Notes under the pieces: generated by a model | Told to the model about the DNA's origin: nothing | The model's input: the letters and a program-made list of their open reading frames with translations, nothing else | Database searches by the model: none | Position numbers and translations under genes: made by a program | Part shown: piece by piece, positions 1 to 64,000 of the stretch | Position numbering within the stretch: the first letter of the stretch is position 1 | Layout of the letters: each line of letters begins with the position of its first letter | Assembly: GCA_002104985.1 (NCBI GenBank) | Contig: MCGO01000015.1 | Span: forward strand, 186,001 to 250,000 | Direction of reading: 5' to 3' | Origin: Rhizoclosmatium globosum | Taxonomy: Eukaryota; Chytridiomycota; Chytridiomycetes; Chytridiales; Chytriomycetaceae | Length of the DNA: 64,000 nucleotides

Positions 1-2
1 CC

Positions 3-679
3 AATGGCATACAAGCTTTGAATATCATTAAACCAAATGGCGAGGGTCGCAGTAATTACAATGTCCAACACGATAAGTCAGATGATCTGAATCTTGATTC
101 CCAGCAAGAATTCAGTATCTGATCGATGGAAAGATCTCACATTTTCAATCAAGTATGTTTTCCTTCTTGATAAACATAACAATGACGCCTTTTAGTTCTT
201 TCCATGCCGAGCTTAACTCAGAGTCCTCAATCAAAGATCACGAGCCTGAAGATAAAAGGATTCTTGCAGGCGCAGTACTTGTCAGCCATGTCGCCACAGT
301 AACTCCGTTATACCGAAAAATCCATCTTGTTGCAAGCAACCCAACCTCCGCATTCCCGTTTTGCCCTTCTCTCAACTTACTGCGAAATCATGGATACACT
401 CACAAGTCTTCTTGAATCTCACCCTGACACAATCACAAGCAAATGTAAGCCTGTCAAGGCTTTCTCTGTATCGCAAGAATATATGACGTTTCTCCTTGAA
501 CTATTGGATACACCTGTGGCTGCCGACGAAAATATATGGTGCCTGATAACTCTCCGACTTCGAGTGTGGCAAGTTTCAATACTTGTAGTGAGAGTCTGAA
601 GACGTTTGTGCTTGGTTCGCCAGCGTTGCTGTTTCGGAATGAATCGACGCTCTTGCATTCTGTAAGCGAATTGGAGTAA
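3..679 (+). CDS. 3' end of an unidentified gene (5' truncated by window edge)
   Basis: Coding-like sequence enters from the left edge and ends at a TAA at 677-679. A probable intron (gtatgt...ttttag) lies at about 152-197. Reading the exons as one protein needs single-base frame changes near 112 (gaattc), near 316 (a run of five A) and near 535 (tatggtg). Each is repaired by adding or removing one base in a short homopolymer. The reconstructed tail is rich in Ser, Thr and Leu and ends near the residues HSVSELE. I do not recognise a family and see no domain motif. The next gene starts 91 bp downstream on the same strand. Confidence is moderate that this is coding and low on its exact frame. 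Confidence 0.45.
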
Positions 680-770
680 CACACGCCATTACTTTCTTTG
701 CTTGTATGCTATTTATCATAATAATCATTCTTTTGCTGACGCTTTTTGATATTAACTTTCCCACAAACAC

Positions 771-2170
771 ATGGCTCCACTATCACACATCAAAGTTATA
801 GAGTTTGCTGGTCTGGCGCCTGTTCCATTTGCGGGAATGATGTTGGCCGATTGGGGAGCAAATGTGATTCGCATCGATCGAGTTGGTGGCGGAGGCATTG
901 ATGTTCTTTCAAGGTGCTAGTGCCACTTAACGCATCATGTGGCTTACTTTTCTTCATGCAGAGGAAAGAAATCAATCGCAATCAATTTGCGAAGTCCTCA
1001 GGGAGTTCAGTTGGCGTTACGGCTCATTCGTGATGCTGACGTCGTTCTTGACCCTTTTCGACCGGTAAAAGCAATCAGCACTAACCGCTTCGTATAAGAA
1101 GCTCATAAAAGCTGAATAGGGAGTTCTCGAATCTTGAAACTCGGGCCTGACGAAATATTTGCAATTAATCCGCGTTGTATTGTGGCGCGCTTGACTGGAT
1201 ATGGCCAAACAGGAGCGTATTCGAAATTAGCAGGTCATGATATCAACTATATAGCTGTTGCTGGAGCGTTGGCTGGACTAGGACGGGCGGGAGAGGTTCG
1301 CATTGCTCATGTCTTCAAAGTTTAAGTATCGTTCAATAGAATCCAACGCCTCCAGCCAATATTCTGGGTGATTTCGCTGGTGGTGGGATGTTTTGCGTCG
1401 TTGGAATCCTAATGGCCTTGTTGGAACGCGAGAAGTCGGGAAAGGGGCAAGTCGTGGACGCAGCGATGGTATATGTTAATGATTGCTAAACGATGCCGTA
1501 ATCATCAACCGTCTCAGATTGATGGCGCAGCTTATTTGTCAACATTTGAAGTGAAGATGAAGCAGGCTGGATTGTGGAATGCACCAAGAGGACAGAATAT
1601 GCTGGACTCAGGAGCTCCCTTTTATGATACGTACAAAACAAAAGATGGAAAATACGTTTCGGTGTAGGTCCAATATCATCGTATTTTCAAACAGTTCTCA
1701 CTCATCAAATTAATAGAGGCGCGATTGAGCCCCAGTTTTACAAACTGCTGCTGAGAGGACTCAATTTACCAGTCGAAGAATATGCATCAAAGCAGCTCGA
1801 CACTGACGAATGGGGCTCGACAAAGCAACTATTCTCGGATATATTCCAATCAAAAACACGAAAGGAGTGGGAGACTATTTTTGAAGGAACTGATGCATGC
1901 GTTGCTCCTGTGTTGGAATGGGATGAAGTTTTGGAGTCGAGGCACTTCAAGGACCGTTGCGGAGAAGGATTCAAGTTTGACGATTGGAATCCTGCTGTTG
2001 CGCCTCGTCTTTCGCGAACCCCTGCTTTGGATGTGAATGGAAGGAAAGGACCGGAAGTTGGAGAGCACAGTGTGGAGGTTTTGGCAAGGAATGGATTGAG
2101 TCCGCAAGGCATTGAAGCCTTGGTAAATGGAGGCATCGTTTATACACATAAAGACAAAAGCCGGCTGTAA
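771..2170 (+). CDS. AMACR: Alpha-methylacyl-CoA racemase (CoA-transferase family III), peroxisomal
   Basis: It is predicted to epimerise 2-methyl-branched acyl-CoA esters so that they can enter peroxisomal beta-oxidation. Six exons: 771-913, 962-1064, 1120-1295, 1340-1468, 1518-1663 and 1717-2170. The N-terminus [20 protein letters not shown] is typical of the family. The expected catalytic residues are visible: His in LAGHDINY, Asp in ILGDFAGGG and Glu in VGAIEPQFY. The protein ends in SRL, a peroxisomal targeting signal type 1, which fits the PEX5 gene 3.4 kb away. Length (about 383 aa) matches the family. One base is missing near 1131-1134 (atcttga should carry another T), otherwise a stop follows five codons into exon 3. 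A polyadenylation-like AATAAA follows the stop at about 2177. Confidence 0.9.
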
Positions 2171-2245
2171 CTAGCGGAATAAAACAGATGTATTTTGCTT
2201 TGATATTTAGACCTGTTGAGTTATTCACTTTATGGTCATTGAACT

Positions 2246-2949
2246 TCAATTCGCCTTGAAATATTCATACTCCATACCCGTCGCAACATTTTCCGCTGCT
2301 GCCGAATCAATGATCTGTGCAACCAGATTGAGCGCCAAATCAATACCACTTGTAACTCCGCCAGACGTTGCTATTCCGCCGTCAAACACGACTCGATCCT
2401 CTTTAACCAGTACTCCCAATGCTTCCAGCTCATTTTTTGCTGAATGATGTGTGCTCCCTTGGTTTCCTGCTTTCAAGATTCCTGCATGTCCAAGAAGCAT
2501 AGCTCCAGTACAAACAGATCCCCATAACAACTGTGGATTCGCTGCCGATACCTCCTTCAAAAGCTTGATGAGGTTTCCATTCTTGAATTCTGTATAGGCA
2601 CCTGAATTCATTAAGTCAGCACGATTTCGAATCCATCTTGATTAACAACCTTGTTCTGCTCTGCTAGCCCACCCTCCACCGGGGACAATGATGAGATCAT
2701 AGGCAAGTACTGAGACTCGTCAAAAACACCGTCTGGCTTGAACTGAATCCCATGCGCAGAGGTCAATAAGGAGTTGGGGCTATATGGGGCGAATGTGAGA
2801 AGCTTGCAACTCTCCAAACTCTGCTTTCCACCAAGTTTCTCTTGCGCTGCAATTGCTGCTTGTAGGACGCGATAAGGTCCGACAAAGTCAATGTCATCGA
2901 CGCCAGGAAATACGAGGATTGCAATCTTCCGAATGGACTTGAAAGTCAT
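2246..2949 (-). CDS. DJ-1/PfpI-family protein, isocyanide hydratase-like
   Basis: A single-domain DJ-1/PfpI (ThiJ) protein of about 220 aa. The N-terminal motif VFPGVDDIDFVGPYRV contains the Asp used by isonitrile hydratases. The nucleophile elbow is SVCTGAMLLGHAG, with Cys followed by Thr-Gly as in Pseudomonas InhA-type enzymes. The middle motif DLIIVPGGGW is recovered only after adding one G near 2721 (cag to cagg). One intron lies at 2602-2649 and joins RAEQG to AYTEFKNGN. ATG at 2949 is chosen because upstream codons of the same frame lack an ATG. Isocyanide hydratase, glyoxalase III or an uncharacterised amidotransferase-like role are all possible; the family call is firm, the substrate is not. 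It is convergent with the AMACR gene (75 bp between stop codons). Confidence 0.8.
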
Positions 2950-2977
2950 TTTTTTCAACTTTAATTTCTATCTTCGG

Positions 2978-5346
2978 CTAACTAACATATGTAAAAGGAA
3001 ACAGGAAAAGGGGGTTGGGATTACTGGCTTTTTGGGCTTCCAGTTCTTGGTCTTGGAGTATAGTTGTACGAAGCGCTTGAGCAGGTGGCTGCTGAGCAGC
3101 AGAAGAATATCCTTGAGGAGCGGCCGCATACTGTTGTTGTGGGGCTGGAGCATACCCTTCGGCTGATGGGGAATAACCTTGGGACGAAGTCTGACTGTAG
3201 TTTCGCTGGGGTGCAGTGTATGCTTGTGGGGTTGGTTGGCCGTAACCTCCTGGTTGCTGAGGATATCCTTGTGGAACTGGTTGTCCAGAGGGCTGCTGTG
3301 GGATGGAAGATGGCGGTGGGGCCGGGACGCCATATCCCTGTTGTGGAGCAAATCCTTGTGGGGCACCATATCCCTGGGCTGGAGCGTAGTTTTGTTGAGG
3401 AGCATACGCTTGTTGTGGAGCGTATCCTTGTTGTGGAGGGTAACCAGCGTATTGCTGCTGCTGCTGTCCATACACACCAGCCGCAGCTGCGCCAACAGCA
3501 ACGCTGCCTGCAGCGTATTGTGGCTGTTGCTGTCCATAAGCTACATACTGACCGGGAGCAACAGTTGGTTGTTGTGGGCTGACAGTGTTATTTCTTGGGA
3601 GGCGGGCCGCAGCAGCGTTTGCAACAACTTCATCACGAGAGACTGGTTTTTCATCAAGTCCGTATTGAGGAACATTGCGGTCAATTGGCTTGGCAGGTCT
3701 GGTACAGTAATACACTAGTCCTCCAACCAACAAGAGCCCAGCAATACCGCCTCCAATTCCAGCGTACAAAGCAACATTTGTCGTACCCCCAGAAGTCGAA
3801 CCAGTAGGCGCTGTTGGAGAAACGGTTTGGCCACGGGAAATGGGCACCGCACCGTTAATGATAGCAAGCGCATTCAGAATCGAAACGGTTTCGTATTGAT
3901 CACGAGGATTTGTACCATTTGTCATCGTGTGGTCAGAACCTGAAAGCGAGGTTAGAGGATGATGAAATTACCAAGTGAACAAACAATTTACCAGCTGGAA
4001 GGTCGCGAATACAATACCAATCGTTGTTGCACATTTTGAAGTTGTTGGCAGCAGAAGCACGAATAATTTGAGCGACAGAAGCCTGGACATTGGCATCGTT
4101 CGTGTTTGAGTACAAAGTAGCCAAACCCTTGTAAACACCCCAAAGATAACCACTTGGCTTCTTACAGCTAGAGCCATCAGCTCCACAAGAGGGATCGTAA
4201 AGGATATTGTTTTGAGTAAAGTAGGACTGGAGAAGAGCAAAGTGCTTGTGTGCCTCATTGATATAGTACGAGTCTTTCGTGGTGCCATACATCACGGAGA
4301 GACCCGCAATAGTAATACCGGTGTGGTAAGAGAGATAAACAGGGGTAGTTTGACAGGTACTTGCATCGATACCATCAGAAATTTTGTAGCTTGAATCAAA
4401 CAATGCGTTGACCATCCACTTGTATGTCTTGTCCACCAAATTTTTAATATCGGGAGAGTTAGTAATGCGATACAATCTCGCTCCCATTTCAACGAACTGG
4501 GCGTTTGTGATGGCAGATTTGTAGTATCGGTTGTTCTGAATTGTTGTTTGTCGGTCTCTCGACCAGTAAATACCACCTCCACACAGGTCATCCCAGTCCA
4601 TATCCATTTCGTAAAAGGTGTTATTGGTCACTGTGATAAACTTTGGGTTGGCACCATCAACAATATTGTGAGGAGCAACGATTCCATCCTTGAAATCTTC
4701 AGCACCAGTCATAGTTGCCAGACCCCACCATCCAATATCGTCATTCCAGCGACCGGAGCTGGATAGAATTGGGTTGTTTCCAGCCTTAAAGGGGAGCCAA
4801 GTTTAGAAGGAAAAAGGAAAGGAAAGGAAGACGGTACCATAAAATCAGCCGTCATTCCAATCGACAATTGCATTTGACTATCGACCCAGTCAATGTACTG
4901 ACCGTCTCCGGTATATGAATAGTATTGGTAGAAGATCTACCGACAAATTGAAAAGTTCAGCTTCATGTCTAAGTCTTGTATCGGCACTCACATCCCAATA
5001 GATACCAGATTCGTGCCTGATTGTATGAATGCGGTAAGCAACAGGATGCAATCGACAGAGTTGGGGTCTGTATAAACAACTCACCATTGCGAAATGTTCT
5101 CGTCCCACGCACCGTTGGAGTAAGGACTCGAATAGAACTGTTTGAGGGGACCCAACGAGGCCTTGGCAGCGGCAATGACGGCATCTTTACGAAGTTGATT
5201 GGGGGAGTTAGCCCATTGGATCACATTGGACAAGCAGCAAAGCCAGACGCACCTTTGCTGGTCAAGTCAATCGTTGCGGGTGATGGCGCCTGGGCCAATG
5301 CATTCGCTGCGAAGGCGAGACACCCCAAAATGGTCGAAACCTGCAT
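2978..5346 (-). CDS. GH76 endo-alpha-1,6-mannanase-like protein with transmembrane anchor and Pro/Gln/Gly-rich tail
   Basis: Five exons: 5346-5085, 5016-4992, 4936-4838, 4784-3992 and 3939-2978. The N-terminus is a signal peptide (MQVSTILGCLAFAANALA). The GH76 domain carries the paired catalytic aspartates in WNDDIGWWGLA, followed by GGGIYW and CGADGSSCKKPSGYLW. GH76 proteins such as Dfg5/Dcw1 cut or transfer alpha-1,6-mannan at the fungal wall. Those are normally GPI-anchored. Here the domain is followed by a Ser/Thr-rich linker, one membrane span (GIGGGIAGLLLVGGLVYYC) and about 200 residues of GYAPQQ-type low-complexity sequence, predicted cytosolic. One base is missing near 5232 (ccaatg to ccaaatg). 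The final 30 residues could be altered by an unseen frame error. Confidence 0.85.
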
Positions 5347-5350
5347 TGGG

Positions 5351-5376
5351 GGTTGGTTGGTTGGTTGGTTGGTTGG
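5351..5376. repeat. (GGTT)n microsatellite just upstream of the GH76 start codon
   Basis: Six and a half units of GGTT lie 5 bp upstream of the GH76 ATG. The GH76 transcript would read this as CCAA repeats in its 5' leader. It is not telomeric (no TTAGGG). Confidence 0.85.
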
Positions 5377-5538
5377 GTGAAAATTTGTTGGTGTGCGTGC
5401 CTCCCACTCACCTGCCGCTTCTCCCCTTCACCATCTGAACCCTAATAGAGAAATTAAGACTAATAATGCAATAATATTCTTATTCACAGAGGCTGTTTCA
5501 ACTTATTTCAACTATCATTCCTCCGTCCTTCAACTCTC

Positions 5539-7637
5539 TCAAAAATCAAACTCCTTCCGATACTTGTTGACATCACGGTCCGTCTGTGTCATCTCAGCAA
5601 GATCCATTCGAGACATCTAGATTCAATTAGTTACACCATAAGGTATGATAACCCAATTACCTGGATAAACGTCCTCCGCAAAGTATCCCACAAATTCTCA
5701 CTGACATTCACATAACCCAGAGCCTTCTGATCGCCGACAACGTGTAGACTCAAGGCGCCCAACAAATGTTCCGCAGCTTCGCGATAGCAACCAATATTGA
5801 TGCAACTCACACCCAAATTGTATCTGCATCTCACAAACGATGGTTTTAGCTCCAAAGCTTTACGGTATGCTTCAATAGCCTCCTCGCTTCTTCCGCTATT
5901 CGCCAATGTAGCTCCCAGTCGGTTCCAAAGCAGGTAATCCCCGCTTCTAACACGAAGAGCAGAACTGAAACAGTCAATGACCTTGTCATATTCATTCCGG
6001 TTATAAAACAGAACTCCGAGTCCGAGTTGGAGATCTGGATCGATAACACCTTTAGATGATTGAACAGCTTGAATGAACCGAGAGGTTGTGGATTCATGAA
6101 CTTCATAGGTTGAAGTGTATGAGTTTGGATCAGATTTCTGAATATTTTCGGGAATGGCAGGGTACTTCGTCGTGAGCCATCGATTTAATGTAGCATATGC
6201 TTGCAGTTCCTGGTTTTCGTTGGTGTAGCAGACTGAGAGTCCCATCAAAGCATCCAAGTTTCCAGGATTGAGTTGGACGGATCGTTGAAATGCTGATATG
6301 GCTGCTTCTTCCTTTTCATTTTCGGCTTGTACTTTTCCAAGATACATCCATGCCTCACTATTGTCGATTTGGCCCATTTGGACAGCCGCCTCGAACGCAA
6401 GGGCTGCTTGACTCAAACTTCCGCCAGGAGATTCCAGAATTTTAAGGCCTTGCTCCATAGAATCCGAGTATCCCAGGTACGGGTTATCCGGTTCAAACTT
6501 GTACCCGGTCCATGGAGCGGTAACAGGGTCTGGGTCGACAACTTCTCCTTGCTGCCCTCCAAACTCATTCATGAAATCTTCATAGCCTCCATCCCATGGA
6601 TTTTGCATACCTGCAGCCTCCCCCGCTTCTTCGTGCTCCGCCTTCTTCAATTCAGCCCAACGTCTCCCATTTTCTTCATCAGCGCTTGACGCTCTTCTTC
6701 CGTTGTAGCAGCATCGAAATCATATTCGCAAACTCCTCCTCCCAGTTGCGGTAAATTTACCCTTGTTCTCTCCAGAGCCTCATCAAACCCTTTGAGGTCG
6801 AGTTTTTCAAATTCATCTTTCCAAGAGTCCAAATCTCCGTGAACATGTGTTTGAGGAATAGAAGAAGCGGTCATGGGTCCTTTCCCCTTCTCATCGACAG
6901 CTTCGAACTGAGAGAATTGTTGTTGCCATTCGCGTTCGACAATAGGATCATTGTGTTGAATTTGAGGGGTCATCGCCTGTAATGGCTGTCTGAACGATGA
7001 TTGAAGGGCACTGGAATGAAGGAATTCGGAGTTCCAACCTATTTGATTTCATGAGTAATGTTGGCTGTTATCACTGTCATGAAAACATCATACCAAGAGG
7101 TCTAGCAACAGATTTCTGAACCATTGAATTAATGGATGTCTCACGCTCTGTGACATGGGAACTGACTGCTGGGCGCTGTTAAAGGCATCCTCAAATGCTC
7201 CACTCCCAACAGCCATTCCTTCGTCAAATCGACCAAATTCTTGGGACCACCCAGAATTTGACACGCTATTAATTTGACGGTGTTGCTGTTGTTGCTGCAT
7301 AATAGCAGGATTCATTGGAGCTTGAACAGGCCGTTGTGGCTGCATTTGACCCTGTTGGAAGAAGGTCTGGTTGCCCATCTACAGAGACAATTTGAGCATA
7401 TCGAACTTATGGTCAATCATTTTCAAACCTGCGGTGCTGTCTGTCGTCCAAGTCTCGCTGGTCCCTGAATAGTGTGCTCAGCAAAGGTATCGATCTAGAG
7501 CAGACACAACCAACCATTCCCATGCTACTGCTCGAGCTTCCCGATCCCTGAAATTGAGCAGCCGATGACGACGAGGAAAGATGGTTCACAAGTCCTTTGG
7601 CGGCATTTGATGCCCCAGGAGCACAAGAAGCGTCCAT
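5539..7637 (-). CDS. PEX5: Peroxisomal targeting signal 1 receptor PEX5
   Basis: This is the cycling receptor that carries PTS1 proteins to the peroxisomal docking complex. The N-terminus has the conserved cysteine (MDASCAPG) used for monoubiquitination and export. The disordered N-half carries four WxxxF motifs that bind PEX14/PEX13: WSQEF, WNSEF, WQQQF and WKDEF. The C-half has about seven TPR repeats, from residues ENPYLGYSDSMEQ-like sequence to LWDTLRRTFIQ. A last exon at 5616-5539 adds about 25 residues ending in KYRKEFDF. Other introns are at 5617-5660, 7039-7093 and 7379-7428. Single-base frame breaks occur near 6650 (ggga), 7162 (ccc run) and 7490, and each is repaired by adding one base. 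Start ATG at 7637 places the cysteine at residue 5. A gene this important is unlikely to be dead, so I treat the breaks as assembly errors. Confidence 0.92.
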
Positions 7638-7787
7638 TTTTATCAAACTTCTTTGGAGCCACATTGAGAACATATTTATTAACCTATATTGAAAGAAGAG
7701 AGTAATTGACGTGTGGGAAAGTCAAATCGATCAGCAAAACACTTTCAAAAACACCAGTCCCTCAGCCACTATACCCTGTTACCAACA

Positions 7788-10730
7788 ATGAGTAACACCA
7801 TCAGCAACGATGAGCGCATAAAAGTACAGCAAGCATTGTAAGTGTAGTATGTTCTATTCGTGATCCACTGATTCGAGTCAATACAGCCTGAACATCATCA
7901 AGAGTTTACCCTTCGCAGCCACCAGCCAGACGAGAAGCTTCAGCAGTTTGCCAATACACTGAATTTGCATTGTTCAGTCAAGCGATGGGATCGAAGGTAT
8001 TTGTGGACTTCCATATTGCATCTAAGCTTTGCTAACGTCGAATCCTTATCATGACAGCAACGATATGCCCAAATGGTCCAAACGAAACTTCACGAATTAA
8101 AAGAAAAGGGGGCACAACAGCCTAATCTTGGTCTGCAAGGAGGACCTCCCCAACAACCCCAACAACCCCAAATCAACCTGGGAATGGCGAGTAACGCGAT
8201 GCAACAAAACTCAGGGATGAATCAATCTCAATTGGCACAAATGCAACTACTTGGTCTCAATAATTCGACGCTACTGCAAAACCAGATCCAAAATCAGATT
8301 TTGATGAAGTCGATGGCTGCAGCGTCAGGAAACACACAGACTATGGGTGGAATGGATATGAATATGCTGAATATGATGGGTGGCGGGCTCGGTGGTCTCC
8401 AGAACATGGGAATGGCGGCTAATTCGTTAGCATCTGTCAATCCGGTTGGAACGTCCTCGGCTGGGGGTTTACCTATTGCAAACGCTCAAAGCCTTATGGT
8501 ATTCAATGCTCAGCGAGCTCAGAAGCAACTACCGCCAATTACAATGGAGCAGCTTCAACTGTTGATCTTCCAGCGACAACAACAGCAGCAGCTACAACAA
8601 CACCAACAGCAGCAACAGCAAATGGCTTTCCAACAACAACAGCAGCAACAAGCCCAAAATCAACAGTTGAATGCTCTGTTGCAAGCACAATTAATGCAAA
8701 ACCAGCAATTACAGCAGAACCCGCAAATGACTAACTTTTTGAATGTCGCACAACAGTTGCAGGCCGGAAATGGATCCCCCAGTTTAAATGCGAATCTAAA
8801 CATGATGAATCAAAAGGCACAGCAATTACAACAACAGATTTCTCAACAACAAGTACATCAACTTCTGCAACCACTTCCACAATCATCCATTGCGACCCCG
8901 AAAACCTTACTGAATGCTACGCAGCCTTCTCTTCCACCGCTACAAACTTTACCTCCTCAGCAGCGAATCTCATTTATTGGCCGATTTATTGAGAGACTTA
9001 TGGCTCAATCTCCAAAAGTTGAGAACCTTCCACTTTCCCGGGAGCAAATTTGTGCTGCAGTTGGAATGTCAGCAGACAAACTTCCTCAAGATTATGCAAA
9101 CGCGGTGAATGAGGAGCTTTTGCGGCGATTGAAAGTCGGTAACGCCAAGGGGGTCACTTCAACAGGTGCACCTTCCCCCACACCTCTGGTCGCGGCTCCA
9201 GTCGTCCCGAATCAACCGCCACAAGGTACTTCATACTAACGAAGTGATTTTTCTAAACTTGTACTATTTACAGCACCTGTCCAAGTAAGCCCAGAAGATT
9301 TGCAATATATAAAATCTTCTTCAAGAACTGCGGATTATGGTGGCAAATAGCGTTAAACTCTTGCCATTGTTTCAAAGTGTGCCTGGTAAAGAGTCACAAA
9401 TCATCATGTTGAACAAGATTGTGAGTTTTCTACTTCCAGTTGTTTTAACATCTAATCACGTTTACAAGAAACAACTTGCAGAAATGAACTTTGCTGCTCC
9501 TGCTGATACTGTATATATAACCCGTGCAAATGCAGATGTGCTAAAGACCAAGTTAACGGAGCTCTATAATGAAGGAGAAAAGATTGTTTTGGCTTCTAGG
9601 GCAACGTCTGCTCCCACAAATATACCACCAACGCAACAAGTGCCAGCACCATCTCCGAAATTGGCAGCAATCAAATGGATAACTGGCCTCTTGCGAATCT
9701 GAGTTTTAATAATGCCGCCGAGATCGTGAACGCGTTTCAAAACCATGTTCGACGCAACCAGCGAACGAAGCAGCAACTCGACAACACTTTGATGGAAAAC
9801 TTGCAGGATTCCAAACGAATATCACGCAATTGATTCAACTCGTCGCACAGTTTAAAGAGCCACAAGCATCAACGATTCACCCGCTGTTGAAGCACAGAAT
9901 CCCACACCTGTTGCAACGCCCCCTTTAAATGCGAAATCTCTTCCAACGGGGAAACAGGCCGCGACAGTAGGAAAGAAGATCAACAACTCTATCCCCAAAC
10001 TTCCGTCGCTGCCGCTTCCCTCCGCTGGTGCTGGACTAATCCCTTCCGTGACAGAAGGGAAGAAACTATTACCATCAGATATGAAGACTGAGATCAAGAC
10101 TATGCTCTCGGAGATGGGACAGAATGGAGTGTGGCGTATGGAGGGACTTAACGGAGAAACGAAGCTGGTCAAAATTGGATTCAATTATCATTTGCAGGAC
10201 GCTCAAGTTGTGAATGGTGGCGTTGATAGTGTACCAGTGGACACAAAGTTTCAAATTTGACATCAGACATAGGTTGTTTTTCGTGATCGTATTCCTATAT
10301 TTTTTAACCAACGGTTGTAGATGAATCGTTTGTAGACAATGATATGGAGTTTGTTCTTGGTACCGACTTTGTTGTTCCAACGGTACGACCATTTAATGCG
10401 TCTGAAGCATTGAATTTGCACAAATTATCAATCGAAGAAGAAGTAGAAGCATTGAATCGAGATTTAATGTCAAAGGGGTTGTTTTGGATGTTGGTGACGC
10501 GAATGTGGTTGTTAGCTTTCCAACCCTCGAGTAGAGACGACGGAACGAGTTGTTTTCACGATCCAAGAGAAAAAACTGTATGAAGAGCGGTGTGGGGAAT
10601 ATAATGATGACGGTAAAATGCTGATAGTGATGAGCTGATGGAAGTGGACGTTGAAGGATTCGGTCTTATTGATGTGTGTTCATCGGGATCGCGGCGAATG
10701 TTTGATGTTTTAACTGAATTGTATGCATAA
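7788..10730 (+). CDS. MED15: MED15/GAL11-like Mediator tail subunit, paralogue A
   Basis: A Mediator tail subunit that links activators to RNA polymerase II. The N-terminus is a KIX-type three-helix domain (ERIKVQQAF, NIIKSLPFAATSQ, DEKLQQFANTLEFALF, KQRYAQMVQTKLHE). A long Gln/Asn/Met-rich centre follows (about residues 80-330). The C-terminal region has SPEDLQYIK, then MKTEIKTMLSEMG, and ends in RRMFDVLTELYA. Introns: 7838-7886, 7997-8057, one at about 9226-9272 and one near 9420-9468, plus one near 10260-10320. It needs several single-base repairs (about 7917, 7968, 9335, 9690, 9820, 10490 and 10610). Domain order matches paralogue C, which is cleaner. Start ATG at 7788 is the first in frame. 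Confidence 0.8.
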
Positions 10731-10811
10731 GTTATCATTATTTGTTACTCTGTTTTTCTTGTTAAGGACGCAGACGAGGTGCGCAGCAGCTTCACCTGAC
10801 CGCAGCCACCA

Positions 10812-13291
10812 ATGGACCAATTGGAGAGTAACGACGATGAACGATTTACAGCTCGACAGAAACTGTGAGTGACAGCCATCCCCGGCACTTACCGCTTCAC
10901 TCACGCACCAAACAGGTTGTCCGCGCTCAAGAGAACCCAATCGTTACTGGACCGAACGAGCCTCTCGAAAGACTATCAACTATGCGAACGATGTCGAAAT
11001 TGCGATTTGGAAACAGTCGCAAGAAGGCCGCTGCGATCGAACAACTTATCCTCTGGGCCTGACGCCCAACCGCAACAACTTATACGTATCTCATTAACTC
11101 AGTAATACGAACATGGCAGGATCGGCAAAAGACTCAACAGAGACCGCCTAGTCCTCCTGCATCCTCTTCATCCACGTCAATCCAGCACGGATTCTAGTTT
11201 GGACCATCCATCTCTTCCTCGCCTGATATTATACCCGCACGTTCTTCGGTCGAGTCAGTGAAACAGACCGTTGGAGAGGCTTCCTCGAAAACCATTCAAG
11301 TTCAGCAACCTACTAGCTCCGTTCACACATGTGGCTCAAATTCAATGCAGCAAGAGATGCTAAAGGAGAACCAACACTGTCATTGGATCGATTCATTGTG
11401 GAGCTTGAAAAGCGGAAACAACGGAAACAAATGCAAAGAATGCCAAAATATCAACCTAAAACCCCAATTATTTCGTCTGTTTTGAGAGCAGTAGCGTCTC
11501 CTCATCGACAGAGGAAGCTTTTGCATCGCAGCACCAGCAGGACAGCAAACTTCGTATTCAACAAATCATAATAATCCCACTATGCATCTGTCTAATATCT
11601 CGACTCTGATTCATGTGGAAACGGAAATTCAACTTCCAAATCAACATCGACCTCGAATCTTAACCAACCTGCCTCCACGACCCAACCAAAACGAACAGCA
11701 ACTGCGCATCGATCATTTCGTTCCCGATCAAATTCATCCCAAACCCGAAAGCATTACGCGAGATTACCGTTGCTGATCGTGCCCGCCTTGAAACCGAATA
11801 TGTTCAATACAAGCTGAAGGATCTTTTGACAAGACTGGATTACCTGAAACATTCAGTCGTAGTACTTCAGTGTGATCCAACAAAAAAATCCAAAGCTATT
11901 AGATTGAAGTTAATCGTACGTTTGATTTTGTGTGTGTGGGTTGTTGATGCTAACTCATCACGTTTTAGTGTGATGCGCTTGAAGGATGCGTCGACGCTCC
12001 ACACAAGGCTTCCATCACTCGGAGACAATTAGATATAATGATTGAAGAACTTCGCGCTTAACTTTGGAAGGAACGGAAGTCTTGCGCTCTCACGCAGTAA
12101 GGATTATGACGTAGTAACAACGCGATATTAACTAATGTGCAGCGACAACTCCCTGATTGGCCATACCAAAATTGATCTCGCAACTGCCAGGACTTATGTT
12201 ACATCTGGAAGGCGGCGTCTTGTCGGAAAGCCCGCAAATGAAGCTGAACTGAGGAAAATAATGGATATCTCTGTGGCTCATTTTGGAACTACCTTTGCAC
12301 AGCTGGAATACCTGGTTGATTTGTTCTCGCCACAGTTTGTCGACCCACTCCCCAAAAGATTGACCGCCGTTGTCAAAGCTTGACGCATTCTGCAGAAAAA
12401 AGCTTATCATATCAGCAGTTACAACGAAGCTCTTCGGATTCTCACCTGCAAGATGGGCAATCGTCATTCAGCCAATTTTCTTCAACTTCCTTTGACATAT
12501 ATCCATCGTTTCCTTCTAGTCTCAGTCCCGAATTCGTTACACCGTCTCCCAGTGTCATGTCGGATTTATCACCAACCAATGATGGTCTGTGTCACCTCTT
12601 TGATGAACCTGAACTCCCTGAATTTGCCTGTTTTGCGACTTCAAAGCGAAGAAGGATGGATGAATCAGATGTCAGTCACGCCGAATTATCTACAGTTGTG
12701 TCGGAAGACGCAGAGCTGGATGGGCTATGGGACTTTTTGACAAATGGAAATAACAAGACTGGCGCTGGAAACGCTTCGCTTGGTGACGAGTTTGTAAATT
12801 GGGAAAATGGTTTGTGTTTATTTTATATTTGTGCAATTTGTCGCGTTTTAACCATATATTTGTCAGCAGGAGATGACGGCGGTGCTGCATTTGACGCATT
12901 TGTGCAGTCCTTAACCTCAAATGAGCCCATCGTGACTTCAACAGCCCGATGCGGAATACAAGAAGAAGTCGATAAAATCAAAGAAGTCTACCATGTTCAG
13001 AGCGAAATCCTTGAACTTCAAAATATGGGAGACGAAAGTGAAACTGTCATTGTCACGCTTAATGGATTTGCGGAAATGTGCTTATTAGAGCGCGTCGTTT
13101 TTACCATTACAGATCGAGCTCGTTACGAGAAGCTTGCTTTGAAGTCAGTTCAAAATGTTGAGGAGGTGGAGCCGGGAATAGTTGGTGTAGCGGTCACATG
13201 GAAGGAATGCTCTGGAAAAGAATCTACCTGCTCCTTGGATTCTCGGTGGATGACGGATATATTGCATTCCCTTGTCGAATTACCTGTATAA
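10812..13291 (+). CDS. MED15-like protein, paralogue B (divergent)
   Basis: It starts 82 bp after paralogue A, same strand. The N-terminus MDQLESNDDERFTARQKL resembles the start of A and C. Exon 2 gives ALKRTQSLL and, after a one-base repair near 10970, YANDVEIAIWKQSQ, which fits a divergent KIX domain. The centre is Ser/Thr-rich rather than Gln-rich. The C-terminal part (12380-13291) contains SFDIYPSFPSSLSPEFVTP, a basic TSKRRRMDES stretch and, after an intron at about 12808-12868, the same C-terminal module as A and C: IQEEVDKIKEVYHVQ, LERVVFTITDRARYEKL, and SRWMTDILHSLVELPV. Intron 1 is 10865-10915. Multiple frame breaks lie between 11000 and 12130. It could be a specialised tail subunit. 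Certain as a MED15 relative at the C-terminus, less so in the middle. Confidence 0.65.
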
Positions 13292-13411
13292 ATTGCATTA
13301 TTGATTTGTAACCTGGAAAATATAATTACAGCCTGAGTTATTCGGTTCCTGTTTCAGAAGTACTAAAATCCAATAATTATGTCAGAGTTCGTCAAGTAAT
13401 CTTATTTCAAA

Positions 13412-15331
13412 ATGCTGATTGTGTTCCAGTGTTACTCGTCCTCAGCCTCAACTCCAATCGACTCTCTGACGCATCTACCGCTGTTTCTATCTATATACCC
13501 ACTTCTAGTTGTCTGTGATGCATCTTCGTTTGCAGTAGCACAGCGATGGACGGCACTGGTTAAATTGGAGGTGTCGAATGTTGGATCGTGTGCATCTGGC
13601 GCGTCTCTTCAACGGTTAGTGCATATAATTGTTTGGTTTTCACTCTAATTAACTTGGTTGTATTGCGCAGTGTCACAGAGTCGCTCGTTGCAGCCCTGAG
13701 CCACAAGTTGAACGATGGCAATGGAGTCCTTATTCTACCAACAGATCTATCCGAAGAAATCGACTGGGATTTCATTGAGCGAACCGTCTCAGTTGCAAAG
13801 GATACGACGGGGTCTTCAATTCGTGTGATTGAGGACAAGGAGGAGACATCAACCCTGTCAAAACAGAGAACAAGGGCTTTCTTTGTTTCCGGCCTGATTC
13901 GAGAGAACCTTTATTCTACTCTAGATGCATTACAACTATCGTCTAGAGTCTCGGACATGGATGAAGACGCGTGGACTCAGGCTGCGTCATTTGTGACTGG
14001 ACTCAAGACATTGAATGTGGATGAATTGCATGTTATTCATCATACACATGCGGTATCGGTTGAAGCTTTAAATCAAAGCTCTGTACCTACGGTTGCGAGC
14101 GCCTATGCACGTATTGGATTGCTTGGGAATCCGTCAGGTATGTAAATCCCTCGCTTTCATTTGGAAGACTCAGTATTCCCAAAATCACAGACGGATTCTA
14201 CGGGAAAACTATTTCTCTGCTCATCAAAAACTTTAAAGCGACTGTTACGTTGACACCTAATCCATCGCCCTCGGATCAAACTATTTCAATCCACCAAACA
14301 CCACTGTTGGATCCGTTCCAGTTTGCATCTATTGCTCAACTCTCTGCATCATGTGAAAAGAATGGATATTATGGTGTTCAGCGATTGATGCTCGCCGCAG
14401 CGAAAGTGTTTGGAGTCTACTGCCGGGACTTGGGAATTCACTCTGTGGAAGGCGGAGTTCTAAGAGGATTTAGTGTTGACTATGAAACCAACATTCCAAG
14501 GCATCTGTCGTATCTTACTCCTACAAGATTCTAACATGATTCTTACGCCAGACAAGTCGGCCTCGCTGGTTCCTCAGCTCTTATCACGGCCTTCCTCCGT
14601 GCATTAATTCTCTATTATGGTCTCGATAACCATCCCGCATTCCCACCCCACATCCGCGCGAACCTCGCCCTCCAAGCCGAAAAGGACGAACTCGAGTACG
14701 TAACCGTACCCTCGCTCCCAAAACAGTCACATTCCATAATCATTTCTCAAACACTACAATCGCAGCATCGCATCCGGCCTCCAAGACCGCGTAATCCAAG
14801 CCTACGGCGGCCTCGTCTACATGGACTTCAACAAACCCCACATGGAATCCCACAACCACGGCATATACACCCGCCTGCCCCTCTCCCACGCCCCACCAAA
14901 CCTCTGGATCGCGTATGTCGGCGTTCCCTCAGACAGCGGGAAGATCCATAACACGATTCGGCAGCGGTTTGTGCAAGGAGATCCTGTTGTCCATGCTGCG
15001 ATGGAAAAGTTTGCGGGGATTGCAAAGAGTGGAAGGGAGGCGTTGGAGAGGGGGGAGTGGAGACGGGTTGCGGAGTTGATGGATGAGAATTTTGATACGA
15101 GGCGGGGGTTGTATGGGGATGAGGTTGTGGGGAGTTGAATATTCTGGTGATTGAAGCGGCTAGAAGACTTGGGTATGCGGCCAAGTTTTCTGGTAGTGGT
15201 GGGTGTGTTGTTGGTTGTGGCGCGGGGAACCTGGGAAAGAGAGCATTGAAGGACGGAGAGAGTTGAAGAGACGGATGAGAGAATTCAGGTATGTGTTTGA
15301 GGAAGTTGTCGTGGGTGATGAGGTGATTTGA
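13412..15331 (+). CDS. Glucuronokinase-like GHMP kinase with an N-terminal extension
   Basis: Predicted to phosphorylate D-glucuronate to glucuronate 1-phosphate. The C-terminal part matches plant glucuronokinases: AYARIGLLGNPSDGFYGKTI, NIPRQVGLAGSSALI (ATP loop), SGLQDRVIQAYGGLVYMDF, PSDSGKIHNTIRQR, FDTRRGLYGDE, and KFSGSGG (third GHMP motif). The last motif lies beyond a one-base deletion near 15133 (ggggag), so the true stop is near 15331. The first about 240 residues before AYARIG have no counterpart in plant enzymes that I know. Introns: 13615-13670, 14138-14190, 14501-14551 (GC-AG) and about 14697-14765. ATG 13412 gives a hydrophobic N-terminus; an earlier start at 13380 is possible. 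Kinase identity is firm, the 5' end is not. Confidence 0.8.
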
Positions 15332-15699
15332 GTTAAGTGAGCAGTTAATGAAAGAAGAGTATACAATCAGACAATTTATTCTAAAAAGAAACAGAAACAA
15401 TAAGAAACAATAAAATTACAGAATGTTTCACATCATGAGTTTTTGCTGATACTTTTGTAGAAACCAGAGGAGAAGGGGGTACTCCCGGCGATCAAAGCAA
15501 ATAGATGGAAACCAAGAAAAAGAGTGAGTAGTAGTTAAAGTGAGTAGCAGGTGTAAATAGAGTCTTGCATGGAGTTTTCGTTTTTCGTTTTGGAAAAGAC
15601 AGAGCCAAATCAGAGGACACAGTCGCCTTTTTGAAGAAATCACTGTAGTAGAAATCACATGGAGTGGAGTTTTTGAGAGGAAATTCAATGCCCTGATGA
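15332..15699. other. Convergent intergenic stretch, no gene seen
   Basis: It lies between the stop codons of the glucuronokinase and kinase genes. Short open frames here have no recognisable motif. The A-rich segment near 15380-15415 (aaaaagaaac...aataaaatt) could serve as polyadenylation sequence for the glucuronokinase gene. Confidence 0.5.
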
Positions 15700-16923
15700 T
15701 CAGACAACATCAGAAAAGAATGGGTGGGCGAGGACTTGGTCAATGGTGACACGAGTAGATGGGTCAACTCGTGTCATGGCAAACAAGAGGTTCCACGCAG
15801 AATCATCCAGCTCAGAAATGGTGTCGAGCGGGTAGTATCCCTGTTGGTGTGACACGAGGCAATCGTATCCAACCTTTCCAGACTTGACCTTCTTGACGGC
15901 AGAGGGAAGTTCTCCATGGTCATTGAGGAGAACGTAGAGAACCATGCCGAGAGCAAAGACATCAGCGGCGCGGCCATCAAGGTCAGTGGTAGAGTATGGG
16001 GAGTCTTGGAGAAACTCTGGTGGGGACACTTCCTGAGTTCCATATGACTTGATTCCGTAGGAAGAGTGCTTGGTGTGACCAAAGTCAGCCAGTCGGACTT
16101 GAGGTCCGTGAGAGCCTCCAGACGCCACGAGAACATTCTCAATCTTGACGTCGCCATGGTAGAATCCAAGGGAGTGCATTTCTTGGAGAGCGAGTGCAGT
16201 TTGTTTGATGATTTGCTTCACAGGGTGGAGTGGGAGCATAGTGTGAGACTCTGTGGAATACATGTGAGCACGGTGAGCGTATGACCAGGCCCAGAGATCG
16301 GAAGATCCAGCAGAGAATGGGAGAGTGACAGTGAACGAAGCATTTTCGTAGGTTGCTTTGAAGGTGAGTGGCGCGAGCGAGTCTTCTGATGACGTGGAGG
16401 GGGCACATGCGAGCCAGTCGTTTCCGTGCAACTCAGTGACCAGATAGAAGTGGTTCTCATCCTGCCAGTCTTCAACATAGTGCAGAATGTGGCTGTTTCT
16501 AGTAGCTGAAGCCGAGTTGATGTACTTGAGGACTTCAATCTCAGGAGGAATAGCATCGTTGAAGGAGACTTTGTTCTTGTAGATGATCTTGATTGCGACT
16601 GGTGCAGCGTTCAAAGTTGCAGCAAGAACGACGCCGTTTGATCCGAATCCGATGATGCGCTTGACTGCGAAGCTGCGGACGAGTTTGTGTGGCGACAGTT
16701 TGAACGCAGTCGCCACGGCCACGCGCGCCTTCTCTTCCGACGACAGTGTTGAATAGAGACCCGCACTCTTCGTCTTTGGCGAGGCGAGGGCGGCGAGGCC
16801 CGGTGGAACTGCGATCCGGGCCGTGGCTGATGATGTCGTTGACGTTGCCGTTGATGTTGTGCTCGATGCAGACGAGGTCTTGCTCAGTCCAAAGAGTGTG
16901 GTGAGCGACGTTGTAACGGCCAT
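15700..16923 (-). CDS. Protein kinase, single-exon, non-RD type (upstream-tandem copy 1)
   Basis: An intact 407-aa kinase without introns. A Ser/Thr/Ala-rich N-terminus (about 60 aa) precedes the kinase domain at about residues 85-405. Key motifs: glycine loop GFGSNGVVLAA, VAIKIIYK with the ATP-contacting Lys, catalytic loop YHGDVKIEN (the usual HRD Arg is Gly), LADFGH and EVSPPEF in place of APE. The last residues AHPFFSDVV form the usual end of the C-lobe. The missing Arg makes it a non-RD kinase, which usually needs no activation-loop phosphorylation. Family assignment beyond serine/threonine kinase is not clear to me. A paralogue lies 0.6 kb upstream on the same strand. A heat-shock element lies about 200 bp upstream of the start. 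Confidence 0.85.
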   Translation of the reverse strand: MAVTTSLTTLFGLSKTSSASSTTSTATSTTSSATARIAVPPGLAALASPKTKSAGLYSTLSSEEKARVAVATAFKLSPHKLVRSFAVKRIIGFGSNGVVLAATLNAAPVAIKIIYKNKVSFNDAIPPEIEVLKYINSASATRNSHILHYVEDWQDENHFYLVTELHGNDWLACAPSTSSEDSLAPLTFKATYENASFTVTLPFSAGSSDLWAWSYAHRAHMYSTESHTMLPLHPVKQIIKQTALALQEMHSLGFYHGDVKIENVLVASGGSHGPQVRLADFGHTKHSSYGIKSYGTQEVSPPEFLQDSPYSTTDLDGRAADVFALGMVLYVLLNDHGELPSAVKKVKSGKVGYDCLVSHQQGYYPLDTISELDDSAWNLLFAMTRVDPSTRVTIDQVLAHPFFSDVV

Positions 16924-17561
16924 TGTGGTTTAACGGTTTGTTTTTGTTGAAGCGGAAGGCGGAAAAGGGTGGCTGCTTTTGTGCTTTGTTTTCTATGACG
17001 TGGCCGAGTCGTCCGATTTGCAAAATCAAAAAAAACGTGGAAATGTGGTCAAGTTTTCGAAACAACATTTCAAACCCCAAACTGTTAACAACTGCGCATC
17101 ACCTTGATCCTGCTGGAACTTTCTAGAACGTCATGGAACCCGTTGGAACCTGTCAACCTGCATATCCCAGGATTGTCTCATGCAAGGATCGACATTCAGC
17201 CGCCAGGCAAAAGGTAGTCCGACAAATCAAATGATGCAATTCACACAACGTGTTCGCACAACGAGAATCCCTGAAAAAACGTGGTCTTTGAAGAAGCTAG
17301 ATTTCCAGTTTTCCTGGCTCCATCTCATTATCCATAAATCTAATGTTATTGGATTGTATTGGGTTTGAAATATTCTTGACACCTCAGTTGCCCCATTTTG
17401 CAGAAGGTACAAGTGTTCTCTTGAATCTTGTTGGAGGCTCTCTTGGGAAGATTTTGATGGAGGCTTGGTGCAGACAAATTCTTTATGAGTTATATGTAAG
17501 TTTTGTCAACCAATCTTGTACAAAATGATTATTTATTGAGCTTAAGAGTATAAAACGAATT
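16924..17561. other. Upstream region of kinase copy 1, no gene seen
   Basis: This 640-bp gap separates the two tandem kinase genes. Apart from the heat-shock element listed separately I see no coding signal on either strand. It should contain the promoter of copy 1 and the 3' UTR of copy 2. Confidence 0.5.
17116..17148. promoter_or_regulatory. Heat-shock element array
   Basis: Sequence GAACTTTCTAGAA (17116-17128) is a perfect nGAAnnTTCnnGAAn element, with units at 17116 (GAA), 17121 (TTC) and 17126 (GAA). Two further GAA units follow at 17136 and 17146, in exact 10-bp phase, giving a gapped five-unit array. HSF trimers bind such arrays. It lies 193 bp upstream of kinase copy 1, which it could make heat-inducible. 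Confidence 0.6.
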
Positions 17562-18814
17562 TCAATTCAACCATGGATGCTGTAACACTTGATCCAGCCC
17601 AATCCTCCTTCGTGGGTCAACCCAACACATTTGATTGATTAATCCCATGCTTCGTCATCAATCACATCACCAACTTCATCGAATAAATACCGACCATCAT
17701 CTGCACCCACCAAGTACTTGTATCCAATTGTTCCCTTCTGCAGAGCGTCTCCAACAGTTGGAAGTGATCCAATCTCACTCAACAAAGAATACAGCACAAT
17801 TCCGAGAGCAAACACATCAGCAGTCTGTCCATCAAGCTCATCCGCTTCAAATGGACTATCGCCAAGAATTCGGGAGGAGAGACTTCTCTCGTGCCATATC
17901 TGGAAATACCAGCCTCAACACGGTCACAGTGTCCATAATCCGCGAGAAGAACTTGAGGATGTGTGCAGTCCCCAACTGCGCATCGTATTGAACAAGAACG
18001 TTTTCGAGCTTGATATCTCCATGGTAGTAACCTGCCTGATGTATTCCCCACAGTGCTGAAGCTACAGATCGGATAATATGTTTGATGGGTTGTAAGGGGA
18101 GTAACGTCGTTCCTTCTGTAAGATGCTGGTACCTTCTCATCGAGTTCTGCCATGCCCACAGTCGCAGGAACCGGTTGAAAAGGCAAAGTGGTGTGTTGTT
18201 GTGATTCCATCTACACAGATTGGAATAAGATTGGAGCCAGCTTTGATTCCGGAACTGAGGCCATCCAGTTTGTACCAAAGAACTGAGTGACCAAGTAAAA
18301 GTGATGTTCATCTTGCCAGGCAGTCACAAAGTTGAGGGTAGTTGACGAAGTGAGTGGATGGGAGTTTAGTGCTTTGAGGACTCCGATTTCAGACGGAAAC
18401 GGCTCGTTGGTGGATACTTGCGTTTTATAGATAATCTTGATGGCAACTGATTGGCCAGTTGATAAGTCCTTGGCTCCAAGAACGACGCCATTGGTTCCGT
18501 GTCCAATAACACCGCAAACGTTGAAGTGTGTGAGGAATAGTTCATGATTTAAGGCAAAGGCGTATATAACTGCCACTCGAGCCTTTTGCTCTGATGTCAG
18601 ATTCGATACAAGGGGCTTTCGACTTCTTTGACTTGAAGTGAGGCAGCAGATCCGGCGAGACGATCATACGGACTTTCGAGGACTTTGTTGAAACAGGCTC
18701 TGGAGTAGATGATGGAGTGAACATCTGAGGAAGATTGTATCGTGGGCATTTGGTGGTTGCGGGGTTGTCTGCTTTTGTATCTTCTTCTTTGTTTGGGCAC
18801 GGGTCACACGTCAT
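17562..18814 (-). CDS. Protein kinase, paralogue copy 2
   Basis: A tandem relative of the kinase at 15700-16923. Shared segments, in order: SEQKARVAVIYAF (compare SEEKARVAVATAF), IGHGTNGVVLGA, VAIKIIYKTQVS, WQDEHHFYLVTQF, YHGDIKLENVLV, LADYGH, YGTREVSPPEF, DGQTADVFALGIVLY, and QVLQHPWLN at the end. DFG is changed to DYG, and the HRD Arg is Gly as in copy 1. The region from LADYGH onward is read in other frames because of single-base breaks near 17641, 17860-17960, 18150-18240 and 18595. With these repaired the protein is collinear with copy 1 to the last residues, so truncation is only apparent. The N-terminus (TCDPCPNKEEDTK) is unrelated to copy 1. It may be active or a degenerating duplicate. 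Confidence 0.7.
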
Positions 18815-18963
18815 CCAATCGCATCATTCTCACCACAACGAACGCAATTGGACCGGGAAATCCGTGCCACATTGAACTAGAATACGAATGTATTACGTCA
18901 TTAAAAACAAGTCATAACTCATACATCTTTCCATATTTTATTTGTTCATTTTTTGGAATAAAG

Positions 18964-21734
18964 ATGGTAGCGCTTCCCAATGAAGTGTGGGCACTGATCC
19001 TTCTTCGGCTGTCGGACTACTCTGAAACAATGTTGGACAGTCGAACGTGTCGGTGACGCAACTGAGTCGCGGTCAGTTGTGATTGGTGTTGATTCGATGG
19101 CGCTGACTCACACTCACTTACCAAAAGGAGTGTTCTCAACGACGTGGCTCAGTGCCTCATGGGTCGCTGCTCTGATTAAACGGCACTGCGACTTGACAGG
19201 AAAAGGAATGTCCGAGGTGTCCTTCTTTGAGGCTGCTTCAACTTCCTTTGCTGAACCGCACTTGGTCCTTAGAGGTTTGCTTGATTGAAATTAAACCATA
19301 ATTATCAACTCGGATTTAGTTCTCAATAGAATCGCTCCTTCCTCATCACAAGAGACCTACCACTTAGGGCGATAGCTGAAGATCGTGTCAGCATCGTCAA
19401 AGCCCTAACTGAATGGCTCAAAGTGGACTATAGGCCTAATATCTTGGACAAACCTGTCATTTGCGATGCCATGCTCTCGGGAAGCCTGGATATTGTACGA
19501 CTTATCTTTCAAAACACTTCATCAATCCTCCTCCTTGGCTCGCTCTTCCTGCTCTCTCATCATTATCACCAGTAAACGAAGAATCCGTGTCAATTATACC
19601 AATTCAGAAACCCGCCCTTCACGCTGTCCTCCTGAAACTTGCAGCTTGTCGTGAAGACCCTCAATTCATAAACCTTATCCTCACATACTGCAAAGATACT
19701 CCGACCCTTTATTTTCAGCTCATTGATGAAGCTCCAAATGCTCTCATGTACAGTTGCGAAAAGGGCCACTTGAAAGTATCAAGCATCCTCTTTAGCCTCT
19801 GTAAATCCGTCCGCCCTGATACATTCCGTCGCTGTGTATTATCTCAAAAAGTCGAATTGGTTCGAATGATGGTAGATTGGTGTGCTGAACCCCAACAAAC
19901 AATGACATAGAATCTGATCCGTTTGACCCTGATTTCCCGCTGCCTGAAGACGAGAACCGATTTCCTTGTAATATTTCGCGCGAAATTTGGAGACGATGTG
20001 TGGAATTGGCGTCGAGAGATGGAAATACTGATATTTTGGAGTTATTACTTCTGACGTGTCGCTCAATCCTTGATTCCGCCTTCGTGCATTCATCTTGCAG
20101 TATTGAATCAACATGTATCTACAATTCAGTGGCTTATTTCCCGAAACGTACCCATTAGCCGCGTTGCATTTGCTACAACCATTTCCCAAAATGATGCAAC
20201 AATTCTTCAGCTTTTACTCGCCACAGATTCTGAGCCCCCCGCGGGGGCAGTGTCGTTTGCTATAGATTCTAAAAGTTTTGATTGTCTGAAACTCTTGTTG
20301 GAATGTTCATTTTGTCCTGTTGCGGCGACCGACGTTCTATTTGCCACAAAATTCAGTGTTGCCAACGAATCATCAGTGTTTGAGTCAGTTGCTATAAGTG
20401 GTGAATCCGCAAGAATGGAACCGCTGGACTGGGTTCTTGCAGCCTGTCCCGCGTCTGTAGCAACAGAAGCTCTCAATATGGCCATTCACGATGGAGATCC
20501 TTTAGTGTTTACAAAACTTCTTGAGGCCTCAGCTCGAGTAGAGCCATCTGAATCTACCTTTACGAGTGCAGTGTTCCTCAACAACCGTCATGCTCTCGAA
20601 TCTCTGATTCAACACGAACTCCAGCAAGAAACTGACAACAGTTTAGAATCTCCTGTTACCTCTGACTCACAATACTTGACTTCTGTCAACCCTGATATTC
20701 GCAACAAATTCTTCCAAACAACTCTCACCTGCTGCATTGATACATCAAATCTCCCCTTCCTCCGTATCCTCACTTCCAAAACCAAAGTAATTCCAACAGC
20801 AAGCGACATATTCCTCGCAGCCCGAAATAATCCCTCAGGAGCCATCGCCCGACACCTTCTTACACTATACCCAGGCGCCGCTGCTGCCCCCCTCGAACTC
20901 GCCATCCGACAAAAGAACATTTCCGTGCTAACAACACTAATCGTCAACTGCGGGGTCATTCCAAGTCTTTCAACTCTTGCAAGCGCAGTAGAAACCGGCG
21001 ACTGCAACATGGTCTCAATCCTCATCAAAGGCTTCACCCTTGCTATGCAAGTAACCGAACCTAAAGTCCTCGAAGACCGCGGTGTAGTTCTTGGAACCGC
21101 GGTATGTGGCGGGAAGGAAGACGTGATTCGGGTTTTGGTGTTGAGTGGGGCGTTTCGAGTTACTTCTGCACATATTTATTTAGCTGCGAGACGCGGTCTC
21201 GTTTCGAGTGTTCGACTTATGGTGGAGGTACAAAAGATTATGGGTGGGGTTGGAGGAGGGGAGCAAGGGGCTTTGGATTTGGCGGTGAAGGAGGGAAGTA
21301 TACTTGCTGTGACGGTGTTAGCGACGGTTGGTGTTCCAGTTGGACCGTATGCGTTAGCTGCTGCTATTGATTCGGGACGTGTCGAGTTGTTGATTGCTTT
21401 GGCTAGTGGGAATAATCCACAGCATGGTGAAGAGGTGTTTGAAGATACAAGGTCGATTGTTCCAGCAGTTGTTGTTGCGCTGGCCATTCAACAAGGTCCA
21501 TTGTTGATGCTACGGACACTGTTGCGTGCTTTCAGCGTCAGGGTGAATTCTGTTTTGCTATTGATGGGGGTGCGGAAGGGAGACGTCGCGTTTCTGCAAG
21601 TCTTATTACAGCATTTTGAAGGAACCATTGGGAAAGATATTCTTGATGCAGCCTTTGTAGTTGGGTTTGAGGTTGCTGAGTGCTTGGTTGAGTTTGTCCT
21701 TGAACAGCGGAATGCGAATGAATTGCAAGATTGA
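18964..21734 (+). CDS. F-box-like / ankyrin-repeat protein
   Basis: The N-terminus LPNEVWALILLRLSDYSE has the look of an F-box helix, followed by VTQLSRGVFSTTWLSASW, a pattern found ahead of ankyrin arrays in chytrid proteins. The remaining about 700 residues are degenerate ankyrin-type helix pairs, recognisable in GSLDIVRLIFQ, KGHLKVSSILFSL, RHALESLIQHE, ISVLTTLIVNCG and GRVELLIALASG. The last exon is a clean 555-codon frame (20070-21734). Introns lie at 19072-19127 and about 19276-19330. Frame breaks are seen near 19040, 19520, 19905 and 20065. It could be a substrate adaptor for SCF ubiquitin ligases, but the F-box is weak. Confidence 0.6.
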
Positions 21735-21805
21735 AGACATTAAGTGTGAAATATTAATACAGCGGAACCAGCCATGCTAATAAAAAAGCAATCAAACTTT
21801 ACCCC

Positions 21806-23160
21806 ATGCTTTTCGGGCCGAACACCAACACCTCTCGCTTATGCGAGATAGCTCTCCTCGTAGCTACCATATACCTGACAGGAGAAGTACTCAGTACTCT
21901 CAACGAGCACTTTAGGTGGTACTTCCAGAGCAGGATCGATTTATTGCCGTATGTTGTTGAACCAATGTGAAATAGCTCGTCACGACTCACGCCTCCCCTT
22001 CCACATTCCATAGCATTCGACGCCTATTTATGAGCTTGATTGCCGTTATTGTCTCATACTGCTTTCTTCGTGGTCAGAAGAACCCTTGTCACATCCCTGT
22101 TGTGAGTCCAATCATCCTCACCGTTTGCTACATGCTCGGAGTATATGCCGGTCCAATCGCAAATCAGTATACATCTCGAAGCGTTGTGATGACTGCGGAA
22201 GCTTTGCTGGTAGGCCGAATTGGTAATCAATTCAATTAAATTGATTGTCTCCAATAGATCATCCCCGTCATATTGATTGGATTCTTTAATTATAAAAAGA
22301 CTTATCCATGGCAAAGTGTTCTAGCAGGCGCATTGATTACTACCGGTGTTGTGGCTTTTATTCTTGATAATCCAAGCCGCTATTCTGTTCAATCCAAAAC
22401 ATACTCATCCTTCCCACCAACCATATCAACCGACACTACCAGAAATATCTTCGGTGTCCTCTTTCTCGTCGTTTCTTTGGTCTCAAAAGCCACAGTTTTC
22501 ACACTCCAAGAAAGCCTCTTGACAAGCGGCCGTGCAAACCCGCTTCAGCTCATCTTTTACGTGAACCTCTTCATCTTACTCACTTTCGGGGCTTCCACTA
22601 TTTTCTCCAGCGATTTCGCGGTGGTTGCCGAGGTCATGTCTCGTCATTCAGCAACTGTTACGGACTTGATTGGAATCGGTGTGTGTTGGACACTCAAGCA
22701 GTACACGATGTTGATTATTTTGGAGCGTTTCGGGGCTGCCTCGTATGTTATTTTTACGTTGCCACAAACGATGTTTTCGGTTGTGCTTTGGGGAATTCGA
22801 CACAAGGAAATGTCGATGCTTTGGAACACTGCTGTGCCAATTGTTCTTGTGGATTCTGGATGTGTTGTGGAGGGTGTTGCGATTGCGCAAGAAGTAGTTG
22901 GGGAGGTTGACGATTCCGACAAGACTCCTGAGGATAAGAAGCCTTTGCTCCAATTGTCAGACGAAGAAGAAATTCCCGAACCAAAACCACGCAAGCATCA
23001 TTATCCCCTGAAACGTGCTGCATTGCTCCTTTTCTGCGCTTGCCTCTTATATGTTCCCATCGTTGAACGTAGACGTTGGCCTTCGCGTTATTCCGCCCAC
23101 GTTGGTATGTCACATAATCCCAAGGTGGTTGCTGTTCCTCAAGCGACCAGAAATATGTGA
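21806..23160 (+). CDS. Nucleotide-sugar transporter, UAA (SLC35B) family
   Basis: Three exons (21806-21948, 22014-22209, 22258-23160) give a perfect 413-aa frame. It is a multi-pass membrane protein of about ten hydrophobic segments, with LAGALITTGVVAFILDN, LFLVVSLVSKATVF, GIGVCWTLKQYTML and FGAASYVIFTLPQTMFSV. These match the UAA/SLC35B layout, which includes UDP-galactose, UDP-GlcNAc and PAPS carriers of the ER and Golgi. A charged, Asp/Glu/Lys-rich loop near residues 300-345 is followed by one more hydrophobic stretch. It lies next to a Golgi-type mannosyltransferase on the opposite strand, consistent with a glycosylation role. The exact substrate cannot be told from sequence. Confidence 0.7.
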
Positions 23161-23261
23161 AAGGACTCTTTATGGTTTCATCATTTACTTCACGTTATTC
23201 AGTTAAGAGCAGATCTAAAACATATATTATCCACTTGTTAAATAATTTTGGATTCTCTAGT

Positions 23262-25102
23262 TTATATACTAAGATTGCTCAAGAAATGCTTCCAGCCATC
23301 GGAGACAATATTTAAGTGGAGGTCAATGTACTTACTCCCTATCTCGCGGAGTTCCTCACTCAAAACGACAATTTCTGCTTTTGGTGAAACGGGTCGAAAA
23401 CACATCGGTTTCTCGCTTCCTTTCATGCCGATTTCTTTCTCCCACTTATCAATCCCTCGATCCAAATCAACAGCCGCCTCTTTGAATTGAACAAATAGCT
23501 TGTCAGAAGAATGTTTCAACAGCAAAATTCCTCCATTCCACCACATTGGCCTTAACTTTTCGTCAACATGATAATTACTTCCACACACACTGTTTCCCTC
23601 ACGAAACCCAAGTGCCCCCGCATACCCCTTCACAAACTTATACGGAACACGCGCCATATCCATCGCCATCCAAAAAGTTTCCTTGTCTCCAAAAACGTGA
23701 GCATACGTTTCCTCGCGATTCGCGTTACTGTTCATTGCACATGTGAATAACAGCGAATGAAGGATTCCAGTTCGAGATTTGTCAACCACAACCACACCAG
23801 ACTCTTGTTCATGCCAAGAAAGAGCGTTTGGGAACCGTAGCGATGACGCGTATTTCGACATTTGTGGGTTGATTTTCTTGAACCATTGGGAGTATCCCTT
23901 GACTTCGCGTTCCATCCCGCGATCGTGGAAAAAGACTTGACCATATTGAGTAAAGCTGTTGAAGCCTGTGAGAGTGGATGGGTCTTGAAAGAATAGTGCA
24001 TCTGCGTCGAGGAATATAACTTTTTGGAAGGAGGATGCTAGGATGGCGAATGGTTTGACACTCCATGATGCTATTGCGTATAGTTCGTCTGGGAATATCT
24101 TCATCAAATCGATTGGGGTTACGTTTGGTAGGACACGAAGAGATTCGCTCATTTCATGGGAAAGATCGTATTCTCCAGCAAAATGAACTTCGATTGGAAG
24201 GTCACATTTCATTATGGTTCGTAAGGCAACAATAGAATGAATCAAGGTTTCGATCTGTCCGTCACCGCCAGTCATTACGATTCCAGTGTCATTTATGGTT
24301 CCACGACTTTGTTGGAATTTCAGTTGCCAGTCTCGAATTGAGCCAGATTTAAACCATGGATACAAAGCCTCAGTTAAGCCTTTGGTGAGACTTTCTAATT
24401 CGGCAACTAGATCATTTCCTGGATTGAGACTATCGTGTTTGAGTAGCAGGTTTTTGAGTGATGGCTTTTCATAGAGAATAGTATAAGCAATTAAGTTTGC
24501 ACGAACACGACGACTCATTTCATGATAATCGGGTAATATTGTGAGTTTGTTGCTGGTGAATCCTCTGTTTTCGATAACACTGACACTCTCATAGTTGTAA
24601 CCACCTGGATCTGCCAGGATGGCATATAAATGAACTCGCTTCCAAGTTGATACGAAATCGAAAGGAGCTTCAAGATTCAGGAGGGATCCGCCAAAAACAC
24701 TGAAAGTTGATAAGCAATCAAAGTGCACCAAGCTAAACTTGGAACAAACCTGTCATGCGCTAGTCCTTCTTCGCCATTCAAATAGTCCAGTATCTGAACT
24801 TGATCCAAATCAATTGTCTTTTCAAGATCACTTAATAGATTGAGTTGTGTTTGACGCATGATAGCAGGATCGTCTGCAAATGCTTGTTGTCCCGAAATTG
24901 CCTTTAGCTTTTCTTTTCGCAATTCTGAAAGATCTTTGATGACTATGTTGAGAGAGTCGTCGTTGGCAGGAACAATTGGCATCAAGTGCACATCTTTGTC
25001 TGAAGATATCCGTCCTCCAAATAGACTCGAGGAATGTGTGAACAGTATAACAAGAATTCCAACGATGAGAATGGTTTGAAATCGCCGGACACGAAGAAAC
25101 AT
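23262..25102 (-). CDS. Alpha-1,3-mannosyltransferase, GT71/MNN1-like type II membrane protein
   Basis: Two exons (25102-24750, 24699-23262) give a perfect 596-aa frame. Residues about 8-25 (FQTILIVGILVILFTHSS) are a signal anchor, so it is a type II Golgi protein. The catalytic half has GIVMTGGDGQIETLIHSIVA, LPIEVHFAG, SSFQKVIFLDADALFF (the metal-binding DxD), SGVVVVDKSR and KETFWMAMDMARVPYKF, all typical of MNN1/TTP1 proteins that add alpha-1,3-mannose to N- or O-glycans. Length fits the family. Convergent with the UAA transporter (101 bp apart). With the GH76 gene in the window it points to mannan-type glycans in this organism. Confidence 0.82.
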
Positions 25103-25149
25103 GGGATTAGTTTGTTTTTCAGAGACTTCTTTGACAAAAACCAGTTGCT

Positions 25150-28100
25150 ATGAACAACAGCAACACCATCACGGCTGCGGACCGAATCCGAGTGAAAGAT
25201 GCCTTGTGAGTGATAAACGCTGTCAACCGCAGGCATTGCTGACAACTTCCCCTTCCCTTGTTCCTCCCCTTCCAGAACACAGGTGGTCAAACAGCTTCCC
25301 CAGGCAGCCGGCCAGTCCGACGACAAACTGAGTGCCGCAGTTTCCGCGATGGAAGCCGCTCTTTTGGCGGGTTCGAATGGAATCAGAGTGCGTTCGCTGT
25401 CTTTGTTCCGCCTTGTCCGAGTTAAACTTAAGTTGCTTTAACCATCCAAAAAGGTCGTCTACGCAGAACTGTCAAAAACGCGCATTGCCGAACTCAGATC
25501 GCAGCTTACTCCGCTTCAGCAACACCAACTGGCCGCACTGGGAAACATCGGCCCTGCCCCTCAACAACAACAACAACAACAACAACAGCAACAACAACCA
25601 AACCCGCAACTCAACTTGGCCCAACTGAATCAAGCGCAACTAAACCAACTCGCGCAAATGAACTTTAGTAATCAGCAGACGGGAATGAATCAGAATAGTA
25701 TCATGGCTCAACTACAATCACAATTGCTACAAAACATGAAGTCTCCAAATAATCCTCCTGTCACGAATACAAACCTTGGAAACAATAATATTGATTTTAA
25801 TACACTGGCATTAATGAATGCGATGGGCGGTTCAAACAACTTCAATAACTTTGGAATGAACCTCAACAATATGACTCCAAATCTGAACGCAAATCTGAAT
25901 GCTGGTGGGGCCAACGCTGTTAACTTGGCCTCAAATAATCTGAATTTTAATGCTGGAAATTTAAATATGAACGCGGGAGCTGGGGGAAGCAACAATGGTC
26001 CTGCAGGGAATTTAATGAATCAATGGATGTCTTACAATGCTGTTCGGCAAATGAAAGGACAAGGTCCCATTCCGTTTGATTCTTTCGTGAATGCACTTCA
26101 AATGAAGTCCGGAACTGACCAACAACAGCAGCAGCAACAACAGCAACAACAACTCCTGCAGCAGGTTCAACAGCACCAACAGCAGCAGAATATCCAAGCT
26201 GCAGCCAATATTTTCTTGCAGCAACAACAGCAACAACAGAATCTGTCGGCACAAGCCACACAACTGGGACTATTTCAAAACTTACAACAACAGAAAGCTT
26301 CTCCATCTTTGAACTCTGCTGCCGTAGCTCTCAACCAACGCGTGGCTCTTGCTCAGGCACAACAAGCACAACAAGCCCAGCAAGCTGCAGTACAGCAAGC
26401 CCAAGTGAAGGCCCAGCAAGCAGCCCAGGCACAGGCGGCTGTGCAAGCAGCAGCAACTCAGCAGGTACAGCAACAAGCGCAGGCTCAATTACAGATACAA
26501 GCTGCAGCCGCGGCCGCTGCCGCCGCTGCTGCTGCTCAGAAAAACGCGGCTCAACTTCTTGCTCCTACACCACAACCAACACAAACTCCACAAAACAAGC
26601 TCATGATCGCCGCCAAAATTGTTGATCGTTTGCTCGCAAAGTCTCCTTCACTTCAACCTAGTCTCTCGCACTCAGATATTTGCACATTATTGGCAATGCC
26701 TTTAGATAAAGTAGGAGTGGAATACGTGTCATTAGTGAATGATGAGCTTGGGCGGAGGGCACAGGCGCGAAACCCACCACCTCCTCCTCAAATCAATCTT
26801 CAGCCGCAAATTGATTTACCTAGTCTTCAAGTACCACCCAAGCCTCCTCAAAGGCAGCCTGGTATGTCTATTACAGTACTTTACTTCTGCGTGAGAAATT
26901 TTAAGACTTTTACATTGCAGTGACAGTGAATGCGGATGACCTGAAATACATCAAAGGAAAGTTTGAAGAAATGAAGCCAATGTACACCAATATTACACAA
27001 TTGGCGGAAATATTGGCAAAGGCAGGAAAAGAACCTCAAGTTAAAGTATTGCTTTCGATGGTGAGTTTGCGCGATTATAGATTTCAACCATAAAGCGTTT
27101 TAAACATTGGTCTATCAGCGCGGCTTGTTTGAAAATCAATACGAGGCACCACCAAATGTTGTGTATGCAAGTCGAAGCCAGGTTGACCAGCTACTAAAGA
27201 CGTTAACCGACTTTTATTTGATGGGACAAGAAGTAGTCAATGCTGGCCAAAAGAGTACTACTGCTACTGTAGTTCCACCACCTCAACCTGAAGCCCCGAA
27301 ACCTCCAGCCCCTCCAATAGTTGTTCCATCAGTACAACCAGCAACACAGCCTCTTCTTCAACCTACTGCGATTCCACTACAGCAACCAATCGCCTGGCCT
27401 CTAAAAATCAACCAACAACAAGCGTTTGGCGCCGTCGCCCAAATCCGAAGTCAAATTGCAGCTAGTCCTGGAGACGAGGCCAGAATTCGAAAATCGGCCG
27501 ATGATAAGTTGGCTGAACATGGATTGACTTATGAGAAACTCGAGAAAGTTGTTCACATGATGGTTCTACAACAGCAACAACAACAGCAACAGTTGCAAAA
27601 TGCGGCTGCAACGACTATGCAACTTGCTGCTAATTCGGGCACTCAACGGAAAGTTCCTGCAGGATTGCAGCAGAAGGCTGGACCGATTCTGAAATCTGTG
27701 CCATTAGAAACTGTAAAAAAAGTGTCACCTACGGATATGAAGAATGAGATCACAAAGCTTTTGACGGAGATGGGAAAGAATGGTAACTGGATGGTGGAAG
27801 GCGTGTTTGGTCAAGCAACTGTGATGGATGTAGGATTTAATCCGGATTTACAAGGTTCCGCAACTCCTATGCAGGTCTTCAAAGCGTTGGAGTCGATAAT
27901 GAGTTTAAAGATATTATGGATTCTGGTGTGTAGCTTCCACGTGTGTGATTGTTTGGTTATTGATGCATTTTCTCAGAAGAAGACGACATGGCTTTCATAC
28001 TTGGATCTGATTATGCAACTCCCTCATGGAAAATCGTGTCTCCCTTAGCTGTGGCGGGTGACAAGGGAGGCAAATGTCCATTGAAGACGAAGTTCAAGAA

Positions 28101-28391
28101 ATCGAAACCAAATTCAACATGAAAGGCCAAGTATTAGCTATGGCAGGCAGCTCGACTGTGACTGTGACGTTCAAGAATAACCTGGATTCTCTCATTGACA
28201 AAGTCATTTTCGTCATCACTGAAAGAGGCCTTTACGAACAACGAACGGGGGATTCGGGAGAAGGGATGAAGGAAGATGATGAATTGATGGATGTGAGTGT
28301 AGAGTGCCTTGAAAGTGAGTATTCTTATGTGAATACTGGATCTCTATCCCGTCGTATGCAAGATGTCATTTCAGGCCTGTACGGGGTTTAA
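25150..28391 (+). CDS. MED15: MED15/GAL11-like Mediator tail subunit, paralogue C
   Basis: The most complete of three MED15-like genes. KIX domain at residues 1-90: ADRIRVKDALTQVVKQLPQA, DDKLSAAVSAMEAALLAG, VYAELSKTRIAELR. A Gln/Asn/Ala-rich region (about residues 110-420) with runs of CAA/CAG follows, then KIVDRLLAKSPSLQP, VNADDLKYIKGKFEEM and a Pro-rich linker. The C-terminal module contains SPTDMKNEITKLLTEMGKNG, DDMAFILGSDYATPSW, VIFVITERGLYEQ and SLSRRMQDVISGLYGV. Introns: about 25208-25278, 25388-25456, 26862-26921, 27061-27119 and 27926-27976. Only about two frame breaks (near 27880 and 28072). It lies 48 bp from the GT71 start, divergent. Confidence 0.85.
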
Positions 28392-28542
28392 TAAGCTTCA
28401 TTATTCTTTCTTCAGCGCATACACTAAGAACAATGGAATCGCCATAGATTGGATGTCTTCATGCTTTGTTCTTTCTTTTCTTTTTTTCTGTGGAAACCTT
28501 CCATCTCATCTCCAGCCACACGAAAAGGAGTGTTTGAGGGCC

Positions 28543-29673
28543 ATGGACGCAACGACCGCCAATATTATGCTGGTTCTGGCTGCGCTGGTCCAGGAGGAAC
28601 CCGCGGCGCAGCCTATGCCTCCAACGGGCTCCTTCCTCGAATCACCTGTCGAACCACAGCACCCCGACCCGATCGTCGCCCAATCGTCCTTAAAACGACC
28701 ACGAAAGGCGTCCGAAAAGGCCCGAGCAGCTATTATACCCGAAGTGGAATCAGACGTGTCGACGCCGGAAGTGACACCGCCAAAGGAACCCTTTCGCCCA
28801 AAAGCATGTCAATCGTGCAAGGACTCCCACGTCTCCTGTGGCTACGTGCGTCCGTGCAAGGTAACTGATCATCTGAATAGCTTGCTTCTGTCTTGAAGCT
28901 TACACTCCCAACAGAGATGTGTAAGGGCTGGAAAAGGTGACGAATGTGTCGACGCTATTCCGAAGAAGCGTGGACGCCCAACGAACGAATCCAGATTATT
29001 AGAAGCTCTTGAGGGAATTCCTCCAAGAATACCGAAACGGCGGAAGACGGCTCCTCCAAAGACTGCCTCCTCAAAATCTAGCAAGAAGGTTGTGACAGAT
29101 TTAGAACGGAAACTTGACCAGATCTTGACGTCCGTGCCAGTCCCCGAAGAAACCCTTACCCCATCAGCGTCACTTAACTTTGATCCCATCTCTCCCGAAA
29201 GCAATGATAATGCCAACTCGAAATACCACTGCCTCACACCAGCAACTCCATGTTCTCTTGAAGAAATCATGTCAGCAACTGCCAAACAACCCGAAGAAGA
29301 CGATCTCTTTAATTTTTGTCAAGATATGCCTGGCATTGAATATCCCTCGACTCAGTGTACCATTGATGATGTCCTTGATGAAGCAAACAAAATGTCTCCC
29401 ACGAAATTATCTGAACCATTACTATTCCCTCAAGTAGACCCTATATCAGTGCTGAATAATGATGCTTTTAACGGGCTTGGACAGATGGCCATGAGTGAGA
29501 CTGATCAGTTATTCTTTGACAACTACTTCAATGAGAACCCACCAACAACTGAACCAACTAAGCCACTCGTTGAACAAAGTGAGTCAACAGTGGATAACGT
29601 GGATAACTTGGATTTCTTGTTGGAAGAAGGCGTGGAAACATTGGATGAGTTACTGACCAGCTTGTATGAATAA
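28543..29673 (+). CDS. Zn2Cys6 (GAL4-type) transcription factor with AT-hook
   Basis: Two exons (28543-28860, 28915-29673) give a perfect 358-aa frame. The zinc cluster is at about residues 89-117 with spacing C-x2-C-x6-C-x5-C-x2-C-x8-C (CQSCKDSHVSCGY...CKRC...GDEC). The intron splits it after the fourth Cys. It is followed at once by KKRGRP, an AT-hook core, and a basic PKRRKTAPPK stretch (nuclear localisation). The C-terminal 200 residues are acidic with Leu/Phe clusters (DDLFNFCQDM, FLLEEGVETLDELLTSLYE), the look of an activation domain. No middle homology region is present. It lies 151 bp downstream of MED15 paralogue C, same strand. KIX domains of MED15 are known partners of Zn2Cys6 activators, so a functional tie is possible but inferred. 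Confidence 0.85.
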
Positions 29674-29806
29674 TAGTATTTTTTGGAGTCGGAGTATCCA
29701 ATATTTCATTCTTCTTTTTGCTTTGCTGATATGCTGCTTTATCACGGCTACTTATTTGACTTATAGTTCCTTGCCAAATACAAAATAAACTAACTTTCAA
29801 ACTCAT

Positions 29807-31975
29807 TTATTTCTTTGATCGGAATGGTTTCTCGCTCTTTCCAGTTCCGCCTGCCATTGATATGAATGTTGTTAAGCTATCATGATAATGTCCTGCTGGA
29901 TGACCTGCTGTCTCCACAACGATAATTGGTTTCATTGTAACGACAGGGCTGCAACGAAATAAATATTACGAGAAAGTACAAGAACAGACTTACACATGAG
30001 TGATCCGGAAATTTGCCGCAACAAGGTGAGGAGGCAGTTTACTCCCTGCAGTTGCACCTTTGTCATTCGCTGTGTTTGTTTTAAATTTAGCATCCATCTT
30101 GGCTCCATTTCCAGCACCCTTTTGAACTTGCTGAAGAAGCCATTGATATTGCGCCTGTACTAGTTGATTTGACGGTTTCTCTTGTCCCAGTTTAGCCACA
30201 ATTCCTTGACTCTTGGACGCGATTTTTGGGAGAGTAACTCGTTTACTTGATAAACCTACAGCTCCTTTCCTTACTCCAGATTCTTTTTGGAGTGCACTCA
30301 TTTTGTTATTCCCCGTATTCGCAGCTTTCTTTTGACCTTTATCAGGAACCTTTGTCTCTGTGGCTTTACCCAACTTTCCTTTTCCGGCGTCTTTGGGAAG
30401 CTTTGTCCATTCAAGTTTACTCTCAATTTCTTTGATTGTTCCTACTTGTGGAGTGTCACTCCTGGCGTCTTGCTTTCCTCCCTTCTTTTGTTTCCTCTCC
30501 CCAGCCCTACTTGAGGGTTTCCAGTCCTCCGTATAAACGCGTGGAATTATTGGTGGATCCATTCCACCTCCATTATCACGTGGCTTGGACAGTCGCATCA
30601 TGTTATCAGATAGTTTCGCATCTGGGACTTGCTTTTTTACCAAGAACTGATTCAAATACGAAGTATACGTCATGAAACTTGGTTTTCGCAATAAAGGCTT
30701 GAGCGGCGGTAAATGGTTCGGGTTGTGTTGAAGTTCGTTGGCTTTGGCTGTGAATTCGGCGGTTTGGAGTCGTTGCTGGTGTTTTAGAACTCGAAGCTCT
30801 TCGTATAATGGTAGTGGAAAGTGTTCTTCTGTTTCATTCGTACTTGCTGTATTGGTTGATTATCAGGAGTTTCTTTGACCTCTTCACTGGTGCTTGCTTT
30901 GTCGATGGTGTAGACGATTGTAGTTGGTTGGTTTCAACTGCTTTGAATTGTTCAGAGGACTCTGGAGCTGGAATAGTGTCTGGTTTGTAGCCCTGTTTTT
31001 TAAGTCAATCATTAATATTAAATGTACAGTTCGAGGGAGATTACATCCGGATACGCTTTGATATCTGTCAGATATGTGATCGCTCGAGCTTTCAATTCGT
31101 TTTCATATTCTCTTTCAGCCCTCTCGAAATTCTTTTTGAGTCTTTCCAAGCGAGCCGCTGGTGTTTCTAAATTTCCGTCCAAAGCACTGTTGGAGTCCTA
31201 TTTTGGACTTGAGAGATACAACATTCAAGAAAAAATGTATTTACCGTAGATTCTTCTAAAGCGGCTGGAAAAAATGGTGTCGTCTTACTTCTCGTGATTT
31301 TCTCAGACAGAGAACGCTTGGTCGTTGATATCCTCCGTTCCGATAGTTCCTTCAAATCTTCAGGATCAAGGGAGGAATGGCGTCTCTTTAACTCAACAGC
31401 CATTAAGAATTTGTCTTCAACTGGTTTAACAACAAGTTTAGATGTCTTGAATACGGGTTTTGGTGGAACTTGTTCGCGTTTTGTTCTGTTTGGCGTTGGA
31501 TCCTTTACTGCCGATACTGCTGTTTTCGGTCGAGCTGATCTTTTCGAATCTTTAGAAACGTTACTCTCCTCTGGTTCAATTTTATGTGTGTTTATCGGTT
31601 GGTTGAGAGTTAGATTCCTCTGAAATGTCCGCATCTGCAAATCGTATTTTGGTTCCCGTAGGATCTTTGGTAGACTGATTGACTTCGCTGTTTCCTTGGC
31701 TTCTTGAGAATAGCTGTTTTCGGTCTCATTAGGGAGATGTCGCTTTGGCTTCTAGTTCGAGGCTTCTCCCTTTCGAACAAGTCTTCCTTTGAGATATGAG
31801 AGCCAGACACACCAAGCATTTGTTGCTCTGGTTCATTTTGAGCACTATTAAATTTTGGCGGAGGTGGTATCTCCCGCAGCGAGGAAGCTTTCACTCGAAC
31901 AATCGTTGGTTGCTCTACTCCAACACATTAATTACCAACAAAGATAAATCTCCAATAGATACCTGTTTCGGACAT
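29807..31975 (-). CDS. Unidentified basic, partly coiled-coil protein sharing a promoter with FBF1
   Basis: Exon 1 is tiny (ATG at 31975, MSET) and joins EQPTIVRVKASSLREIPPPP after an intron at about 31917-31962. The protein is basic and mostly disordered, with repeated SARPKTAVSAV-like and RPKTAILKKP segments, a helical stretch ARLERLKKNFERAEREYENE near the middle, and a Lys-rich segment at 30100-30600. The final exon (about 29949-29807) encodes KPIIVVETAGHPAGHYHDSL and ends in KPFRSKK. I do not recognise the family. One-base frame breaks occur near 30690, 30860 and 31630. Its start lies 102 bp from that of FBF1 on the other strand, so a ciliary or basal-body role is a reasonable guess, nothing more. 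Confidence 0.6.
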
Positions 31976-32077
31976 AGGAGTAGTGTTAATGGTACGTGAT
32001 GCTTGTTTTTGAATGGTATTCCATTGTCTTTGCTTCCCCAATCACGTTGTTCGACAATTCCAGCAACAAATCCAAAC
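31976..32077. promoter_or_regulatory. 102-bp divergent promoter between the unknown gene and FBF1
   Basis: The two start codons face away from each other with only 102 bp between them, so both promoters must overlap. No RFX-type X-box is obvious to me by eye. Confidence 0.5.
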
Positions 32078-35000
32078 ATGTCGCTGACTTCAGGGCTCAT
32101 TCCCCTTGGGTCAAAGCCCACCGCCAAAAAGTCTCCCGCTGACGCTTTAGACTTCGAAATCAACGACGATGATTTGGACGACCTGCTGGGATTGGACACT
32201 GAGAATGACTTCAAAAAGCCCAAACCTGCAACAACGGCTTCAAAATCTTCATTCGATTCACTGAACTCGAATAAAAAAGGCTTGAAGGTCTGTTTAAACG
32301 TTACTGATCCGAAAATGAGACTAAATTGCCACAGAGCAACTTATTCGATGATCCAAACATCCCCTCTTCGCGCACATCTTTGCCAAAATCACAAACAAGC
32401 GACTCAAATAGACTTTCTGCAGTGGGAAAATACTCAGCTATACCTGATCCATCCACCCTAAACCGAAGAAGGACGAGGACATTGACAAAAAAGATTTTGG
32501 TGCATTACTATCGAAAATTGGTGATATGGATGATATGGACGATGGTCTATTTAGTGGGACAGGTTTAGTTTCAAAGAAGACATCCGTGAAAGGCGGTGCA
32601 ACAGTTAAGGGAAACCTTACAGATCACCATACAAAGACCATTTGCCTCAACTACCACCGACAGTCCATTTTCAAAGCCCGCTATTTCTCATGTCAAAGAT
32701 AACGACACTTGGAGCAGTATTTCGAACGAAAATGGAAGAGCCTCCCCCTATAATAATCTTGGCAACCTTCCTTCAACACAAACTGCGGGCCTTTTTGATA
32801 AACCAGTAATGTCAAAAGCCAGCCGCTGGAAAGCACTCCAACACAGATGACGATGATTTACTCGAAACGATGGGATTATCGGACACTTCCAAGTCAAAAA
32901 TATCAATCAACTCAGCGAACATAGTCGCGAAACCAAATCAGACGAACTTTGGCTTTGAAGTGAAAGGCAGCTCGTTTTCAGCGGAACCTACGTTCAAGTC
33001 TGGATTTTCAGAAGTGGGACACACTCGAGCATTAGCACCTCAGAACGATCAAATACGATCAATATCCCCAGCTTCAATTAAATCAAAGGAAGAAGATTTT
33101 ATTCCAACGTTTCTGGCCGAAGCTTCATCAGGAAGACGACGAAGAGGCCCCGCACCTGGAAGCAGTTCGGCAGCTAATGCAAACGCTTCAATGACTGATT
33201 TTCCTCCAAAATCTGATGATTTGGATTTGGGATTCCTCAAGGATACCCAACGCCTCTCTATTCACTCTGCCAAAGAACCAACACCTAACGATAATGTCTC
33301 AAAAGCACATGCAAAAAATCCGTTGATTGCTTCAGTGACTTCCCAGCTATCGAGAAATGCTAGCAGTAATTATGGATCAGTTGCAAAGGACTCAAGTTTG
33401 GGTCTACCGTTTTTGGATCCAAAACCAAAGTCAGTAGAACTCAAAGCTCCATTTGAATCCGTGGGAAATACAACTACAACTGCAATGCCGAAGCTCGAGT
33501 CTGTAGCATTTGGAGACAGCAATCCCACGAAATCAGCAAAAAGTACACACTTGGAGCTTCCAAAACCTTCATTATCTAAATCTTCGTCGCTCTCATCCAT
33601 CGTAAGTTTGGGTCCCACAGACGACGAGCTGGATACAAGTGATAACGAAAAGCTGTCAGTTTTGAAAGAAAAGAAGAAAGCAGCAACCCCAACACCCCAG
33701 GCAAAATCAGCTCCAGCTCCAATCCAGAGTGTTCCATCTTCATCAAAGTCGTCCATTATTTCCGGGCTTCCACAGGAGATAACCCCACCGGCTGTAACCG
33801 GTCCTCTGTCGAATAGGCCAAGCCAGACTGCCACTAAAGTCGAATCTAAAGAAGAGAGTAAAACAGCACAATCAGCAGATCTTGACATTATCAAAAAAGA
33901 ACGGGATTCACTCACCAGAAAGATTGAGGAAGAAGAAACACTCATCAAAACTCTCCAAGATAAAAATCAGTTGGTCGAAGAACGCGTTTCAAAGCTTTCA
34001 AAAGAGGTTGAAGATGAGAAGTCGCAATTGAAGGAGGCGCAAAAGAAGCTGGCTGAAGCTGAAGCGAAGGTATGTCATCATTTTGGATCTAGCCATCATG
34101 ACATTCTAGGTCATTCGTTTTAATAGCTCAATAACGAGAAAGCCGTGCATGAGATGCTCGAGGAAGTGAAACGACAACTAACTGAAGAACACACACGAGA
34201 AATTGAGCTCATGAAAGAAACGCATGCACTGGATCTTGAAACAGCTATTAAGCTTGAAAAGCAGCTCATTTCGGAGACTGTCAAGATGGAAATCGCAAAG
34301 TGTAAAGCCGAACATGAGAAGACTATTGCATTGCTAAAATCAAAACACTTTGATGAGGTCTTTACTCTTACAACCTGATTATAGAATTTAAATTTTTCAT
34401 ATATATATAGATGTCCAAAATGATATCTACCGCTGATGCAGCTCAACAGCTTGAAACCTTGGCTCATAAAATGGAGGAAAGTTCTCAACTTGTTGACGCT
34501 ATGCATCATAAACTTGAAGCAGATCATTCTTACAGCGTAAAAGTATGTGAACTTGACGACGCGCTTTAGTTAAGTAAATACATTTTTAGGAACGAGAAAT
34601 GGCACTTCAGCTGAAAGAACGGCAACTTGTGGAGGTATGAATTGGTCAAGGTTTTAAGATCATTGAGCGAATGTGAAATATAGCTCCAGCGTCAGATAAT
34701 GAAACAGCATCTGTCCTTGGAAGAAGAACGTTTGAAATTGAAAGCGAAATCCGACACAACCGACACGATTTTAGAAGAAATGAAGCGTGAGCGTGAAGAC
34801 GATCAACGTGCTGTCGATGAAGAACGGCGAAATCTCGAGAATCAGATTGTGAGTAATTCAAGTGGCTGGTGCATAGAATTTACTAATTTGTGTAGAGTAT
34901 TGTTCGCACCGAGCGAGACCTTATTCAAAGACAGCTTCACCGTGAAAGACTTGAATTCGTTCGCCAAAAAGAAGCGTGGACCATGGAACGTAAAAAGCAA

Positions 35001-36021
35001 CTAATGGCGTCCTCCGATGAACAGCAAGCCCTTGCTATGGAAAAAGCAATCATTGAAGCAAAGCGAGAAGCCGTGGTTGAAGTAGAAATGGAAATGGAAA
35101 GACTCAAGGGACGAGAGGAAGCTCAAATCCATGCAGATCGATTGATGCTAGAGAAGGAAGCTCATACACTTGCTATTAAACGCGCAGACTTGCATCGCGA
35201 GGCAGCGGAGCTGCGAACAGAGAGACTTGCGCTTGAGACAGAGAAACAGAAACTGGAAGCGGAAAAGGAAGCGTTTGAAAAGGGCTGGAAAGTGCGGAAA
35301 CCCGTGTAAAAATGGCGAATGATGTTCACCACAGTGCAGGTCTGTATACCTTAATGCTTGAAAGCCGCGAACGCCAACAAATTCCGAACAGCTGACGAAC
35401 GACAAAAGGCGGAGACTTTGGACGCTGAAGTCCGGAAAACTCTTCAAGTGATTCAAAACCAGAAACTCGAACTGGAGGAATCCAAGAGATCGGTAAAATC
35501 AGTTTGGATTGGGTAGTGATGTCTACTAATCAATATTATAGCTTGAAGCAGAAAGAATACTTCTGGCGAAAACCAAACAGCGAATCGTTGACGATCGCAT
35601 TTTACTTGCTCATGAACGAACCCAAAAAGCAATTGAATCTGATACTTACTTTTCAGTAAGTTTAGCTCTTTGTTGAATTCCCCGTCTTGGGCTAATTTTA
35701 TAAACACTTTTGCGTTAGAATATTCAAAAACCCGTGTATGTAACTACCGAAAAGCTTCTCCAAACTGTAAACGATGGAATACAGAAAGCATCAACCAAGA
35801 ATGTTGGAGTGATGCCAAGAACACAGACAACAAAAACTGTTCCATTAACACACCAGCATCAATCACGAACGTGCCGACCTCAGCACAAGAAACCAGTATC
35901 TGCCTCGCTGTTTGAGGCCGCGAAAATTAAGAGGGAGATAGAAGATGCACAACGAGCTAAAAAGATCGCCTTGACTCTGAAACGGTATGCTACTGAAGTG
36001 AAAGAGGTTCGTCAAACTTGA
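32078..36021 (+). CDS. FBF1: FBF1-like transition-fibre coiled-coil protein
   Basis: FBF1 (DYF-19 in worms) sits on ciliary transition fibres and admits intraflagellar transport particles. The acidic N-terminus DFEINDDDLDDLLGLDTEND resembles the FBF1 start. A disordered Ser/Pro-rich middle (32300-33840) precedes about 600 residues of coiled coil. The conserved part begins at ISTADAAQQLETLAHKMEES, continues through LKERQLVELQRQIMKQHLSL and LHREAAELRTERLALE, and matches the layout of animal FBF1. The tail ends TLKRYATEVKEVRQT. Introns include about 32288-32333, 34069-34125, 34358-34411, 34523-34589, 34635-34682, 34849-34895, 35495-35541 and 35657-35719. Frame breaks near 32460, 32630, 32840 and 35310-35390. 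It supports a flagellated life stage. Confidence 0.75.
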
Positions 36022-36202
36022 TGTAATTCCGCATTTCACATACTCATACAACACCATAACAGAACAACTCAACAGGAATCAAAAGCCCATAAAACAAATC
36101 AAAACAACTCTGCGTTTCATTGTGTAAAATAAAGCAAATTCATAAATTTTCTAATAAGGTAAAAGATATAAGTCGTCCCATGGATAATTATACAATACAA
36201 TT

Positions 36203-39352
<3,150 letters not shown>

Positions 39353-39460
39353 TGCTAGACCAGGGTGACCAGGGTGTGAAGAGCCGCCTGTCAAAGTGGT
39401 GCTGCTTGCCCCACTTTTCTACACCAAGTTGTAAAAACGGAATCATCAAAGTGGCTTTAT

Positions 39461-40008
39461 TCAGAAAGGAGAACAAAGTATCCTCCAATCTGTGCTTCTC
39501 CTCTCCTCCATATCCATAGCTACAGTTCTTCCATCCTCGCTGCGTCTTTCCAACTTGAAGGCTGCCATCAGTGTGGCTGCATATCGTGACAAACAACGCT
39601 TCATTGCTTTCCTCATAGCCAGCCTCCAATACTTTTCCGTTAGCGAAACTCTCACTGCTGGCCTGGTCCGTCACATGAGCCCATTGAGTGTTGTTCCCAG
39701 ATCCACACAACACTTCAAAGTCAGACTCAATACGCAATTCCCGTCCGCCCTGCCCAGCATTACAGTAAGTCATATGATCGATTTCAATTACCGAGGAAAT
39801 AGTGTGCCACTTACATAGCCAATGTGGAGCACGCCTTCTGATAGAATCTTGCCAACTTGCAGACCGCCACCTTCCACCCTCGCACGACCAGCAGGAGAAC
39901 GTGTCCATTCGAGTCTCGCCCCAATTTGAGAGCATCTTCTGGCATTTTGTCATTCTTGCTGGCCACTCGCGTCCAATGCAACACGCATTGAGTGCCTTCC
40001 ACACCCAT
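39461..40008 (-). CDS. Small DM9-domain (DUF3421) protein
   Basis: Two DM9 repeats. Repeat 1 includes MPEDALKLGRDSNGHVLL, GRARVEGGGLQVGKI and RIESDFEVLCG. Repeat 2 includes GKVLEAGYEESNEALFV, SLQVGKTQRGWKNCSYGYGG and TDWRILC. One intron lies at about 39763-39815. Two one-base repairs are needed (near 39890 and 39510); after the second the stop is at 39461. Start ATG 40008 gives a protein of about 165 aa without signal peptide, so it is predicted cytosolic. DM9 proteins bind mannose in molluscs and are infection-induced in insects; the fungal role is unknown. A larger four-repeat relative lies at 48.1 kb. Confidence 0.75.
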
Positions 40009-40189
40009 TTCACGAAAGGTTAAAAAGTCACATGATCCATTAACGGTTAATTTTGTTCCAAAAGGACTGGCTTATGGACAGAAGGAATGAGAGTTCTCTT
40101 TCTCTTCTTTCTCATGTCTTTCTTTTTGTTTTTTTCGTAATCCCAACCCAACCAACCAACCTTCTCCAACAACAACCAACACGCACAAA

Positions 40190-42714
40190 ATGGGCCCAAT
40201 CGACAAGAAACGGAAACGAACGCCGATCGCCGCGCCTCAAAAACAGAACCAGTGCGAGAAGCCACGCCCGAACTCTCAGACGACTTTGAAGACGAAGACG
40301 ACGATGGTTTCGAGGATGTCGATGAAGACGACAACGACGAGTTTGAAGACATTGACGACGAAGAAGAAGACGTAGATGGAGACGATGACGCCGAAAACGA
40401 GGACGACGACGACGAAGACTTACCCGTGATCGAACGCCAACTAGACCCTGAAGTTGCAGCTTTCATCCAACCTGTCACAACTCTCTTTGACAAGGAAATT
40501 ATCTCACACCCGGAAAAGTTCCTTGTTCCCGACGTTACCCTCTCCAACACATTACTAGACGCTGCGAAATGGATGTTTGATCTAGGTACAGTTCCGCTTT
40601 CCCTTCTGAATCAAAACTAATGCAAATTCCCAGCAAAACACTCGGAACCTTTTGAAATGTCTCCACTTGCGGAACTCTTGACGGATGGATTCGATTTGGA
40701 TCAGATTTGGGAACAGATGCAGTTGCGGAATCGACCTATGGTTAAATATGTCACTGCCACTGCTTCCGATGTGATTTCGCGTGGTGATATTGAAGCGCTT
40801 GCGAAGGAGATGAGGATGAGGATGAGGACGATGAGGAGGGGAAGATGTTGATGGTGAAGATGAGGAGGACGAAGAAGTCGATGGATTAGATGTTGAAGAC
40901 GATGAAGATGGAGAAGAGGGTGAAGAAGATGATGATGAAATGGAATTGGATCAAGCCATGGATGACTTGGAAGATGGCGATGATTTGGAAGAGGATGATG
41001 AGACCAACAAGGTGAAGGTGACGAAGATGTCTTTGATTCGGAGGAAGAGGGCGACGACAATGAAGAAACATCATCGACTCCATTTGGACGAGGTAAGCTT
41101 GTTGAATACTGTTAGTCATGAACTTATTTGGGAGAAATATCAGGTCGACGAACTGAACTGGACGATGAATTCTTCTCTCTCCATGAAATGGAAAAGTTTG
41201 CTGAACGTGGTGAAGAGCGGGATATGAGGGTTGCTGATGGAAAAGATGACCCCAACGATGAATGGAACCTTGGACTTGGTATGTGAACCGCTGAGTTTTG
41301 GGTATATTTTATGTACTAAACACGTCTACTTTTCGTAACATAGGATACTTGAATATGGATCCCGACGAACTGGAAGGAAGTGACGATGACGATGAGTTGA
41401 ACGCGAATGGTTTGTGCAATGACGTTAAAAATCATAAGCTAAGCTGTGACACCAGAAATCAGATATGAGGATTACTTCCTTCCACCGCGAACAGACGTTG
41501 GATCCAAAAAGTCTGCGCCAAAGAAGGAACGAAAACTTAAGTTCAACGATCAAATTGATGAGCGAGCATTCCGTAAAGATGAGCCCGCGTCCAATGCTGC
41601 TGCCAATTTCGAAAACGATGATGAAGACGAAAACGAAGAAGCTCCTCGCAAAGTCACAAAGAGCCGAGACCTCTTTGATCTTGACGACGATGAAGACGAC
41701 AACGTCGACTCAGCCCCCTCTCCAAATTCGAACAAGAACAAAGATCCCTCGCTGAACAAATCGACATTCTGGAATCAGAAGCCGTCGCTGAGAAATCATG
41801 GACCTTGAAAGGAGAAGTCTCTGGAAAAGTCCGTCCCATGAATTCACTCTTGGAAGAAGACCTCGAAATCGAACACGCCTCCCGCCCAACTCCTGTCATT
41901 ACCGAAGAAACCACAAAATCGCTGGAAGACCTGATCAAATCGCGTATCGCTGAGAACCTGTATGACGATGTTCAAAGGAAAATCGCACCAAAGGAAAAAA
42001 CATTTGATCCAAACCGACGCAATATTATCGATGAGCAAAAGTCGAGTAAATCACTCACGGATCTGTATGAGCAAGATTACAGGAAACAGAGCGGTGAAAA
42101 GGTCAAGACTGCGAAAGATGAAGCAGTGGAGAAAGCACACCAGGAAATTGATGAACTGTTCAAAGATCTGTGCATGAACTTGGATGCACTTTCCAACTGG
42201 CATTTCACAGCCAAAGCACCTGTTGCAGAATTGGAAGTTGTTGCTGCGCCATCTGTACCAGCACTTTCAATCGAAGAAGTGATTCCCTCTGTTGTGTCAG
42301 ACGCAGTTCTTGCAGCACCCAAGGAAGTATACGCAGGACAAGTTGGAAAGAGCGAAGCCGAGATGGAAAAGCAAGACAAAGTGCGGGCACGCAAGAAGCA
42401 GAAGCGCATCTTCAAGAAACAAAAGGTGGAACGCGAGATGGCACAGAAGGCAGCTGGCATCATGGCTTCTGGAAATGTGTTGGACAATACCAAGAAGAGC
42501 AAGGAGATTGCTATGGCAGCTTGATGAAGCAGAAAAATGTTACTATTGTGCGGATTCGAAAAGCGGGAAGGGAAGTGCTGCGGGTGTGGCTGCCTTGAAG
42601 AGTCAAGGTGGAAAGAAGGGGAAGGCTGTGAAGGCCAGTGTTCTTCAACAGGGTGGTACCATTGGAAAGAAGGAGGCTAAAGGCAAACAGACAGCGCAAA
42701 TGCTGATGCTTTAA
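40190..42714 (+). CDS. MPP10: U3 small nucleolar ribonucleoprotein MPP10
   Basis: A component of the small-subunit processome that binds IMP3/IMP4 and is needed for 18S rRNA maturation. The N-terminus is basic (GPIDKKRKRTPIA), followed by long Asp/Glu runs (40290-40430, 40840-41080, 41380-41420, 41610-41720). The diagnostic MPP10 core is at 41780-42310: SWTLKGEVSGKVRPMNSLLE, RPTPVITEETTKSLEDLIKS, SSKSLTDLYEQDYRKQ, and LDALSNWHFTAKAP followed by SIEEVIPSVVSDAVLAAPKE. Conserved residues continue past an apparent stop at 42524 (LMKQKNVTIV, GGKKGKAVKAS) to QMLML at 42714. Frame breaks near 40250, 40830, 41040, 41770, 42517 and 42560. Introns at about 40587-40633, 41090-41142, 41279-41342 and 41410-41454. 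Confidence 0.9.
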
Positions 42715-42790
42715 TAAACCTTTGATTAAATCAGATCTCAGTGGAGATGTAAAACCGGAAGAAGCCGCGTTAGAAAAAAGCAAACGAAAG

Positions 42791-43987
42791 ATGGCCATTG
42801 AGAGCAAGACACACGACCACCACCACCACGACAACAACAGGTCCAACCGGAACAACCAAGGTGACTGAGCGCAAGAGCATCACTGTGTCCAAGACTGTTG
42901 AGCCACCTCTAATTCCTCCAAAGGTGGGCGCCCAAACCCTCGCTCTTCCCGTGATCGATCTCGCGCCGTACCTCGCCGACCCGTCCTCCGCCGCCGCCCT
43001 CGCCGAATGCGCCAAGGCCGCGGACGCCCTTGTCCAGTACTCGGCGCTCTCGATCCGCGACCCACGAGTGTCCGAACAGAACAACACCGACTTCCTCGAT
43101 CTGATGGAAGACTACTTTGACCAGCCAACGGAAACAAAGCTAAACGATGCAAGACCGGAAATCGGTTTCCAGGTCGGCTCAACCCCGGACAACACTGAAC
43201 TCCCCCGTTGCGGCAGAGACGATGAGTGTTTGGCCGCCGTTGCTGACATGGCTCCTGAAGACCAGCCTGGCCAGTTTGACACCCCCGATCCAAAGTGGAG
43301 ATTCTTCCACAGAATGGGTGAAGTCCCTCCCTACGAGACAAAGTTCCCTGCCTTGAATGCTGCTCCCGTCGTTCCTGCCGCGTTCCCAAATTGGGTCAAC
43401 GATATGGACAAGTGGGGAAACCTGCTCTTGACTTCTGTCGACACTCTCTCTGAAATGGTTGCCGTTGGATTCGGACTTCCAAAGGACACGTTCACAAAGT
43501 TGACCAAATACGCGCCACATCTCTTGGCTCCTACCGGCTCGGATCTGTCCTTGTACGGAAAGGTCGGCACTGTGCTTGCTGGATTCCATGCCGACTTGAA
43601 CTTTTTGACGATCCACGGAAAGAGTCGTTTCCCTGGTCTTCATATTTGGACGAGAGCTGGAAAGAAGATGCTTGCGTCTGTTGCCGATGGTTGTTTGCTT
43701 GTTCAGGCTGGTAGACAGTTGGAGTACTTGACGGTGGCCATGTGGCGGCTGGATTCCATGAAGTGTTGATTGTGGAGTCAACTTTGAAAGCGATTGAGCG
43801 TCAACAAGCAAAGAACCGTCCTCTATGGAGAATTTCTTCGACTCTCTTTTACCATGTTGCTTCAGACAACGAGTTGGCACCTCTCGAGAAATTTGCTACT
43901 CCTGAAAACGTGAAGCAGTTCCCTCCTATCCTGACAGGAACCCAAGTTCAGAAGGAGTTGGGTTTCTTGAACCTTGCGTCTGAGTAA
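42791..43987 (+). CDS. 2-oxoglutarate/Fe(II) oxygenase, isopenicillin N synthase-like
   Basis: A double-stranded beta-helix oxygenase of about 395 aa. The N-terminal segment LALPVIDLAPYL is the usual start of the DIOX_N region. The iron ligands are His and Asp of AGFHADLNFLTIHG and the His of GGHVAAGFHEVL. The 2OG-binding Arg-x-Ser is LWRISSTLFYHV. One G is missing near 43733 (acggtgg to acgggtgg), which alone explains the apparent stop at 43769. The first codons are uncertain: ATG 42791 gives MAIESKT and needs a frame change within a CAC/ACC-rich stretch to reach the main frame. The stop is at 43985-43987, followed by AATAAA-like sequence. Only 76 bp separate it from MPP10. No biosynthetic cluster surrounds it, so the substrate is open. 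Confidence 0.8.
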
Positions 43988-44085
43988 ACAACAAAGAATC
44001 AAAAATAAAAATAGATTGGTTTATTACAATGAGAAGGGGTCAGAAATAGCGATGTGGTTTATAAATATTGTGCAGTCTTGATGCT

Positions 44086-47000
44086 TTACTGCAATGGAAC
44101 CAAATCTGCAAGGCTTGTTCCACTCTTTCTTAAACTGGCTCTACTCCCAAACTGTGAACCAGTTCTAGGACTACTTGCTGCTTTTGGTGGGGTTGGAACT
44201 CGTGGAGACGATGTTGTCGTCGAATAATTCAACTTGGATTTGCTTGGAGTTTGGGAGAGCGACGATCCTGGTGCATCTTGATCCAGTGCACCTTTACTGC
44301 CCTGTTTGGACACTGTCTGAGAATGTCTTCCGCTTGGTGTCTGTGTAACAGATGGCTTCCGTGAAGATTCCAACTCTTGCACTACCTCAGGCTCGACTTC
44401 GGTAGGTTTCAAATCTGACTGCGATGCAAGTTTACTGATAGAAGCATGCTTTTGGGTTCAGCTGATTCAAGCGATTCAGCTTGACCGGAAGGTTCGACTG
44501 TTCATCCATATTCGCTGTTGAATTTTTCAAAGTTGTGTTGCTTTTCGACGCGTGTTTCAGGGATACAAGACTCTTTGCCACTTCTGTTCCCTCCAACTGA
44601 TGTTTTGAAAAGTATTCCTTCATCAAGGACGCGTGGCTTTTGATGACATCGGGCTCTCCACTATTTTGATTACCGACCTCGTTCAAAGGCTCTTCGTCCT
44701 TGTCATCACTCGTAGCTGGATTCTCGGAATCATTTGCGTTCAACTCAGTGTCTAGCTTAGAATCGTCCCCTTGTTTTCTTCTTTCTCTTGACCCTCCTCC
44801 TGGAATGCGCTTTCATGAGCTTGTTCAGCTTCCACTGGTTCAGTCTCCAAAGGCTGACTTTCATCCGCTTGTATTACATCTGTAGTTTCGTTCTCGGCTG
44901 GAACGTCAGAGACTTCTTTCTCAAAATCAGCTTCTGATGTTAATTGCTCAACATCCCCTTTTTCGGTATCTTCCTTTTGAACTCCTGGCTCCTCTGAAGC
45001 TGCACCATTATTTTCGTTGATACCATTCTCGTAATTGTCACGGACTGGGTTGTCAGTCTCAATTTCGTCTCCTCTACTTGTTGCATTCGCGGATTCCTCA
45101 AGATCTACAAATTCTGTAGCTCCAGATTCAGCATTCCCGTTTTCCGCTGCTCCATCTTCCGTAGCTTCAGCATCATTAGAAATCCCTGCTTCCACATCAT
45201 GATTTTTCTCCTCCTTCACATTTCAGTCCCCTCGATATCCGTAGAAAACTCATCATTATACTCTCCATCGCGCTTAAACTCAGCCGCATACGCGTCATCC
45301 ACATTCTGAGTTGATCCTGGGTTACTCAACAACGGTTTAATCCCTGAAAGCGGTCGCGAGCTTGGAGATGATAGAGTTTTTACCAAAGCTGGGAGAGATG
45401 CTTTTCTCGAGCTGGTTGCAAATGAGTCTCTGACAATTCCAGAAATCGGACGTGATGGTGGTTTGCTTGTGTGTTGGGGTGGTGTTGCGATTGGACCAAG
45501 GACTCTTGCGGAGATTGGCCGTGAGAGTGGGAGGTCGTGTCTTGAAGTGGATGAAGATGGAGGGCGTTGGCCGGATGATTCGATTGGAGGTAGTGGCGCT
45601 GGTCGTTTGAACTGAGACTCTGGGTCTTCACTCTCCTCTTCTCCTTCTTTCGCTGTTTGAGTTACACTCTCTAGTACTTCGCTTGAGTTAACTAATGGGA
45701 AGGTTTAGAATTTGAAGGGTAAGTTGGGAATAAATCACACCTCCTGCCATAATATCTTCAGGTTTCTCATTCTCGTCAGTAACAACACTCTCTTTGTTGT
45801 TTTCCACGGGCTGAGACTCTGAAATGTCGACTAAATTCTCAGGCTCATCTGATGTTGCAAGTCCTTCTGGTTCTATTGGCTCCGAAGGCTGGATACTATG
45901 ATCCAGATTGTCTTCACGGCTCATCGATTCTTCTGCTTTCGTAGAATTTTGAAGTGGCTCTGGTGAAAGACTCTCTTCCGGTTCAGCATTCAAATCATTG
46001 GAAACGTCCGCATTTTCTTCGTTAGTTACTTGTTCCGTTTCAGGGGTTTCTACAAGTTCCTTCACGTCAGTGTTTTCTGTATATTCTGAAGGCTCCGCTG
46101 GGTCAAGTGGTCCCGACACGCGATCTTGTTCTGCTGATGCTGTGGGGTCGGTGGTAAGCTCAGATTCTGAGCCCTTAGAATGATCCGTAACTTCTGAGTG
46201 ATCAATCGCAGATTCTGGGTCGTTTGACAAGGCAGGCTCTTGACCTTCGGTTGATTCCTTGGCATCAATTTCTTGAGACGCAGATTCTTCCACTTCCGTT
46301 TCCTCAGTTGGAGATTGAACTTCATCTTTTAATGCAGAACTCAAGGGCTGGTTGCTTATTTCTCCATCAGAAGGTCTACTTTCTTCAGTTGAGTCATTCA
46401 CCGTGGCATGAGCATCTTCATCCATATTGACTTCTGTGGTTTGCTCCAATTTTGCTTCAGTGTCAAATTGCGATTCGTTGTTGGTCCCTTCATTTTGATA
46501 GTCTTTCAAAATGTCATCAGTAGCAGTTACTTGCTCTTCATCTGCCCAGTTAGATTTTTCTTGCGTATCATCAGCAGGAATGAAGTCTTCTGCCTTGTTT
46601 TCTTCATGTTCATCATGGACAGGTTTCGAAGATTCCAGTGCAATTGAATCAGAAGCGGTCAAGTTTTCTTCTGAAGCAGCATCTGCAAATTCTGACCACC
46701 CAGAACTGGGACGCGATCCTTCTTCGTTGTTGTCCTCGTTTCCGTTTGAATTACAATCGACAATACCCAAGTCAGCCAAGTCATCCGTCAAATTATTGCG
46801 CTTTCGCTGACTCTTCATCTTCTTTTGCTTTGATGGCGCGATTGTCTGCCAGCGTTTGTTGGCTCAAAGTCTCACCCAAGTGAGGCTTGCTGGACGTTTT
46901 GGATCCGGAGTCAGCAAGTTTTGGCCTTGATTTCTTCAATTCTGTCAAAGCGGCTGTACTTCCTTTAACGCTCCCTTTTGATTGGTGAGTTGGTAACTGT

Positions 47001-47964
47001 TGTGATTTCGTGATGCTCTTCAGCGAAGGAGTCTTTGACTTGAAAATAGTTTCCTCTTCATCCGGCAATGGAGACGAAATGGGCGCTCCGCGAGTTTTAG
47101 GTCGCAACTCTTGATCACGTTGCATCCTTTCAGGTGCTGTTTTGACTTGTGCTGCCCGCTCAGCCAAGGCAACTAAACGCGTGCTATGGTGTGTTCTGGG
47201 ACGAACAAGATCATAGTTTGACTTTCCTTCTTCCAAAAGGTCGAGATAATGCTTCGGATATTGTGCAATATTGAACAAGTACCCCAAGTTACGGCATCTT
47301 TCTGAGTACCATTCAAGGCGATTGTAGTTTGGAGCTTTCTCTTCAATTCTTTGCAAGATTGTCTATAAGTTATTTAGTTTCACCTGCAACGAAGAAGAAA
47401 AGGTCGTCTCACCAAGTTTTCCTTCAGGATCTTTTCCATTCCCCGCTTTCGAAAATGCTCATGGCTTGCCGCAATGTGATTTCTGTTTTCTTTATACTCT
47501 TTGATTTTGCTGATGTCAGAAATCTCAGTGTGGCTGATCTTTTGATTCATGATACGACGAAACAGAATATTGTTGTTCTTTTCGATTTCGTGGACTCGTT
47601 CTGAGTTTCGTGTTAGAAGAACCTTATGCAAGATAATTAAGTTACCTTCTTCCATCTGTTGCTTCTTTAATCGCATGTCCAAGTGTCGATAAACTCGTGG
47701 CTTGGAATCATCAATCGTTGGTTTTGCCTGTTTCAACCGACTGTGGTGCAAGTTTCGAACATAATCTTCCCATCGCTTTTCTAATAGCTTGTTACATGTT
47801 GGGTGCAATGGAAGATAATGCCGATGCTCGTATGCCTCTAAACCAACTGCGTCAGCTCTAAAAACAACGCGTCGATGACGCGGTTTCTTGTTTGGGACTT
47901 CCTTCGATGATGTAATATTCGTTTGAGGCAGCGTTGTTGGCCTTTGAGAGCTTACTTCCGCCAT
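44086..47964 (-). CDS. CFAP97-domain (Hemingway/KIAA1430) protein with long acidic tail
   Basis: The N-terminal 190 residues match the CFAP97/CFAP97D family of ciliary axoneme proteins: HHSRLKQAKPTIDDSKPRVY, then NNNILFRRIMNQK and after the next intron ILQRIEEKAPNYNRLEWYSE. The rest, more than 900 residues, is disordered and very rich in Glu, Ser, Asp and Thr (46818-44440), ending in a basic Ser/Pro stretch (RASLRKSGTSLADLVPLQ). Introns: about 47593-47645 and 47363-47412, with more in the tail (about 45695-45740). Frame breaks near 46800, 45220-45690, 44745 and 44420 join the tail pieces. Start ATG 47964. It lies 164 bp from the four-repeat DM9 gene, divergent. CFAP97 family call is good; the tail has no known domain. 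Confidence 0.72.
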
Positions 47965-48128
47965 CGTTCAGGCAAGGAAATGTCTGTTCTTGAGATGGAC
48001 GCTTGAGATTTGCAAGAGAAGAAGGAAAAATTCCTGTTTCCCTCAAGTTAAATTGAAGAATCGCAGAGGAATTGGGAGGCAATGGAATCGCACAGGAGTG
48101 ATGCAGAAAAGATCCACGAAAGTTGAGG

Positions 48129-49563
48129 ATGAATCCACAAGACTCACCTTGGGCGGCTGACAACAACAACGACACATCAATCACCGCTGCTCGATTAAGT
48201 GCTGATAAAGTACTTAGTTCTACCGAGATGCTTTTGACAGAAGATCTGGATCCTTGGACAGAGAAGCCCAAAACCAGATATCCTCCAATCGTGTTCGAAA
48301 CTGAGGTTGTCCCTCTCGTCTTTGCTGGAGACCTCGAATTTGCGGATGCATGGGGCGATGGCGGATCCAGCAATGACGCAGGGAGGACACATGTATCACT
48401 TGAAGGCGAAGCAGATCCATCATTATCAGGCCCAGGTCCACTGCTGGGAGCTTCTGAGCCAAAAGTATTCTGGAAGTCTATTCGAGGAAAGTTTGTTCCT
48501 CCAAGCGCTGTGAGTTGTGTTTCTAAATAAGGTTGTCAATAACCACCTTCACCAGATTCCTATTGGACGAGACAGCGATGGTGCTCCACTTTTTGCCACA
48601 CGCACAAAATATATGAACGGTGTCCATGTTGGAAAGGGACGTAACGGAGGAGGTTGTCATATTCCATACGGTAACGTATAAGAAGCGTTAATGTTACTGG
48701 TACTAATTGTTACATGTAACAGGCGGAAAAGAAATTCTTCTCGGCGATGATGAAGAGTATGATGTGCTGTGTGGAAATCCATCGTCGATAGAGTGGGTTC
48801 CCGCAAACAACAAAGTGCCTGTACCGTTAATGTCAACTGGTCGTTTGATTGAGGGAGGATTTGAAAAAGATGGACCGATATTTATTGGAATCTGCGAAAC
48901 TTATTTCCATGGGACTCAGGTATTACTGAACAAACCTGGACTGCTACTAACTTTTATCATCAGCCAGGAAAGTGTGGTCCACATCTGGCAGGTCTACATT
49001 ACAGTTATGGTGGAAAAGAGATCAATGTCGCACAATACAAAGTAGCTCTTCACGCTGCTCCTTCCACGGAAAATGACGAAGCGGAAGAATTAGTGACGAA
49101 CTCTGGAACTGTATATTGGCGTGCCGCCTCAGTCAAATTGGGTGTACCTGCTGGCGCAATTCGGATGGGACGCGACTCAGACGGAAGTCCTTTGTATGCG
49201 GGTCGTGTGAAAGTAAACAAAGGTGGTGTGCAGGTGGGCAAAGTGAGACTTGATTCAGGATGCTTCATTGGATATGGGGGCAAAGAAGTTCGTTACAAGA
49301 CAGACTTTGAAGTTTTGTGTGGTGATTCGCGAATCATAAGTTTGGTGGAGTTGGAAGGAAGCATCAGCCTTGGAAAACTCGCGGAATTAAAGCCAATTGA
49401 AGCTGGAAACGAAGAAACAGGAATGCCTTTGTATATTGGAATCCACGAAGCGTTTGGCTCAATTCAAATAGGGAAATGTTCACCCTCCCTAAAAGGGTGT
49501 CATTTTTCATACAACGGAAAAGAGCATATTGGTACCAAATACAGGTTGATTGTGTACAATTAA
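48129..49563 (+). CDS. Four-repeat DM9-domain (DUF3421) protein
   Basis: Four exons (48129-48509, 48556-48670, 48723-48919, 48964-49563) give a perfect 430-aa frame. After about 115 N-terminal residues of unknown type come four DM9 repeats, recognised by IPIGRDSDGAPLFATR...HVGKG, YDVLCG; LIEGGFEKDGPIFIG...PGKCG, YSYGGKEIN; IRMGRDSDGSPLYAGR...VQVGKV, FEVLCG; and IEAGNEETGMPLYIG...IQIGKC, FSYNGKEH. No signal peptide is seen. DM9 proteins form mannose-binding dimers in oyster and respond to parasites in mosquitoes. Repeats 1-2 and 3-4 look like a duplicated pair. The N-terminal part has an acidic, Gly/Ser-rich linker. Confidence 0.85.
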
Positions 49564-49714
49564 TGGAAATTCTCAAGAAATGGTATCAAATAAAGTACAG
49601 CTGTATTGCAGCCTGACTTTGACCAAGTTAATGATATCTAAAATAAGAATTTTAGAAGCGAAACCTGTCTATTCTGTGATTTTCAATTTTGCTTAAGACT
49701 GTAAATCGTTGAGA

Positions 49715-51439
49715 ATGGCAACTGACATCGCCACGTACGCTGGCGAACAACTAACCTGCGCTTGGCAATGGAAAACAATTCTTATTTCAATAGGAGTGTC
49801 TTTCTCTGGCTCCGTTTCAGCTATTCTCTTCAACGAACTGCGTGGAAGGTAAGGACTTTCATCATTTTCTCACATGTTAAAAAATAGTGCAGATCAGATC
49901 CTCCCATTTCCAAACCCTTATCCGCATTTTTACTTTTCACGTCTGGTATCAGCTTGTCTATCCGGGGCATATTTTTCATGCACTTTATTGGAATGTCATC
50001 TTGCAATCTGTCAGTGCCATCCACAGGCAAATCTGTCCCAATGTTCTTGGAATCCGGCCGAACCGCCTTCAGCGCGTGTGTTTGCGCCGTTGTTGTCTTA
50101 TGGGCGTTTTACTATGCGTCGCACGATGAACATTGGAACGACATTGTGGAAGAGCGGATGATACTCGCGGAAAGGATTTACGCACGTCGTGAACGACTGG
50201 CAAATCCCGAACTTTACAAAAGAAAAGAAGCGTCTCCGAGACCTAGCATATGGAAAGGATGGTCGGGTACTAGAGAAGGGAGTGTGAGTGCTGGCAACTC
50301 TAAGAAGAGTAAACGTCTTGGGAATATTATAGAAAGAATAAGTGTCGAAGAGAAAGTTGATGAGGAGAAAGTTGCGATGAGCTCAGGCGAAGTGCACAAA
50401 AGTATGCAAAGTTTCGCGAAAGGCAGTGGTGATGCTGTCGTTGAGATTCCACACAGAGAGCGACATGAAAGCAACACTCCTTTAATAGCAAAATCTTCAC
50501 CCATTCCTTCAAGGGAAGACAAATTTGGAGGTTCTAGAGCAAGTAGTCTTTCTATGACCAGTGTTACCGCACCCACCACTCGATTAACGCCAGAAAAAAC
50601 CGTAAATAGTGGGAAAACAGCAAACGCTGCGGCATATATTGATACAGCGGACATGAAGAGCGTCATGAAAGGTCTTAGACAGAGCGTTACAGCAAGATCA
50701 GGAAATAATACCTTTTTACACGAGCGAAAGCTGGAGCTCAAAATTATGATTCTTTTTGACCGACCTTTGCGAATTGTACTATCTGGAGTGGCGATTGCAA
50801 TAAGTGTTCTTGCAATGCATCATATTGGAATATCAAGCATCCAGATGGAAGCTACATACGAATTTAATGCACCTCTTGTATTATTAAGCGCTATTGTTGC
50901 CTTGGTTGCTTCCATTACTGGGATGTTTATCATTTTTCGTGTTCTTCCTTATTATCCGTATGATATTTTGAAAGTTATAGCGGCATTTTTGATTTCATTC
51001 GCTGTAAATGGAATGCATTACTGTGGAATGGGCGCTCTGACATACAAATATGCACCAAATCCCACATTCAACCCTAGTGGACTCATTGATGGCTCCTTAC
51101 TTGCCGACAATGTTATGTACATTGAGGTACAATTATACTGTCTCATGAAGCAAGTCGCTAAAGTTCTCACCATTATTATAGATTCTGCTGAAAATTGTCA
51201 GTGAAACAGTGATTCGAAATGAGATGGCAAACGTTATTCGGAAGCTCAAGGCACAAGTGCGTGCATTTACAAGTGCGGGAAACAGCTTGGCGAATTCAAG
51301 TAAGCAAAATAACGGCAATTCCCAAGGAGCAATGTCAAATATATCGCAAATGTCTGTCAAGACTCGTCCTTCGATTGTACAAAAACTTGTTTTGCGTGAC
51401 ATTGCATCAAGTGCTTCAGCGGAATTCGAACAATCATAA
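49715..51439 (+). CDS. MHYT-domain integral membrane sensor-like protein
   Basis: Three signature motifs of the MHYT sensor domain are present: FMHFIGM, LAMHHIGI and NGMHYCGM, each inside a hydrophobic helix. Met/His clusters near the membrane surface are thought to bind copper and sense O2, CO or NO. The first exon (49715 to about 49848) supplies one membrane helix, then a 230-residue charged Ser-rich insertion (50130-50720) separates MHYT units, and four more helices follow. A cytosolic tail (NVIRKLKAQVRAFTSAG) ends at 51439. One base is missing near 49940. Bacterial MHYT proteins carry GGDEF/EAL or kinase outputs; none is seen here. Convergent with the NLR-like gene, 44 bp between stops. 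Confidence 0.8.
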
Positions 51440-51483
51440 TGTTCTCTTTCAGACATTTATTTCAACAAAAATAAATGACTGAT

Positions 51484-54400
51484 TTAGATCACATAATTGC
51501 ATTTAGCATCCCTTTTCGCCCCAGCCATGACCAATAACTCCATGATAGTTTTATGACCCTTTTCTACAGCAAAAACGAGAGGAGTCTTTCCATTGACATC
51601 AACGCAATTCGCGTTTGCCCCAGCCCTCAGTAACATAGCAACTACAGTTTTGTGGCCATTCTGTGTCGCACAATGAAGAGGAAATACGCCATTCAAGTTT
51701 GCTGTGTTCACGTTAGCTCTTGCAGCAAGAAGAATTCCTAGTATATCTTCGTGACCATAATACGAGGCACAATAAAGCGGAGTCTCTCCAACAAAATCAG
51801 GAGTGTCAACTTCTGAACCAGCACGAATCAATATTTTGACAATTTCGAAATACCCACAACGAGCAGCTGCACGGAGTGGGGTCCAACCATCTGAGGTCAC
51901 CACATTAACATTTGCACCTGCGGCAATAAGTAGTTCAACAATATCTATGTCACCGCTTGCTGAAGCAGTATAAACAGCAGTCCATCCATCAGAGTCAGCA
52001 TCATTCACATTAACACCGAAATTAATCAAGACTTTAACAACTTCTCTGTGAGATTGTGAAGTTGCGGATAGAAGCGGCGTTCGCCCTCTTGATGTACGTG
52101 CATTTACATTAGCACCAGCCTCAAGAAGAATCTCGGTTATATCTCTGTGACCGTCCCAAGCAGCGATATATAATGGTGTCCAGCCATTCATAACAGTTGA
52201 ATGAATGTTTGCTCCCATTTGAATAAGGGTGACAACAACAGCCAAGTGTCCACCTGCAAGAGCAAAATAGAGTGGCGTCCACTGGTCAACGTCTTTGGCT
52301 TCAATATCTGCGCCCTTTTGAATAAGATACGCGGCAAATGATGAGTTTCCGTATTGTGCACAGAGGTGGAGTAGCGTTTCTGGCTCAAAGTTTGAAAGGA
52401 AATCTTTTAAATTGACTGGCGGATATGCCGGATTCAAATGGAGAACTACATTCTGAATCGTATATCTTGTGAGTAAGGGAAGCTTCTTTCGTTCTCTTTG
52501 GTCAGATGGAATGGGAATCTTGTTAATTTCCCGTCCACCAAGATTTCCAAAATCTGTTGTTTTGAGATACGATCCAAGAATATCAAGACAGACTGCGGCC
52601 AAATTTCGATTTGAATCAACGGCGCTTATGTAAATTTCAGGCTTGCAACGTTGCTCTGATGTAAAGAAATCTTTGGCGCTTTTGTGGATGAGGGATATCT
52701 TTCCACCAACAATTTTGAGAATGGACCGCATCTGAAATTGATGGAGTGTGAGGTAATAAAAGTAGTTGTAAATAGGTACATACCGACTCAAAGAATGCAA
52801 CTGTTTGCTCCAACGGAGTGGCAGAGAGAACACTAAGAGATTCCAAGTCAAAAGGTTCGTTGACAAACAAAATCGTGCCAAAAACTTTGTGGTAGACATT
52901 TCTACCATTTTCTGCAAGAGTTTTATCGGCAATGATGCTATATACATCATCTGGACCCGAAGAAAAACCTTGGATTGCAACCTTGGCTTGTTGAGGCGTC
53001 AATCGCCAAATATTCGCCAGCAAGCTTGATAAAAATAAAAACACCCTCGGATTTGGCCACAAGCAAGTCCTTACAAATAAGTAAGTCACCAGTAAAGGGT
53101 TCAGTCACATTCCAAATAGCGTTTAAGCGATTTACAACAACTTTCTCCACATCTATCAAATTCTCTTGAGCAGTTGGCTCAAGCTCAAACGAACTAATTT
53201 TTGTGAGGCAGTCATAAATGTCTTTCTCAGGACGGCCAGTCACGAAGAACTTGACAAATCGGGGAAGCCTGGGACAGAGCTCTGTCAAGATTCTCAAGAC
53301 AACTTCACGCGTTTTGATATTGAGCTCATCCAGTGCATCGATTGTAATGAGAACGATTTTGGAGGAATCAATAGCTTTGCTGAATCCGCCAACGACAAGT
53401 CGAGAAAATGTTGAATATGGATCCGAAAGTATTGTCGATTGACTTCCGGACTGTTGATCGGCAATCATCGCAGCTTCAACATGCAATCGAAAGCCAGGAA
53501 ATTGTTCACAGAGCATCCACACAAGTGTCCGAACAAGATAGACTGGATCATTCTTGAGATCGTCGTTGTGGCGACAAAAGAAGAATACATTGGTGATAAA
53601 GTCCTTCGGTTGTAGATATTGTGTCACAAAATAAGAGAAGAGCGACTTTCCGGTACCAGCCGCACCATTGACCCACATGACAGAAGACTCTTCACTTGAA
53701 TTTTGCCCAATCCCTTACTTCGTCTCCCAACCATACTTCCTTCCACAAAATCTTTCTTGTACGATGCAAAATCAGAGGCAAAATCAATTGGCTTCAGCCA
53801 CGCTTTCAGCTCGTCCACAACGGCAGAAACCAAATGAGTTGGAGCAGAAGAATTTTCTGATGACTCACGGAGTCTCGGCACCAATCTTTTTAGTTCACGC
53901 ACAACTAAGGCTACAGCATCATCAAATTTTTGAGATCCTTGACTCGAAGCTCCAAAATCCGCATAAAGCTTGCCCGCCGTCATTATGAATGGAGAGGCAA
54001 GCTCAGGAGTTTGTTTCAGTTGTTGAATGTCTCTGGACTCCAAGTTTCCAAACATATAAACGGGGATGAGAGGCTTTTTGTTTTCGTCTGCGAAATTGAT
54101 TTCCTTGTGGCAGCTTCGTGATGTCTTTTTTTTTTCATAAAGAATGAATTTGACTGATGGGAGGATTGCTCACCAAATAAGCTTTAGACAGGTATAGGAT
54201 TATTGCTGTGCTCTTTAAAATACCTCGTGCCATCGAAGTGTTGATGTTTCCATTCATTTCATCACGATCAATCCAGATTTTAATGTTGGGGATGATCTTC
54301 AGAAGGGCTTCAGCCAAAGCGTGCACTTGTTCTTTAGTGGCCCAACTGTTCCGTCGTTTAAGAATTGACACGAAGAACGAGCATGCAACTCACGCGTAAG

Positions 54401-55505
54401 ACAGCATACAATCGAATTCGTCTTCACCAGGAATACTGACGGGAAGAACTGATCTTGGAATGTGAAGGTCCGATGTTGTGCAGTCATCATCCCTGAACTC
54501 CACAACACGTTCCACAATCAATTGAGATCCATTTCCACATAAATCCTTAATCGAGTTCTGATCAATGAGAGTTCTTCGACCAGAGTTTTGGTCAACGCCA
54601 AAAATGTTATATTGTGTGTTTTTCACCTTGAAGTGTTTCTCAATCTGGCACAACACAATGGTTAAAAACACGTTGCAAATAGCCGACTTGAAAACTTGAC
54701 TCACCTGCTCTTGCAAATGCTCAACAGTTAACTCATAAATACGGATCGTAACCTCAATTTCAGCTCCGGGCTCATTCACATCAAGGGCAATAAAGTCAGA
54801 AAAATCCAAGGCAGCAATATCAGTTGGACGTTCATTGAACGACAGAATTTGTTCAATGCGTGCACGATCGGTGACCATACGGCGCTTAATCCCGGATTCA
54901 CTAGAGAACACACGATGAAAGACGAGAATATTGAAGGACGATCCAAGGTCGAATTCAGAGCGAATCTGTTTAAATTTTCATCAGCGGATGATGGCGTTGT
55001 ATGAAAGATGGAAGGCATACCATCGCTTTTAGATCCGATCCTCGAGTGCTCTTTTCGACTTGAACGAATTCAAATTCGCTTGGATCCAGGAATCGCTCGA
55101 TCTTGACGGGGAGAGGATAGATGTGCTTGTAAGTGGCTGACGTCACTGTATGAGTAACAGTTGTTGCTTAATCAATGAACTCCAAAAACTAACTCATGTT
55201 CAATTGAAAATATACCTGAGCGTTGAGAGGTAGTAATAGGAACTGAAGCTTTTGTAAGACTGTAAATTGGATTGACAAAAAGTAGCATTCCTCACCCCCA
55301 TCTTTGGCAGGTTCCGCATTCGGCAACTCTAGCTGCTTGCTGCTTGGATACAAAGCTGTTGTACTGGAACTCTTTGCGGCAGCACTGGGTGTGTCTGTCA
55401 AGTGGTTTATGTATGTCAATTGTCGCTAAACGCTTCATCATGATCAATGGTAACATGCATACCTTGAATTCTTGCATTACCCTGGTCTTTCGCAGCTCCG
55501 ATCAT
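51484..55505 (-). CDS. NLR-like STAND protein: ubiquitin-like region - TIR - NACHT - winged helix - ankyrin repeats
   Basis: About 1,200 aa. Residues about 70-250 look like two ubiquitin-like folds (FEFVQVEKSTRGSDLKAM; TVEHLQEQIEKHFKV...LIVERVVEF). A TIR domain follows: EDEFDCMLSYAWATKEQVH, IKIWIDRDEMNGNINTSMA, STAIILYLSKAYL, then SRSCHKEINFA with the Glu that catalyses NAD cleavage in SARM1-type TIRs, and PLIPVYM. The NACHT NTPase has Walker A VNGAAGTGKS and Walker B IVLITIDALDE. A winged-helix-like region ends LIHKSAKDFFTS. Nine ankyrin repeats (52380-51500) finish the protein. Introns about 55442-55386, 55212-55142, 55018-54964, 54713-54654, 54397-54356, 54173-54124 and 52787-52736. Frame repairs near 53690 (one A missing) and 52990 (one extra base). 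STAND proteins of this layout act in innate immunity or self-recognition. Confidence 0.85.
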
Positions 55506-55660
55506 ATCCGCAACAACGAAGTGGTACAGTCAATGTTTGATAAACAGAAATTGAAACATCATCAAATTTAAACTGCCAATACACGGAACCTATCTGGAAC
55601 CTATCATTAACATCCACAAACTACTTCGCTAGCAAAACTATTGCAAAACTGTCGAATGAA

Positions 55661-56440
55661 ATGGAACCCACATCCACAACTCTCCTTTTCCATTCACCAA
55701 AGAACCCACCCCTCTCAATCCAAGTCAGAGAAAGCATCCACTCACCACCTGCAACACATCTTTGGCCCAGCTCAATCGTTCTATCCCGCTACCTGTTCCA
55801 CCAGCTCCTCCACAACCCATCAACCCTCCTAACACCAAACACAACAATCCTAGAACTCGGCTGCGGAACCGCCCTCCCTTCCCTCCTCCTCTCAAAAGCA
55901 ATCCCAAAAGCCAACGAAATCAATAACAATCGCAGCAACAGACACAAACCAAACAGCTCTTAAACTCCTCCCCTCAACCCTCACAAGCTTCCCTCTGAAA
56001 TGGTCCGCGACAGATCCCCCAGAACCCTCAAAAGACTTGACCAGCATCATTCCAAGGCTCGCTATTATTCTCTGTGCAGACGTGTTATATGACCGCGACG
56101 CGTTTGATCCGTTTCTCGCGACGGTTGCACATCTCTTGTTGGAGAGTAAGGTTCCAAACCGAAGTGTTATATGGCGTATCAGAATCGGTCGTCAAAGCGG
56201 TGCATTCAACATTTATTGGATAAATGGGGACTCGTTGCGCGTACGATAGCGTTGGAAAAGGTTGGCGTTGTTGATGGGAGAGTTGGACCAGGTGTTGAGT
56301 TTGTGGATGAGAATGGGATGGCTGTAAGCGGTGAAGGAATTACGGTGGAAGGAGTGGAGGAAGGGTGTGAGAGTGGAAGTGGGTGGGGAGTTGGAATACA
56401 GTCTGTATTTATGGGTTGCATTCAATTGAAAGATGGTTAA
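55661..56440 (+). CDS. METTL23/METTL21-like protein methyltransferase (methyltransferase family 16)
   Basis: A seven-beta-strand SAM-dependent methyltransferase of about 260 aa. HLWPSSIVLSRYLFHQLL matches the W-P-x-(S/A)-x-x-L helix of METTL21/23, TTILELGCGTALPSLLLSKA is motif I (SAM binding), and IILCADVLYDRDAFDPFLATV is motif post-II. Residues YQNRSSKRCIQHLLDKWGL resemble METTL23, a histone H3 Arg methyltransferase in animals. Frame breaks near 55910 and 56175 split the frame into three; both are repaired by adding one base. The stop is at 56438-56440. Its start is 155 bp from the NLR-like gene, divergent. It is convergent with the MT-A70 gene (28 bp between stops). Confidence 0.75.
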
Positions 56441-56468
56441 ACTTAATATTATTTATTTAGTTAAAGCG

Positions 56469-57776
56469 TCATAGTTCATTTCCAATTGTAACCTAGAGCC
56501 AAATCAAAAATCGTTTAGTTGATTCTTGTCCACGTAATAAACCTTACCCAGTAGTTTCTTAAATTATTCTAATATCATAAAGTTAGAAATCGATTGATAT
56601 GAATTACAGTCGAGAAGAGTATGTATACCTTTCGTCCAAAGATTTCGAGGTATTTGCCTGGACGAAACAAAGAGTCAAAAATCGACTGACATTATCAATA
56701 CAACACATACCATTCGGTACCAATTTCTCAATCAAATCATACAATTCTGTCGGTTTCTGACTCTGTCCACGTCTCTCTGAATAAATCACGTCACTCCCAA
56801 CCCCTCCATCAGGAACCTGTACATTCCCTTTAAACCCAACAATACAAGATTCTTTTGCATGTTGCAAATAATGACCATGTCCTTTCGCCATTCGTCGATG
56901 AATTGTTCGTTTGACCCATGTAATATCATCACAATATTGATAACCCCACTTTTCCAGAAATTCGAACGCTTTCACGTATTTTGTGTTGATGACCCATATG
57001 AAAATAAAGCCAGAGTGTTGAAGTAGGGGAATGGGCATATTTTGGATTGATTGATCGGACAGTTGGGAGTAGGAAATAGTCACTCCGCGCGAGGGGATGT
57101 TGGAGGCGAGTTGCCAGGGAGGATCCATTACTATGACGTCAAATTGTGTGGTTGCTGCTAGCGCCTGTTTGAGTAGTTTAGCGATGGAATGAAAGTTAAG
57201 TTGGTACCTTGAAATCAAAGGTTTGAACGTCTGCATTGATTGGAACGCTATGTTCTGGTATAATTGATGGCATAGGTGTGAACGTTTCAGGAATCTCAAT
57301 GGACGCAGCTTGTGTAATGGTTTGATGCATGGCGTTCAGATTGTAGCTGATTGAGTCGTTCACTTCCACTGTTCGGTTTGAGTGAGCCTCAAGATTCGCA
57401 AGTCATAGATGCATAATATACCATCAATAGAGTCGTCTTCATCTTGTTCCACTTGACGCGATAGATCCACGCCGTAAGGTTGGATGTCCGACTCTTTCCT
57501 CTCCAAGATGCTGAAAGCCTCAAGGACACGCAGCTCTTCCTTCGCCTTTACAATCTGCGCAACCAAAGAGCTTTCTCGTGCGATTAACTCTGCGAGACGG
57601 TCATCCAGGCGTTTCAGTTTTGCAGGACTGGTGGGCAGACTGGTGCTAGGAGGCTTCTTGACGTGGTAAGAAGGCCGCTTTACTGGTGGTGGTGGTGGTG
57701 GTAGTGGGAGTGGTTGTGCAATCGATTCCGGTTCATCGTCGCTGAGTCCGAGAATGTCAATATCGTCAGTGTCCAT
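56469..57776 (-). CDS. MT-A70 adenine methyltransferase, MTA1-like candidate
   Basis: The N-terminus is short and charged, with a poly-Pro run and a coiled coil (LKRLDDRLAELIARESSLVA). The catalytic domain has FDVIVMDPPWQLASNIPSRG (DPPW active site), FIFIWVINTKYVKAFEF, ITWVKRTIHRRMAKGHGHYL, QHAKESCIVGFKGN, and KPTELYDLIEKLVPNGKYLE with IFGRKNYWVTIGNEL at the end. The AKGHGHYLQHAKE segment differs from METTL3 and METTL14 and, as I recall, resembles the MTA1 clade that makes DNA 6mA in ciliates and early fungi. No CCCH zinc fingers precede it. Introns: about 57420-57368, 57209-57167, 56711-56664, 56634-56558 and 56547-56493. The second last exon is 10 nt (56557-56548). METTL3 or METTL4 are less likely alternatives. 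It starts 58 bp from the Pex24-like gene. Confidence 0.75.
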
Positions 57777-57834
57777 TGAAGGTTTCCAGGTCCAAGTTCT
57801 TTTCCACCAAAACCAAACAACTTAATTAAACACC
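57777..57834. promoter_or_regulatory. 58-bp divergent promoter between MT-A70 and C1-Pex24 genes
   Basis: Only 58 bp separate the two divergent start codons, so core promoters and leaders of both genes must share or overlap this stretch. It includes aaaccaaacaacttaatt-type A/C-rich leader sequence on the + side. Confidence 0.45.
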
Positions 57835-59441
57835 ATGAGTTCACCCTCAACGCACGCGCCACCGACACAACCACCGCCACCGCCGAGCCACGTGTTCGTC
57901 GCGCACAACTATACCGCGCCGACGTACTGCCACCACTGCGACGGCTTTCTGTGGGGCCTCGTTGCTCAGGGGCTCAAGTGCTCAACCTGCGGCCTCGATG
58001 TCCACGTGGCCTGTCGCGACTCCCTCGCGAAAGAGTGTCGCTCTCGGGCAAGGACGCTAAGCAACCGTGGATCCGTGGATCTGCCGCCACAACCGCCACC
58101 GCAACCACAGCCTTCGCTCATTGACGACTTTGTTGCTCAAGCTCACATTTCTTCTCTCTCAAGGGAACGCTCGCGGAAAGCTTCAAATCCTCCGTTGGAC
58201 TTGGTTTATACCACTCCAAAGAATATGGTCGGATTTGTGACTCGTCTGACGCCAATTGTGATTGTATTTGAAGTTACAACTGACATCCTGACCTGGAAAG
58301 ATGTCCCAACATCAATGCTGGCATTAATCGTATCTATTGCATTATGTGAGGACTTGTTCATTTTTGGATGCAAACGCTCAATTATTGTATCAGGTTTCTA
58401 TCCCCACATTTTGACGATAGTGCCACATGGATGCATACTGTATATAGTAGTGTCAAGTTACTTTGAGAAAGCTAAATACGAATTGGCACTTAAAAATAAG
58501 CCACAAGCGAGTGCGTCGACATCAGAAGGATCTGTGGCGGCTCCAGCAGACGCGACGACGGCAACAACATCCACAACTCCATTAGTTTATTCAGCCACGT
58601 ATCTTCGAAACTTGCAGTTTATTCAAAATCAAATGGGGCTTTTTGTTAACGGATACGATGCCGTCGAATCAGGTCTTCGGCAACTCCAGCTCTACTCTGA
58701 CCAACATCCTTTCCAAGTCATTCAAGCCCTGATTGCGTCAATAATTCTCAGTGTATTGACTGTGTACTATGTTCCCTCAGATTCATCTGTCTTGGCGCCG
58801 TTCTCCTTGCCTTCTCCATCAACACAATCTTTTTCCAAGCATTCATCACAACCATCCCGACAGCACTCCTCAAAAACTTGCTTACACGCGTCGATGTGAT
58901 TCGGGAAGGTATCCAAGCTGCAAGCGCAGCACCTGGAGGAAGTATTGTTGTTGTGACCATTTGGGAAAACCAGCGATGGTGGGCAGGTAATATCCCCATC
59001 ATATCATATGCTTACTTCTCTAAAATTAAATGAACATATTCGTTTTCAGGACTCGGTTGGATCCCACACCTGTTCCGATCAGAACGAGCACCATGGTCAG
59101 ACGAAACAGGAAACATCACTCGTCCTTCCAAAGAATCCTACGCTCTTCCACCACCCAGTAATGGAGTCGGTAGTTGGTCATGGGTCGATTTAGAATGGAC
59201 TCTTGATTTCGATTGGGCCATTGCGGGTGTTGATCAGAAGGAAGGGTGGCAGTATTCGGATCATGCGTGGGAGAATGGTCGTGCGAAATGTGGGGTGGGT
59301 AGTGTGACACGACGAAGGGCCTGGATGAGGAGAATGAGATTTATTCCGAATTTGGGGGTTAGTGTTGTTGCTAGTATGTTGCCGAAGTCGGGGATTGCTG
59401 CAGCAGTTGCTTCACCAACACTTTCCAAAAAAGATGAATAA
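57835..59441 (+). CDS. Pex24/dysferlin-domain peroxin with N-terminal C1 domain
   Basis: Residues 19-68 form a perfect C1 zinc domain: H-x12-C-x2-C-x13-C-x2-C-x4-H-x2-C-x7-C (from HVFVAH to AKEC), the diacylglycerol/phorbol-ester fold. A linker leads to the Pex24-type membrane region (TPIVIVFEVTTDILTWKDVP, several hydrophobic helices to 58790). The C-terminus is a dysferlin module: ENQRWWAGLGW with RAPWSDE (DysF-N) and WVDLEWTLDFDW, EGWQYSDHAWENG, RRRAWMRRMRF (DysF-C). Proteins of the Pex23/24/28-32 group sit in ER or peroxisome membranes and control peroxisome number. One base is missing near 58783 (ccc run). Intron 58987-59049. The C1 addition is not part of the yeast proteins. Confidence 0.85.
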
Positions 59442-59765
59442 AGTGTGTATAACTGTATTTAAGGTTAATTGGTTATTATAACGCTCAGCGACAGTCAATT
59501 GTGATATAATTGTAGAAAGGAATGTCACTTGCAAAGACACTGTTGTTCTGTCTCAACAAAGAAGAGCCATAATTTACTCAAGAAACAGCCAATAAAAATG
59601 CGACTATGCTACATCATGCCTATCTTCTGACCACGCTTGTCAAAATGATCTAGAACATCTCATTTATTCTAATATTAGAACATCTCTTGCGAAAGCTGTA
59701 GCGACCATGCGATTAAGTAAAATTAGAACACGCTCTTCCAGAACCTCAACAATATTTGACGCAAA
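59442..59765. other. Promoter region of the phosphate transporter gene
   Basis: No coding signal on either strand. It contains the direct repeats and palindrome listed separately and the 5' leader that ends with the AT of the split start codon. Confidence 0.5.
59651..59686. promoter_or_regulatory. Direct repeats and palindrome upstream of the phosphate transporter
   Basis: TAGAACATCTC occurs twice (59651-59661 and 59676-59686), 25 bp apart. Between and overlapping them is a perfect 14-bp palindrome TTCTAATATTAGAA (59667-59680). A partial third copy (TTAGAACA) lies near 59733. Position and symmetry suggest a factor-binding site; no known motif is matched with confidence. Confidence 0.4.
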
Positions 59766-61547
59766 ATGTATGTTCTTGGCAGCAGTTCACTGAAGCTTTA
59801 ACTGTTGATTCTTCCAGGGCACAAAACAAAGCCAAAGCTTTTGCGCACCTCGACGAGGGAAAGCTCGGATGGTTCCACATCAAGACCGTCATGATTGCTG
59901 GTGCCGGTTTCTTCTCTGACGCTTACGACATCTTCGTCATCTCCCAAGCTCTTCCAATGATTTATCAAGTCTACTTTGGTCCACAATACATCTCTGGGAA
60001 ATTTCCAGCCGACTTTTCTGCTCCAGGACAGCCCCAAATTGTCAAGACTCCTCAGAACGTCAAGGTTGACTTTGTGGATAACTACCCTAACGGTGTCCAC
60101 TTTGATGCTTGGTTGAAAGGTGAGAATCCGACATTTCTGGAATTGATTGTAAGAATTTTTCTTTTTTTAGCTTCCACTAACTGGGGAAACTTGATTGGAC
60201 AAATCACATTTGGTATTGCCGGAGACTCTCACGGTCGTAAAGCCGTATACGGTTTGGAACTGATGGTGATCATTGTGTGCACTATCGGATCGATTCTCAC
60301 TGGTAACATGGTTCACGGTGCAAACATTCTCCAAGTCTTGTCTTTCTGGCGTTTCATTCTTGGTATCGGAATTGGAGGAGACTACCCAATGTCTGCCGTT
60401 ATCACCTCTGAGTTTGCCAACGTCCGATACCGTGGAATGATGCTTGCCGCCGTTTTCGCCATGCAAGGAATCGGAATTCTTATCGGAAGCGCTGTCTACG
60501 TTGCCACCTTGACTGCTATGAAGGAGACAATCCAAAACGACTACACTGCTTTGGATGTCGTCTGGCGTGTTGCTATTGGTTTTGGTATCGTCCCAGCTCT
60601 TTTGGTCATTTACTTCCGTTTCACTATGCCAGAGACTCCACGTTACACTGCTGATGGTAAGAATTTACATTTTACTTTCATTCTGCGAACAAGTAACTAA
60701 ATCTTTACTCGTAGTCGTTGGCGATGCCGAAATCGCTGCCAGAGACGTTGAACTTGCCCTCCAAGGAAAGGCCGTCATTGGAAACAACAACGCTCTCAAG
60801 AAGAACAAGGTTAACAAGGTCTCTGATTTTGGAACCTACTTTAGCAAGTGGAAGAACATGAAAATCTTGATCGGTACCGCGTACACCTGGTTCGCTCTTG
60901 ACGTCGCTTGGTACGGTCTTTCCTTGAACCAGTCTACTGTCTTGAACTTGATCAACTTCAACGGTCCACAAAAAGTCTCTCTTAACGTCACAGACAAGAA
61001 CGGAGTCACCACATTACAAAAGGTCATGCCTCCTGTTGACATTCAAGACATCTTCTACCAGACTGCTGTCGGTAACATCATTATTGCCTGTGCCGGTACC
61101 GTTCCAGGATATTGGTTCACTGTATTCCTTATTGAGAAGCTCGGACGTAAGCCTATCCAGTACATGGGTTTCGCCGTCATCACTATCTGTCTCATTATTC
61201 TCGCTGCCACCTGGGATACTATCAGCACCCACCAAACTGCATTCATGGCTGTCTTCACCATCGCTCAATTCTTCTTCCAGTTCGGACCAAACACCACTAC
61301 CTTCGTTATTCCAGGAGAAGTCTTCCCAACTCGTTTCAAGGCCACTTGTCACGGTATTTCAGCTGCTGCTGGTAAAGCCGGAGCTATTTTGGGAGTCCAG
61401 GCTGTTGGTCCATACTTTAACTCTAATACTGTCACTGTGTTGTCAACTTTTGCTGTCGTTATGGCAACTGGAGGTCTTGCAACTATTCTTCTTCCGGAAA
61501 CTGCCGGAAAGACTCTTGAAGAGCTCAACGGTGACGGTGAAGAATAA
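59766..61547 (+). CDS. PHO84: High-affinity phosphate:H+ symporter, PHO84-like MFS protein
   Basis: Exons AT at 59766-59767, 59818-60119, 60171-60656 and 60715-61547 give a perfect 540-aa frame. The start codon is split: AT ends exon 1 and G opens exon 2, giving MAQNKAKAFAHLDEGKLGWF. Family signatures: AGAGFFSDAYDIFVISQA (helix 1), FGIAGDSHGRKAVYG, GIGIGGDYPMSAVITSEFA (phosphate symporter signature), PETPRYTAD before the central loop, and FGPNTTTFVIPGEVFPTRFK. It imports inorganic phosphate at the plasma membrane. No ATG in exon 1 gives the right frame (ATG 59707 is in another frame). Intron 60120-60170 is 51 nt without in-frame stops, so its retention would add 17 residues. Confidence 0.93.
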
Positions 61548-61835
61548 GCCATTTTATATTTTCCCTTCCAGTCGAATAAAAGAATTTGTTGTTTTCTCCT
61601 CTTTCACGATTTCGCACAGGATTCCACTCAATAACGCGGCTTCACAGAATGTAAGGGTGGAAGGAGAAATTAATCGGCCCATGACTAAGCAATGCAACGT
61701 TCAAATCGAAATCAAGAGCCATACTGATAGTGTGAACTGTCTCCCAACCCTCCTACATAAAGTTTTCTTCTCCTTCATTTGGATTCTTGCAGAGAAGTTA
61801 TATACTCTCTTTTCTTGTTGATTTATCAAAAAAAA

Positions 61836-63204
61836 ATGTCAACTTTCACACTGCTCGCCATCCTCGCCACATTCTACACTGGCCCATTATCACAATCTGC
61901 TTATCTTCTCGATACCATTCTGCATGAATCCATATCAGATCCTCTATCCACCAACATCGACACCCTGCTGCACTTCCTCAAAGCACATGAAACATGCGTC
62001 TCACACCTTCCATCCCTCTTATCCGACTATATCCCATCAATACGTCGAGCAACCGACGCTCTGTCAATAGACGACAGCTGTACAGCAATGTGGAAACATC
62101 AGATTTGGATTGTCACGCCAACACTCTCGGTTTCAGGAGAAACTGCCGTCCTTGCATCAGTTGTACTTCATGGCCTTATCGTGGCGGTAGCAGGGATATG
62201 GCTGAGTAGAAAGAGGAGGAAAGGCCGCAAGTCTGTGTTTTTGAAGCAGATGCAAGGTCGGAATGATGGGAAGGTGTGGGAGTGGGTGTATTGGGTACGG
62301 TTTCTTTTGTTCTTTGTCTATAGTTATTGATTCCGTATTATAGGTCTATTGTGTGATGAGTGTGGTGGATGTTGTGCTTGTGTTGTGGAATCTTTCTGTG
62401 TTGGGGCCGCTTGTTTATAGTCTCGTTCTCGCGCCACTATTTTGCATACATAGTGTATATGGCTCTGTTTCAGCATTATGGGGATCTCATGAAAAGTCGC
62501 TGTCAGTTTCGAAGCAATGGATTTCGACTCCAACGACAACAACTCCAACGAAGCGAAGAGATCCAACATCTCTGTCTTGTAGTCCGTCTCAGTCTCCTGC
62601 AGGATATAATAATATGGCTGTATTTGGAAAACCGTCGTCTCTCACTAATGGCTTTGGGATGCAACTTGATACCACATCGCCAACGATTACAAAGCGGAAA
62701 GGATTTACAGCACGCGTGGTAAATAGTGAAGACGATGATGATGAGCTAGTTGATGGAGACACTGAAATGGATGGATGGACATATATTGGACGCGGAAACA
62801 CAAACGACTTCCGATCCGTCCATTCAACAGCACAAAATCTGCGGAAACTGAAACAACAACAAGACGCATTAGATGATACACTGATATCTGGATTTGCATC
62901 GATTCGGACGGAAGCGGGAAGACAGCCACAAACCGTCAAAACTGGTGGAAACGTGTTTTCATTTGGAAGTGTGACTCCACTTGGACAAAAGACATACCAA
63001 GAAGATTCATCAATGAAGCTGGATCCACCTCGATTCTTTGCACCTCAGGTGAGTGACTTAGAGATTGATGATTCTTGGCTTGCTTACATAAGTCTACAGG
63101 AGAGTACGGGGTTGGAAGAGCTGTTTATGCAGAAAGTTGACTTGAAGGATGCACCCGCCGAAACTCCGCGAAAACAAGGCATCTTTTCACTATTATTTGG
63201 CTGA
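61836..63204 (+). CDS. Multi-pass membrane protein of unknown function
   Basis: Exons 61836-62294, 62344-63048 and 63100-63204 give a perfect 422-aa frame. The N-terminus is hydrophobic (STFTLLAILATFYTGPL), two helices follow near residues 110-130 (TAVLASVVLHGLIVAVAGIW) and 165-200 (VVDVVLVLWNLSVLGPLVYS). The C-half is soluble with an acidic patch (SEDDDDELVDGDTEMDGW) and a short conserved-looking end: PPRFFAPQESTGLEELFMQK. That end reminds me of fungal inner nuclear membrane proteins of the Ima1/TMEM201 type, but the zinc-finger N-terminus of that family is absent, so I do not assign it. ATG 61836 follows an A-run; an extra upstream exon cannot be excluded. Confidence 0.65.
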
Positions 63205-63391
63205 TGAAAGGGTTTAATTATGGTGGTGGTTGGGGAGTCGAACAGAGATTTTTCGTGACCCCCTTTCAGTGTTCCCACTGTTCCAATCACACAGGCCAGT
63301 GGAACTCACGTTGAAGTCCCTCGCCCCAACGCCCGCACTCCCACCACCACACCACCTTCCAGCCGCCAGCCCCTCAGCAGTCCTTCAACTG

Positions 63392-64000
63392 ATGACGTCC
63401 AAGTACGGGCCGCTTCTGCCGCCGTTGTCGCAGTGTCTTGAGGCAAACTCAGCCCACTTTGAGTCTGTTTCAGCGACTGTTTCAAGTGGCTTCTCTCTGT
63501 CAACGTCTACTTCAACGTCAACGTCTTCTACTTCGGGTGGATCGGGCGGATCGGGTCAGCCGCTTCCGTCGCCGCCGTCGTCGTCGACGCTTCCGCTGCA
63601 CCCGCTTCTGCTTCCGATGAACCCGAACTCGAACGCAAACTCGAACTCAAACTCAAAAGATGTGCCAAAGTATCCGTCGCCGCCGCACTTGATCCACAGC
63701 TCAACAACTTTGAAACCCTCGCTAAAACGGTGACTCATCGTCTTATCAACGAACCCACACACCACTCGTGCTAAACAACCAACTAAACAGACTCAGAGAC
63801 CGCGATGACGAGTGGCCTCAGATGCCGCCAGCGTCGGCTTCAGCTTCGGCGTCTCGGCCCACCACCTTTGTCCAATCAACCACATCGCATCAACTGCCCA
63901 ATCCCCGTCGCACTCCAATCCAATACTCGCAATCATTAGCTGTCGATAACACGTGGTCGCCTTCGTCCATCTCGTACGGCGGTAATCAGCAGCAGCAACA
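63392..64000 (+). CDS. Start of a low-complexity Ser/Pro/Asn-rich protein (3' cut by window edge)
   Basis: ATG 63392 opens MTSKYGPLLPPLSQCLEANS, then long Ser/Thr, Gly/Ser, Pro and Asn-rich stretches. An intron at 63731-63790 (acg|gtgact...aaacag) keeps the frame and gives LKRLRDRDDEWPQMPPASA, followed by Ser/Ala/Gln-rich sequence to the edge. A neighbouring frame also stays open for a while (ELERKLELKLKR...), so the choice is moderate. The look is that of a nuclear or regulatory protein, but no domain is visible yet. Confidence 0.5.

Follow-up and report, generated by a model that had tools for sequence, protein, structure and literature searches.

A stretch of 64,000 nucleotides of Rhizoclosmatium globosum DNA (the window) carries on its minus strand, from 55505 to 51484, a gene whose sequence supports a TIR–NACHT–ankyrin, NLR-type architecture in a chytrid. 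With the exons read through, it encodes in order an N-terminal region, a TIR domain, a NACHT domain, a linker and ankyrin repeats. On balance, we believe that it is a frame-broken copy from a TIR–NACHT–ankyrin family of predicted intracellular immune sensors, in which NACHT-driven clustering would lead the TIR domains to cleave NAD+. The possible novelty lies in the family, which is expanded, exchanges its tails and may have a double ubiquitin-like front. In plants, animals and bacteria TIR domains drive cell-death immunity, yet fungal TIRs have been described as almost absent.

Domain architecture and gene structure

Pfam was searched with a read-through protein, in which the minus-strand exons were joined and an X was placed at each frame break. 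In this protein TIR_2 scored 55.6 bits (cut-off 28) over residues 265–353, which places the segment in the TIR superfamily. NPHP3_N scored 89.6 bits (cut-off 24.8) and NACHT 31 bits (cut-off 26.7), as expected for the NTPase of an NLR with its Walker A and B motifs, and nine stretches of PF00023 Ank passed, providing the C-terminal repeats of such a receptor. An earlier note, made from the letters of this DNA, had claimed the order TIR, NACHT and nine ankyrin repeats, and all three lie above the Pfam cut-offs; the Walker A (GAAGTGKS) and Walker B (DALDE) motifs that it described as intact are both present. The profile check that it proposed for the repaired protein was passed by TIR_2, NACHT and Ank, but not by PF01582 TIR (16.2 against a cut-off of 21.3 bits), and its winged-helix-like part matched no winged-helix family in Pfam on the read-through. 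In the whole-genome search, the middle TIR exon alone scored 26.9 bits.

HET (PF06985), NB-ARC and LRR were all absent from the 16 Pfam families that matched the read-through at E up to 10. The gene is thus neither a HET-domain NLR nor a plant TNL, and a receptor of HET type or plant NB-ARC type was rejected because neither domain was found. A tandem-array search of the ankyrin repeats found no array, and their recent homogenisation was therefore also rejected.

Intron lengths and start codon come from a gene model made without RNA. Upstream of the first frame break the model has seven GT-AG introns of 48–70 nt each, and an eighth intron lies at 52783–52732. The 51484 end is a stop codon and the 55505 end a possible start codon; N-terminal exons 1–3 are the least certain part of the model. 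The features are as follows.

54705–55505, minus strand: N-terminal region, holding the first ubiquitin-like-looking segment (unproven); gene model, collinear with the orthologue P0001
55505–55463, 55394–55296, 55242–55216, 55145–55021 and 54965–54705, minus strand: N-terminal exons; gene model
54408–54644, minus strand: second ubiquitin-like-looking segment (unproven) and linker, the first part of exon 54644–54394; gene model
54044–54407, minus strand: TIR domain, the Pfam TIR_2 stretch; gene model and Pfam
54393–54346 and 54173–54125, minus strand: introns parting the three TIR exons; gene model
54101–54103, minus strand: putative catalytic Glu (GAA codon) in SCHKEI; sequence, aligned with the HKE of TIR-1
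53695–53741, minus strand: frame breaks one and two, near 53735 and 53702, with the stretch EVWLGDEVRDWAK in its own frame inside; tblastn frames -1, -2 and -3, orthologues continuous
53624–53740, minus strand: TIR frame read on beyond the first break as far as a stop codon; reading frames
53232–53699, minus strand: NACHT (NPHP3_N) NTPase; Pfam
53666–53643, minus strand: Walker A; sequence
53339–53325, minus strand: Walker B; sequence
52984–53002, minus strand: third frame break, near 53000; tblastn passes from frame -3 to -1
52390–52999, minus strand: post-NACHT linker with an IHKSAKDFF motif, exons 52999–52784 and 52731 onward; gene model and tblastn
51484–52389, minus strand: nine Pfam Ank stretches and the stop codon; Pfam and reading frame

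The two N-terminal ubiquitin-like segments are unproven. They gave six sub-threshold Pfam matches only, including DWNN (E 0.015) and UN_NPL4 (E 0.12), which we take to be ubiquitin-like folds; DUF276 (0.012) and DUF620 (0.014) score on them as well as DWNN does. Their single PDB match, U11/U12 25K, was weak (E 0.71). When the N-terminal region was used as a query, 14 of the 16 matching genome loci listed had a TIR just downstream.

An expanded TIR–NACHT family

The window gene is not an isolated oddity, a view rejected by counts over the genome, which were made in six frames, exon by exon, and also count near-identical copies that lie on separate contigs. On this basis there are at least 92 TIR_2 matches and at least 36 TIR–NACHT pairs. 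A TIR lay at most 3 kb upstream on the same strand at 36 of the 60 NACHT loci listed, where 0.14 would be expected, and within 600 bases at 34 of those 36. Among the same 60 loci, a TIR was found downstream at one and on the opposite strand at none, and chance neighbourhood of TIR and NACHT is rejected by this control for order and strand. Fifty-four of the 90 TIR loci listed had no listed NACHT partner. Because the genome also holds at least 17 HET matches, TIR is not its sole effector of this kind.

Twenty of the 36 pairs were fetched for detailed comparison; among them four pairs of loci are 95–98% identical and one pair 90%. The tails of 18 of these loci were scanned, leaving out L025 and L033, which are copies of L021 and L031. 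WD40 repeats were found in nine, ankyrin repeats in six and Sel1 in one, so that 16 of the 18 have one of these three, and two tails were unrecognised. In eight comparisons between near copies dN/dS was 0.08–0.28, and the TIR–NACHT core of the family is under purifying selection. L036, a locus with WD40 repeats, contains a tandem array (126-base unit, 11.7 copies, 81% matches). Another lies in L032 (99-base unit, 72–74%), and the sensor regions of L034, L030 and L020 showed none.

Outside this genome, a near full-length orthologue is P0001, a 1190-residue protein of Rhizoclosmatium sp. JEL0117 that covers 99% of the read-through with 91% identity; P0002 is a partial orthologue with 89% identity. 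Five database relatives with TIR_2 and NACHT-type domains all come from Rhizoclosmatium or Podochytrium, both of which are placed in Chytriomycetaceae. A protein search with the TIR only gave just three Rhizoclosmatium proteins among 187 candidates, and a TIR profile search added P0033, annotated without a TIR, and missed P0005; both long protein searches scored only candidates sharing most words.

Frame breaks in the window copy

In tblastn with the orthologous P0001 and P0002, the reading frame of the window copy passes from -1 to -2 to -3 and back to -1, with the steps falling near 53735, 53702 and 53000, and both orthologues are uninterrupted at all three sites. As written, the TIR frame runs to a stop ending at 53624, without the NACHT frame. 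The earlier description of the locus as one gene therefore stands for the domain order but fails for a single open frame, since three breaks fall between the TIR and the end of NACHT. Because of these breaks the copy may be a pseudogene or make the TIR half only, unless it is spliced across them. GT-AG introns able to bridge in frame do exist, 10 for the first two breaks together and 17 for the third, yet they would lose residues conserved in relatives.

The reading frames thus make it likely that the window copy is a damaged allele or pseudogene of the family, and its own function is doubtful because it is frame-broken. We give an even chance to the stronger statement that it is a pseudogene or mis-assembled copy without function, and that the paralogues alone work. 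Three breaks within about 750 bases, where two orthologues read through, suggest this, as do the paralogues, since at 14 of the 20 fetched loci NACHT lies within a single open frame longer than 400 aa. Near copies such as L031 and L033 are separated by 5 gap positions in 7320 bases; given these few gaps and the open NACHT frames, the assembly is not generally indel-ridden. On the other hand, the TIR, NACHT and ankyrin exons contain no in-frame stop, and the parts beyond the breaks are still about 88–95% identical to P0001. The annotations of P0001 and P0002 also skip stretches, a hint that these genes too may have breaks or patched annotation.

TIR domain: enzyme or scaffold

The Glu in an HKEI context that had been claimed for the window TIR was recovered. 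C. elegans TIR-1 has its HKE at the aligned position, and 18 of the 20 fetched loci retain this putative catalytic residue, the other two being unreadable; TIR domain identity among these 18 paralogues is 40–60%. The window gene thus has the Glu that NADase TIRs conserve in the helix following strand four. Among the database relatives, P0003 has Val where Glu is expected, and annotated P0001 is without the Glu stretch altogether.

Against solved TIRs, a family TIR profile matched Cat1 (2.1e-6), TIR-1 (2.9e-5), Roq1 (2.4e-4), MyD88 (2.5e-4) and RPS4 (4.3e-4), where a single-sequence search reached only E 0.18–0.22. As the adaptor MyD88 is matched at a level similar to the plant NADases, the profile match alone does not separate enzyme from scaffold. 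A scan of a defence library turned up nothing beyond weak TIR-type matches (PDC-S66, 3e-6; bSEFIR, 1e-5; ThsB, 1.2e-5).

The TIR could be a scaffold instead, such that NACHT clustering would form a TIR platform recruiting partners by TIR–TIR contacts, like animal adaptors. The match to MyD88 and the absence of the Glu from P0003 are in agreement with this, and the many TIR loci that have no listed NACHT could supply the partners. We nevertheless think it unlikely, because the Glu is kept in all 18 readable paralogues and because Cat1 and TIR-1, which head the matches to solved structures, are named as NAD hydrolase or CRISPR-associated TIR.

The window copy, if transcribed as it stands, would give the UBL-like/TIR half only. 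A short protein of about 492 residues might then serve the full-length paralogues as a TIR-only decoy or partner, and the TIR frame is indeed intact from 55505 through the Glu to the stop at 53624, while TIR loci lacking a listed NACHT are common among the matches listed. We regard such a role for this predicted protein as rather improbable, since NACHT and the ankyrin repeats further downstream seem to have been coding until recently.

That TIR and NACHT–ankyrin are two neighbouring genes wrongly joined is very improbable and is rejected for the family: the frame breaks do part them in the window, but uninterrupted single frames hold both domains in L036 (607 aa) and L019 (562 aa), each of P0001–P0005 is annotated as one protein, and order and spacing are constant at 34 of the 60 NACHT loci listed. 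The earlier note had named RNA evidence of separate genes as what would overturn its reading; at the level of the family it is the L036 and L019 frames, not RNA, that place the two domains together.

Proposed mechanism

For the family we infer NAD cleavage, oligomerisation, an immune function and self/non-self sensing. In the immune-sensor reading that we prefer, whose likely steps are drawn from relatives, the tail (ankyrin, WD40 or Sel1) would bind a foreign or altered molecule, and exchange of ADP for ATP by NACHT would lead to ring-like clustering. The Glu of the CxxE motif in the clustered TIRs would then cleave NAD+, either depleting it or making a signal, and this cleavage would result in cell death or shutdown. 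The sensor tail is exchanged between members and the TIR–NACHT core retained.

A broader proposal, which we put forward tentatively and would not ourselves bet on, is that this chytrid lineage has its own TIR-NLR repertoire convergent with plant TNLs. Dozens of such receptors would each combine a double ubiquitin-like module, a TIR that cleaves NAD, a NACHT switch and an ankyrin, WD40 or Sel1 sensor open to free exchange, and NAD-depletion immunity by way of NLR clustering would be native to fungi outside Dikarya. If the TIRs are active, this culturable saprotrophic chytrid would be a test bed for NAD-cleaving NLR immunity in fungi, for sensing in a swimming unicellular stage and for the exchange of sensor tails.

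Comparison with known systems

The plant TIR-NB-ARC-LRR receptors Roq1 and RPS4 resemble the family in having a TIR front, a STAND switch and a repeat tail, but they have NB-ARC and LRR where the chytrid family has NACHT and ankyrin, WD40 or Sel1. SARM1 and C. elegans TIR-1 share the HKE(I/L) context of the Glu and a weak sequence match. ARM and SAM are domains of SARM1, and the read-through of the window protein, unlike SARM1, has no ARM or SAM match in Pfam. To our knowledge, SARM1 has no NACHT–ankyrin part.

As far as the parts of the sources drawn on here go, chytrids yielded no NLRs in an early survey (PMC4986451), and a 2026 TIR atlas preprint reports almost no fungal TIRs, those in Rhizoclosmatium globosum only, and none in the InterPro TIR clan (PMC13142454). 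Its R. globosum TIRs come from the same genus as our best matches; the word NACHT is absent from its main text, and domain partners are not described in the parts covered (PMC13142454).

The claim that a TIR effector is unusual in fungi holds in that such effectors are rarely reported, but not as a novelty, since one sentence in PMC9815663 already mentions TIR-NLRs of Chytridiomycota. The same source mentions TIR-like effectors in Pezizomycotina, and one sentence in PMC10197012 places TIR on a small group of fungal NLRs; in the passages concerned, both cite Daskalov, Dyrka and Saupe 2020 for fungal TIR-NLRs. The reported Chytridiomycota receptors and those described here share an N-terminal TIR on a fungal NLR, and these brief mentions speak of no expanded family, double N-terminal module or exchange of Ank, WD40 and Sel1 tails.

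HET is described as a distant relative of TIR, and the HET-NACHT-WD40 NLRs of Podospora as tripartite, in the relevant parts of PMC4986451 and PMC10197012. HET-E, HET-D and HET-R belong to Ascomycota, whereas the family described here is from a chytrid and is without a known incompatibility role; it has TIR_2 instead of HET, and a probable extra N-terminal module. In the parts of the sources cited, the plan that the two share is an N-terminal death or signalling domain, NACHT and a repeat tail that varies between paralogues.

Structure of the window gene and its frame breaks

A gene model built on the exons, introns and frames visible in the sequence places a multi-exon gene on the minus strand. 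The gene and its surroundings are as follows.

55505-51484 (-): TIR-NACHT-ankyrin gene; seven GT-AG introns of 48-70 nt lie upstream of the first frame break
54173-54125 (-): intron, at the first frame change
~53735, ~53702 and ~53000 (-): three middle frame changes, outside introns
53624 (-): stop of the TIR frame as written
52783-52732 (-): one further intron of the gene model, at the last frame change
48865-49563 (+): neighbouring frame, DM9 repeat protein, 91.5 bits
49888-51204 (+): neighbouring frame, MHYT domain, 62.3 bits
55544-55963 (+): Methyltransf_16 frame just upstream, 31.6 bits
56604-57335 (-): MT-A70 frame just upstream, 117.6 bits

MHYT domains act as sensors and are reported chiefly in bacteria; the two upstream frames are ordinary neighbours.

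When the protein was joined across its three frame breaks, with an X at each, the resulting read-through of 1190 residues gave TIR_2 (55.6 bits), NPHP3_N (89.6), NACHT (31) and nine Ank stretches in Pfam, bearing out the TIR, NACHT and ankyrin parts that the earlier note had recognized; PF01582 fell below its cut-off. The winged-helix-like part also proposed there was not recovered, as winged-helix families, together with LRR, NB-ARC and HET, are absent from the 16 Pfam families listed for the read-through.

Alignment of the database relatives P0001 and P0002 with the window (tblastn) yielded collinear pieces in the frame order -3, -1, -2, -3, -1, -2, and the orthologues are continuous across the three middle changes. 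The domain order proposed in the earlier note holds; as written, the window copy is not a single open frame. Rescue of the breaks by splicing is possible, because in-frame bridging GT-AG introns exist (10 candidates for the first two breaks together, 17 for the third); the stretches that they would remove are coding in relatives. On balance the family seems to be a working one of which the window copy is more probably a pseudogene or a damaged allele.

Orthologues in Chytriomycetaceae

A protein search with the read-through returned 32 proteins, five of which carry TIR_2 together with NPHP3_N; in the other 27, similarity lies chiefly in the ankyrin, NACHT or WD40 parts.

Relatives carrying TIR_2 and NPHP3_N
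P0001 and P0003: Rhizoclosmatium sp. JEL0117
P0002 and P0005: R. hyalinum
P0004: Podochytrium sp. JEL0797

Rhizoclosmatium and Podochytrium both belong to Chytriomycetaceae. P0001 is 91% identical over 99% of the read-through, and P0004 and P0005 have WD40 tails in place of ankyrin. The orthologue annotations are likewise imperfect: P0001 is annotated without 12 alignment columns that include the putative catalytic Glu, and P0002 and P0005 without part of NACHT; these gaps may be genuine or may be patches made in annotation.

A TIR-NACHT family across the genome

Profile searches of the genome (56.9 Mb, 420 contigs) gave at least 92 TIR_2 matches in at least 90 loci and at least 66 NPHP3_N matches in at least 60. 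A same-strand TIR lies upstream within 3 kb in at least 36 of 60 NACHT loci, and within 600 bases in at least 34, these counts all being lower bounds that include near-identical copies. A TIR lies downstream in one of the 60 and on the opposite strand in none, and chance would give 0.14 pairs against the 36 or more observed. Among the matches listed, 24 of 60 NACHT loci have no TIR and 54 of 90 TIR loci no NACHT.

The two domains are fused in paralogues, an uninterrupted single frame holding both at L036 (607 aa) and L019 (562 aa). Four pairs among the 20 fetched pair loci are 95-98% identical and one is 90% identical; no second copy of the window gene was found in the genome, the next DNA match being only 66% identical. 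Near copies were compared eight times over their TIR-NACHT or tail exons and gave dN/dS of 0.081-0.277, so that the paralogues, as distinct from the window copy, are maintained under purifying selection.

Tails are swapped within the family: the 18 loci scanned of the 20 fetched comprise nine with WD40, six with ankyrin, one with Sel1 and two with none recognized. Repeat units that closely resemble one another occur in the WD40 sensor of L036 (5365-6839; 126-base units, 11.7 copies, 81% matches) and the ankyrin sensor of L032 (2827-3453; 99-base units, 72-74% matches), and a repeat search found no array of this kind in the window ankyrins. At L034 a minisatellite (7188-7442; 13-base units, 19.6 copies) directly follows the WD40 tail.

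Other matches lie in the same genome. C112:918849-924838 and C55:49939-55892 each carry four same-strand TIR_2 matches at intervals of about 2 kb, with no NACHT among the matches listed; the pattern suggests that the genome has two copies of a tandem TIR gene array. L001 (C201:163160-163852) and L002 (C201:155624-156358) are the best two TIR_2 matches of the genome, and each has two TIR matches close together, those of L001 inside one 529-aa frame. HET-domain matches occur at 17 places (e.g. C20:93259, C168:362336).

The N-terminal region

The region ahead of the TIR matches 33 places in the genome, grouped by hand into 16 loci, window counted; a TIR lies just downstream in 14 and a TIR-NACHT pair in 13. 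Six paralogue loci (L010, L021, L023, L026, L030 and L032) are collinear with the window pieces from the ubiquitin-like-looking segments through TIR and NACHT to ankyrin, and the ends of the N-terminal match differ among them. Four sequences of the segments gave six weak Pfam families, including DUF276 (0.012), DUF620 (0.014), DWNN (0.015) and UN_NPL4 (0.12). DWNN and UN_NPL4 are ubiquitin-like families; DUF276 and DUF620 are not known to be such. The one PDB match, U11/U12 25K, was weak (E 0.71). A double ubiquitin-like module is at most possible.

The TIR domain and comparison with known systems

A 2014 paper reports that chytrids have no NLRs (PMC4986451); one of 2022 mentions reports of TIR on Chytridiomycota NLRs, as well as TIR-like effectors in Pezizomycotina (PMC9815663); and a 2026 preprint calls fungal TIRs almost absent, coming from R. 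globosum only (PMC13142454). PMC12881547 and PMC7075850 make general statements only. Searches of open-licence papers brought up none whose entry describes this TIR-NACHT family.

The earlier note's placing of a Glu in an HKEI context was upheld: the Glu of SCHKEI in the window TIR aligns with HKE of C. elegans TIR-1, and the C..E segment is conserved in 18 of the 20 fetched loci, being unreadable in L022 and L029. P0002, P0004 and P0005 retain the Glu; P0003 has Val at this position and is perhaps an inactive regulator.

As a single query, the window TIR reached TIR-1 and Cat1 at E 0.18-0.19 only. A family profile of six sequences matched Cat1 (2.1e-6), TIR-1 (2.9e-5), Roq1 (2.4e-4), MyD88 (2.5e-4) and RPS4 (4.3e-4). 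Since MyD88, an adaptor, scores about as the plant receptors do, NAD cleavage by the TIR is plausible, short of established. In NLRs generally the tail senses, the NACHT clusters and the TIR acts; a protein of this family would likely work in that way, its tail sensing, its NACHT clustering and its TIR cleaving NAD, and cell death would result.
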